38,377 nucleotides of DNA. It comes from Carboxylicivirga sediminis (GTDB lineage: Bacteria > Bacteroidota > Bacteroidia > Bacteroidales > Marinilabiliaceae). The translations under genes and the position numbers were made by a program. The notes below the pieces were generated by a model that did no database searches, was not told where the DNA came from, and saw nothing but the letters and a program-made list of their open reading frames with translations. Position 1 is the first letter of the stretch; each line of letters begins with the position of its first letter. Below, piece by piece: positions 1 through 38,377 of the stretch. The stretch is from contig NZ_JAGTAR010000047.1 in assembly GCF_018156225.1 (NCBI RefSeq), positions 1-38,377 on the forward strand, in the 5' to 3' direction.

Positions 1-134
1 GAATTAAGAACTAAAGAACAATCAGTAAGGTTAGAAACTAATTTAGTGTAAAGTCTAATCTATAACTTTTGTAAACGATGTATCTTAACGAACATGTAAG
101 AGAAAGTGTATTTGTATTGAAGTAAATAATTAGC
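1..134. other. AT-rich leader upstream of the first gene
   Basis: No coding frame is supported here. The stretch is AT-rich and should hold the promoter of the following gene, but no convincing TTG/TAnnTTTG pair stands out. TTTTG at 67-71 with TATCTTAA at 81-88 is too closely spaced, and TGTATTTG at 108-115 misses the TA of the -7 consensus. Confidence 0.4.
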
Positions 135-959
135 ATGACTAAAATGAAATTTAAAAGATATAACTCGCTATTTTTTTTATTACTGCCTTTGGTTATTGTA
201 GGCTATAAAGATAAATCCTTTTCAGTTTTAAAGGAACCCATTTTAGGAATGGAATTTATTAAAATAGAAAAGGGAAGCTTTCTTATGGGAGACTATGAAA
301 ATTTAAGAGGTTCAGAAATTTTACATGAAGTACACTTAAATTATGATTATTGGCTTGGAAAAACTGAAGTAACACAAGCACAATGGCAAAAAATAATGGG
401 AAACAAAGAACTACATCCTCAAAAACCATCTCCATTTCGGAATATAAACCCTGATTTTCCGATAGTAAGTATTTCGTATTTTGATATTGAATTATTTCTT
501 GATAAGTTAAATGATTTATCAACTGAATACCAGTTTCGTCTTCCTACAGAGGCAGAATGGGAATATGCCTGTAGGGCGGGAACAAAAACTCCGTTTTCAT
601 ATGGAGTAATACTAAATGATAGTTTAGCAAACTATAATTCCAAAATAAAATCAAAATATACGATACAAGGCACTTTTATAGGGAGTCCAACTCCTGTTGG
701 CAGCTACCCATCAAATCAATGGGGTCTTAGTGATATGCACGGAAATGTGTGGGAATGGGTTAGCGACTGGTATGCCCCATATACAACTGACAAAGTTACA
801 AATCCAACCGGGCCTTATGAAGGGAAAGAAAAAGTAATTCGTGGCGGTAGTTGGTATTTTGGTGCAGAGAATGCGAAATCTTCATATAGAAGAACTCATG
901 AACCAAATTTATGGGGATTTTCAATCGGATTTAGAATAATTTGTGAAAAGAAAAATTAA
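135..959 (+). CDS. Formylglycine-generating-enzyme-fold (SUMF1/FGE) family protein, exported, lacking the catalytic Cys pair
   Basis: The 274-residue protein has a hydrophobic N-terminal segment (about residues 11-24) that could be a signal peptide or anchor; no lipobox cysteine follows it. The rest is a full FGE-sulfatase domain: the RLPTEAEWEYACRAGT block, DMHGNVWEWVSDWY, RGGSW (residues 236-240) and a final GFRI. True formylglycine-generating enzymes use two cysteines shortly after GGS(Y/W); here that stretch reads WYFGAENAKSSYRRT and has none, so activity on sulfatases is unlikely. Proteins of this fold in Bacteroidota are often exported and of unknown role. ATG at 144 is an alternative start. 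Base composition looks more AT-rich than the housekeeping genes to the right, which fits an accessory gene; the inverted-repeat element just downstream supports this. Family assignment is firm; function is not. Confidence 0.85.
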   Translation: MTKMKFKRYNSLFFLLLPLVIVGYKDKSFSVLKEPILGMEFIKIEKGSFLMGDYENLRGSEILHEVHLNYDYWLGKTEVTQAQWQKIMGNKELHPQKPSPFRNINPDFPIVSISYFDIELFLDKLNDLSTEYQFRLPTEAEWEYACRAGTKTPFSYGVILNDSLANYNSKIKSKYTIQGTFIGSPTPVGSYPSNQWGLSDMHGNVWEWVSDWYAPYTTDKVTNPTGPYEGKEKVIRGGSWYFGAENAKSSYRRTHEPNLWGFSIGFRIICEKKN

Positions 960-965
960 AATATT

Positions 966-1093
966 AACACGAACACACAACATTTTGTATAAGTAATGGC
1001 AGGTAAGAAGCTAAATATCAAGGTTTGTAGCCCGCTCAAACTACATATCGGTTTGACAGGAAAGTGCCACGCAATCGGCCACTACTCATACAA
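966..1093. repeat. Long imperfect inverted-repeat element downstream of the FGE-like gene
   Basis: The arm TTGTATAAGTAATGGC (985-1000) pairs with GCCACTACTCATACAA (1078-1093), 14 of 16 positions. Between them lies a second inverted pair, TCAAAC (1036-1041) and GTTTGA (1051-1056). The left flank from 966 is rich in ACA/AAC. The whole could fold as one long stem-loop. It lies 25 bp after the stop of the FGE-like gene and before the convergent DUF3857 operon. I recall similar elements between accessory genes in Bacteroidota, but this is memory and not a search. It could be an attachment-type recombination site, a terminator-like structure or a REP-like element. Confidence 0.5.
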
Positions 1094-1150
1094 TTTACCG
1101 TCAGACTGTCTAAAAACCTCCTATTTATAGAATCACGAGATCAGATATTT

Positions 1151-1173
1151 TGTATTTTCAAGCATGAAATACA
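1151..1173 (-). terminator. Weak hairpin downstream of the DUF3857 operon
   Basis: TGTATTTTCA and TGAAATACA pair over nine bases with one bulged T around an AGCA loop. It lies 12 bp past the stop of the minus-strand gene ending at 1186. There is no clear U-tract, so an intrinsic terminator is only possible. Confidence 0.25.
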
Positions 1174-1185
1174 TCCAAGGCCAAG

Positions 1186-3153
1186 CTATAAATCAGCCAG
1201 GTTATTATCCACTTTAGTCAGTATAATTTTAGAGTTGATGGCCGCCGTTACTGCATTCATAAAGCGCTTTAACTCCTTGTAGGTGTCTGCCGGATACGTC
1301 TGCTTCTTAAAATTATAACTGGCTATCATCTGCACCTGCTTAGCATTTATTTGGGCTAAAAAGGAGAATGACACATTTTCGGAGTTAATCTTTTGGGGGC
1401 TTGGCAAAGCTTCCACCTTGTAGCCTTCTGGTATCTGAATGGTGGTGATAAAACGATTACCGCGCAGATACACCAAATCTACAGGCAGGCTCCTGTCTTC
1501 CTGCTTAAAGGGATTTTCCTTTTCCACCAGGTTGGCAAAGGGCGACAGTATTAACTGGTTATCGATACGGTCAATCGCCTGCGAGAATTTGAAACTATAC
1601 TTAAACGGCTGCGAGTTATCGGATAAATTAACAGCTTCCATATTCTCAACCTTCAAGCCCTTGCTGCTAATTTTCTTCTCAAAGTTTTCGCGGCTGTTAT
1701 AATACGCTTTGCGCTCCGAAACAGCCGAGTAGCCTGTACACTTTGCCCGGCACAAACCTTCCAGCGCCCCTTCCTCAACATTAACCGATATGGCCATGTT
1801 CAGCTCCTCCAGCGAAGTAGCCGCATTGGATATGGTCACCCATTTCTCACTATCCTCTTCTACTATAAAACCTTTACCATTGATGCAGCGCGATGGAATC
1901 AGGTGATTGGGGCACATATCCTGGGTGGCGTCCACCAGGCGCATGGTCTTATCCACCTCAACCAATATCAGCACATAGTTAAACAGGTTGGAGTAGGGAA
2001 ATGAATCGGTAACCTTACCGTTATCCCGGGTACTGATAATAACCGGTGAAGCCTGCAGGCCAAGGGCGCGCAACGCACCTATGGTGCTCAGGTTGATATT
2101 ACCGATATTTCCCGATAGCTTTTCGTTAAACTCCTTGAAGCTATATTGAGCCCTTTTGCCGGTATAATGGTTCCAGGTAAAATGCTGCTTCATGTAGGTA
2201 AGGACCTTATCAAGTTGCTCCTCCTCGGGCTTATTACTAAGATGCGTAAAGGTCTTGCTCCCCCACTTTTCAGCTTTCTTTATGTATTTTCCAAAATCAG
2301 GATGGTCCAGCAGCTCTTCGGCCATGGATGGCCAGGTGTTCATGTACTTGCGGCTATAGCCCGAGGTAGAATTGATTTCCGACAATTGAAAGTCAATCTT
2401 TTTGATGTAATCATTGCGCGAGGAAATAAAGCTTTCATCCTTAAACGATGGTACATTTTCGAAGCCAAACTCATACACAACATCCTTAAATGGTATACCA
2501 GCATAGGTTCTCTCCAGGCCTTTTTTATCGTATTTTTTGTAATGGTCGAAGGTAGTAGCCCCCTGCAGCCGATAGCGGTACGAGAAAAACGGAATCATAT
2601 TCACCTTATACTCACTGTACAAAACTGGTATATCCATTTGAAATTCCCAGTCTCTGAAATGCTCAAAATAGTGCGAATAAACAGTGTATTTCACATCAAT
2701 AATTGAGCCTTCTTTCACCTGTGGCATGGCAAACTTTTTCATGTACCAGTATTCATTAATGTCTTCACGGTACACATTTTTCTTATCCAGCTCTACCTTT
2801 ACCATTCGCCCGCCTTCGATATTAAAGGTGATGCCTTCTATCTCCTTAACCTCTTCATTCCGTTCGCCTCCCTTATACAATGGTATCTCAAACTCCCCCT
2901 TATCAAAGGCTGCTTCATTAAATATTTTGATACGAACATGCCTGTCAAAGCGAAGGACAAATCCGCCATCATCCTGCACAAACCACGAATCTCCCTTATC
3001 AAACAACACCACAGCTGGCGCATCTTTCTCATAGGCACAGGCCTGTATCTCGGCATCGCAAGGTCGCAAACTTCCAAACTCTATCTCTTGCGCCATGCCC
3101 TTGTTAAACACCCAGGAGGTGAACAGTAAAATGGTGAATAAAAGTGTTTTCAT
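1186..3153 (-). CDS. DUF3857 / transglutaminase-like exported protein with degenerate active site
   Basis: This 655-residue protein has a cleavable-looking signal peptide ending at about residue 21 (MAQ). An N-terminal DUF3857 beta-rich domain follows (about 60-220), then a transglutaminase-like core (about 290-420) and a C-terminal beta domain. The catalytic positions are eroded when compared by eye with the neighbour at 3173-5017: the Cys of GDCK is replaced in GNIN (Ile353), the His of FNH is Tyr393 in FNYV, and only the Asp of LVDAT (Asp408) is kept. It is therefore probably not a cysteine protease or transglutaminase but a binding or structural paralogue. It starts 19 bp after the stop of the upstream paralogue and is likely cotranscribed. 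ATG start at 3153. Confidence 0.88.
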   Translation of the reverse strand: MKTLLFTILLFTSWVFNKGMAQEIEFGSLRPCDAEIQACAYEKDAPAVVLFDKGDSWFVQDDGGFVLRFDRHVRIKIFNEAAFDKGEFEIPLYKGGERNEEVKEIEGITFNIEGGRMVKVELDKKNVYREDINEYWYMKKFAMPQVKEGSIIDVKYTVYSHYFEHFRDWEFQMDIPVLYSEYKVNMIPFFSYRYRLQGATTFDHYKKYDKKGLERTYAGIPFKDVVYEFGFENVPSFKDESFISSRNDYIKKIDFQLSEINSTSGYSRKYMNTWPSMAEELLDHPDFGKYIKKAEKWGSKTFTHLSNKPEEEQLDKVLTYMKQHFTWNHYTGKRAQYSFKEFNEKLSGNIGNINLSTIGALRALGLQASPVIISTRDNGKVTDSFPYSNLFNYVLILVEVDKTMRLVDATQDMCPNHLIPSRCINGKGFIVEEDSEKWVTISNAATSLEELNMAISVNVEEGALEGLCRAKCTGYSAVSERKAYYNSRENFEKKISSKGLKVENMEAVNLSDNSQPFKYSFKFSQAIDRIDNQLILSPFANLVEKENPFKQEDRSLPVDLVYLRGNRFITTIQIPEGYKVEALPSPQKINSENVSFSFLAQINAKQVQMIASYNFKKQTYPADTYKELKRFMNAVTAAINSKIILTKVDNNLADL

Positions 3154-3172
3154 AGTGTGGTGTTGGATTTAG

Positions 3173-5017
3173 TTAGAAATATTCGACAATACCTTTCTGC
3201 AATTCGGCATTGGCACACGCTTGCATAAACTCATAAAAGCCCTCATACTCTTCAACCGGGTAGCTGCCGGCTTTAATGCTGATATGTCGGGTAATGATTA
3301 GTTGATATTCATTAAACTGCACGTCTTTTGTATAGTATCCAAAATCCGTATCAAGCTGCTGGCCTTGCAATCCGCTAATGCGCTTAATAGGTCGAGGCAG
3401 GTTGTATATCAGCGTATCGCTCACATTAAAAGGATAGCTAAAACGCAGCTCCTGCATTCGTTGCTCTGGCTCATCAAGCTTAAAATAGAAAGGACGGATG
3501 GGTTTTATTAAGGAACGATCACCAATGGGCTCAATGGCATTATTAAGCTTCGAGTGTAGCCTCAGATTTATATAAGAGGAGTCGGCATGCGCTCTCTCCA
3601 ACGAAAAATGTGCTATATCGGCGTGCTCTACTATTCCCAACTCCTCAATATAGTCCAGCTTATCTTGTTGCGGTAAGGCATCATTCAAACTCTTAAGATA
3701 GTCAAAAGCTCTGCCTCGCAAGGTGGCTTGTGTTTCCATCTGCAAAGTGCCATCGGCCGCCATGTGAATCGTCGATACATAACTATCGGCCACCTCTTCA
3801 TGGTTTAATGCAGGCGTACGGGTCAATCGGCTGTTTTCACCATCCACCAATAACACCGTACGATTTTGAGTAAAAGTACCCAGGTAGCCAAATGGTGCCG
3901 TTTTATCGGTACACTCCAGCCAAATGGTATCATTGACTTGCGGCACGCACAAAATCACATGATTAAACTGTTGCGATGGATAAGCGGTATTTATCTTAAA
4001 CGGATACTGCCCGGCGTGCACAATGGTATAAACAGAAGCAATACCAAGCTCACTTAATAAAGCTTGCATGTAATTGGTCAGCGCTTTACAATCGCCATAT
4101 CTATTGGCACACACGTATTCAGCGGTCTCTGGCAGCAAGCCTCCAATATCCAGAGCCACATTTACGTAGCGGGTATTATTCTGGAGGTATTTATACAGTG
4201 TATTTATCTTCTCTAACTCACTGTTGCAATCCTTCGTTAACTGGCGCACCCGTTCTTTTTCACTTTCTGGCAGATTATGGCAGTTGGCCTTTAACGCACT
4301 CAGCCATTCGCCAAAACTTTGCCAGCTGGCCGCATTACCTTTCACGCCATAGTTGAACAGTTCCGGCATAACCATTACCTGGGCTTGCAGCTCCCGGCTT
4401 TGCGGACCAAACTTTTGTCGTTCAACAAATTCTACATCGTCAATGGTCCAGCTATATGTCGTTTTACCGTTTAATGATACTTCCTGAGTCTCGCCTACAC
4501 CCTGATGAAAGATACGTACGGCACATTGCTGAGGTACTTCTACTGACAGGCTTGCCTCCTTAACCGGCACATCTTTGCTGCTGCGAGGCATCCACCAGGC
4601 CAGATACAGGTAATCAGTGGCATCAGTTTTATAACTGTACTTAATAATATACGGATAACGATTGTGTAATAGCTTAAAGGACATTTTCATGTTATCGCTA
4701 TGGAACGAATTATCAGAATAGGCATTAGCTCGCACAATGTCTTTTTTCTTCAGCATCCGTATTTTGTTACCTGATAAATTGTAAATACCCGCTTGCAGCT
4801 CCTTAATGCTATTGCCTTTGGAGTAAGGTATTTCAATATCAGCATAACTTAAGCCTTTGGCATTATTAATCTGTATCTCCAGCTCGGTATATTCAACTAC
4901 CCTGAAGCCAGAGTAAGTCACCACTTTATTGTAGCGATTAATCTGACTGTTGTTCTGCTGGGCAGAAACGTGTATACCTATTAACAGACTAAAAAAGAAG
5001 ATGAGGGGTAGGCGCAT
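3173..5017 (-). CDS. DUF3857 / transglutaminase-like exported protein, intact catalytic triad
   Basis: This 614-residue protein has a signal peptide (MRLPLIFFF to SAQ, about residues 1-19), a DUF3857 domain (about 25-210), a transglutaminase core (about 255-380) and a C-terminal beta domain. The triad is visible: Cys310 in RYGDCKAL, His353 in FNHVIL and Asp371 in ECTDKT. This papain-like fold is used by transglutaminases and by peptidases; for the Bacteroidota family the substrate is not known to me. Export suggests a periplasmic or outer-membrane-associated role. It is first in a two-gene unit with the degenerate paralogue that follows at 19 bp. Confidence 0.88.
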   Translation of the reverse strand: MRLPLIFFFSLLIGIHVSAQQNNSQINRYNKVVTYSGFRVVEYTELEIQINNAKGLSYADIEIPYSKGNSIKELQAGIYNLSGNKIRMLKKKDIVRANAYSDNSFHSDNMKMSFKLLHNRYPYIIKYSYKTDATDYLYLAWWMPRSSKDVPVKEASLSVEVPQQCAVRIFHQGVGETQEVSLNGKTTYSWTIDDVEFVERQKFGPQSRELQAQVMVMPELFNYGVKGNAASWQSFGEWLSALKANCHNLPESEKERVRQLTKDCNSELEKINTLYKYLQNNTRYVNVALDIGGLLPETAEYVCANRYGDCKALTNYMQALLSELGIASVYTIVHAGQYPFKINTAYPSQQFNHVILCVPQVNDTIWLECTDKTAPFGYLGTFTQNRTVLLVDGENSRLTRTPALNHEEVADSYVSTIHMAADGTLQMETQATLRGRAFDYLKSLNDALPQQDKLDYIEELGIVEHADIAHFSLERAHADSSYINLRLHSKLNNAIEPIGDRSLIKPIRPFYFKLDEPEQRMQELRFSYPFNVSDTLIYNLPRPIKRISGLQGQQLDTDFGYYTKDVQFNEYQLIITRHISIKAGSYPVEEYEGFYEFMQACANAELQKGIVEYF

Positions 5018-5040
5018 TCTTTTTTTTTCTAAAATAGTAT

Positions 5041-5060
5041 TTTTAGTTAAGCAACTAAAA
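5041..5060. promoter_or_regulatory. Perfect 8-bp inverted repeat upstream of the DUF3857 pair
   Basis: TTTTAGTT (5041-5048) and AACTAAAA (5053-5060) are exact reverse complements around AAGC. The site lies 24 bp upstream of the start of the 3173-5017 gene, so it sits in the promoter or 5' leader of the pair. It could be an operator or a leader hairpin; no regulator is identified. Confidence 0.35.
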
Positions 5061-5087
5061 TTTTGCTGCTTATATGCATCACATTAT

Positions 5088-5116
5088 AAAAGCCACACCC
5101 TAACGGATGTGGCTTT
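5088..5116 (-). terminator. Intrinsic terminator after the GGSD-repeat gene
   Basis: Read on the minus strand, AAAGCCACATCC pairs with GGGTGTGGCTTTT around a GTTA loop, with one G-T pair, followed by a short T run. It lies 25 bp past the stop codon at 5142 and separates the head-GIN gene from the DUF3857 pair. Confidence 0.8.
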
Positions 5117-5141
5117 CAAGATTGTTATTTATTTCTTTTTT

Positions 5142-5831
5142 TTAGCGCTGGCTAATATCACCGGCCCCCGATTCGTTCAGTTGCTTAATCTCAGGATTAC
5201 CGTAAAAAACGATATCACTGCCACCGCTGGCATTGGCAATAATTTCTTTATTGGCCCACACAATAGCATCAGAGCCACCTGATGAAGTGACTTTTACTGT
5301 TTCAGCTTTTAAGTCGCGCGCATTGATATCCGAACCTCCACTCGAAGTAGCTATTAATTGTCCCACTACCCCTTTAATCTTTATATCTGAACCGCCCGAT
5401 GTGGTTAATTTCAATTCATCTGATTTCACCTCAATATACACATCAGAGCCGCCACTGCTGCTTAACTTCAATACTGGCTGCTCCAATACGTTTTGACCGT
5501 ATACATCAGAACCTCCGCTGGCCGAAAGCGCTTCCAATTGTTTAACAGATACATACACCTTAGGCGTTGTTTTTGTACTCCAGTTCCAACTAAAGTTGCC
5601 CTTCATATATATTTTAAGTGTATTCCCTTCCACTTCGGTCATCAGTCGGTGCAAATCATCTTTTTTACACTCTACTTCCACGTCATTGGCATCTGCCTGT
5701 GACAGATATAAATCAATACCCGATGAAACAGTGATGCGAGTAAAATCACCAACAGAACGTTTTTCTTTTTCCTGCGCAAAGACAACGGTTGCCATCAGCA
5801 TCAACATTGTCAACATCATTAATTTTCTCAT
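5142..5831 (-). CDS. Exported head-GIN domain (DUF2807) protein with GGSD repeats
   Basis: This 229-residue protein has a signal peptide (about residues 1-19, ending VFAQ) followed by a DUF2807 / head-GIN domain. From about residue 115 the sequence S-G-G-S-D recurs six times, at intervals of roughly 15-22 residues, plus a seventh variant SGAGD near the C-terminus. Such spacing is what a right-handed beta-helix with a GSD turn on every rung would give. The family is sometimes labelled a putative autotransporter adhesin, but there is no translocator domain here, and the role is unknown. It stands alone between a terminator on its 3' side and the symporter gene upstream on the same strand. Confidence 0.88.
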   Translation of the reverse strand: MRKLMMLTMLMLMATVVFAQEKEKRSVGDFTRITVSSGIDLYLSQADANDVEVECKKDDLHRLMTEVEGNTLKIYMKGNFSWNWSTKTTPKVYVSVKQLEALSASGGSDVYGQNVLEQPVLKLSSSGGSDVYIEVKSDELKLTTSGGSDIKIKGVVGQLIATSSGGSDINARDLKAETVKVTSSGGSDAIVWANKEIIANASGGSDIVFYGNPEIKQLNESGAGDISQR

Positions 5832-5893
5832 ATGCTAAAGATTAAGTATTTAAAAAGTAGGACGCTCATACCTACACTTAAGTTACAGACAAA

Positions 5894-7264
5894 TTAAGTT
5901 TTCTTACGTTCGGCCTTTAAACGTGAAAAATAGCTGACAGTTGCCCGTTTGACATGGGGAGCAAGAATAATGGCTGCAATCATATTAGGAAACGCCATTA
6001 GCGCATAAGCTGAATCAATAAAAGCAATGACCACATCGATTGAAACAACCGCGGCCACCACCGCACTAATAACACTTAGTGTATTGTAAATATTCTTTGA
6101 ACGGGTACCAAATAGGTACGACGCACATTTATTGCCGTAATAAGGAAAAGCGAATAGCGTTGATAAGGCAAAAAACAACACACACAGAATTAAAATGTAA
6201 GGCCCATAAACCGGAATAGCCTTTTCAAATGCCAGTGCTGTCAGGGTAATACCATCTGCATCGCTGGTTTGCCATACGCCTGTCACCAATATAGCCAATG
6301 CTGTCATTGTACATACTATTAAAGTATCAACAATAGGCCCCAGCATAGCCACCAGACCTTCTCTAACGGGTTCATTGGTTTTAGCGGCTCCATGAGCCAA
6401 TGGGGCCGTTCCGATTCCGGCTTCATTGGAGAAAGCAGCCCGCTTTATACCGGTAATAATGATTATACCTACTGCCCCACCCAACACAGCTTCTGCCTCA
6501 AAAGCATCGGTGAATATAAGAACAATGGCATCCCATAACTGATCAGGATGAGAAAAGATAATATACAGCACAACCAGCACATACAAAAGCACCATAAACG
6601 GCACAATGCCCGCTGTTACCTTTCCAATACGCTTAATCCCTCCAAAAATTACGGCTGACATACATATTGCTATAACAATACCGGTAACTAAATCGCTGGT
6701 AAACCCGGTATTAATGCCATTAGGCGACAACACAATATCACGAAACACCTGCGTCAGCTGGTTACTCTGAAAAACCGGGAACACAGCAAACATAGCCGCC
6801 ACAGCAAAAAATACCGCCATGGGCTTCCAGCGCTTCCCTAAACCTTCGGTAATAATATACATCGGACCGCCCTGCACCTCTCCCCGGTCATCCTTCCCTC
6901 TGAACATAACAGCCAGTGTACCGGTAAAGAACTTGGTGGAGACGCCCAGTACTGCACTCACCCACATCCAGAAGATAGCTCCCGGACCACCTGCCGTGAT
7001 AGCCACAGCCACCCCACTGATATTACCCATACCAACAGTAGCTGCCAAAGCAGTTGACAAAGCTTGAAAATGGTTGATTTGTCCTGCTTCATCAGGATCA
7101 TCGTATTTACCCCTTAAAATATCAACTGCATGCGCAATATACCTGAACGGCATTAGCCGGCTATACATCATAAAGAAAAATCCGCCACCTAAAAGTAGAA
7201 TGAGAAGTGGCGTACCCCAAATAAAGTCACTAAATTCGATGATTAGGTTTTCAATTCTTTTCAT
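5894..7264 (-). CDS. Alanine/glycine:cation symporter family protein (AGCS)
   Basis: This inner-membrane sodium- or proton-coupled amino acid symporter has about 456 residues and around ten hydrophobic segments. Family hallmarks are visible: the early GTPLLILLLGGGFFFM helix, the ATVGMGNISGVAVAI block, GGPGAIFWMWVSA, GGPMYI, and SNEAGIGTAPLAHGAAKT. I placed the start at ATG 7264 (MKRIENLI), because this matches the usual family N-terminus; an in-frame ATG ten codons upstream (7294) would add an atypical stretch. The gene diverges from the fumarase gene and shares a 245-bp intergenic region with it. Alanine or glycine is the likely substrate; specificity cannot be read from sequence. Confidence 0.92.
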   Translation of the reverse strand: MKRIENLIIEFSDFIWGTPLLILLLGGGFFFMMYSRLMPFRYIAHAVDILRGKYDDPDEAGQINHFQALSTALAATVGMGNISGVAVAITAGGPGAIFWMWVSAVLGVSTKFFTGTLAVMFRGKDDRGEVQGGPMYIITEGLGKRWKPMAVFFAVAAMFAVFPVFQSNQLTQVFRDIVLSPNGINTGFTSDLVTGIVIAICMSAVIFGGIKRIGKVTAGIVPFMVLLYVLVVLYIIFSHPDQLWDAIVLIFTDAFEAEAVLGGAVGIIIITGIKRAAFSNEAGIGTAPLAHGAAKTNEPVREGLVAMLGPIVDTLIVCTMTALAILVTGVWQTSDADGITLTALAFEKAIPVYGPYILILCVLFFALSTLFAFPYYGNKCASYLFGTRSKNIYNTLSVISAVVAAVVSIDVVIAFIDSAYALMAFPNMIAAIILAPHVKRATVSYFSRLKAERKKT

Positions 7265-7356
7265 TTTTGAAAGATAGAAAAACTGCCATGGCATTCAAAA
7301 CATAAGGCTTATTGCTTTATATTTTTTTAACGGTAATTATTGCACAATTTCTTTAA

Positions 7357-7383
7357 TTGATTTTGAATTAAGTTTTAGATTTG
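7357..7383 (+). promoter_or_regulatory. Putative Bacteroidota-type promoter for fumarase
   Basis: TAGATTTG (7376-7383) matches the TAnnTTTG -7 consensus exactly. A TTG at 7357-7359 lies 16 bp upstream, slightly short for the -33 element. Transcription would start near 7390, giving a leader of about 120 nt. That leader contains AAGTCT near 7440 and AGACTT near 7480, which could pair, so a leader structure is possible. Confidence 0.5.
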
Positions 7384-7509
7384 CACGTCAGCGGTATAAA
7401 CCTGATATAATTTATAACTGATAATATAAAAACTGCTTAAGTCTGGAGTCAGCACCAAACTTCACATTGGAGAAGACCAAAGACTTCTGCCTAATAACCA
7501 ATTTCTATT

Positions 7510-9114
7510 ATGGCTGATTTTAAGTACCAAAAACCGTTTCCGATACAAAAGGACGAAACCCCTTACAGGTTGATCACAAAAGATTATGTTTCTACCATTG
7601 AGGTAGATGGCCGAAAAATATTAAAAGTAGATCCTAAAGGATTAGAGCTGCTTTCTAAAGAAGCATTTTCGGATGTTTCATTCTACCTGCGTCCTACCCA
7701 CCTGCAAAAGCTGGCTAACATACTGCAGGATGAGGAATCATCAGACAACGATCGCTTTGTAGCTCACACCATGCTAATGAACCAGGTGGTGACTGCCGAA
7801 GGCGAATTACCAACTTGCCAGGATACCGGTACTGCCATTGTCATTGGTAAAAAAGGCGAAAACGTATTTACTGGTGCCAATGATGCTGAACACCTTTCGA
7901 AAGGCGTATTTGAAACCTATCGCGATCGCAACCTGCGCTATTCACAGGTAGTACCTTTCTCAATGTTTGAAGAGAAAAACACAGGCACAAACCTGCCAGC
8001 GCAAATTGATATTTACGCCGAACAAGGTAATCAGTACGATTTCTTATTTATGACCAAAGGTGGTGGCTCAGGTAATAAAACCTTTTTGTATCAGCAGACC
8101 AAAGCATTACTAACTGAGGAAAATCTGACCAAGTTTATCCAGGATAAAATTAAAGACCTGGGAACTTCAGCCTGTCCTCCTTATCACCTGGCATTAGTAA
8201 TAGGTGGCACATCTGCCGAGGCAACATTGGCTACCGTTAAAAAAGCATCCGCTGGCTACTTCGATCATTTACCAACTGAAGGCAATGAGGGGGGCCAGGC
8301 ATTCCGCGATTTAGAATGGGAAGCCAAAGTACAGCAGATATGTCAGGAAAGCACCATTGGCGCCCAGTTTGGTGGCAAGTACTTTGTGCATGATGTACGT
8401 GTTATTCGTTTACCACGTCATGCCGCTTCTTGTCCTGTAGGCCTGGGTGTAAGCTGTAGTGCCGATCGCAATATCAAAGCAAAAATAACTGAAGAAGGTA
8501 TTTTTGTGGAAGAACTGGAAAAGAATCCTTCACGATTCGTTCCTAAAGAAGCTCCACACATGGCACCTGCTGTTGACATTGATTTGGACCAGCCAATGGA
8601 AGATGTCTTGAAGGAACTCACCAAATACCCTATTAAAACACGCTTAAATTTATCAGGTACTTTAATTGTAGCACGCGATATTGCACACGCACGTATCAAG
8701 CAAATGCTTGACGAAGGCCAGGCAATGCCCGAGTATTTCAAAAATCACCCCGTTTATTATGCGGGACCTGCCAAGACACCTAAAGGCATGGCTTCTGGTA
8801 GCTTTGGACCTACAACAGCGGGCCGCATGGACCCATACGTTGATTTTTTCCAGAAACATGGCGGGTCTATGATTATGGTAGCTAAAGGTAACCGTTCACA
8901 AGCAGTAACTGATGCTTGTAAGAATAATGGAGGATTCTATTTAGGCTCTATTGGAGGGCCAGCAGCTATCCTTGCCAAAAACAGCATAAAATCAGTAGAA
9001 GTAGTTGATTTTGAAGAACTGGGCATGGAAGCAGTACGCAAAATCAGAGTTGAAAATTTCCCTGCATTTATTATTGTAGATGATAAGGGGAATGACTTCT
9101 TTGCTAAACTATAG
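7510..9114 (+). CDS. fumA: Fumarate hydratase, class I (iron-sulfur dependent)
   Basis: This cytosolic enzyme interconverts fumarate and L-malate and is oxygen-sensitive through its [4Fe-4S] cluster. The length (534 residues) is close to E. coli FumA (548). The three cluster cysteines can be placed: Cys103 in PTCQDTG, Cys222 in TSACPPYH and Cys316 in [11 protein letters not shown]; an extra Cys308 lies in AASCPVG. The N-terminal alpha domain and C-terminal beta domain (Fumerase/Fumerase_C) are fused, as in the one-polypeptide form. It has its own promoter and terminator and so looks monocistronic. It lies about 1.1 kb from PEP carboxykinase on the same strand, and both act around oxaloacetate and C4 acids. 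Confidence 0.96.
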
Positions 9115-9140
9115 ACATCTGTAATAGCATTAAATATAAC

Positions 9141-9180
9141 AAGCTGCGGTGACCTTAAGTCCATCGCAGCTTTTGTTTTA
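9141..9180 (+). terminator. Intrinsic terminator of the fumarase gene
   Basis: AAGCTGCG (9141-9148) pairs with CGCAGCTT (9165-9172), followed by TTTTGTTTT. It lies 26 bp after the fumarase stop codon. Confidence 0.85.
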
Positions 9181-9214
9181 GTATATTGCCAACTCAAACC
9201 GTCAGCCATCTATT

Positions 9215-9748
9215 ATGGACTTCATCGCTATTCAATACTATAAAAGCGCTTTTGGAGAACTCATCATAGGCTCCTATGATAATAAGCTTTGCCTGTGCGA
9301 CTGGCGATACAGAAAAATGCGTACCAGTATTGACAAGCGCATCCAGAAAGCTTTAAATGCTGAGTATAAAGAAGCCTCAACGCCTATAACCGAGGCTACC
9401 ATTAAGCAACTAAAAGCGTATACAGCCGGAGAGTTAGACAAGTTTACACTACCCCTATTATTAGTCGGTACTGATTTTCAGAAAAGTGTGTGGCATGCCC
9501 TATTAGAAATACCCTACGGTGAAACGCGAAGTTACCTGGAACTCTCCATTCAATTGGGCGATAAAAATGCCATTAGAGCTGTTGCCTCTGCCAATGGTGC
9601 CAATGCTATTTCCATCATCGTCCCTTGCCATCGCATTATTGGTAAAAATGGCAATTTAATAGGTTATGCAGGTGGGTTATTGGCTAAAAAAAGACTTTTA
9701 GAGCTGGAAAATCCACAAAAATGCACTCCACAGCTAAAACTTTTTTAA
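9215..9748 (+). CDS. ogt: Methylated-DNA--protein-cysteine S-methyltransferase
   Basis: This 177-residue suicide DNA-repair protein transfers the alkyl group from O6-alkylguanine to its own cysteine. The C-terminal domain is clear: TDFQKSVWHALLEIPYGETRSY, the arginine-finger region RAVASANGANAISIIVPCHRIIG and acceptor Cys138 in PCHR, then GYAGGLLAKKRLLELE. The N-terminal part (about residues 1-85) is the poorly conserved ribonuclease-like domain of Ogt proteins; no Ada regulatory domain is present. It follows the fumarase terminator by about 35 bp and seems to be transcribed alone. Confidence 0.95.
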   Translation: MDFIAIQYYKSAFGELIIGSYDNKLCLCDWRYRKMRTSIDKRIQKALNAEYKEASTPITEATIKQLKAYTAGELDKFTLPLLLVGTDFQKSVWHALLEIPYGETRSYLELSIQLGDKNAIRAVASANGANAISIIVPCHRIIGKNGNLIGYAGGLLAKKRLLELENPQKCTPQLKLF

Positions 9749-10229
9749 AAGGTATATTTTGTTATTGTTACACCTGATTACTTACGATAACATAAAAAAT
9801 ACCAAATTCAACACCTTACTTAACAGCAACAACTTACGCTAACTATTTTTGGCATTAAAAGAAATTATTCCTTATAAATTGGGCCGCCAATTACGATTCA
9901 TAAGCACTATTAGCATTATTTTTCTTTAAATAATTTTTTAATCCTTTATATCAGCTACTTACAGACCTTTCAAAAACAAAGTTGCCAAATAATTTGTTTA
10001 TTTTATAACAAATTACAAATCTTAGCATATCAATTCACAATCCATACTGATATACTTCTTAATTATCTGATAATAAAGAACTATTTCAGTATTTTTATTT
10101 GTATTAATTTGTACTTATTTGTTTATTTTAGTTAATTTTTTAAAGATAATCGCATATTAATATCACAATCAAATCACACTACAACCACGTTTAATTACAA
10201 TTTGTAAGAACCCAATTAACAACACCAAA
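9749..10229 (+). promoter_or_regulatory. Long AT-rich upstream region of pckA
   Basis: These 481 bp hold no gene. Visible sites are the palindrome AATTGG-GCCG-CCAATT (9877-9892), an inverted repeat AATTTGTT (9991-9998) / AACAAATT (10007-10014) around TATTTTAT, and three TTTG motifs at 10098, 10108 and 10118. TTTG at 10108-10111 with TAATTTTT at 10133-10140 (21 bp apart) is a possible promoter with a leader of about 80 nt. The length and the paired sites suggest that pckA is regulated by at least one DNA-binding protein, which fits a gluconeogenic gene, but no regulator is identified. Confidence 0.4.
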
Positions 10230-11855
10230 ATGGAAGCAGTAAAATCTACGGTAAACCTTAGTAAATATGGTATTTTAGATACATCATCTATTATTTACAA
10301 TCCTTCGTATGAGGATTTATACCTCGATGAACTAAATTCCGAATTGAAAGGCTATGAGAAAGGACAGCTAACTGAAACAGGCGCTATCAATGTGATGACT
10401 GGTAAATTCACCGGCCGTTCACCTAAAGATAAATACATCGTTGAAGATGACATAACAAAAGACACCATCTGGTGGACTTCAGACTTTGCTAAAAACGATA
10501 ACAAACCAGTATCTCCCGAAACATGGTCTGCTATAAAAAGCGATGCCTGCACACAACTATCTGGGAAAAAACTATATGTAATTGATACGTTTTGTGGTGC
10601 CAATGCCAATAGCCGCTTAAAAGTACGATTCATTACGGAAGTTGCCTGGCAGGCCCACTTTGTAAAGAACATGTTCATTCGCCCAACCGAAGCTGAGTTA
10701 GCCGCATATGGCGAACCGGATTTTGTTGTGCTTAACGCCTCCAAAACAACTAATACAAAATGGAAAGAACAGGGACTAAACTCGGAGGTATTTACGATTT
10801 TCAATTTAACCGAAAAGATGCAAATCATTGGTGGCACCTGGTATGGTGGCGAGATGAAAAAGGGCATGTTTGCCATGATGAACTACTACCTGCCACTGAA
10901 CGGCATGGCTTCTATGCACTGCTCGGCCAATAAAGGAAAAAATGGTGATGTAGCTATTTTCTTTGGCCTTTCCGGTACCGGAAAAACAACTCTTTCTACC
11001 GATCCTAAACGCGAACTGATTGGAGATGATGAGCATGGATGGGACGACGAAGGCGTATTTAACTTTGAAGGAGGTTGCTATGCTAAAACCATCAATCTGG
11101 ACAAAGAAAGCGAACCAGATATCTTCAACGCCATCCGAAAAGATGCTTTGCTTGAAAACGTAACCGTTGATGCGAATGGTAAAATTGATTTTAGTGACAA
11201 TTCAGTTACAGAAAACACAAGGGTTTCTTACCCCATATATCACATTAACAACATTGTTAAGCCCGTTTCTAAAGCAGGCCATGCCAATAAAGTCATATTT
11301 CTGACGGCCGATGCCTTTGGCGTAATGCCACCCGTTTCGAAACTTAGCCCAGAACAGACACAATACCACTTCCTTTCGGGCTTTACAGCTAAACTGGCTG
11401 GTACCGAACTTGGCGTAACAGAACCACGCCCCACATTCTCTGCCTGTTTTGGCGAAGCTTTTCTTTCGCTCCATCCAACAAAATACAGTGCCGAACTGGT
11501 GAAGAAAATGGAGCAACACGGGGCAAAAGCCTACTTGGTTAACACCGGTTGGAATGGCACAGGCAAACGGATTTCGATAAAAGACACGCGCGCCATCATT
11601 GATGCCATATTAGATGGCTCGATTGAGGAAGCAGAAACAACCACCATCCCGGTCTTCAACCTGGAGATACCAAAACAGCTGCACGATGTTGATCCAAACA
11701 TTATGGATCCACGCAACACGTATACCAATCCAAAAGATTGGGAAACTAAGGCAAATGATTTGGCCAGCAGGTTTATCACAAACTTCAGAAAGTACACTGA
11801 TACACCACAAGGCCAAGAACTGGTAAAAGCCGGACCGACAACTACAAACTCCTAA
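10230..11855 (+). CDS. pckA: Phosphoenolpyruvate carboxykinase (ATP)
   Basis: This cytosolic enzyme converts oxaloacetate and ATP to phosphoenolpyruvate, CO2 and ADP. In anaerobic Bacteroidota it often runs in the carboxylating direction as well. The length of 541 residues equals that of the usual ATP-type enzyme. The kinase-1 loop GLSGTGKTT lies at residues 246-254 with Lys252, followed by the metal- and nucleotide-binding LIGDDEHGW. The N-terminal substrate site [12 protein letters not shown] is present, as is the later [10 protein letters not shown]. It has a long upstream region and a strong terminator, and so is a single-gene unit. Confidence 0.97.
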
Positions 11856-11865
11856 TATCTACTCA

Positions 11866-11904
11866 AAGAGGTGTTAACTAAAGGGTTAACACCTCTTAAT
11901 TTTT
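11866..11904 (+). terminator. Strong intrinsic terminator of pckA
   Basis: AAGAGGTGTTAAC (11866-11878) and GTTAACACCTCTT (11885-11897) form a perfect 13-bp stem with a short loop, followed by AATTTTT. It begins 10 bp after the pckA stop. Confidence 0.92.
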
Positions 11905-11935
11905 AAGCCAAACAGCCAATTTGGCACTTACCCAC

Positions 11936-11965
11936 TTTGGCATACATTTTGATACATTACCTTTA
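11936..11965 (+). promoter_or_regulatory. Putative promoter of the 78-residue protein gene
   Basis: TTTG (11936-11939), an 18-bp spacer, then TACCTTTA (11958-11965) match the -33 TTTG / -7 TAnnTTTG pattern except for the last base. The start would be near 11972, leaving a leader of roughly 120 nt before the ATG at 12095. Confidence 0.5.
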
Positions 11966-12094
11966 TGATTAGGTAGTCAAACGATTAAACAATTACAAAC
12001 TTGCAAGGTTTCACTTTTGAGGAACGTTATTAATTGTTAAAATCGGAACCTTCATCAATAAAGAGAGTATATAAGTCAAAACAACAACTTAAAA

Positions 12095-12331
12095 ATGTGT
12101 GCTATGAATCTTCGTATAACATCAAACGCCAAGAATAAGCAGATTTCATTTTTAATTGCCCTGGATAATTTCATTACCAGAAGGAATAACAACAAGGCAT
12201 CTATTATAATGCAGCGCCTTAATCAATTCCTTGAAAAAAAGCATCCGGAATTTAGCCTTAACGTAAAAGAAGGATCAAACAACAGCATTGAAATGTATAC
12301 AGGTAAAAACCTGATCGCTTATTACGCATAG
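12095..12331 (+). CDS. Small conserved-looking protein of unknown function (78 residues)
   Basis: I do not recognise the family. The product is basic and soluble, with a predicted helix over about residues 20-50 (LDNFITRRNNNKASIIMQRL) and a short C-terminal beta-like part (SIEMYTGKNLIAYYA). No signal peptide or membrane segment is visible. The frame is bounded by a good promoter candidate and by a clear terminator at 12378, which argues that it is a real transcription unit. ATG at 12104 (the fourth codon) is an equally plausible start; neither has a clear Shine-Dalgarno sequence. Confidence 0.6.
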   Translation: MCAMNLRITSNAKNKQISFLIALDNFITRRNNNKASIIMQRLNQFLEKKHPEFSLNVKEGSNNSIEMYTGKNLIAYYA

Positions 12332-12377
12332 ATAAAACTCTTTTGCAGGGTACAATTACTTGCAATCAGAATAAATG

Positions 12378-12416
12378 AATGGCCTTTTCTAAAAAGAGGC
12401 CATTTTTGTTTTTAGT
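12378..12416 (+). terminator. Intrinsic terminator after the 78-residue gene
   Basis: AATGGCC (12378-12384) pairs with GGCCATT at 12398-12404, with inner CTTTT/AAAAG pairing, followed by TTTTGTTTTT. Part of the T-run also supplies the -33 element of the next gene. Confidence 0.85.
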
Positions 12417-12433
12417 ACTTTTCACCATCTTTG
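12405..12433 (+). promoter_or_regulatory. Putative promoter of the DEAD-like/ychJ pair, overlapping a terminator
   Basis: TTTG (12405-12408), a 17-bp spacer and CATCTTTG (12426-12433, one mismatch to TAnnTTTG) lie 22 bp upstream of the ATG at 12456. The -33 element is inside the U-tract of the preceding terminator. Confidence 0.45.
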
Positions 12434-12455
12434 CACTTGCAAACCGGAAGATATT

Positions 12456-13085
12456 ATGAAATTTAAAAAAATAATACCCCAACTTGTTACGGCCATTAAG
12501 GAAGCGGGTTTCGATACACATCCAAAAGAATTACAATCACTGAGCATTCCTAAAATAAAATCTGGCGCTGACCTGTTTTGTCTGGCACCTGAAAAAGAAG
12601 GCAAATCCACCACCATTGTTATGGGCGTTATCCAGCAACTCAAGGAGGCGTTTGAAGAAGCACCACGCGCCATTATCATCACCCCAACAAAAGAAAAGGC
12701 GTTTGAACTGGAGGAACAATTCAATACACTTGGTAAATACACTAATTTAAGAACATTTGTTGCTTTTGACCAAGGCATCTTGCAATACCAGAAAGATGAA
12801 ATATACGATGGGCTTGATGTATTAATCTGCACGCCCAAACGCCTGATGGAGCTGGTGAATATCAATGGCGTTCCGATGACAAAGATAAAGATGTTGATTG
12901 TGGACAATGCGGAAACTGTTATCAGCAATACCCACCACGCCATAATTTACCGCATTGCCGATGGCCTTAAAAATCCGCAAATACTGTTTTTTGCAAGCCG
13001 CTGGCACAAAAGCTTTGAAACAGTGGAGGAGCGCATCATGAAAAATCCTTTAGTGTTCGAAATAGAAGCAAGCAATGAACTGTAA
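12456..13085 (+). CDS. Degenerate single-domain DEAD-box helicase-like protein
   Basis: This 209-residue protein resembles only the first RecA-like domain of DEAD-box RNA helicases; the second domain with motifs IV-VI is absent. Motifs can be followed but are eroded: the Walker A position reads APEKEGKST (44-52; Lys50 kept, the TGxGKT glycine pattern lost), motif Ia PTKEKA (77-82), motif Ib TPKRL (126-130), motif II DNAE (150-153) in place of DEAD, and motif III FAS (179-181) in place of SAT. The catalytic Glu of motif II is Asn151, so ATP hydrolysis is doubtful. RNA or ribosome binding without unwinding is an inference. It overlaps the ychJ start by 11 bp, suggesting translational coupling. 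Confidence 0.8.
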   Translation: MKFKKIIPQLVTAIKEAGFDTHPKELQSLSIPKIKSGADLFCLAPEKEGKSTTIVMGVIQQLKEAFEEAPRAIIITPTKEKAFELEEQFNTLGKYTNLRTFVAFDQGILQYQKDEIYDGLDVLICTPKRLMELVNINGVPMTKIKMLIVDNAETVISNTHHAIIYRIADGLKNPQILFFASRWHKSFETVEERIMKNPLVFEIEASNEL

Positions 13086-13464
13086 CTGCGGCTCTAACAA
13101 TCCATACGGCACATGTTGCATGCCATTTATTGAAGGACACCATCAGGCTCCGACAGCAGAGAGCCTGATGCGTTCGAGGTACACCGCCTTTACTTTAGCC
13201 AATATTGATTATCTGATGAAAACCCACCATGTAAGTACGAGACCGATAAAAGACAAACTGGAAATACTTAATTGGGCAAAATCAGTACAATGGATGGGGC
13301 TTACCATCCTCAATACCCAAAAAGGAAAAGCTCACGACAAGGATGGCATTGTTGAATTCAAGGCTCTCTATATTGAAAATGGCACATTACAGGCCATTCA
13401 CGAAAAATCCCTTTTCCGAAACGAAAAAGGGATTTGGTACTATGTGTCTGGTCAGCATTACTAG
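13075..13464 (+). CDS. ychJ: YchJ family (UPF0225) protein with SEC-C-type cysteine motif
   Basis: This 129-residue protein has an N-terminal cluster MNCNCGSNNPYGTCC with Cys3, Cys5, Cys14 and Cys15, the zinc-binding pattern of SEC-C/YchJ N-termini. The family block PTAESLMRSRYTAFTLANIDYLMKTHH and an NTF2-like C-terminal domain follow. The biochemical role of the family is not established. Its ATG lies inside the 3' end of the DEAD-like gene (11-bp overlap). Its stop TAG overlaps the stop of the convergent gene within a single CTAG, and its last 60 bp carry a hairpin that probably terminates that opposite gene. Confidence 0.88.
   Translation: MNCNCGSNNPYGTCCMPFIEGHHQAPTAESLMRSRYTAFTLANIDYLMKTHHVSTRPIKDKLEILNWAKSVQWMGLTILNTQKGKAHDKDGIVEFKALYIENGTLQAIHEKSLFRNEKGIWYYVSGQHY
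13405..13435 (-). terminator. Terminator of the NTF2-like gene, embedded in the ychJ coding end
   Basis: The 14-base arms AAATCCCTTTTCCG (13405-13418) and CGAAAAAGGGATTT (13422-13435) pair at 13 of 14 positions around AAA. Read on the minus strand the stem is followed by TT, giving a run of five T with the end of the stem. It lies 25 nt past the stop of the minus-strand gene ending at 13461, but wholly inside the plus-strand ychJ frame. Confidence 0.65.
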
Positions 13465-13916
13465 TCCTCAAACTTGTAAAAGATTTTACTCACCAACTTC
13501 CAACCTTCCTCAAACTTATAAAGCGATAAGTAATCGACATATTTCAGTTCCTTACCTACATAAAACTCAAACTTAGCAACAGCAGCTGTACCCGTCACAT
13601 CAACAGATAAAAACTTTACGCTAATCAGATTATCCTTATCCCGGGGCAATTGCCCGTTCTTTTTTCTTTCGATCACTTTTTCTTTCCACTCTGCAATAGG
13701 TAACTTCCAGATGGTGCCATTCTCACCAATTCCAAGCAAATTAAAATCCGGATGTATGCCAGCATCTATTTTCTCGATGTCACCTTCATTCTGAATACCT
13801 TCAACATAGGCCGATTGAATAACTTCTTTTATCGCTTTTACTTCAGCCTCATCCGATTGCGCTGAAGCACTAAGCACAAAACACATTAAGAGGACTACAA
13901 ACTGTAATTTTCTCAT
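13461..13916 (-). CDS. Exported NTF2-like protein (lumazine-binding-2 / SnoaL-like)
   Basis: This 151-residue protein starts with a signal peptide (about residues 1-19, ending SASAQ). The remaining roughly 130 residues have the cone-shaped NTF2-like fold pattern of the putative lumazine-binding family: an N-terminal helix EVKAIKEVIQSAYVEGIQNEGDIEKI, then strands with FNLLGI, VTGTAAVAKFEFYV, YVDYLSLYKFEEGWKLVSKIFYKF. In Bacteroidota such proteins are common and mostly uncharacterised; ligand binding is an inference. It is convergent with ychJ and divergent from the DUF493 gene. Confidence 0.82.
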   Translation of the reverse strand: MRKLQFVVLLMCFVLSASAQSDEAEVKAIKEVIQSAYVEGIQNEGDIEKIDAGIHPDFNLLGIGENGTIWKLPIAEWKEKVIERKKNGQLPRDKDNLISVKFLSVDVTGTAAVAKFEFYVGKELKYVDYLSLYKFEEGWKLVSKIFYKFED

Positions 13917-13996
13917 ATTAATAATATTGGGTTGTTAATAATCTCATTAAAGATACAACTATTCAATTTTATCTTCATCTACTGATTATTTTAAGC

Positions 13997-14004
13997 TATT
14001 TTTG
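13997..14004 (+). promoter_or_regulatory. Putative -7 element of the DUF493 gene
   Basis: TATTTTTG is an exact TAnnTTTG match 18 bp before the ATG at 14023, leaving a leader of about 12 nt. No clear TTG lies at the expected -33 distance. The TTG at 14002, which would open the frame seven codons earlier, is part of this element and so is unlikely to be translated. Confidence 0.45.
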
Positions 14005-14022
14005 CACCACAAATCAAACAGC

Positions 14023-14295
14023 ATGTCATTAAAAGAATACGAAAAACTAAAAGAGTTACTGGCTCAAAATAAAAAGTGGCCATTACTATATATGTTTAAA
14101 TTTATTGTACCCAATGCAGATGGCAAAGTACAAAGGGTAGTTGATCTGTTGCCTAAACATGGAAAAGTCAGCTATAAACACACTAAAAATCTTAAATACG
14201 TTTCAGTTACCTGTACGGCCAGCATGAAAAGTCCGGAAGCCATTATTGAAGTAACAAATAACATCTCATCCATCAATGGGGTGATGAGCCTGTAA
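14023..14295 (+). CDS. DUF493 (UPF0250, YbeD-like) family protein
   Basis: This 90-residue cytosolic protein has an ACT-like ferredoxin fold. Family features seen are WPLLYMFKFIVPN near the N-terminus, a central helix KVQRVVDLLPKHGKVSYKHTKNLKYVSVTCTASMKSPEAIIEVTNNIS and a final strand. YbeD in E. coli is a small protein of unclear function with an allosteric-domain-like fold. I chose ATG 14023; the frame is open upstream to a TTG at 14002, but that codon sits in a promoter-like element. It appears monocistronic. Confidence 0.82.
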   Translation: MSLKEYEKLKELLAQNKKWPLLYMFKFIVPNADGKVQRVVDLLPKHGKVSYKHTKNLKYVSVTCTASMKSPEAIIEVTNNISSINGVMSL

Positions 14296-14403
14296 TAAAG
14301 GACCATACCAAACCTAAACTCCCTCCCCTTTTGCTGTCTGATTTCACAAGCCAATAACCATTACCAGACAACTATTTTTCTGAATAATCTTTCATTGAGC
14401 TCA

Positions 14404-14434
14404 TTGCCTTTTATCAGATAATGAGGTATTTTTA
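14404..14434 (+). promoter_or_regulatory. Putative promoter of the cytochrome oxidase operon
   Basis: TTG (14404-14406), a 20-bp spacer and TATTTTTA (14427-14434) fit the Bacteroidota -33/-7 pattern except for the last base. Transcription would start near 14441, about 20 nt before the Sco start codon. Confidence 0.45.
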
Positions 14435-14460
14435 TACTTTATCACACGAATATCGCCATT

Positions 14461-15228
14461 ATGAAGTATGTAATACCCTTAATCTGTTGGGCATTGATAT
14501 CAGTATCATGCCTTGCTGATGACACACAAAAAATTGGTATCAATGAACATCTTAACGAGTATCTCCCCAAACACATTGAGGTCATCAATATTAATGGGGA
14601 TACAGTAATTCTGTCATCAGTCATTAACAACAAACCAACTGTTCTGAATTTTGTATACTATCGGTGTCCGGGCATTTGTACGCCACTGATGGATGGCCTC
14701 GCCGAGGTAATTAATCTTTCCGACATGCAACTTGGACAAGATTACCAGGTGGTAACCATCAGCTTTGATTACACAGAATCAACAGAACTGGCCGCCAAGA
14801 AACGTAACAATTATTCACTCGTTGTGAAAAAAGATGGCATGGAGAAAGGCTGGTTGTTCTTTACGGCTGATAGCAGTAATGTGGCTCAACTCACACAAGC
14901 TACCGGATTCAGCTATAAAAAAACAGGCAATGACTATATCCATACGGCCGGATTAATACTCCTTAGTCCGGATGGTAAAATCACACGCTACCTGAATGGC
15001 ACATATTTTCTGCCCTTTGAATTTAAATTGGCCGTTATCGAAGCATCAAAAGGCATCCCTGGCCCAACAGTCAATAAAATATTACAATTCTGCTACAGTT
15101 ACGATCCTGTTGGGCAAGCCTATGTACTTAATATTACCAAAGTAGCTGGTATTCTCATCATCATCATTGCTGGCCTCGTATGGCTGGTTTTAACCATTAA
15201 ACCAAAAAGAAGAAGTATTAAATCCTAA
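14461..15228 (+). CDS. SCO1/SenC family copper chaperone for cytochrome oxidase
   Basis: This 255-residue thioredoxin-fold protein delivers copper to, or reduces, the CuA site of cytochrome oxidase subunit II. The copper ligands are visible: Cys69 and Cys73 in RCPGICTP and His161 in IHTAGL. An N-terminal hydrophobic segment ends near SVSC, which could be a signal or an imperfect lipobox. A second hydrophobic helix lies at the C-terminus (about residues 227-246) followed by a basic tail, so the protein is membrane-attached with its copper domain in the periplasm. It is first in the operon, 11 bp before subunit I; that position and the adjacent CuA-bearing subunit II agree with its role. Confidence 0.93.
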   Translation: MKYVIPLICWALISVSCLADDTQKIGINEHLNEYLPKHIEVININGDTVILSSVINNKPTVLNFVYYRCPGICTPLMDGLAEVINLSDMQLGQDYQVVTISFDYTESTELAAKKRNNYSLVVKKDGMEKGWLFFTADSSNVAQLTQATGFSYKKTGNDYIHTAGLILLSPDGKITRYLNGTYFLPFEFKLAVIEASKGIPGPTVNKILQFCYSYDPVGQAYVLNITKVAGILIIIIAGLVWLVLTIKPKRRSIKS

Positions 15229-15239
15229 ACCACCATTAT

Positions 15240-16853
15240 ATGTCAAATCTAAACGCTGTTAGTTTTAGAGAAGAACAGGGTCGATACAAAGGTATCTTCG
15301 CATGGATATTCTCTACAGATCACAAACGCATCGGACTCCTCTATCTGTACTCCATTGTCAGTTTCTTTTTAATCGGTGTTCTGCTGGGCGCTGCCATGAA
15401 ATTAGAGCTGCTGGCTCCAGGTAAAACAGTAATGGATCCGGCCACTTACAATGCTATTTTCACGCTCCACGGGGTTATCATGATATTCCTTGTAGTCGTA
15501 CCTGGTTTACCAGCCGTCTTTGGTAATTTTATGCTTCCCATAATGATTGGCGCTAAAGATGTAGCCTTTCCCAAACTCAACCTCCTATCCTGGTGGATTT
15601 ATGTTTTTGGAGCTATCATCGCCCTGTCATCGCTATTTATGGGCGGTGGCCCCCCTGACACAGGATGGACTTTTTATGCTCCTTATGCCTTTAAGACCAA
15701 TACTAATATGTTACCTGCTGTGCTTGGTGCCTTTATTCTGGGATTTTCATCGATTCTGACCGGCATCAACTTTATTGTGACCATTCACCGCCTGCGGGCG
15801 CCGGGTATGACCTGGTTTAAGATGCCCCTGTTTCCCTGGACTCTATATGGAACTGGCTGGATACAGATTCTGGCCACACCAATCGTGGGTATCACTTTAT
15901 TAATGATTGTTGGCGAACGCGTTCTTAATATCGGCTTTTTTGATCCAGCACTGGGAGGCGATCCCATTCTTTACCAACACCTGTTCTGGATATATTCCCA
16001 CCCGGCCGTTTACATCATGATACTACCAGCCATGGGCGCTATCTCAGAAATCATCCCAACATTTGCCAATAAATCCATCTTTGGCTACAAGGCCATTGTT
16101 ATCTCCACTTTGGCCATTGCCTTTGTTGGTTATTTTGTTTGGGGTCACCATATGTTTACTTCAGGTATGAGCGGAACAGCCTTATATACATTCTCGCTAC
16201 TCACCTTTATTGTAGCTATTCCAAGTGCCATTAAAGTATTCAATTGGGTTGGCACACTCCATAAAGCGTCCATTCAGTTGGAAACACCATTCTTTTGGGC
16301 CGCTTCCTTTCTATTTGTTTTTATGATTGGAGGCCTTTCTGGTTTGGCATTAGGGGCGTTAGCCACCAATGTTCACTTGCACGACACAGCTTTTGTTGTG
16401 GCACATTTTCATTTTATTGTGTTTGGAGGTGTGGGCTTTGCATTTATGGGAGCTATTCATTACTGGTTTCCTAAAATATGGGGGCGCATGTACAACACAC
16501 GTATCGCCACAAGTGGATGGATTATCTTTTTCATCGGCTTCTGCACGCTATATCTGCCAATGTTCTTTTTAGGTGTAACAGGTATGCCCCGGCGCTACTA
16601 TGATTATGTAGAGAATTTTCATGGACCCAATATCGTATCAACCATTGGTTCCTGGGTACTAATCCTCGGGCTAGTTATTATCCTTACCAATCTTATCCGT
16701 TCGGCCTATAAGGGGGAGAAAGCAGGTAAAAACCCATGGGGCGGACGAACACTGGAATGGACTGTTGACTCACCTCCAACACTTGAAAATTTTGAAGAAA
16801 TACCCGTCATTGACCGAGGACCATATGATTACCGTAAAAACCCTGAATCATGA
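15240..16853 (+). CDS. ctaD: Cytochrome c oxidase subunit I, A2-type heme-copper oxidase
   Basis: This catalytic subunit in the inner membrane has 537 residues and about 12 membrane helices and reduces oxygen to water while pumping protons. The low-spin heme ligand lies in LHGVIMIFLVV. The CuB site includes His254 in YSHPAVY with Tyr258, the cross-linked tyrosine, and the HH pair in WGHHMFTSGM. The two heme histidines are in HDTAFVVAHFHFIVFGG. In place of HPEVY, with the proton-channel Glu of A1-type enzymes, it has Ala256 and the preceding Tyr252-Ser253, which defines the A2 class, as in Thermus caa3. Its stop overlaps the subunit III start by 4 bp (ATGA). Confidence 0.96.
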   Translation: MSNLNAVSFREEQGRYKGIFAWIFSTDHKRIGLLYLYSIVSFFLIGVLLGAAMKLELLAPGKTVMDPATYNAIFTLHGVIMIFLVVVPGLPAVFGNFMLPIMIGAKDVAFPKLNLLSWWIYVFGAIIALSSLFMGGGPPDTGWTFYAPYAFKTNTNMLPAVLGAFILGFSSILTGINFIVTIHRLRAPGMTWFKMPLFPWTLYGTGWIQILATPIVGITLLMIVGERVLNIGFFDPALGGDPILYQHLFWIYSHPAVYIMILPAMGAISEIIPTFANKSIFGYKAIVISTLAIAFVGYFVWGHHMFTSGMSGTALYTFSLLTFIVAIPSAIKVFNWVGTLHKASIQLETPFFWAASFLFVFMIGGLSGLALGALATNVHLHDTAFVVAHFHFIVFGGVGFAFMGAIHYWFPKIWGRMYNTRIATSGWIIFFIGFCTLYLPMFFLGVTGMPRRYYDYVENFHGPNIVSTIGSWVLILGLVIILTNLIRSAYKGEKAGKNPWGGRTLEWTVDSPPTLENFEEIPVIDRGPYDYRKNPES

Positions 16854-17455
16854 GTACAATCCATTTACATCGCGATGACGAGGCCTCTAAGCTAGGCATG
16901 TGGCTGTTCATATTTACTGAACTCCTATTGTTTGCCGGTTTGTTTATAGTCTATGGAGTATACCGCTATCTCAATCCGGTAGCATTTCACCTTGCAGCAG
17001 AAGAGCTTAGCGTGACAGTTGGCACAGTAAATACTATTATCCTGTTGGTCAGCAGCGCAACTATAGCTATGGCCACTACAGCCATCCGACTAAAAAACAA
17101 GCAACTAACAATTCTACTACTACTTGCTACACTCTTTTTGGCATTTATGTTTATGACCAATAAATACTTTGAGTGGAAAGGTAAGTTTGAACATGGCATT
17201 TTTCCGGGCAGTGAAGACTTATTGAGACTTGGACATGGAGACACACTTTTTTTCAGTCTTTACTTCTTTATGACAGGCTTACACGCCCTGCACATAATTG
17301 TAGGATTTGTGTTAATCAGTATTGTTTGTTACCGGGTCAATAATAATTCGCTCACAGCCAATAATCCAGTTTTACTTGATAACTCAGGCCTTTACTGGCA
17401 CTTAGTGGATTTAATCTGGATATTCCTTTTCCCTTTGTTTTATTTAATCACATAA
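16850..17455 (+). CDS. ctaE: Cytochrome c oxidase subunit III
   Basis: This 201-residue membrane protein has about five helices, the short form without the first two helices of mitochondrial subunit III. Family residues are visible: KLGMWLFIFTELLLFAGLF, the Glu-containing NKYFEWKGKFEHGI, FFMTGLHALHIIVGFV and the C-terminal GLYWHLVDLIWIFLFPLFYL. It stabilises subunit I and sustains proton uptake. It is translationally coupled to subunit I by an ATGA overlap and is 3 bp from subunit IV. Confidence 0.95.
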   Translation: MSTIHLHRDDEASKLGMWLFIFTELLLFAGLFIVYGVYRYLNPVAFHLAAEELSVTVGTVNTIILLVSSATIAMATTAIRLKNKQLTILLLLATLFLAFMFMTNKYFEWKGKFEHGIFPGSEDLLRLGHGDTLFFSLYFFMTGLHALHIIVGFVLISIVCYRVNNNSLTANNPVLLDNSGLYWHLVDLIWIFLFPLFYLIT

Positions 17456-17458
17456 ATC

Positions 17459-17746
17459 ATGAATAAACATTCTGACAATCATATCGTCCCATACAGGCTA
17501 TACATACAAGTATTGGCCGGATTGATTGTAATGACCATCCTATCTGTGGCTATTACCAAAATCAACCTGGACACGCTCACGGTATTTGCAGCTATTCTAT
17601 TGGCTTCCATAAAGTCTGCTCTGGTATTGACATTTTTCATGCATCTGAAATTTGACAATAAACTACTTCAAATTCTGGTCATATCAGTATTTTTATTGGT
17701 TGCACTGGTTCTGTTTATCACTTTTCTTGACTATAACTTCCGATAG
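17459..17746 (+). CDS. ctaF: Cytochrome c oxidase subunit IV (prokaryotic type)
   Basis: This 95-residue protein has three predicted membrane helices (about 15-32, 36-57 and 66-90). The segment KSALVLTFFMHLKFDNKLLQ, with its HLK motif, is typical of bacterial CtaF/CyoD subunits, which help to assemble or stabilise the CuB site. It lies between subunits III and II with gaps of 3 and 2 bp. Confidence 0.9.
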   Translation: MNKHSDNHIVPYRLYIQVLAGLIVMTILSVAITKINLDTLTVFAAILLASIKSALVLTFFMHLKFDNKLLQILVISVFLLVALVLFITFLDYNFR

Positions 17747-17748
17747 CT

Positions 17749-18702
17749 ATGAATGAAGATACTACTCAAAATGCTTCCAGTTTTGTTTCACAAGTTGACT
17801 CGGCCTTTGTGTTTATTTTTGGCATTTCATTATTTTTCCTGGTCGGCATAACAGCATTTTTGGTCTACTACATTATCAGATACCGCAAGAGTAAAAATGC
17901 TGAAGCCACACATATAGAAGGAAGTAACACACTGGAAATCATCTGGACAATCATTCCCACCATCCTGGTCTTGTCCATGTTTTACTATGGATGGTCGGGC
18001 TGGAAATTTCAACGCGACATACCGGAAGATGCCATTCCCATAAAAACCATTGCCCGCATGTGGAGCTTTACGTTTCAGTATGAAAACGGATTGATAACAG
18101 ACACACTTTATGTGCCCAAGGGCAAAGCTGTCAACCTCGACCTAGTAGCGCTGGACGTACTGCACAGCTTTTACATTCCAGCCTTTAGAGTAAAGCAGGA
18201 CATGGTACCTGGCAAGCAAACCAACATATGGTTTGAATCTGAAAAGGAAGGTGAATACGAGATATACTGTGCTGAATACTGTGGACTCCGACACTCCTAC
18301 ATGCGCTCCCTGGTAAAAGTGATACCAGCCAATGAGTTTGAAGCCATGACCAAAATTGACTCCAGCGCCTTAGCCATTAATAATGAGGTGGTAGATTCAA
18401 GGCAGGCCGGCATCAGCATCACAAGAAAGTATGGATGTAATGCGTGCCACACTGCCGATGGTACGAAATTAGTCGGACCATCCTATAAAAATATAATGGG
18501 CCGTACAAGAGTGGTACTAATAGATGGTGAAGAACACGAGATTGAGGCTGATGAGGCTTATATAAGACGTTCTATCTATGAACCTAACGCGGAAATTGTA
18601 AAGGGCTTCGAAAAAGGACTAATGCTTTCTTATAAAGATCAGGTGACAGAAGAAGAGTTCACGCAGCTTTTAGAGTACTTTTATTATTTGTCAGAACAAT
18701 GA
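17749..18702 (+). CDS. ctaC: Cytochrome c oxidase subunit II fused to cytochrome c (caa3-type)
   Basis: This 317-residue protein takes electrons from a cytochrome c donor and passes them through CuA to subunit I. Two N-terminal helices (about 20-43 and 63-85) anchor it. The periplasmic cupredoxin domain shows the CuA ligands His139 (LHSFYIP), Cys174, Glu176, Cys178, His182 and Met185 in CAEYCGLRHSYM. A C-terminal cytochrome c domain follows, with CNACH at 230-234 and a likely axial Met292. The fusion means that the enzyme carries its own cytochrome c, as in caa3 oxidases. Placing subunit II after I, III and IV is unusual. Its stop overlaps the ctaB start by 4 bp. Confidence 0.95.
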   Translation: MNEDTTQNASSFVSQVDSAFVFIFGISLFFLVGITAFLVYYIIRYRKSKNAEATHIEGSNTLEIIWTIIPTILVLSMFYYGWSGWKFQRDIPEDAIPIKTIARMWSFTFQYENGLITDTLYVPKGKAVNLDLVALDVLHSFYIPAFRVKQDMVPGKQTNIWFESEKEGEYEIYCAEYCGLRHSYMRSLVKVIPANEFEAMTKIDSSALAINNEVVDSRQAGISITRKYGCNACHTADGTKLVGPSYKNIMGRTRVVLIDGEEHEIEADEAYIRRSIYEPNAEIVKGFEKGLMLSYKDQVTEEEFTQLLEYFYYLSEQ

Positions 18703-19562
18703 AATCAGCCATAAAGAACATAGCCACACTAGGAAAATTCACTATCTCCCTACCTGTGGCCTTTACTGCCTACATAGGCTATACTTTATTTAGCGAGCAA
18801 CAGAGCGCCGAAGGTCTCTTAGCCGGATTAGGGATATTCTTTATGTCAGCAGGGGCATCTGGCATTAATCAAATGCAGGAAGTATCGCGAGACAGGCTCA
18901 TGTCGCGCACCAGCCATCGCCCTTTACCTAAAGAGCATTTCACCTTTGGCACTGCCGCCGCCATCATCGGCCTATTCTTAATAACAGGCACCATTCTGCT
19001 ATTATTATTTAATGTTCATGCGGTGTTTTGGGGATGGATGGGTTTGCTATGGTACAATCTTGTTTATACCCCTCTTAAGACCAGAACAGCGTTCTCTGTT
19101 TTTCCAGGTGCTATTGTTGGTGCTATACCGCCTATAGCAGGATGGGTAGCAGCCGGAGGCTCAATTATTGACGTCAGAATCCATTTTTTGGCCTTTTTCT
19201 TTTTCCTGGGACAAATGCCTCATTTTTGGCTACTGGTATTGAAATACAAGCAACAATATAAGAAGGCCGGTTTTCCGGTTATCACAGATCATCTGAATAA
19301 TCAACAGCTGTTTCGTATTAACATGATTTGGTCGATAGCTACCCTCGTATCTGTTTTATTCCTGCCCATACTTAATATCATCACATCACAGCTGATTGAA
19401 ATTATCGTATCACTATCGGTGATTACTATGAGCATCTGGGTGATTGCCAGCACGTACTCTCTTCATCAGGTTCATATGAAATCCCTCCTGAAAAAGCAAT
19501 TCATCTTTTTTAATTCATTTTACTTATGGATTATGATACTATTGCTGATTGAGCAGATATAA
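18699..19562 (+). CDS. ctaB: Protoheme IX farnesyltransferase (heme O synthase)
   Basis: This 287-residue UbiA-family membrane prenyltransferase adds a farnesyl group to heme B, the first step to heme A for the oxidase in this operon. The first Asp-rich motif is NQMQEVSRDRLMSRTSHRPLP; the usual N-x3-D-x3-D-x2-M-x-R-T pattern is kept except that the first Asp is Glu. The second region GFPVITDHLNNQQ agrees with the family. Several membrane helices are visible. It overlaps subunit II by 4 bp (ATGA). Heme A synthase (CtaA) is not in the window and would have to be encoded elsewhere. Confidence 0.92.
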   Translation: MKSAIKNIATLGKFTISLPVAFTAYIGYTLFSEQQSAEGLLAGLGIFFMSAGASGINQMQEVSRDRLMSRTSHRPLPKEHFTFGTAAAIIGLFLITGTILLLLFNVHAVFWGWMGLLWYNLVYTPLKTRTAFSVFPGAIVGAIPPIAGWVAAGGSIIDVRIHFLAFFFFLGQMPHFWLLVLKYKQQYKKAGFPVITDHLNNQQLFRINMIWSIATLVSVLFLPILNIITSQLIEIIVSLSVITMSIWVIASTYSLHQVHMKSLLKKQFIFFNSFYLWIMILLLIEQI

Positions 19563-19580
19563 TCTAGAGCACATCAAACA

Positions 19581-19618
19581 AGAAAGCCAGCACCTAATAA
19601 TCAAGTGCTGGCTTTCTA
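19581..19618. terminator. Bidirectional terminator between the oxidase operon and yqeY
   Basis: AGAAAGCCAGCAC (19581-19593) and GTGCTGGCTTTCT (19605-19617) form a perfect 13-bp stem. The flanks allow termination in both directions, for ctaB on the plus strand and for the dcw/yqeY unit on the minus strand. Confidence 0.9.
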
Positions 19619-19637
19619 TATCTTATTCGAGTTATGC

Positions 19638-20087
19638 TTATCCTAGTAATTGTTTTACAACTGCTGAGATATCTTTTCCATCAGCTTTACCAGCCAGTTC
19701 TTTTGAGGCAACGCCCATTACCTTGCCCATCTCTTTCATAGATGTGGCACCCACTTTTTCAATGATAGTTTTCACCACAGGCACCAACTCTTCTTGTGTC
19801 ATCTGAGCAGGCAGGTAAACAGAGATTGCCTCTACTTCAGCCAATTCTTTTTCAGCCAGATCTTCGCGATTTTGAGAAGCAAACAACTCAGCTGCATCCT
19901 TACGCTGCTTCACCATCTTTTGAACAATCTTCATCACATCAGCATCTGAAATCTCTTCAGCAGCACCTTTGGCTGTCTTAGCTTCCAACACTTCTTTTTT
20001 CACTCCCCTCAAAGCCTCCAGACGAATACGATCTTTCGCCTTCATGGCCTCCTTAATATCGTTGTTAATTTGTAGTTCTAAGCTCAT
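19638..20087 (-). CDS. yqeY: GatB/YqeY domain-containing protein
   Basis: This 149-residue mostly helical cytosolic protein is related to the tail domain of the GatB amidotransferase subunit. Typical blocks are MSLELQINNDIKEAMKAKD, RLEALRGVKKEVLEAK, MVKQRKDAAELF and the C-terminal MKEMGKVMGVASKELAGKADGKDISAVVKQLLG. A role in tRNA-dependent amidation is inferred only from the domain. It is the last gene of the division cluster, 35 bp after ftsZ and just before the shared terminator. Confidence 0.93.
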   Translation of the reverse strand: MSLELQINNDIKEAMKAKDRIRLEALRGVKKEVLEAKTAKGAAEEISDADVMKIVQKMVKQRKDAAELFASQNREDLAEKELAEVEAISVYLPAQMTQEELVPVVKTIIEKVGATSMKEMGKVMGVASKELAGKADGKDISAVVKQLLG

Positions 20088-20122
20088 AATTCTATCTATT
20101 CAATTCATTTTGTACATTCACA

Positions 20123-21616
20123 TCAATCAACATTATCATGCAGATAAGGATTGTCTTTACTGATTTGTGGCCCATTTTTAGGATCATCAGACAAAGAGAA
20201 ACGGCTCACTTTGCGCTCCTGACTAATGCGCTTATTTGGCTGATTATCTAATGCCATTTTACGCCGCTTATAGGCTGGTATATTTTCTATTTGTTCAATA
20301 AAGCGCTCATCCTCCATCTCCTCCTGACTCAATTGCGCCTTGTAATAACTGGCTCCGGCAGTACTGAATCCTTCATCTATGAAATTATCATTGGCCGGAT
20401 TGTAGTGCTCTACTTCAGACTTCCTGTTTTGAGGAACAACCGGCTGATAAAACGAATCGATACGTTCCTGCTTCTTGCGCTCTTCGACCTCAAAGTCTAT
20501 AATTCGCCCCTTTTCTTCGCCACCCTCTATATTAAAGTCCATTGATTGTTCGGCTTCAGAAACAGGTGTCACCTGCCCTTCTTCATCCAGCGAGAAACGG
20601 GTGACTTTATCTTCAATCTTTTTAACACGATGTTCAATTAACTGCTCCGAAACAAAACCCGTGGCAATAATAGTGACACAAACTTGCTTACCCAGCGACA
20701 CATCACTTCCTGTTCCCCAGATAATTGATGCATCTTCACCAACAACATCCTGCACGTAATCAGTGATCTCACCCACTTCATCCATGGTAATTTCCTCGGT
20801 GCCAGATGTGATATTTAATAGGATATTACGAGCACCACGTATCTCATTATTATTGAGCAATGGCGATTCCAATGAAGCTTGTATAGCATCAATTGCTCGG
20901 TTGTCACCATCTGCATAGGCTGAACCCATGATGGCGACACCACTATCCTTCATTACTGTTTCAACATCGGCAAAATCCACGTTAATATAGCCATGCACAG
21001 TAATAATTTCAGCTATTCCCTTCGCTGCAGTTGCCAATACATCATCGGCCTTAGAGAAGGCATTGGACAATTTAAGATCGCCAAACATCTCGCGCAGCCG
21101 TTCATTATTAATGATTAATAACGAATCAACATTTTTCTCCATTTCAGCAATCCCGTCGAGGGCCTGATTAATACGTAACTTACCTTCAAACCGGAAGGGA
21201 ATAGTTACAATACCAACCGTCAGAATCCCCATCTCCTTGGCTGTTTTGGCAATGATTGGGGCGGCACCCGTTCCTGTTCCACCACCCATACCAGCTGTTA
21301 CAAAAACCATTTTGGTATTTTGCTTGAGCACATTAACCACGTCCTCCAGGTTCTCGATAGCCGACTCACGTCCTTTATCCGGACGGTTACCTGCGCCTCG
21401 TCCTTCGGTGAGAGACTCACCTAATTGTATTTTAACCGGAACCGGACTGCTTGCCAGTGCCTGAGCATCGGTATTACAAACAACAAAGTTTACATCTTTG
21501 ATGCCTAAGCCATACATGTAGTTGACGGCATTACTTCCACCTCCCCCAACACCAATCACTTTTATAATTGACGATTCGGATTGTGGTATTTCGAAACTCA
21601 TCAAATCTTCACTCAT
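20123..21616 (-). CDS. ftsZ: Cell division protein FtsZ
   Basis: This tubulin-like GTPase forms the Z ring. Nucleotide-binding elements are seen: GVGGGGSNAV (22-31), the GGGTGTG signature (111-117) and the T7-loop region NVDFADVETVM needed for GTP hydrolysis between subunits. The protein has 497 residues, about 110 longer than E. coli FtsZ, because of a charged, low-complexity linker from about residue 345 onward. The C-terminal peptide DNPYLHDNVD is in the position of the FtsA-binding tail but does not look like the E. coli DxPxFLR type. It lies 19 bp after ftsA. Confidence 0.97.
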   Translation of the reverse strand: MSEDLMSFEIPQSESSIIKVIGVGGGGSNAVNYMYGLGIKDVNFVVCNTDAQALASSPVPVKIQLGESLTEGRGAGNRPDKGRESAIENLEDVVNVLKQNTKMVFVTAGMGGGTGTGAAPIIAKTAKEMGILTVGIVTIPFRFEGKLRINQALDGIAEMEKNVDSLLIINNERLREMFGDLKLSNAFSKADDVLATAAKGIAEIITVHGYINVDFADVETVMKDSGVAIMGSAYADGDNRAIDAIQASLESPLLNNNEIRGARNILLNITSGTEEITMDEVGEITDYVQDVVGEDASIIWGTGSDVSLGKQVCVTIIATGFVSEQLIEHRVKKIEDKVTRFSLDEEGQVTPVSEAEQSMDFNIEGGEEKGRIIDFEVEERKKQERIDSFYQPVVPQNRKSEVEHYNPANDNFIDEGFSTAGASYYKAQLSQEEMEDERFIEQIENIPAYKRRKMALDNQPNKRISQERKVSRFSLSDDPKNGPQISKDNPYLHDNVD

Positions 21617-21635
21617 TTCCGTCCTGTTTTACCTT

Positions 21636-22973
21636 CTACATTTCAACATCTTTCTCATCGAAGATGTTAACTAACCCATTTTTAATACCACTGAACAGAT
21701 TGCCTGTTTTATAAATGGATTTTTCTTTCTTGGTTTTCTCGCGTTTAACAGAATTCTTACGCTGATCTTCCCATTTAGGCTCAACCTCGCCAAATAATTC
21801 TGGCTCCACAATTGCACGCTTAGGTCGCTCCATAGCACTAAGTACCAAACCAATGCTTGTTGAATAATTAGGTAAATGTGCTTCTGCCGGCACGTCACCC
21901 ACCAGACACATATCCGGCAGACCGATACGCACATCCAAACCTGTGCGATATTTAATCAACTGAGGAAGGTTTTTCAATAAAGCACCTCCGCCTGTCAGTA
22001 CAATGCCTGCTCCTACCTTATCGTAACAACCTGAATTTTCGATCTGATACATGACGTAATCAATAATCTCTTCCATACGAGCCTGAATAATATAGGCCAA
22101 ACTTTTGAAAGATATCTCTTTGGGCTCCCAGCCAGCCATACCAGGTATGGTTACCACCATATCCTCACGGGCCATATCGCCCATTGCAGAACCAAACTGC
22201 ACCTTCAACGATTCGGCTTGCTTATATAAGACTGAGCATCCTTCTTTTATATCCGAAGTCACTACGTTTCCTCCAAAAGGAATAACAGCTGTATGACGAA
22301 TAATACCATCGTAGAAAACAGCTACATCAGTGGTTCCACCACCAATATCCACCAAAACAACACCAGCTTCTTTCTCCTCCTCTGTCAGTACACTCTTTGA
22401 AGATGCCAGTGGTTCAAGGATCAAATCATTTAACTGCAATGCCACGCGCCTGATACATTTCTCAATGTTTTTTACAGAAGCTATTCGCCCTAACACAATA
22501 TGAAAGTTACCTTCCAGGCGACGACCTGACATGCCCACAGGGTTTTTAACCCCCATTTCATTGTCAACAATATAATCCTGAGGGATTACGTGCATGATTT
22601 TCTCGCCAGCCTCAACAGGTATCTTATAATTGTCGTCAAACAGGTTATCAACATCTTCCTGGGTGATTTCCAAACCACTCTCAATGAAACGGTATCCTCT
22701 GTTACGTAAGCTCTTGATGTGCTGACCGGCAATACCGACATACACATCAGTTAACCGGATATCAAGCTTATCCTCGATACGGGAAATAGCCTGCTTAATG
22801 GAAGCAACTGTTTCATCAATATTCAATACAACACCTCTCTTCACACCTATTGAAGGCACCTGCTCCATGCCCAGCAGCTGCAGTTTACCATTATCCATTT
22901 TACGACCTACAATGGCAACTATTTTTGTAGTTCCAATATCAATGGCGGCAATTAGATTGGGTTCGTTGTTCAT
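21636..22973 (-). CDS. ftsA: Cell division protein FtsA
   Basis: This actin-like ATPase anchors FtsZ to the membrane. From ATG 22973 the protein has 445 residues, with phosphate-1 motif DIGTTK (12-17), the central DIGGGTTDVAVF phosphate-2 loop and GIVLTGGGALLKNL (adenosine loop). The C-terminus is a predicted amphipathic helix, IKNGLVNIFDEKDVEM, as expected for membrane attachment, preceded by a long charged linker. The frame stays open to a TTG at 22994, which would overlap ftsQ; I prefer the ATG because it has AAAGGAT upstream and leaves 5 bp after the ftsQ stop. Confidence 0.95.
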   Translation of the reverse strand: MNNEPNLIAAIDIGTTKIVAIVGRKMDNGKLQLLGMEQVPSIGVKRGVVLNIDETVASIKQAISRIEDKLDIRLTDVYVGIAGQHIKSLRNRGYRFIESGLEITQEDVDNLFDDNYKIPVEAGEKIMHVIPQDYIVDNEMGVKNPVGMSGRRLEGNFHIVLGRIASVKNIEKCIRRVALQLNDLILEPLASSKSVLTEEEKEAGVVLVDIGGGTTDVAVFYDGIIRHTAVIPFGGNVVTSDIKEGCSVLYKQAESLKVQFGSAMGDMAREDMVVTIPGMAGWEPKEISFKSLAYIIQARMEEIIDYVMYQIENSGCYDKVGAGIVLTGGGALLKNLPQLIKYRTGLDVRIGLPDMCLVGDVPAEAHLPNYSTSIGLVLSAMERPKRAIVEPELFGEVEPKWEDQRKNSVKREKTKKEKSIYKTGNLFSGIKNGLVNIFDEKDVEM

Positions 22974-22978
22974 AACAC

Positions 22979-23707
22979 TTATCCTTTTGTGCAAACGACT
23001 TGTCCTTTATACTTTAAACTAACTTTTTTATACAAATTCCATTCCCGGGCATCCCACCCGCTCTTGTAAAGTGCCTTTAAATTGCGAAATTTCGATTCCA
23101 CATCTTCCACTTTACCAAACTCAATAAGATGGTCACCCACCCGCGGTACCATCGTAATTTCACCATCCTGGTCAACATACACCTGCTCAATCTGTGCCTG
23201 CCAGAATGCATCGTTGCGAATAACACTTGCCAACTTCACCAAATCCTCCGGCGATTTAAGCCGTTTTATAAATCCTCCGGCCACTAATACATGAGCCGAA
23301 TGATTCTTGAATAATGGCATTTGTCGCCCATTCAAATCCAGATAGTAAGATACATCTCCATCAAACACGCGAACCAAAGGCTCTCGCTGAGTGATATCAA
23401 TATGCAAAGCACCACCGTATGTTAAGTACACCTCACAACTCTCAATGGCGGGATGCTTCCTGAAAAAAGCCTCCATTTCATCGCAATTCAATTCATTAAT
23501 TGGACGCCCTAAAATACCAGTGTATTTTCCCAGTACGATATCCCTTATCTCACCTGATGAAATAAACTTATTATCAACGCTATCACAGATAGTCGGCAGT
23601 ATTTCACCACAAACAACCTTATCTTTATTAACAGCTACAAATGAGAAAATTACAGGAAAATAAACACCTATAACTAACCCGAACACTATGTTTTTCCACC
23701 GTTTCAT
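22979..23707 (-). CDS. ftsQ: Cell division protein FtsQ
   Basis: This 242-residue bitopic membrane protein has a short cytosolic N-terminus (MKRWKN), one membrane helix (about 7-26), then a periplasmic POTRA-like domain (about 40-115; note CEVYLTYGGALHIDITQREPLVRVF) and the FtsQ/DivIB beta domain. It links the early and late divisome with FtsL. ATG 23707 is chosen over a TTG at 23716. A 96-bp gap to murC upstream is the largest break in the cluster and could hold an internal promoter. Confidence 0.9.
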   Translation of the reverse strand: MKRWKNIVFGLVIGVYFPVIFSFVAVNKDKVVCGEILPTICDSVDNKFISSGEIRDIVLGKYTGILGRPINELNCDEMEAFFRKHPAIESCEVYLTYGGALHIDITQREPLVRVFDGDVSYYLDLNGRQMPLFKNHSAHVLVAGGFIKRLKSPEDLVKLASVIRNDAFWQAQIEQVYVDQDGEITMVPRVGDHLIEFGKVEDVESKFRNLKALYKSGWDAREWNLYKKVSLKYKGQVVCTKG

Positions 23708-23803
23708 TTGTAACAATTAACCTTTTAATCTGCTTAAATATAACTTTTTCAATCTACTAACTAATGTGTATTTATCATTATTTATTAACAATTTGCTAAA
23801 CGT

Positions 23804-25192
23804 TTAATAATTGCTGATAAACTCCCTTAATTTGGCCTCTAAAAGTGGCACTTCCTTATCTATATCGCCGGCCCCAAGTGTTAATATCACTTCATTTTGT
23901 TCGCTTGTTAGTACACTAAACAACTCGTCTCTCCCTACCAACTGCACATGCTTATTATGCATTAGTAGCCTAATCATGTCAGCATTCACGCCCTCTATTG
24001 GCAACTCGCGCGCCGGATAAATATCCATTAACAAAATACGATCGCACTTATCCAGTGCTTCGGCAAAACCACTGGCAAAATCGCGGGTACGCGTGTAGAG
24101 ATGTGGCTGAAATATGGTCGTAATATGCTTATCAGGATATAAAGCCCTTACTGATTTAACAGTAGCATTAATCTCTTGGGGATGGTGCGCATAATCATCA
24201 ATAAAGACGAGCTTATCCTCTTTGATGCGGTATTGAAAACGACGACGTATCCCCTCAAATAATGGTAAGGCCGCTTTTATTTCTTCAGGCTCAACACCAC
24301 CCAACAGGGCTAAACCAACCGCTCCAACAGCATTCTCAACATTAACCAAACCAGGCACCCCCATTTTAAGGCCTTTTACAAGTCCAAACGGCGACCTCAT
24401 ATCAAATTGATACATGCCATTCACAAGCCTTATATTCATAGCTGAAAAATCCGCCTTCTCCTCAATCGAATAGGTGAACACCTCTATTTCATCGTTAACA
24501 TCATCTATCATCAGACCTGCCTTATGCAGCAGCACGCCCCCTGGCTCAATCTTTTCAACGAAGGCATGAAAGGCATCACTCACACTCTCTTCATCCCCAT
24601 ATATATCCAGATGATCGGCATCTACCGCAGAAATAAGTGCAAAATGAGGATGTAAATGCAGAAAAGAACGATCAAATTCGTCAGCCTCAAGCACAACATA
24701 AGGCGATTGGCCATCATGAAGAAAATTCGTCTTGTAATTATTAATAATACCACCTAAGAACGCATTACAGCCAACAGAAGACTGCTTGTACAGGTGAGCT
24801 GTCATAGATGAAATGGTGGTTTTCCCATGCGTACCGGCCACACAAACACTATTCATACCCTTAGAGATCAACCCAAGCACTGTAGCCCGCTTTCTGACAT
24901 CAAACCCTTTGTTGTTGAAATAGCATAACTCTGAGTGGTCGGCCGGAATTGCAGGCGTATATACAACTAACGTTGAACTCTTATCATGATAATTTAAAGC
25001 AACTTGTTTAATATCATCCTTATAATGTATATCAATCCCTTCAGCTTCCAGTTCTTTGGTAAGCACGGTTGACACACGGTCGTAACCAGCCACATGCAAC
25101 CCTTCATACTTAAAGAAGCGCGCAATAGCACTCATACCAATACCGCCTACACCAATGAAGTAAACACTTTTTATATCTTTCAACTGCAACAT
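23804..25192 (-). CDS. murC: UDP-N-acetylmuramate--L-alanine ligase
   Basis: This cytosolic ATP-dependent Mur ligase adds L-alanine to UDP-MurNAc, the first peptide-stem step. Numbered from ATG 25192 (462 residues), it has the UDP-binding GVGGIG at 14-19, the P-loop GTHGKTT at 120-126, and the downstream LEADEFDRSFLHLHP and DDYAHHPQEI blocks typical of MurC. An in-frame TTG at 25210 lies inside murG and is not needed. The murG stop ends 1 bp before the start. Confidence 0.96.
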   Translation of the reverse strand: MLQLKDIKSVYFIGVGGIGMSAIARFFKYEGLHVAGYDRVSTVLTKELEAEGIDIHYKDDIKQVALNYHDKSSTLVVYTPAIPADHSELCYFNNKGFDVRKRATVLGLISKGMNSVCVAGTHGKTTISSMTAHLYKQSSVGCNAFLGGIINNYKTNFLHDGQSPYVVLEADEFDRSFLHLHPHFALISAVDADHLDIYGDEESVSDAFHAFVEKIEPGGVLLHKAGLMIDDVNDEIEVFTYSIEEKADFSAMNIRLVNGMYQFDMRSPFGLVKGLKMGVPGLVNVENAVGAVGLALLGGVEPEEIKAALPLFEGIRRRFQYRIKEDKLVFIDDYAHHPQEINATVKSVRALYPDKHITTIFQPHLYTRTRDFASGFAEALDKCDRILLMDIYPARELPIEGVNADMIRLLMHNKHVQLVGRDELFSVLTSEQNEVILTLGAGDIDKEVPLLEAKLREFISNY

Positions 25193-25193
25193 A

Positions 25194-26291
25194 CTATTTA
25201 TTTTGTGCAAGCTTTAACACTTCCTGAGCAATATCACGAGCTGCGTCAGGTTTGGCAAATTTTCGAATATTAGCAGCCAACATCTCAAGCTTTTGAACAT
25301 CAGTCAGCAGCTTTGCCGCTTCATCTATGAGACAATTAACCTGGGCATCTCTCACTAACACAGCCGCATCTTTATCAACCAAGGCCATCGCATTTTTAGT
25401 CTGATGATCTTCAGATACATTTGGCGACGGCACAAAAACAGTGGGCTTACCTAAAATGGCCAGCTCTGATATGGAGCTTGCTCCAGCCCTGGAAACCACT
25501 AAATCTGCAGCTGCAAAGGCCATGTCCATCCGACTAATAAAATCGGTTAGAATCACACGACTGGTTAATTCCACAGGTAATTGCTCTTTCATCTCCTGGT
25601 AATAGAGCTTACCCGTTTGCCAGATCACCTGTATATCAGCCGGCAATTTGACAATGGTTTCAATAATACCATTGTTAATCGAGCGAGCTCCGAGACTTCC
25701 GCCAATTATCAGGATGGTTTTCTTATTCTTATCAAGCCCCCAGAACTCCACTGCAGAATGCTTGTCAATATCATTTAGAAGATCGTTACGAACCGGATTA
25801 CCAGTCAGCAGTATTTTTTCTTTAGCAAAAAAACGTTCCATGCCTTCATAAGCCACACAGATTCTCTCTGCCTTCTTTGCCAGAATACGATTGGTGACTC
25901 CGGGAAAAGAATTCTGCTCCTGCAACAAGCTTGGCACCCCTGATTGTGAAGCAACTCGCAACACAGGCCCGCTGGCATATCCACCAACACCAACTGCTGC
26001 ATCCGGCTTAAACTGCCTGATAACTTTTCGCGCCTTTAGCATACTGCTCATCAACTTGAAAGGAAAGGCCAAATTTCGCAACGTCAGTTTGCGATGAAAA
26101 CCTGCCACTGGCAAACCTACAATTTTGTATCCAGCAGCCGGCACCTTTTCCATCTCCATCTTGCCTAAAGCACCAACAAACAGTATTTCAGCCTCAGGCT
26201 CAATCTTTTTTACCGCATTGGCTATTGATATAGCCGGAAAAATATGTCCGCCCGTACCTCCACCGCTTATTATTACCTTTATTGCGCTCAT
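25194..26291 (-). CDS. murG: UDP-N-acetylglucosamine--N-acetylmuramyl-(pentapeptide) pyrophosphoryl-undecaprenol N-acetylglucosamine transferase
   Basis: This 365-residue peripheral inner-membrane GT-B glycosyltransferase turns lipid I into lipid II. The first glycine loop GGGTGGHIFPA (10-20), the second GVGGYASGP, the QEQNSFPGVTNR block and the UDP-GlcNAc site SRAGASSISELAILGKPTVFVP are all present. It lies 3 bp from ftsW and 1 bp from murC. Confidence 0.97.
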   Translation of the reverse strand: MSAIKVIISGGGTGGHIFPAISIANAVKKIEPEAEILFVGALGKMEMEKVPAAGYKIVGLPVAGFHRKLTLRNLAFPFKLMSSMLKARKVIRQFKPDAAVGVGGYASGPVLRVASQSGVPSLLQEQNSFPGVTNRILAKKAERICVAYEGMERFFAKEKILLTGNPVRNDLLNDIDKHSAVEFWGLDKNKKTILIIGGSLGARSINNGIIETIVKLPADIQVIWQTGKLYYQEMKEQLPVELTSRVILTDFISRMDMAFAAADLVVSRAGASSISELAILGKPTVFVPSPNVSEDHQTKNAMALVDKDAAVLVRDAQVNCLIDEAAKLLTDVQKLEMLAANIRKFAKPDAARDIAQEVLKLAQNK

Positions 26292-26294
26292 ATT

Positions 26295-27482
26295 CTATTC
26301 ATTTTCTTCCTGTGTAGCTAGCTCCTTTTCTTCCATGTTATTGCGGCTAACACTCAATATTGCCCCAAAGGCCAAACAAGTAAATAAGGTAGATGTACCT
26401 CCCATACTTACCAATGGCAACGGCTGGCCCGTCACCGGCATTACACCCACCGCAACACCCATATTAATAAAGGCCTGCACCACCAATAGTGTGGATAAGC
26501 CAATAACCAGAAATGCCGGAAATGTGCGACTACTGGCACGAACAATCACACCGGCACGAAATAACAAAATGAGGTAGGCAAACATGATAAGAAAGCCTCC
26601 TATCAATATACCCCACTCTTCAATAATAATAGCGTACACAAAATCACTATAAGGGTGAGGCAAGAAATACCGCTGCTGACTATTACCAGGTCCGCGCCCC
26701 ATGAAAACACCACCTGTAGCAATGGCTATCTGCGATCGCTCCGATTGATAATCGGCACTTGAACCACCTGCATCCATTGTCTCTGGTTCATCATCCACAA
26801 ATCGCTCAATACGAGCTTTCCAGGTACTGGCACGATGCAGTATCGGCACGTAATCAGATAGCCACAGAACAATCATCACAAACAACAGCACGGCAGCCAC
26901 CGTACTGAACAAATATTTTAACGATACACGACCAATCATCATTACCAACCAACTGGTAAAACCAATTAGGGCGGCTGTTGAAAAGTCATCTTTAAAAATC
27001 AGACCACATACAATGGCCACATGTATCATTATGGGTTTAAATGCTTCATCAGCTGTACGATCGTTGGCCTGATACTGTGCCAACACCTTGGCAATGTATA
27101 TCATCAAAGCCAGTTTTGCCAATTCAGAAGGCTGAAAGGAAATACCTACCACAGGCACAGTAAGCCAGCGACTGGCCTGATTCAGACTCACACCCGAGAC
27201 AGCCGTTATAACAAGTAAAACAATTGAAAAGTAAAGAAATACAGTAGCAAACCTGGCAAACCACTTATAGTCGATATGATGCACCGCAATAATTATCCCG
27301 ATACCCAGCAACAAAAACTTGGCATGCCTGAACAGGTAATATACCGAATTACCATCCTGATGCTTATAAGCCAGGTTACCCGTTGCACTGTATACCACCA
27401 GGCACGAAAACACCGACAACAGCAGAATGACATACCAGATAATCCGATCGCCCTTAATATATTTTTTCAACAACTCATTCAT
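26295..27482 (-). CDS. ftsW: SEDA-family peptidoglycan polymerase FtsW
   Basis: This 395-residue membrane protein has about ten helices and polymerises lipid II at the division site together with the FtsI-type transpeptidase. SEDA features are visible: ASRWLTVPVVGISFQPSELAKLALMIYIAKVL, a long periplasmic loop with the SERSQIAIATGGVFMGRGPGNSQQRYFLPHPYSDFVYAIIIEEWG block, and the C-terminal MPVTGQPLPLVSMGGTST. Its place between murD and murG supports FtsW rather than RodA. Confidence 0.96.
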   Translation of the reverse strand: MNELLKKYIKGDRIIWYVILLLSVFSCLVVYSATGNLAYKHQDGNSVYYLFRHAKFLLLGIGIIIAVHHIDYKWFARFATVFLYFSIVLLVITAVSGVSLNQASRWLTVPVVGISFQPSELAKLALMIYIAKVLAQYQANDRTADEAFKPIMIHVAIVCGLIFKDDFSTAALIGFTSWLVMMIGRVSLKYLFSTVAAVLLFVMIVLWLSDYVPILHRASTWKARIERFVDDEPETMDAGGSSADYQSERSQIAIATGGVFMGRGPGNSQQRYFLPHPYSDFVYAIIIEEWGILIGGFLIMFAYLILLFRAGVIVRASSRTFPAFLVIGLSTLLVVQAFINMGVAVGVMPVTGQPLPLVSMGGTSTLFTCLAFGAILSVSRNNMEEKELATQEENE

Positions 27483-27491
27483 GCCCGTTCT

Positions 27492-28829
27492 TTATAAATT
27501 ACGCACACTCTCTTTAAATAAATCCCCACGTTGTATATAATTATCAAACAAATCGAAGCTGGCACAGGCCGGCGATAGCAATACCACATCATTCTTTCTG
27601 GCAGAACGATAAGCTAGTTTAACCGCCTCATCCATCGATTGCGTTTCTTTAATAACAGACACCTTACCCTTGAAAGCTTCCAAAAGTTTGGCATTATCAG
27701 TACCAAGACAAATCAACACCTTCACCTTCTTCTCCACCAGCTCCATCAACTCGTTGTAGTCATTACCCTTATCAACACCACCGGCGATCCATATCACCGG
27801 ATTATTCATGCACTCCAGCGCATACCAGGTGGAGTTAATATTAGTCGCTTTAGAATCATTGATGAACTCAATACCCCTCACAGCCGCAACTCTTTCGAGC
27901 CGATGAGCTGCACCTTTAAAACTCGAAAGACTTTCGCGTATCAGCTTCTTTCTGATTTTTAACACCTTGGCCACAATACCGGCCGCCATTGAATTATACA
28001 AATTATGACGCCCTTGCAACGACAGTTCTTGAGAGATAATGCGCATGGTTTCATCGTTATAATTAATAATTAACTCATCAAAGGTAGAATACGCCCCTTG
28101 CTTCAGAATACCTTTTTGTGTAAACGGCAGCAACTCCGACTTTAAGAGTCGATTCTGCAGCTCCTGGGCAATAATTTCATCATCCTGACAGTATACAAAC
28201 ACATCTTTTTCTGTTTGATTCTGCACGATACGAAACTTACTATCGATGTATTTCTGCATGCTGTAATCATATCGATCAAGATGATCAGGCGTTATATTTA
28301 ACAGGATGGCTATATCGGCCTTAAACTGATACATTCCATCCAGCTGAAAGCTGCTTAACTCAAGCACAAACCACTCCGGCTGTTTCCCTTCGGCAATTTG
28401 ACGCGCCAGGCTTGTACCCACATTGCCGGCCATCTCCACCTTTACCCCCGCCTGCTTCAACAGATAATGAATAAGCATAGTCGTCGTCGTCTTGCCATTG
28501 CTACCAGTTATACAGATGGTTTTTGCTTCGGTATAGCGACCCGCAAATTCAATTTCCGATATCACTGGTATCTCACGTGCATGCAACTGCTGTATCATTG
28601 GAATAGTATCTGGAATACCAGGACTTTTAACCACCTCATTGGCAGCAAAAATAACATCGAGTGAATGCGCTCCTTCCTCCCAGTCAATACCGGCATTATC
28701 CAGCTCCTGCTGATAGTACTCAGCAATCCTACCACTGTCAGACACAAACACATCCCAGCCCTGCTGCTTTGCCAATAAAGCTGCACCAACTCCACTTTCG
28801 CCTGCTCCTAATACAACCAGTTTTTGCAT
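27492..28829 (-). CDS. murD: UDP-N-acetylmuramoylalanine--D-glutamate ligase
   Basis: This 445-residue cytosolic Mur ligase adds D-glutamate to UDP-MurNAc-L-Ala. It has the UDP-binding GAGESGVGAALLA near the N-terminus, the P-loop GSNGKTT (109-115), LELSSFQLDG, LNITPDHLDRY and NDSKATN, all MurD blocks. It starts 5 bp after mraY and ends 9 bp before ftsW. Confidence 0.96.
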   Translation of the reverse strand: MQKLVVLGAGESGVGAALLAKQQGWDVFVSDSGRIAEYYQQELDNAGIDWEEGAHSLDVIFAANEVVKSPGIPDTIPMIQQLHAREIPVISEIEFAGRYTEAKTICITGSNGKTTTTMLIHYLLKQAGVKVEMAGNVGTSLARQIAEGKQPEWFVLELSSFQLDGMYQFKADIAILLNITPDHLDRYDYSMQKYIDSKFRIVQNQTEKDVFVYCQDDEIIAQELQNRLLKSELLPFTQKGILKQGAYSTFDELIINYNDETMRIISQELSLQGRHNLYNSMAAGIVAKVLKIRKKLIRESLSSFKGAAHRLERVAAVRGIEFINDSKATNINSTWYALECMNNPVIWIAGGVDKGNDYNELMELVEKKVKVLICLGTDNAKLLEAFKGKVSVIKETQSMDEAVKLAYRSARKNDVVLLSPACASFDLFDNYIQRGDLFKESVRNL

Positions 28830-28834
28830 GCTGT

Positions 28835-30067
28835 CTATCGTACTTTAAGGGTTACTATTGTTAATACAGCCAGAATAATACCGATAATCCAAAATCGTGT
28901 TACAATCTTCGACTCAGTATAACCGATTTTCTGATAATGATGATGCAAGGGCGCCATTTTAAAGACACGACGTCCTTCACCGTATTTCTTTTTCGTGTAT
29001 TTAAACCACGACACCTGTATCATCACTGATAAGTTTTCCACAAGGAAAACTCCGCATAGTATAGGTATTAACAATTCGATACGTAAAAGAATCGCAAATA
29101 CAGCAATAATACCCCCTAGCGTTAAACTACCTGTGTCGCCCATAAATACCTGCGCCGGAAACGAATTATACCACAGGAAACCCACAGTGGCACCAATAAA
29201 GGCCGCCATAAACACTACCAGTTCCTCGGAATGTGGGATATACATGATGTTCAGGTAATCGGCATAAATAACGTTACTGGAGAGGTAGGCAAAAATACCC
29301 AAAGTAACTCCAATGATGGCCGAAGTACCGGTTGCCAGCCCATCGAGTCCATCGGTGATATTGGCCCCATTAGATACCGCCGTAATGATAAAAATAACAG
29401 CCGCCGCAAATATTAACCAGCCCCATTTTTTGGCCTGGTCGCCTAAAAACCAAAGCACTGATGAATAATCAAACTGGTGGTTCTTAAGGAAAGGTACATT
29501 CGTCACCGTTGATTTAACCTCTTGTGTGGCCGGGCGCTCAACCTGTTCGCCATTATCCAGTTGTACAATAACTGTTTCCCCGGCTATTTTCTCACGCACC
29601 ACCACATCACCACTCGAAAACAGCGTGATAGCCACAATTAATCCAATACCAATCTGACCAGCTATCTTAAAACGACCAGCCAAACCCTCCTTATCTTTCT
29701 TAAATACCTTTATATAATCATCAATAAAACCAATGGCACCCAACCAAAGGGTTGAGACAATCATCAGTATGATATAAATATTATCAAGTTTGGTAAACAA
29801 CAAAACGGGTATCAGGATGGAACCAATAATAATAACACCCCCCATGGTAGGTGTACCTTTTTTGGCGTACTGACCTTCCAGCCCCAAATCGCGCACTACC
29901 TCCCCAATCTGCTGTCGCTGAAGCATCCTGATGGCCAGTTTACCAAAGATAGTTCCGGTAAGCAAAGCGACAATCACCGCCATACCAGCCCTAAAGGTAA
30001 TGTACTGAAACACGCTAGCTCCAGGCACATTCATTTTTTCCAAATACTCGAAAAGATAATACAACAT
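28835..30067 (-). CDS. mraY: Phospho-N-acetylmuramoyl-pentapeptide-transferase
   Basis: This inner-membrane enzyme makes lipid I from UDP-MurNAc-pentapeptide and undecaprenyl phosphate. Catalytic blocks are seen: [10 protein letters not shown], the aspartates of [12 protein letters not shown], and [22 protein letters not shown] plus [24 protein letters not shown], with its histidines, is also present. At 410 residues it is about 50 longer than E. coli MraY because of a hydrophilic insertion at about residues 155-205 (around [21 protein letters not shown]) between membrane helices. It is flanked by murE (10 bp) and murD (5 bp). Confidence 0.96.
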
Positions 30068-30077
30068 GCTTTTGGTT

Positions 30078-31538
30078 TTATTCTTCGTTAAATACTTCTC
30101 TTACAATTTCTCTGTCATCAAAATGACTACGCACTCCTTTAATCTCCTGGTAGGTTTCATGCCCCTTACCGGCTATCAGAATAATATCTCCCGGTCCGGC
30201 CACCATACAGGCCGTGCGAATCGCTTCACGCCTATTCACAATCGACAGTACTTTTATACGCTCTTTGAAACTCACCCCTTCCATCATCTGCTCAATAATA
30301 GCTTCGGGCTCTTCACTTCTAGGATTATCAGAAGTAAGAATCACCTTGGAGCTACCTCCAACCGCCTCTTTTGCCATCTCAGGGCGTTTCATTGGGTCGC
30401 GATCACCGCCCGCTCCTACCACAGTTACCAGCTGCTGACTGGGCTGACGCACCAGGTTAATAGTTTCAATTACATTCTTCAGGGCATCAGGCGTATGGGC
30501 ATAATCCACAATAGCCGTTTTACCAGACTTGGAACGCATGGTTTCAAAACGACCGTCCACAGGATTCAGCTGACTGATAGCCACTTGCACATCTTCCTTT
30601 TCAAAGCCTAACAGACAAGCTGCACCATACACCAACAGCAGGTTTTGCGCATTAAAATGCCCCACAAACTGTGTCCATATTTCCTGTCCGTCAATTTCCA
30701 GCTGCATGCCCTCAAACATACTCTCAATAATGCGCCCTTTATAATTACCCATGCCCTTCAAGGAATAAGTATAGGTTTGTGCCGCCGTATTTTGCAACAT
30801 CACCTGCCCATTTTTATCATCGGCATTGGTTAAAGCAAAAGCCTGCTTACTCAAGCCATCAAAAAATGACTTTTTAGCAGCAATATACTCCTTGAAGGTT
30901 CCATGATAATCCAGGTGATCATGAGTGATATTGGTAAACAAACCACCGGCAAACTTCAAGCCAGTCACACGATTTTGGACCAGTGCATGTGAACTCACTT
31001 CCATAAAACAATATTCACAGCCCGCTTCCACCATTTCAGACATAGTCTTATTCAGGGTTACAGCATCAGGCGTGGTATGTGTGGCATCTAATCGGGCTTT
31101 ACCAATAAAATTAGCCACAGTAGAAAACAAACCAGCCTTATAACCCATACTCATTACCAGGTGATACAAGAGCGTAGCTGTGGTCGTTTTACCATTGGTA
31201 CCTGTTACCCCCACCAGCTTTAACTTATCAGAAGGATTATCGTAGAAGTTAGCCGCCATATGCCCCAAGGCCACAGAACTATCGTCCACCTTTACAATCA
31301 TTGCATCTGCAGGATATTCTGCAGGAATTACCTCACAAACAACACATTTACAACCCGCCTCCAGCACCTGCGGTATAAACTGATGCCCATCAACCACTGT
31401 ACCTTTCATGGCGACAAACAAGGTATTGCCATTCGCCTTTCGGGAGTCAAACACAATCTGCTCCACTTCACAATCTGTGGCGTTAACTTGTTCGATTACA
31501 CCAACCCCTTTTAATATATCCGACAGTTTCTGCTTCAT
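30078..31538 (-). CDS. murE: UDP-N-acetylmuramoyl-L-alanyl-D-glutamate--2,6-diaminopimelate ligase
   Basis: This 486-residue cytosolic Mur ligase adds the third residue of the stem peptide. The P-loop GTNGKTT is at 113-119, with [44 protein letters not shown] and [10 protein letters not shown] following. The specificity motif DNPR (404-407) is the meso-diaminopimelate form, not the lysine form, so this cell wall should contain meso-DAP. It abuts ftsI directly (stop at 31539, start at 31538). Confidence 0.97.
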
Positions 31539-33641
31539 TTATCCTAATCGTAAATAGATGGTTGCTCCTTTTCTAAAATTCTGACCCGCTGTCATCGACT
31601 GATCCCGAACAGCTCCTACTCCTTTAATAATCACTTTCATTCCCATATTTTCGAGCAGCATGACCGCATCCTTAGCACCCATGCCTCTCACATTGGGCAC
31701 AATGCCATCAGGAAAACTTTTAGCCTTCACACTCACTTCATGCTCTCTGGCGGATGCCGAAATCCATTGGGAATTAACTTCCTGGCCATTCACCATCACA
31801 CCCAGCTCATTAAATACCGTCAGTAACTCAGCCTTCTTACCACCTTTGGAGTATGGCTGATGCTGAGCCAGCTGCACCTGATGCTCCGTTTCAATATCGT
31901 CATGGTGGTAACTTTGCGCATACACACGATCGGCAATCTCCTTAAACACTGAACCGGCTACCACATTGGCATAATACACATTGTTAGATGGCGCATTAAC
32001 CACCACTATACAAGTGTACAAAGGCTTATCTGCCGGAAAATAACCAACGAACGAGGCCTGGTGCTTTTTATCGCTATATGAAGTGGTTTCATTCGATATC
32101 TGTGCCGTTCCCGTTTTACCGGCAATCTGATAACGATCGCTCTTGATGTTACGTGCCGTTCCTCGTTCAACCACACCCACCAGCATTTCATGCACCTTAT
32201 CAATGGTCTCAAGGGAACAAATAGACGGATTGAGTACCACCGGCTTCATCTCTTTAATCACCTCACCGTGATGCTGAATAGACTCCACAAACATAGGCTT
32301 CACCATCTTACCATTGTTGGCCACTGCATTATAAAACGTCAACACCTGCAAAGGCGTTTGCTGAATCTCATACCCTATAGACATCCAGGGGAGTGTTACA
32401 CCCGACCAGGTTTTCTCGCCGGGATACTTGATCATTGGCAGTCCTTCTCCTTTTACCTCAATACCTAATGGCTCCTTCAAATTCATTGAGTACAAACGAT
32501 CCACATAACGCCGCGGATTATCGCGGTAGTTATCAAATATGATTTTGGAAATACCTACGTTGGACGATTTCTCAAACACCTCTTTCACCGAAAGCGTGCC
32601 GTAACCACCATGGTGGCTGTCAGTCATCTTACGATCGTAAAAGTAACAATAGCCTTTACCAGTCTTAATACTATCTGTCAGTTTCACTACACCATCTTCC
32701 AAGGCCACAATCATTGACGCCAGCTTGAATGTTGAGCCAGGCTCGGTCGCTTCGCCAATAGCGTAGTTATAATCTTCTATGTATTTACCTGTTGATGTTT
32801 GTCCAAGATTAGCAATAGCCCGTATTTTACCCGTTGCCACTTCCATAAGCACTGCACAGCCATGGTCGGCCTGATGCGTTTGTAACTGCTGCAGCAAAGC
32901 ACTTTCGGCCACATCCTGCAACCCGATATCAATGGTCGTCACCACATCATGTCCATCCACCGGCTCAATCTGCTCTTCCACCACCCAGTTACCGCTTACA
33001 CGCGTACGCGTACTCACACCGGCTACACCGCGCAGAATACTGTTATAGGCCATCTCCAGACCAAAGCGTCCGCCCAGGTCCTTTTCGGCATACAAACTTC
33101 CAACCGTGCGGGCCGCCAACTCACCAAATGGCAGTTTGCGGTTTTCATACTTTCGAGGGATAAAACCGCCTTTATTAGAACCCAATCGGAAAATTGGAAA
33201 TTCCTTTAGCCTTTTCAGCTCAGTAAAAGAGATACGACGCGGATGCACCATGTAGTAGCGCTTACCCTCGGCCCGTGCTTTTTTAAGCGCCGATTTAAAA
33301 GACGCCTTGGAACGATCGCCATAAAAATGAGACAACAATAAGGAGAGGCTATCAATATTGGCGTTAAACACCTCATCGGTAAGGCCGTGTGCCCGCATAT
33401 CCATATGAATGCGATAGGTTGGTACCGAGCAGGCCAGCTTTCGGTAATCCGAAGCCAGAATATCGCCCCGGTTGGCATCAATCACAATATCCTTATTGGT
33501 ATGCTCCTCCACCAGGTCCTCATACTTATCCCCCTCCACAATGCGCAAATACAGCGCCTTGCCTAATATCACCACAGCCAAAGCAGCTATGCCAATATAC
33601 AGCAAACCAAAACGCAATATGATACTTTTCTTTATCTGCAT
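31539..33641 (-). CDS. ftsI: Division transpeptidase (FtsI/PBP3-like penicillin-binding protein) with C-terminal PASTA domain
   Basis: This 700-residue class B penicillin-binding protein cross-links septal peptidoglycan. One N-terminal membrane helix (about 8-28) is followed by the dimerisation domain and the transpeptidase domain. Active-site motifs are Ser303 in STFK, SSN (359-361) and KTG (509-511). A single PASTA repeat closes the protein (about 635-700, from IVPNVRGMGAKDAVMLLENMGM); PASTA domains in other bacteria bind peptidoglycan or the divisome. E. coli FtsI has none. It follows ftsL without a gap and abuts murE. Confidence 0.95.
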   Translation of the reverse strand: MQIKKSIILRFGLLYIGIAALAVVILGKALYLRIVEGDKYEDLVEEHTNKDIVIDANRGDILASDYRKLACSVPTYRIHMDMRAHGLTDEVFNANIDSLSLLLSHFYGDRSKASFKSALKKARAEGKRYYMVHPRRISFTELKRLKEFPIFRLGSNKGGFIPRKYENRKLPFGELAARTVGSLYAEKDLGGRFGLEMAYNSILRGVAGVSTRTRVSGNWVVEEQIEPVDGHDVVTTIDIGLQDVAESALLQQLQTHQADHGCAVLMEVATGKIRAIANLGQTSTGKYIEDYNYAIGEATEPGSTFKLASMIVALEDGVVKLTDSIKTGKGYCYFYDRKMTDSHHGGYGTLSVKEVFEKSSNVGISKIIFDNYRDNPRRYVDRLYSMNLKEPLGIEVKGEGLPMIKYPGEKTWSGVTLPWMSIGYEIQQTPLQVLTFYNAVANNGKMVKPMFVESIQHHGEVIKEMKPVVLNPSICSLETIDKVHEMLVGVVERGTARNIKSDRYQIAGKTGTAQISNETTSYSDKKHQASFVGYFPADKPLYTCIVVVNAPSNNVYYANVVAGSVFKEIADRVYAQSYHHDDIETEHQVQLAQHQPYSKGGKKAELLTVFNELGVMVNGQEVNSQWISASAREHEVSVKAKSFPDGIVPNVRGMGAKDAVMLLENMGMKVIIKGVGAVRDQSMTAGQNFRKGATIYLRLG

Positions 33642-34022
33642 TTACTTCTTCACCTTTAGGCGCCTTGGTGGCTCAGTTAATTCTTCCAGTTCCAGGTTTT
33701 TCGCTCTTATCTTTTTTAATACCTCACTCTGCTTACTCATAAACATCAGTTCCGAAGAGGTGGTAATGGCCTCGTAGCGCAGTGATTTCAGCTCACCATT
33801 GAGCCTGGCCACTTCGCGCATCTGCTCTTCCATGCGGTAATGATTACCGATATAGAGAAAAGCAAAAAAAGCCAGGAACAAAGCAAACGGCAATTGCTTG
33901 GCCACCAGTGAGCGCGTAAATAACCGGCCGTTAATCACATCACGTACCGAGATGTTTTTTAACTCATCCACCTCCTCTTTGGAAAGCATAAACTCCGGTA
34001 TCTTATTCATTCGCCACTTCAT
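33642..34022 (-). CDS. ftsL: FtsL-like cell division protein
   Basis: This 126-residue bitopic protein has a cytosolic N-terminus of about 43 residues, one membrane helix (about residues 44-60, PFALFLAFFAFLYIG) and a periplasmic coiled-coil-like segment rich in Leu and Glu (about 62-115), ending in a basic tail. Size, topology and position between rsmH and ftsI match the divergent FtsL of Bacteroidota; sequence similarity to E. coli FtsL is too low to judge by eye. Its ATG overlaps the rsmH stop by 4 bp. Confidence 0.88.
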   Translation of the reverse strand: MKWRMNKIPEFMLSKEEVDELKNISVRDVINGRLFTRSLVAKQLPFALFLAFFAFLYIGNHYRMEEQMREVARLNGELKSLRYEAITTSSELMFMSKQSEVLKKIRAKNLELEELTEPPRRLKVKK

Positions 34023-34927
34023 ACCCGCTCTGCAATTCTCAGTTTAGCACTACGTGCCCGGTTGTTACGTTCAATTTCTTCGTCTGATGGCAGTATCAGC
34101 TTGCGGTTAACCGCTTTAAACGGCACATCGGCATGTCCATATATATCTTTGTCGGGCTGGTTTTTATCGCAATCGCCCGAACGAATAAAGTTCTTCACTA
34201 ATCGGTCTTCCAAACTATGGTATGAGATAACCGACAAACGGCCACCCGGCTTAATGGCATCGGTTGACTGCATCAGCACCGACTTCAGCACATCCATCTC
34301 CTTATTCACCTCAATGCGCAAAGCCTGAAACACCTGCGCCAGAAACTTCGATTGCTCCTTTTTAGGCCCTACCTTTTCGGCCAGCTCTTTTAAGTCTGTA
34401 GTAGTTTCAAACGGACGTGAAGCTCTTGCTTTGATGATTTCCGAAGCCAATTTATAAGATGATTTGATTTCGCCATATTGCCAGAAGATACGTTTCAGAT
34501 CATCCAGCTCATAGGTATTGACCAAATCGGCTGCCGTCATCTGCAAGCCCTGTCCCATGCGCATATCCAGCTTACCTTCGAAACGAAAAGAGAAACCACG
34601 CTCGGCCGCATCAAAATGGTGCGAGGACACCCCTAAATCGCCCAATATACCATCTACTTTATCGATATTGAGGTAACGCAGAAAATGCGACAGATACTGA
34701 AAGTTGTGACGCACAAACAGCAAACGCTCATCATCGGGCCGGTTGTTGTAGGCATCTTCATCCTGATCAAACACCACCAAGCGACCATTATCACCTAAGC
34801 GCGAGAGTATTTCGCGCGAATGACCACCACCACCAAATGTCAGATCGACGTAAACACCATCGGGCCGAATGTTTAAGCCATCCACCGATTCCTTCAGTAA
34901 AACTGGTATATGATACCCCTGCTCCAT
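34019..34927 (-). CDS. rsmH: 16S rRNA (cytosine(1402)-N(4))-methyltransferase RsmH
   Basis: This 302-residue cytosolic SAM-dependent enzyme N4-methylates C1402 in the decoding centre of 16S rRNA. The N-terminal HIPVLLKESVDGL, the SAM loop YVDLTFGGGGHSREIL, the GILGDLGVSSHHFD block, RGFSFRFEGKLDMRM, and VISYHSLEDRLVKNF near the C-terminus are all typical of MraW/RsmH. It lies 5 bp downstream of mraZ and overlaps ftsL. Confidence 0.97.
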   Translation of the reverse strand: MEQGYHIPVLLKESVDGLNIRPDGVYVDLTFGGGGHSREILSRLGDNGRLVVFDQDEDAYNNRPDDERLLFVRHNFQYLSHFLRYLNIDKVDGILGDLGVSSHHFDAAERGFSFRFEGKLDMRMGQGLQMTAADLVNTYELDDLKRIFWQYGEIKSSYKLASEIIKARASRPFETTTDLKELAEKVGPKKEQSKFLAQVFQALRIEVNKEMDVLKSVLMQSTDAIKPGGRLSVISYHSLEDRLVKNFIRSGDCDKNQPDKDIYGHADVPFKAVNRKLILPSDEEIERNNRARSAKLRIAERV

Positions 34928-34932
34928 AACAA

Positions 34933-35403
34933 TTACTTTTCTTCTTCGGCCCCAAAGTTACCACCTAGCAACTCTTCTGCCAACTCTCCTAACTCATCTC
35001 CACTCAATCCATCCTCCTCAAGCTGCTGTCGACTCCATAATTCAATGGTACTTCCAACACCCAACAACACCACCTCGCCATTCACATCCACCATCTCCAT
35101 CAGGCGCTTAGGCACCAGAAAACGACCATTGCCATCGAGATTCACTTCAGCTGTGGAGCGATACAAAGCCCGCTTCAGCCTTTTATCTTTTTGTCGAAAA
35201 CTGTTTAATTTGCTTTCCAGAAGCTGTACTTCTTTCTGCCATTCGTCCTGAGGGATTAGAACAAGGCAGTTATCAAAGAGGTCTTTCCTGACCACAAACG
35301 ACGATTGATTGGCTTCACTCATCACTTTCTTGAAGAGCGAAGGCAATACAACGCGCCCTTTAGCATCGGGCTTACAAACAAAATCGCCTATAAATGTGAT
35401 CAT
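34933..35403 (-). CDS. mraZ: Transcriptional regulator MraZ
   Basis: This 156-residue protein has two AbrB-like/SpoVT halves: FVCKPDAKGRVVLPSLFKK and STAEVNLDGNGRFLVPKRLM, each with the DxxGR core of MraZ. The family forms ring oligomers that bind direct repeats upstream of the dcw operon and repress it. Three or four GTGGT repeats at 10-bp spacing lie 43-77 bp upstream of its start, fitting autoregulation. The C-terminal tail of about 15 acidic residues is longer than usual. First gene of the cluster. Confidence 0.95.
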   Translation of the reverse strand: MITFIGDFVCKPDAKGRVVLPSLFKKVMSEANQSSFVVRKDLFDNCLVLIPQDEWQKEVQLLESKLNSFRQKDKRLKRALYRSTAEVNLDGNGRFLVPKRLMEMVDVNGEVVLLGVGSTIELWSRQQLEEDGLSGDELGELAEELLGGNFGAEEEK

Positions 35404-35425
35404 TACTAAATACGTATTTCACTGG

Positions 35426-35456
35426 TAAAAGTATAAAACTTTAATACCACATGCAA
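35426..35456 (-). promoter_or_regulatory. Putative promoter of the dcw cluster
   Basis: On the minus strand TTG (plus-strand CAA at 35454-35456), a 20-bp spacer and TACTTTTA (plus 35426-35433) match the -33/-7 pattern apart from the last base. The start would be near 35419, about 16 nt before the mraZ ATG. Confidence 0.5.
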
Positions 35457-35480
35457 CCACTTTAAACCACTTTATGACAC
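35446..35480 (-). promoter_or_regulatory. MraZ-binding-box-like direct repeats upstream of mraZ
   Basis: On the minus strand GTGGT occurs three times with exactly 5 bases between copies (plus-strand ACCAC at 35446-35450, 35456-35460 and 35466-35470), giving a 10-bp period, one helical turn. A degenerate fourth copy GTGTC sits in phase at 35476-35480. MraZ of other bacteria binds short G-rich direct repeats with this spacing. The array covers the putative -33 TTG, so binding should block transcription. Confidence 0.75.
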
Positions 35481-35562
35481 CTGTTGATAACTTTTTCGAG
35501 AAAAAATTCACTCAAATCAGCTACAGGCCGCAGCAGGCAAGAAACGCAAATCAAAATGAAAA

Positions 35563-35583
35563 TTCCGACAATATATGTCGGAA
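35563..35583. repeat. Small perfect inverted repeat
   Basis: TTCCGACA (35563-35570) and TGTCGGAA (35576-35583) are exact reverse complements around ATATA. No gene begins or ends nearby other than mraZ, 160 bp away on the minus strand. It could be an orphan terminator or an operator site. Confidence 0.5.
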
Positions 35584-35621
35584 CTTAGCATACTCATTTT
35601 AATCCTCTTAATTTGTTCGTT

Positions 35622-35703
35622 GACGCAGATTTACCATTGTTTTATAAGCAAAACGCCCAGGAAGCCTTTTCGCTCATAATGCAGAGCTCAAATCTGGCTG
35701 CCA
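35622..35703. repeat. Degenerate copy A of the REPIN-like element
   Basis: The central part CCATTGTTTTATAAGCAAAAC and the following GGAAGCC are shared with the better copies further right, while both hairpins are damaged: the left lacks its second arm and the right reads GCAGAGCTCAAATCTGGC. It is an older, decayed member of the family. Confidence 0.6.
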
Positions 35704-35775
35704 GTGTATCATATAGGAATTTGAAACGGTTTTAAGTAAGAATAACAAAACAGGCAGAAGAAGAACTATCGCATT

Positions 35776-35808
35776 AAACCAGTCAGGATTTTAAATCCTG
35801 ACTGGTTT
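35776..35808. terminator. 33-nt near-perfect palindrome, terminator-like, without a gene
   Basis: AAACCAGTCAGGATTT (35776-35791) and AAATCCTGACTGGTTT (35793-35808) are exact reverse complements around a single T. The stem is strong enough for a transcription terminator and symmetrical for both directions, but no gene ends within 300 bp. As there is no unpaired loop in the simplest fold, a few central pairs would open to form one. Confidence 0.5.
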
Positions 35809-35831
35809 GCCTAACATGCCCCCTAAAACGG

Positions 35832-35897
35832 ATAACTATCCATTCAAAAACCAATAACTATCGATTTACGATCCGATAACTATCGGTTTTTTGTGCA
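35832..35897. repeat. Three tandem 22-bp repeats carrying palindromic GATAACTATC-type sites
   Basis: ATAACTATC starts at 35832, 35854 and 35876, exactly 22 bp apart. In the first copy the site is GGATA-AC-TATCC, in the third CGATA-AC-TATCG; the bases outside the core change as pairs, so symmetry is preserved. The second copy, AATA-AC-TATC, is imperfect. The third is followed by TTTTTT. No neighbouring gene uses it clearly. Confidence 0.6.
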
Positions 35898-35940
35898 ATA
35901 AAAATGGTTACCAAGCACATTTTGCATGCTCCATCAATAC

Positions 35941-35982
35941 ATAACAAAAGCCACACTATCGCTAACGTGCCTTTTGTTTTAT
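35941..35982 (+). terminator. Orphan terminator-like hairpin
   Basis: ATAACAAAAGCCAC (35941-35954) pairs with GTGCCTTTTG (35968-35977) at nine of ten positions, and the 3' side continues into TTTTATT. It looks like an intrinsic terminator, yet no gene lies upstream on either strand, which suggests a decayed transcription unit. Confidence 0.45.
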
Positions 35983-36100
35983 TATACAGGCCGGAGGCCT
36001 TTGTTTAAAGCGACGTAGCCACAGGCATACGCCGAACGATTTACATTATTTAGTTCCTACGTGGAACGAGGTTACAGACTAAAGATTATCTCGAACGAAG
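35983..36100. other. Gene-free spacer with REP-like fragments
   Basis: No coding frame is supported. It has an AGGCC-GG-AGGCC inverted repeat near 35989-36000 and repeat-like text around GCATACGCCGAACGATTTAC (36027-36046) and TTCCTACGTGGAACGAGG (36053-36070), of a kind often dispersed in Bacteroidota genomes. I see only single copies in the window. Confidence 0.35.
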
Positions 36101-36293
36101 TCAAAGACTTCGCTCAGCTGGGGAATTCAATCGAGAGTTATGTATATCTAAAGGGCTTTTTGTTGCTCCAACTCCATATTTAAAAATATCTAATTCAACA
36201 CCATAACTGCCTGTTCCACCATACATATTGACGAATGAAAAATTTCTTGAATCTCCGTCGTAAACTGAAAAACCTGCACTAATTCCAATATTT
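36101..36293 (-). pseudogene. 5'-truncated coding fragment cut by a REPIN-like element
   Basis: On the minus strand one frame stays open from the edge of the repeat at 36293 to a TGA at 36101-36103, without an in-frame start near its beginning. It translates to a glycine-rich, beta-like stretch that includes NIGISAGFSVYDGDSRNFS, VNMYGGTGSYGVELDIF and KYGVGATKSPLDIHNS, followed by a short tail (SPAERSL) encoded in what looks like repeat DNA. The composition resembles the C-terminal end of a real protein rather than chance sequence, but I do not recognise the family. Confidence 0.5.
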
Positions 36294-36399
36294 CCCCTCG
36301 CTGGCGAGGATTTACAATCCGTGCCATTGTTTTATAAGCAAAACATCCTGGAAGCCTGTTTATTCCATAGCACAGATTACAAATCTTCGCTAGTTATGG
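36294..36399. repeat. REPIN-like element copy B
   Basis: Left hairpin around GGATTTACAATCC, conserved centre with GCAAAACATCCTGGAAGCC, right hairpin AGATTACAAATCT. The left and right ends are related as inverted copies (GATTTACAATCCGTGC against GCACAGATTACAAATC). It separates the truncated fragment from the 122-residue gene. Confidence 0.75.
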
Positions 36400-36406
36400 A
36401 TTTCAC

Positions 36407-36775
36407 TCAACGCGGGATTTGTTTCCACCCTTCTGATGGGCTATTCCAAAACTTAGATAAAGCAGGTTTTTCTAGCATTATGAAATTATGCCTAGGATAC
36501 TCAGGATTATACTTAACAAAGAATCGGTGTTTAATTACGTTGTCATATTCAGTAGAAACATGCATTCTTTGTTCATACAAAATATCTGAAACAGTAAACT
36601 CATAATAAACTGTATAACCGTTCCTAAAATTCGCTTTAAAATCTGTAACCATTCCTACAGTATAACGCCCATCCTTTTTGATCTTATTATGTGCAATCTG
36701 AGAATAAAGAACATATCCTACATAACCAAGGATTATTATTAAAACAATTACAACTGTTTTTGGCTTGTTATTCAT
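36407..36775 (-). CDS. Hypothetical protein with one N-terminal membrane helix
   Basis: This 122-residue protein has a membrane helix at about residues 8-25 (VVIVLIIILGYVGYVLYS) preceded by KPK, so it is probably anchored with the rest outside the cytosol or on the inner-membrane surface. The soluble part has beta-strand patterns: YTVGMVTDFKANFRNGYTVYYEFTV, then a KHRFFVKYNPEYPRHNFIM block. This arrangement, a helix followed by a strand-rich domain ending in VKYNPEYP, is found in many small Bacteroidota proteins of unknown role, similar in style to DUF3592. The stop lies 8 bp from REPIN-like copy B, and the last residues may have been altered by it. Confidence 0.65.
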   Translation of the reverse strand: MNNKPKTVVIVLIIILGYVGYVLYSQIAHNKIKKDGRYTVGMVTDFKANFRNGYTVYYEFTVSDILYEQRMHVSTEYDNVIKHRFFVKYNPEYPRHNFIMLEKPALSKFWNSPSEGWKQIPR

Positions 36776-36825
36776 AAGCTACATATTTTCCATTCATAAC
36801 CGTCACTTCCAACAATCCCTTCTCT

Positions 36826-37041
36826 CCCCTCGCTGGCACTAATTTGCAATCCCTACCATTTTTATTACAATCAAAACATCCTGGAAGCCTGTTTATTCCA
36901 TAAGGACTTATTGACATCCTCCATCATTGCATCGACATTCCAATTAGGCTAAACGAATCTAAAAATAATACACTACTCCCCAAAATTTTGATCGTATCTT
37001 ATTAAATACATTCCACATGTCATAATGACATATTTATTTAT
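36826..37041. repeat. Composite repeat CX1: left half of the REPIN-like element joined to sequence X
   Basis: 36826-36902 is the left hairpin and centre of the REPIN-like element (a diverged left arm, but intact CATCCTGGAAGCC). At TTCCATA the usual right hairpin is replaced by an unrelated sequence of about 140 bp (36903-37041) that includes the palindrome ATGTCAT-A-ATGACAT (37017-37031). The same junction and the same 140 bp recur at 37721-37860. Confidence 0.75.
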
Positions 37042-37147
37042 CCCTCGCTGCCGCGGATTTACAATCCGCGCCTTTGTTTTATAAGCAAAACATCCTGGAA
37101 GCCTTTTTATTCCATAGCACAGATTACAAATCTGCGCTAACTATGGG
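37042..37147. repeat. REPIN-like element copy D (best-formed)
   Basis: This copy has a perfect left palindrome CGCGGATTTACAATCCGCG, the conserved centre with TTTTATAAGCAAAACATCC and GGAAGCC, and a right hairpin CAGATTACAAATCTG followed by GCGCTAACTATGGG. It directly follows sequence X1 and precedes the 3' end of the 147-residue gene by 11 bp. Confidence 0.8.
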
Positions 37148-37158
37148 AACGGCATACA

Positions 37159-37602
37159 TCATTCACTTACTCTACGGTGAGCTAAGGTAAATGAAGCTAG
37201 TAAATTATTTAAATAATCAACTTCATGTTTTAGATTATTATCCTGATAAATACGTTCAACTTCATTTAATATTAACTCGTATTCTTTTTTATTCTTAATC
37301 ATTCCATTTTTCTTGACTCTAGCAATACTTCTTAACCTTTTTTCTTCTTCAATATCTTCTCCAATTTCAAGCTTCAACCTTAGCCTTAATTTATCTTTAT
37401 CTTCTGTGGGTAATTCATTCATGAAAGAATTCATTTCTTTATTTATTCCCTTTAGTTCTTTTAATGATTTCGAATTATATGCATTCACTGCTATTGCATT
37501 AAATGCACCCATTGCTATAGAATTAGCTTCATCCTCCATGAAAAAGTTATAAAACACTTTATAACGCAACCAATAATATTGGATTTCATCTTTTTCCTTC
37601 AT
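37159..37602 (-). CDS. Hypothetical, highly charged helical protein (147 residues)
   Basis: I do not recognise the family. The sequence is rich in Lys, Glu, Asn and Leu and is predicted to be mostly alpha-helical, with likely coiled-coil segments around residues 45-95 (KSLKELKGINKEMNSFMNEL and EIGEDIEEEKRLRSIAR) and 105-135. A short less charged segment (MEDEANSIAMGAFNAIAVNAY) lies near the N-terminus; it is not clearly a membrane helix. Composition is AT-rich and unlike the dcw genes. It is enclosed by repeats D and E, so it may have arrived or been kept as an isolated accessory gene. Coding status is likely but not certain. Confidence 0.55.
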   Translation of the reverse strand: MKEKDEIQYYWLRYKVFYNFFMEDEANSIAMGAFNAIAVNAYNSKSLKELKGINKEMNSFMNELPTEDKDKLRLRLKLEIGEDIEEEKRLRSIARVKKNGMIKNKKEYELILNEVERIYQDNNLKHEVDYLNNLLASFTLAHRRVSE

Positions 37603-37656
37603 ATAAATAAATCTTTAAGGCTTTCCAAAATATGTATATTCCATAAAATAGTAAAA

Positions 37657-37860
37657 CCCCTCGCTGCCATCCGCGCCTTTGTTTTATAAGCAAAACACCC
37701 AGGAAGCCATTTTATTCCATAAGGACTTATTGACATCCTCCATCATTGTATCGACATTCCAATTAGGCTAAACGAATCTAAAAATAATACACATCTCCCC
37801 AAAATTTTGATCATATCTTATTAAACACATCCTACATGTCATAATGACATGTTTATTTAT
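37657..37860. repeat. Composite repeat EX2: second copy of the half-REPIN plus sequence X
   Basis: 37657-37720 is a REPIN-like left half in which about 10 bp of the left hairpin are missing (CTCGCTGCC runs straight into ATCCGCGCC). 37721-37860 repeats sequence X of 36903-37041 with few differences by eye. Its inner palindrome here is longer, ACATGTCAT-A-ATGACATGT (37834-37852). Confidence 0.75.
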
Positions 37861-37870
37861 CAATAATGCT

Positions 37871-38057
37871 GCTGGAAGCATTGCGCACTGCTTTGGAGCC
37901 ATTGGGAAGCGCTTTTGCCTGCCATGTTGTCGCTTTGAGCCACTGTGCACCCGGCTGGAACCACCGGGAAGGCGGCTGAAGCCATTGCGCAGCCGCTGGA
38001 GGCACTGTGCGGCGCCTCCGAGCCATTGCGCAGCGGTTGTAAGGCATTGGGAAGCGG
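37871..38057. repeat. GC-rich minisatellite, about nine units of 20-22 bp
   Basis: Nine imperfect units begin at about 37871, 37891, 37912, 37933, 37955, 37976, 37996, 38016 and 38037. Each resembles CTTTGGAGCCATTGCGCAGCG, with GCCATTGCGCAG or GCCATTGGGAAG at the core. The tract is markedly richer in G and C than the DNA around it. Open frames cross it on both strands because the unit is near 21 bp, but the seven-residue periodic peptides they give do not look like a protein, so I treat it as repeat DNA. Confidence 0.75.
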
Positions 38058-38155
38058 ATTAGGGCAAATAACATTCGGGCTAAGACGCAAGACATGAGAC
38101 AGAAGACGCCAAACTCTCGTCCTGGTGCACAGTGCTTAGTAACCAGTGCCCGCAC
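38058..38155. other. Spacer with AGAC-rich simple sequence
   Basis: No gene is seen. Around 38083-38110 the sequence has repeated AAGAC/GAGAC units. This lies between the minisatellite and REPIN-like copy F. Confidence 0.3.
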
Positions 38156-38262
38156 CCCCTCGCTGGCGGGGATTTGCAATCCGTGCCATTATTTATATCC
38201 AAAACATCCTGGAAGTCTTTTTCTTACATAGCACAGATTACAAATCTGCGCTAACTATTGGG
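38156..38262. repeat. REPIN-like element copy F
   Basis: Left hairpin GGATTTGCAATCC inside CTCGCTGGCG, centre CAAAACATCCTGGAAG, right hairpin CAGATTACAAATCTG followed by GCGCTAACTATTGGG. The centre is more diverged than in copies B and D, whereas both hairpins are intact. Confidence 0.75.
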
Positions 38263-38377
38263 TTTATAAGACCGTAGATGCCAGACTAAACACCGCACCC
38301 CCATCTCCCGTCATCCAGCTCATTCAACTTTCAACTCCTCAACTCTAAACTCTTCAACTCTAAACCCCAAACCCTAA
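38263..38377. other. Pyrimidine-rich end of the window
   Basis: No gene is supported. The last 50 bases repeat CAACTC and CTCTAAAC several times, a low-complexity tract of one-strand C, T and A. Confidence 0.35.

Follow-up and report, generated by a model that had tools for sequence, protein, structure and literature searches.

REPINs, as described by Bertels and Rainey (2011; PMC3116915), consist of two inverted REPs with a spacer between them; they can form hairpins, are extragenic and dispersed, and are linked to a RAYT. The same paper also describes clusters in which REPINs and their flanking sequence recur in tandem and, in the passages relevant here, leaves the origin of REPINs open. 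RAYT subclass 2.6 (Bertels group 5) is assigned to the Bacteroidetes, with 'atypical secondary structures', a median length of 179 aa and the listed motifs NH[LIV]H, YIH[QN]NP and WQ (PMC6006769); REPIN pairs, asymmetric ends and RAYT fragments in spacers are absent from the passages of that paper on this subclass. Bacterial MITEs are short, non-coding elements with inverted ends, which look like shrunken insertion sequences (PMC3733652, PMC3116915). The window analysed here, a continuous stretch of 38,377 bases from a Carboxylicivirga draft genome (G000), carries six related elements (A to F), which are REPINs in the broad sense, and we consider it probable that they arose from a hairpin-RAYT-hairpin unit by internal deletion and now form a decaying population without its RAYT. 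All six were found where the original prediction had placed them, with B, D and F intact and A, C and E damaged:

35615 to 35706, plus strand: REPIN copy A, damaged, first hairpin without its 3' arm and second hairpin decayed (model match E 7.8e-5)
36296 to 36399, plus strand: REPIN copy B, intact (member of the model, E 6.9e-25)
36828 to 36905, plus strand: REPIN copy C, 3' hairpin replaced (model match E 1.0e-10)
37043 to 37146, plus strand: REPIN copy D, intact (member of the model, E 2.9e-25)
37659 to 37724, plus strand: REPIN copy E, first hairpin lacking 11 nt and 3' hairpin replaced (model match E 3.7e-8)
38157 to 38260, plus strand: REPIN copy F, intact (member of the model, E 4.4e-22)

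The core AAAACATCCTGGAAGCC, with up to three mismatches, has six matches in the window, each inside one of the elements, where 0.13 are expected; six were reached in none of 100 shuffles. B and D share 92% identity over 105 nt. Both hairpins are present in B, D and F, which are inverted hairpin pairs; the two ends are inverted relatives of each other, as had been claimed, and the single-stranded folds of these three copies beat those of shuffles (z -3.3 to -6.3). The 5' hairpin is partly lost in A and E, and the 3' hairpin is decayed in A and absent in C and E. Since C and E share a duplicated segment of 184 nt (91% identity), the loss of the 3' hairpin in both represents one event that was duplicated; the orthologue of C in C. 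mesophila (G011) retains this hairpin. The hairpins of the intact copies are as follows:

36300 to 36324, plus strand: REP hairpin of B, CTGG...GTGCC flavour, as found 3' of the RAYT at loci L085-L087
36370 to 36394, minus strand: REP hairpin of B, CTAG...GTGCT flavour, as found 5' of the RAYT at locus L082
37047 to 37071, plus strand: REP hairpin of D, GTGCC-type end (here GCGCC)
37117 to 37141, minus strand: REP hairpin of D, GTGCT-type end
38162 to 38186, plus strand: REP hairpin of F, GTGCC-type end
38231 to 38255, minus strand: REP hairpin of F, GTGCT-type end

The two ends of an element usually differ, as 26 of the 33 hairpin pairs in the loci examined combine one GTGCC-type with one GTGCT-type end. 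Of 102 distinct REPs in these loci, 83 have CT[AG]G at the foot of the hairpin (CTGG in 50, CTAG in 33) and none has GT[AG]G at the 5' foot, and we do not assign these hairpins to the canonical GTAG REP class. The family resembles the REPINs described in PMC3116915 in its two inverted REPs with a spacer, its capacity for hairpin formation, its extragenic position, its dispersed copies and its RAYT link, but differs from that description in its low copy number, its usually distinct ends, its CT[AG]G foot, the lack of a full RAYT in the draft genome and a spacer that apparently comes from RAYT coding sequence. As in bacterial MITEs, the window elements are short and non-coding, with inverted ends and the look of shrunken insertion sequences; in place of the plain terminal inverted repeats of 15-30 bp described for MITEs (PMC3733652, PMC3116915), they carry REP hairpins, which are tied to a Y1 (HuH) transposase, and no target-site duplication, which a Y1 enzyme would not be expected to produce, is established for the window family.

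The family is genome-wide. A search of G000 with a model of which B, D, F and a dispersed copy on contig C74 are members, scoring 150 out of 1071 initial candidates, gave at least 12 matches at E<=0.01, six of them outside the window. The REP pattern, with up to one mismatch, is matched on 8 contigs outside the window and weakly on C55, and the same family is present in congeners. A core match at C45:398257 was discarded as chance, as it sits in coding sequence, which we take to resemble Mfd. Comparison with G011 gave no clean empty site for copy A, nor for the C74 element, at whose place G011 lacks about 460 bases that include another repeat. If an ordinary hairpin had merely been duplicated locally, together with the small ORFs between the copies and without any mobile family, this would account for the duplicated C/E segment and for six copies in one orientation within 2.6 kb; such a history is very improbable, as it is largely refuted by the copies found on further contigs and in congeners, and past the element ends no relationship is apparent between the flanks of B, D and F.

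The arrangement of ORFs and elements also recalls an integron-like cassette array, in which small ORFs of the same direction would each be followed within about 10 nt by an element serving as recombination site. The minus-strand ORF 36407-36775 has its stop codon 7 nt past the end of B, and D lies 12 nt from that of the minus-strand ORF 37159-37602; moreover, the gene content of the array differs between G000 and G011, and 7 of the 12 congeners examined have only a short gap at this place. No Pfam family was found above cut-off in the ORFs of the array. We dropped this hardly credible reading because neither G000 nor G011 has a match to the integron integrase TIGR02249 above its cut-off; their 19 and 15 matches below it, of which the best has 107 bits where 265 are required, are similar to those in all 14 control genomes. 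Furthermore, the elements of the G004 cluster have the opposite orientation relative to the ORF, and related elements stand alone elsewhere.

The proposal that the elements are REPIN-like and linked to a RAYT is borne out by the further genomic copies and by the same hairpins beside RAYTs in relatives. At L082 (G001), the RAYT lies between these hairpins, one on each side, and at L085, L086 and L087 (G014) one such hairpin follows about 15 nt after the RAYT stop codon, the genes of L085 and L087 being broken. Three RAYTs of the group were scanned (L083, L086 and L088) and all score above the threshold for REP-associated tyrosine transposase in NCBIfam (NF047646), with only L086 directly adjoining this hairpin. 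Several congener RAYTs, that of G011 included, are directly adjoined by a different hairpin, and G007 has a full RAYT and no hairpin match of this type. The RAYT profile is matched in 15 of 16 genomes, with more than 100 bits in 13; the sole match in G000 has 22 bits, and this search found no full cognate RAYT in that draft of 133 contigs. A RAYT beside the same hairpins is found in relatives (with hairpins on both sides at L082, and adjoining at L086) but not in the window's own draft genome, whose three strong Y1_Tnp genes were rejected as partners since other hairpins, judged by eye, surround them. Contig C98 of G000 matches contig C26 of G011, the nearest relative, at about 95% on both sides of a RAYT segment that G000 lacks, and the junction has a direct repeat about 60 nt long.

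Judged by motifs and length, the RAYT linked to this family fits best into subclass 2.6 (Bertels group 5). Among ten aligned RAYTs, NH[LIV]H is present in eight (NHMH in the other two) and YIH[QN]NP in nine (YIHMNP in one), and nine are 175-188 aa long and one 204. The presence of both motifs in most sequences, the Bacteroidota host, a length near 179 aa and recurring flanking hairpins without GT[AG]G agree with the subclass as described in PMC6006769; unlike that description, the W of WQ is found in all ten and the Q after it in only one.

The earlier statement that the window contains no transposase is correct as far as whole genes are concerned, but a C-terminal RAYT fragment adjoins copy C. 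In addition, the short centre of the window copies appears to correspond to about the last 11 RAYT codons, read on the minus strand:

35640 to 35675, minus strand: centre of A as RAYT C-terminal codons, ERKGFLGVLLIK (rank 5 of 76,684 window positions; 3 of 2000 shuffles)
36330 to 36365, minus strand: centre of B in the same register, E*TGFQDVLLIK (rank 71; 145 of 2000 shuffles, weak alone)
36792 to 36827, minus strand: separate RAYT C-terminal fossil beside C, GEKGLLEVTVMN (rank 1 of 76,684 positions with a score of 28.9; rank 2 scores 17.7)
36863 to 36898, minus strand: centre of C in the same register, E*TGFQDVLIVI (rank 105; 63 of 2000 shuffles)
37077 to 37112, minus strand: centre of D in the same register, E*KGFQDVLLIK (rank 46; 85 of 2000 shuffles)
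37682 to 37717, minus strand: centre of E in the same register, E*NGFLGVLLIK (rank 23; 42 of 2000 shuffles)
38187 to 38229, minus strand: centre of F, outside the codon register, its DNA aligning with RAYT 3' ends

The fossil GEKGLLEVTVMN was equalled in none of 2000 shuffles (nhmmer E 0.015) and is also present in G011 (E 0.012). A dispersed copy in G011 (C1:108685) reads EENGFLDVLVIK, again with 0 of 2000 dinucleotide shuffles as good and an nhmmer E of 0.0027. Of twelve copies, nine, not independent of one another, share the same register and strand, with F, C74 and the copy m2 outside it; for F, 245 of 2000 shuffles gave as good a codon match, on the other strand. At the DNA level, B and D each score 38 against the RAYT end of L082 and 30-32 against that of L083 (0 of 300 shuffles each), these two being the only ones among 12 RAYT 3' ends compared to match B and D beyond all 300 shuffles, and F scores 40 against L083 (0 of 300) and 36 against L082 (1 of 300). 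A profile of the centre, run against 178 kb, has the L083 RAYT end as its top match (E 0.2; best decoy 1.2). With nhmmer, window copies A, D and E score at E 8-30, with a best decoy at 16. The resemblance to the RAYT tail is clear in the G011 C1 copy and fair in A; B to E show it weakly, and F by DNA alignment only.

Longer REPINs carry longer pieces of the gene. Ten units with centres of at least 97 nt were tested, and five of them retain RAYT fragments, comprising the first 30-49 or the last 20-31 residues:

G008: RAYT residues 1-49 inside a REPIN (0 of 630 mononucleotide shuffles)
G032: RAYT residues 2-30 and 1-30 inside two REPINs (0 of 630 mononucleotide shuffles each)
G006: RAYT residues 152-182 inside a REPIN (0 of 630 mononucleotide shuffles)
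G000, contig C103: RAYT residues 163-182 inside a REPIN (0 of 630 mononucleotide shuffles)

Two further units are marginal (1 and 12 of 630 shuffles) and three, C45, G002 and G004 C33, have no clear RAYT piece (89, 254 and 29 of 630). Both ends and a gene piece in common with the whole unit are clear for five of the ten longer units and for the G011 C1 copy. It may be asked whether the short centre is instead filler DNA unrelated to the RAYT, kept because the copies are young and local, its codon likeness being chance. The single-copy statistics are weak, since 2-7% of shuffles do as well as the codon match of B, C, D or E, and a whole-RAYT protein profile detected none of the short centres; the dispersed copy EENGFLDVLVIK, the shared register and strand in spite of their non-independence, the alignment of B, D and F with two RAYT ends at the DNA level and the longer RAYT pieces in sister REPINs argue against chance, and we judge filler DNA unlikely. 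Because longer REPINs keep RAYT fragments and the centres resemble the RAYT end, the elements seem to derive from a hairpin-RAYT-hairpin unit by internal deletion.

The original prediction had also held that the centre is kept better than the hairpins, and had suggested that it has a function of its own. Among seven copies, four of them from G011, the mismatch rate is 0.119 in the centre against 0.187 in the 5' hairpin and 0.125 in the 3' hairpin, and an inner stretch of 18 nt has the lowest rate (0.074); among B, D and F, this stretch is nearly invariant (0.037), but the centre as a whole (0.126) is kept no better than the 5' (0.115) and 3' (0.028) hairpins. The claim of better preservation is thus true only in part: in the seven copies the centre is better preserved than the 5' hairpin, and the good preservation of the inner stretch stands. 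Selection on the centre as a small RNA or protein-binding site would agree with the low rates in the inner stretch and in the seven-copy centre, and with two small stem-loops that the centre of D may form. However, the centre of the C74 copy mismatches seven other aligned copies at 43% (129/300), against 11-23% in its hairpins (18/168 and 41/182), as obtained by difference between alignment totals; other family members have shorter (14-30 nt) or different centres; and none of the 24 pairs of the consensus fold has changes on both sides. An Rfam search of the whole window gave nothing above gathering thresholds and, at E up to 1 over 35500-38377, a single sub-threshold match outside the elements. 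A separate central function is therefore unsupported and quite improbable, as the centre is better explained as the leftover of the 3' end of a RAYT gene.

We propose the following history for the internal-deletion product. The six elements are miniature, non-autonomous mobile elements with two inverted REP hairpins, of a family linked to a Bacteroidota-type RAYT. The sub-family was probably born when a hairpin-RAYT-hairpin unit lost nearly all of its gene, and both ends, about the last 11 codons and a short 3' flank, i.e. the centre, would have been retained. By analogy with IS200/IS605-type biology, the copies may have been spread by a RAYT that worked in trans, with the hairpin ends as its single-stranded DNA substrate, and some copies, such as C and E, also multiplied by ordinary duplication. 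The draft suggests that a cognate RAYT was once present in the window genome and later disappeared from it, and the window copies would now be orphans that decay as they lose hairpin arms.

For the genus as a whole, we think it rather likely that REPINs arise repeatedly by internal deletion, the first or last codons of the gene remaining frozen in the spacer, and that the window centre is such a tail in a population that has outlived its lost RAYT. In titles and abstract openings, with most subscription papers outside the scope of the search, RAYT coding fragments in REPIN spacers were not reported. Related genomes hold a size series of whole units, RAYT-fragment units, 104-nt elements that keep about 11 codons and elements of 73 nt whose spacer measures 14 nt, which provides sequence evidence on how REPINs arise and makes their origin testable from sequence. 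It also serves as a warning that a conserved REPIN centre may lack function.

All six related elements that the original prediction placed in the window were present (A, 35622-35703; B, 36294-36399; C, 36826-36902; D, 37042-37147; E, 37657-37720; F, 38156-38262), with six occurrences of the core sequence against 0.13 expected. Two inverted hairpins, predicted for the family, were confirmed in B, D and F; the other three copies are damaged, with no 3' hairpin in C and E. Since a 184-nt segment (91% identity) is common to C and E, this missing hairpin represents one event; the orthologue of C in Carboxylicivirga mesophila JCM 18290 (G011) retains it. Among 102 distinct REPs, 50 have CTGG at the foot and 33 have CTAG, and none has GTAG or GTGG. 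One GTGCC-type end is paired with one GTGCT-type end in 26 of 33 pairs, and the GTGCC-type end in the window lies on the RAYT 3' side, as at loci L085-L087 of the relative G014.

Dispersal of the family was borne out by a covariance model built from eight 104-nt copies (B, D, F, four of C. mesophila and that on contig C74 of the draft genome of C. sediminis), leaving aside copies with short centres and the three damaged window copies. It gave 12 matches in the draft genome, namely the six in the window and six outside it (C74, C94, C60 twice, C98 and, partially, C103). Allowing at most one mismatch, the hairpin pattern located copies on C60, C94, C98, C100, C103, C74, C44 and C45, with a weak match on C55; a single copy is common to the ends of C100 and C103. 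Hairpin matches occur in 16 of 60 genomes (C. sediminis and 59 relatives), including C. sediminis itself and 10 of 13 congeners. Scanning a genome-contig collection, from which records of the draft genome may be absent, with a 20-base centre pattern returned five stretches, two from C. mesophila and three from unrelated taxa.

The elements lie upstream of mraZ, and the gene across the gap is presumably acyltransferase-like. The gap (window 35480-38377; L116-L127) is an insertion hotspot in the genus: it is short in 7 of 12 congeners examined (G009 lying outside this set), holds other genes in G010, G006 and G002, and in C. mesophila, as in C. sediminis, is occupied by REPINs and small ORFs in an array; the contig of G013 stops too early to show its content. 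The ORFs between the window REPINs are:

36407-36775, minus strand, small ORF, no Pfam family over cut-off
37159-37602, minus strand, small ORF, no Pfam family over cut-off

None of ten array ORFs scanned (these two, five of C. mesophila and three of a G004 cluster) reached a Pfam cut-off. Of the two window ORFs, that at 36407-36775 is conserved in C. mesophila, whose array has other ORFs besides. Where REPINs stand 7-12 nt past stop codons, they could serve as terminators. Three loci of the draft genome have REPINs adjoined by degenerate repeats, about 21-24 nt long and arranged in tandem:

window 37868-38060, degenerate tandem repeats
locus L030, 3086-3300, degenerate tandem repeats
locus L031, 4800-4930 and 5200-5350, degenerate tandem repeats

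A 22-nt repeat containing GATAACTATC also occurs three times at window 35825-35890.

A Y1/RAYT gene flanked by the same hairpins, the presence of which the original prediction gave as a check, was found in relatives. In at least 4 of 14 relatives searched (G001, G010, G011 and G014), the family's hairpins have a weaker Y1 match no more than about 1.5 kb away. The hairpins flank the gene on both sides at L082 (G001), and one stands about 15 nt past the stop of L086 and of the broken genes L085 and L087 (all G014). RAYTs of the same group at L083, L084, L090 and L096 are directly adjoined by a different hairpin. All three RAYTs scanned (L083, L086, L088) exceeded the NF047646 cut-off, and in motifs and length the group fits best with subclass 2.6, equated with group 5, as characterised in PMC6006769, except for the WQ motif, which is seen in one of ten RAYTs. 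RAYTs are described as single-copy in PMC3116915, whereas several similar genes and fragments lie close together at L085 and L087.

PF01797 identified three strong Y1 transposase genes in C. sediminis itself (L001, L002, L003); each is surrounded, by eye, by a set of hairpins of its own, different from those of the family. A profile of ten RAYTs found no full copy in the draft genome, the only match being 22 bits on C133. Across 16 genomes the profile gave some match in 15 and over 100 bits in 13; G005 had none and G012 only 21 bits, and both are also without a hairpin of the family's type, as is G007, where a RAYT is present. C98 of C. sediminis matches both flanks of the C. mesophila RAYT site (contig C26). 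It lacks the RAYT segment and, past the REPIN, another 1.4 kb, and has one copy of an approximately 60-nt repeat that C. mesophila has twice. The simplest reading of these alignments is that recombination removed the segment from C98, while the difference between the C98 and C26 sites might instead reflect a gain in C. mesophila. C. sediminis seems to have lost its RAYT.

Spacers range from 12 to 241 nt among 33 hairpin pairs at the loci examined, and five of ten units with spacers of at least 97 nt hold clear RAYT pieces.

RAYT pieces between hairpins, with shuffles reaching the match
G008, C43: residues 1-49, 0 of 630
G032, first unit: residues 2-30, 0 of 630
G032, second unit: residues 1-30, 0 of 630
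G006, C147: residues 152-182, 0 of 630
C. sediminis, C103: residues 163-182, 0 of 630

The signal was marginal in C11 of C. mesophila (1 of 630) and another G032 unit (12 of 630), and negative or near chance in the spacers of C45, G002 and G004 C33 (89, 254 and 29 of 630).

In minus-strand orientation, the 43-45-nt window centre can be aligned with the final codons and 3' flank of RAYT. B and D scored 38 against the L082 end and 30-32 against that of L083 (0 of 300 shuffles each), with no standout score among the remaining ten RAYT ends compared; F scored 40 against L083 (0 of 300) and 36 against L082 (1 of 300). A profile of 11 RAYT 3' ends matched three long-centre units (E 1e-9 to 4e-11), the C. 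mesophila C1 copy (E 0.0027) and, in one register, A, D and E (E 8-30; best decoy 16). The reverse search over 178 kb ranked the L083 end first (E 0.2; best decoy 1.2), with the L082 end at E 16. Of 2000 shuffles, none reached the C-terminal peptide match of the C. mesophila C1 copy; that of A was reached by 3, that of m1 by 9 (m1-m4 being copies outside the window) and those of B, C, D, E, m3 and m4 by 42-145; by this comparison the F, m2 and C74 centres are not in the RAYT C-terminal codon register. The whole-RAYT profile detected no short centre. A second RAYT fragment, GEKGLLEVTVMN, adjoins C and is the top C-terminal peptide match in the window. The six window elements are REPINs, a kind already known, and their unusual centre is, from these alignments, best read as the tail of a RAYT.
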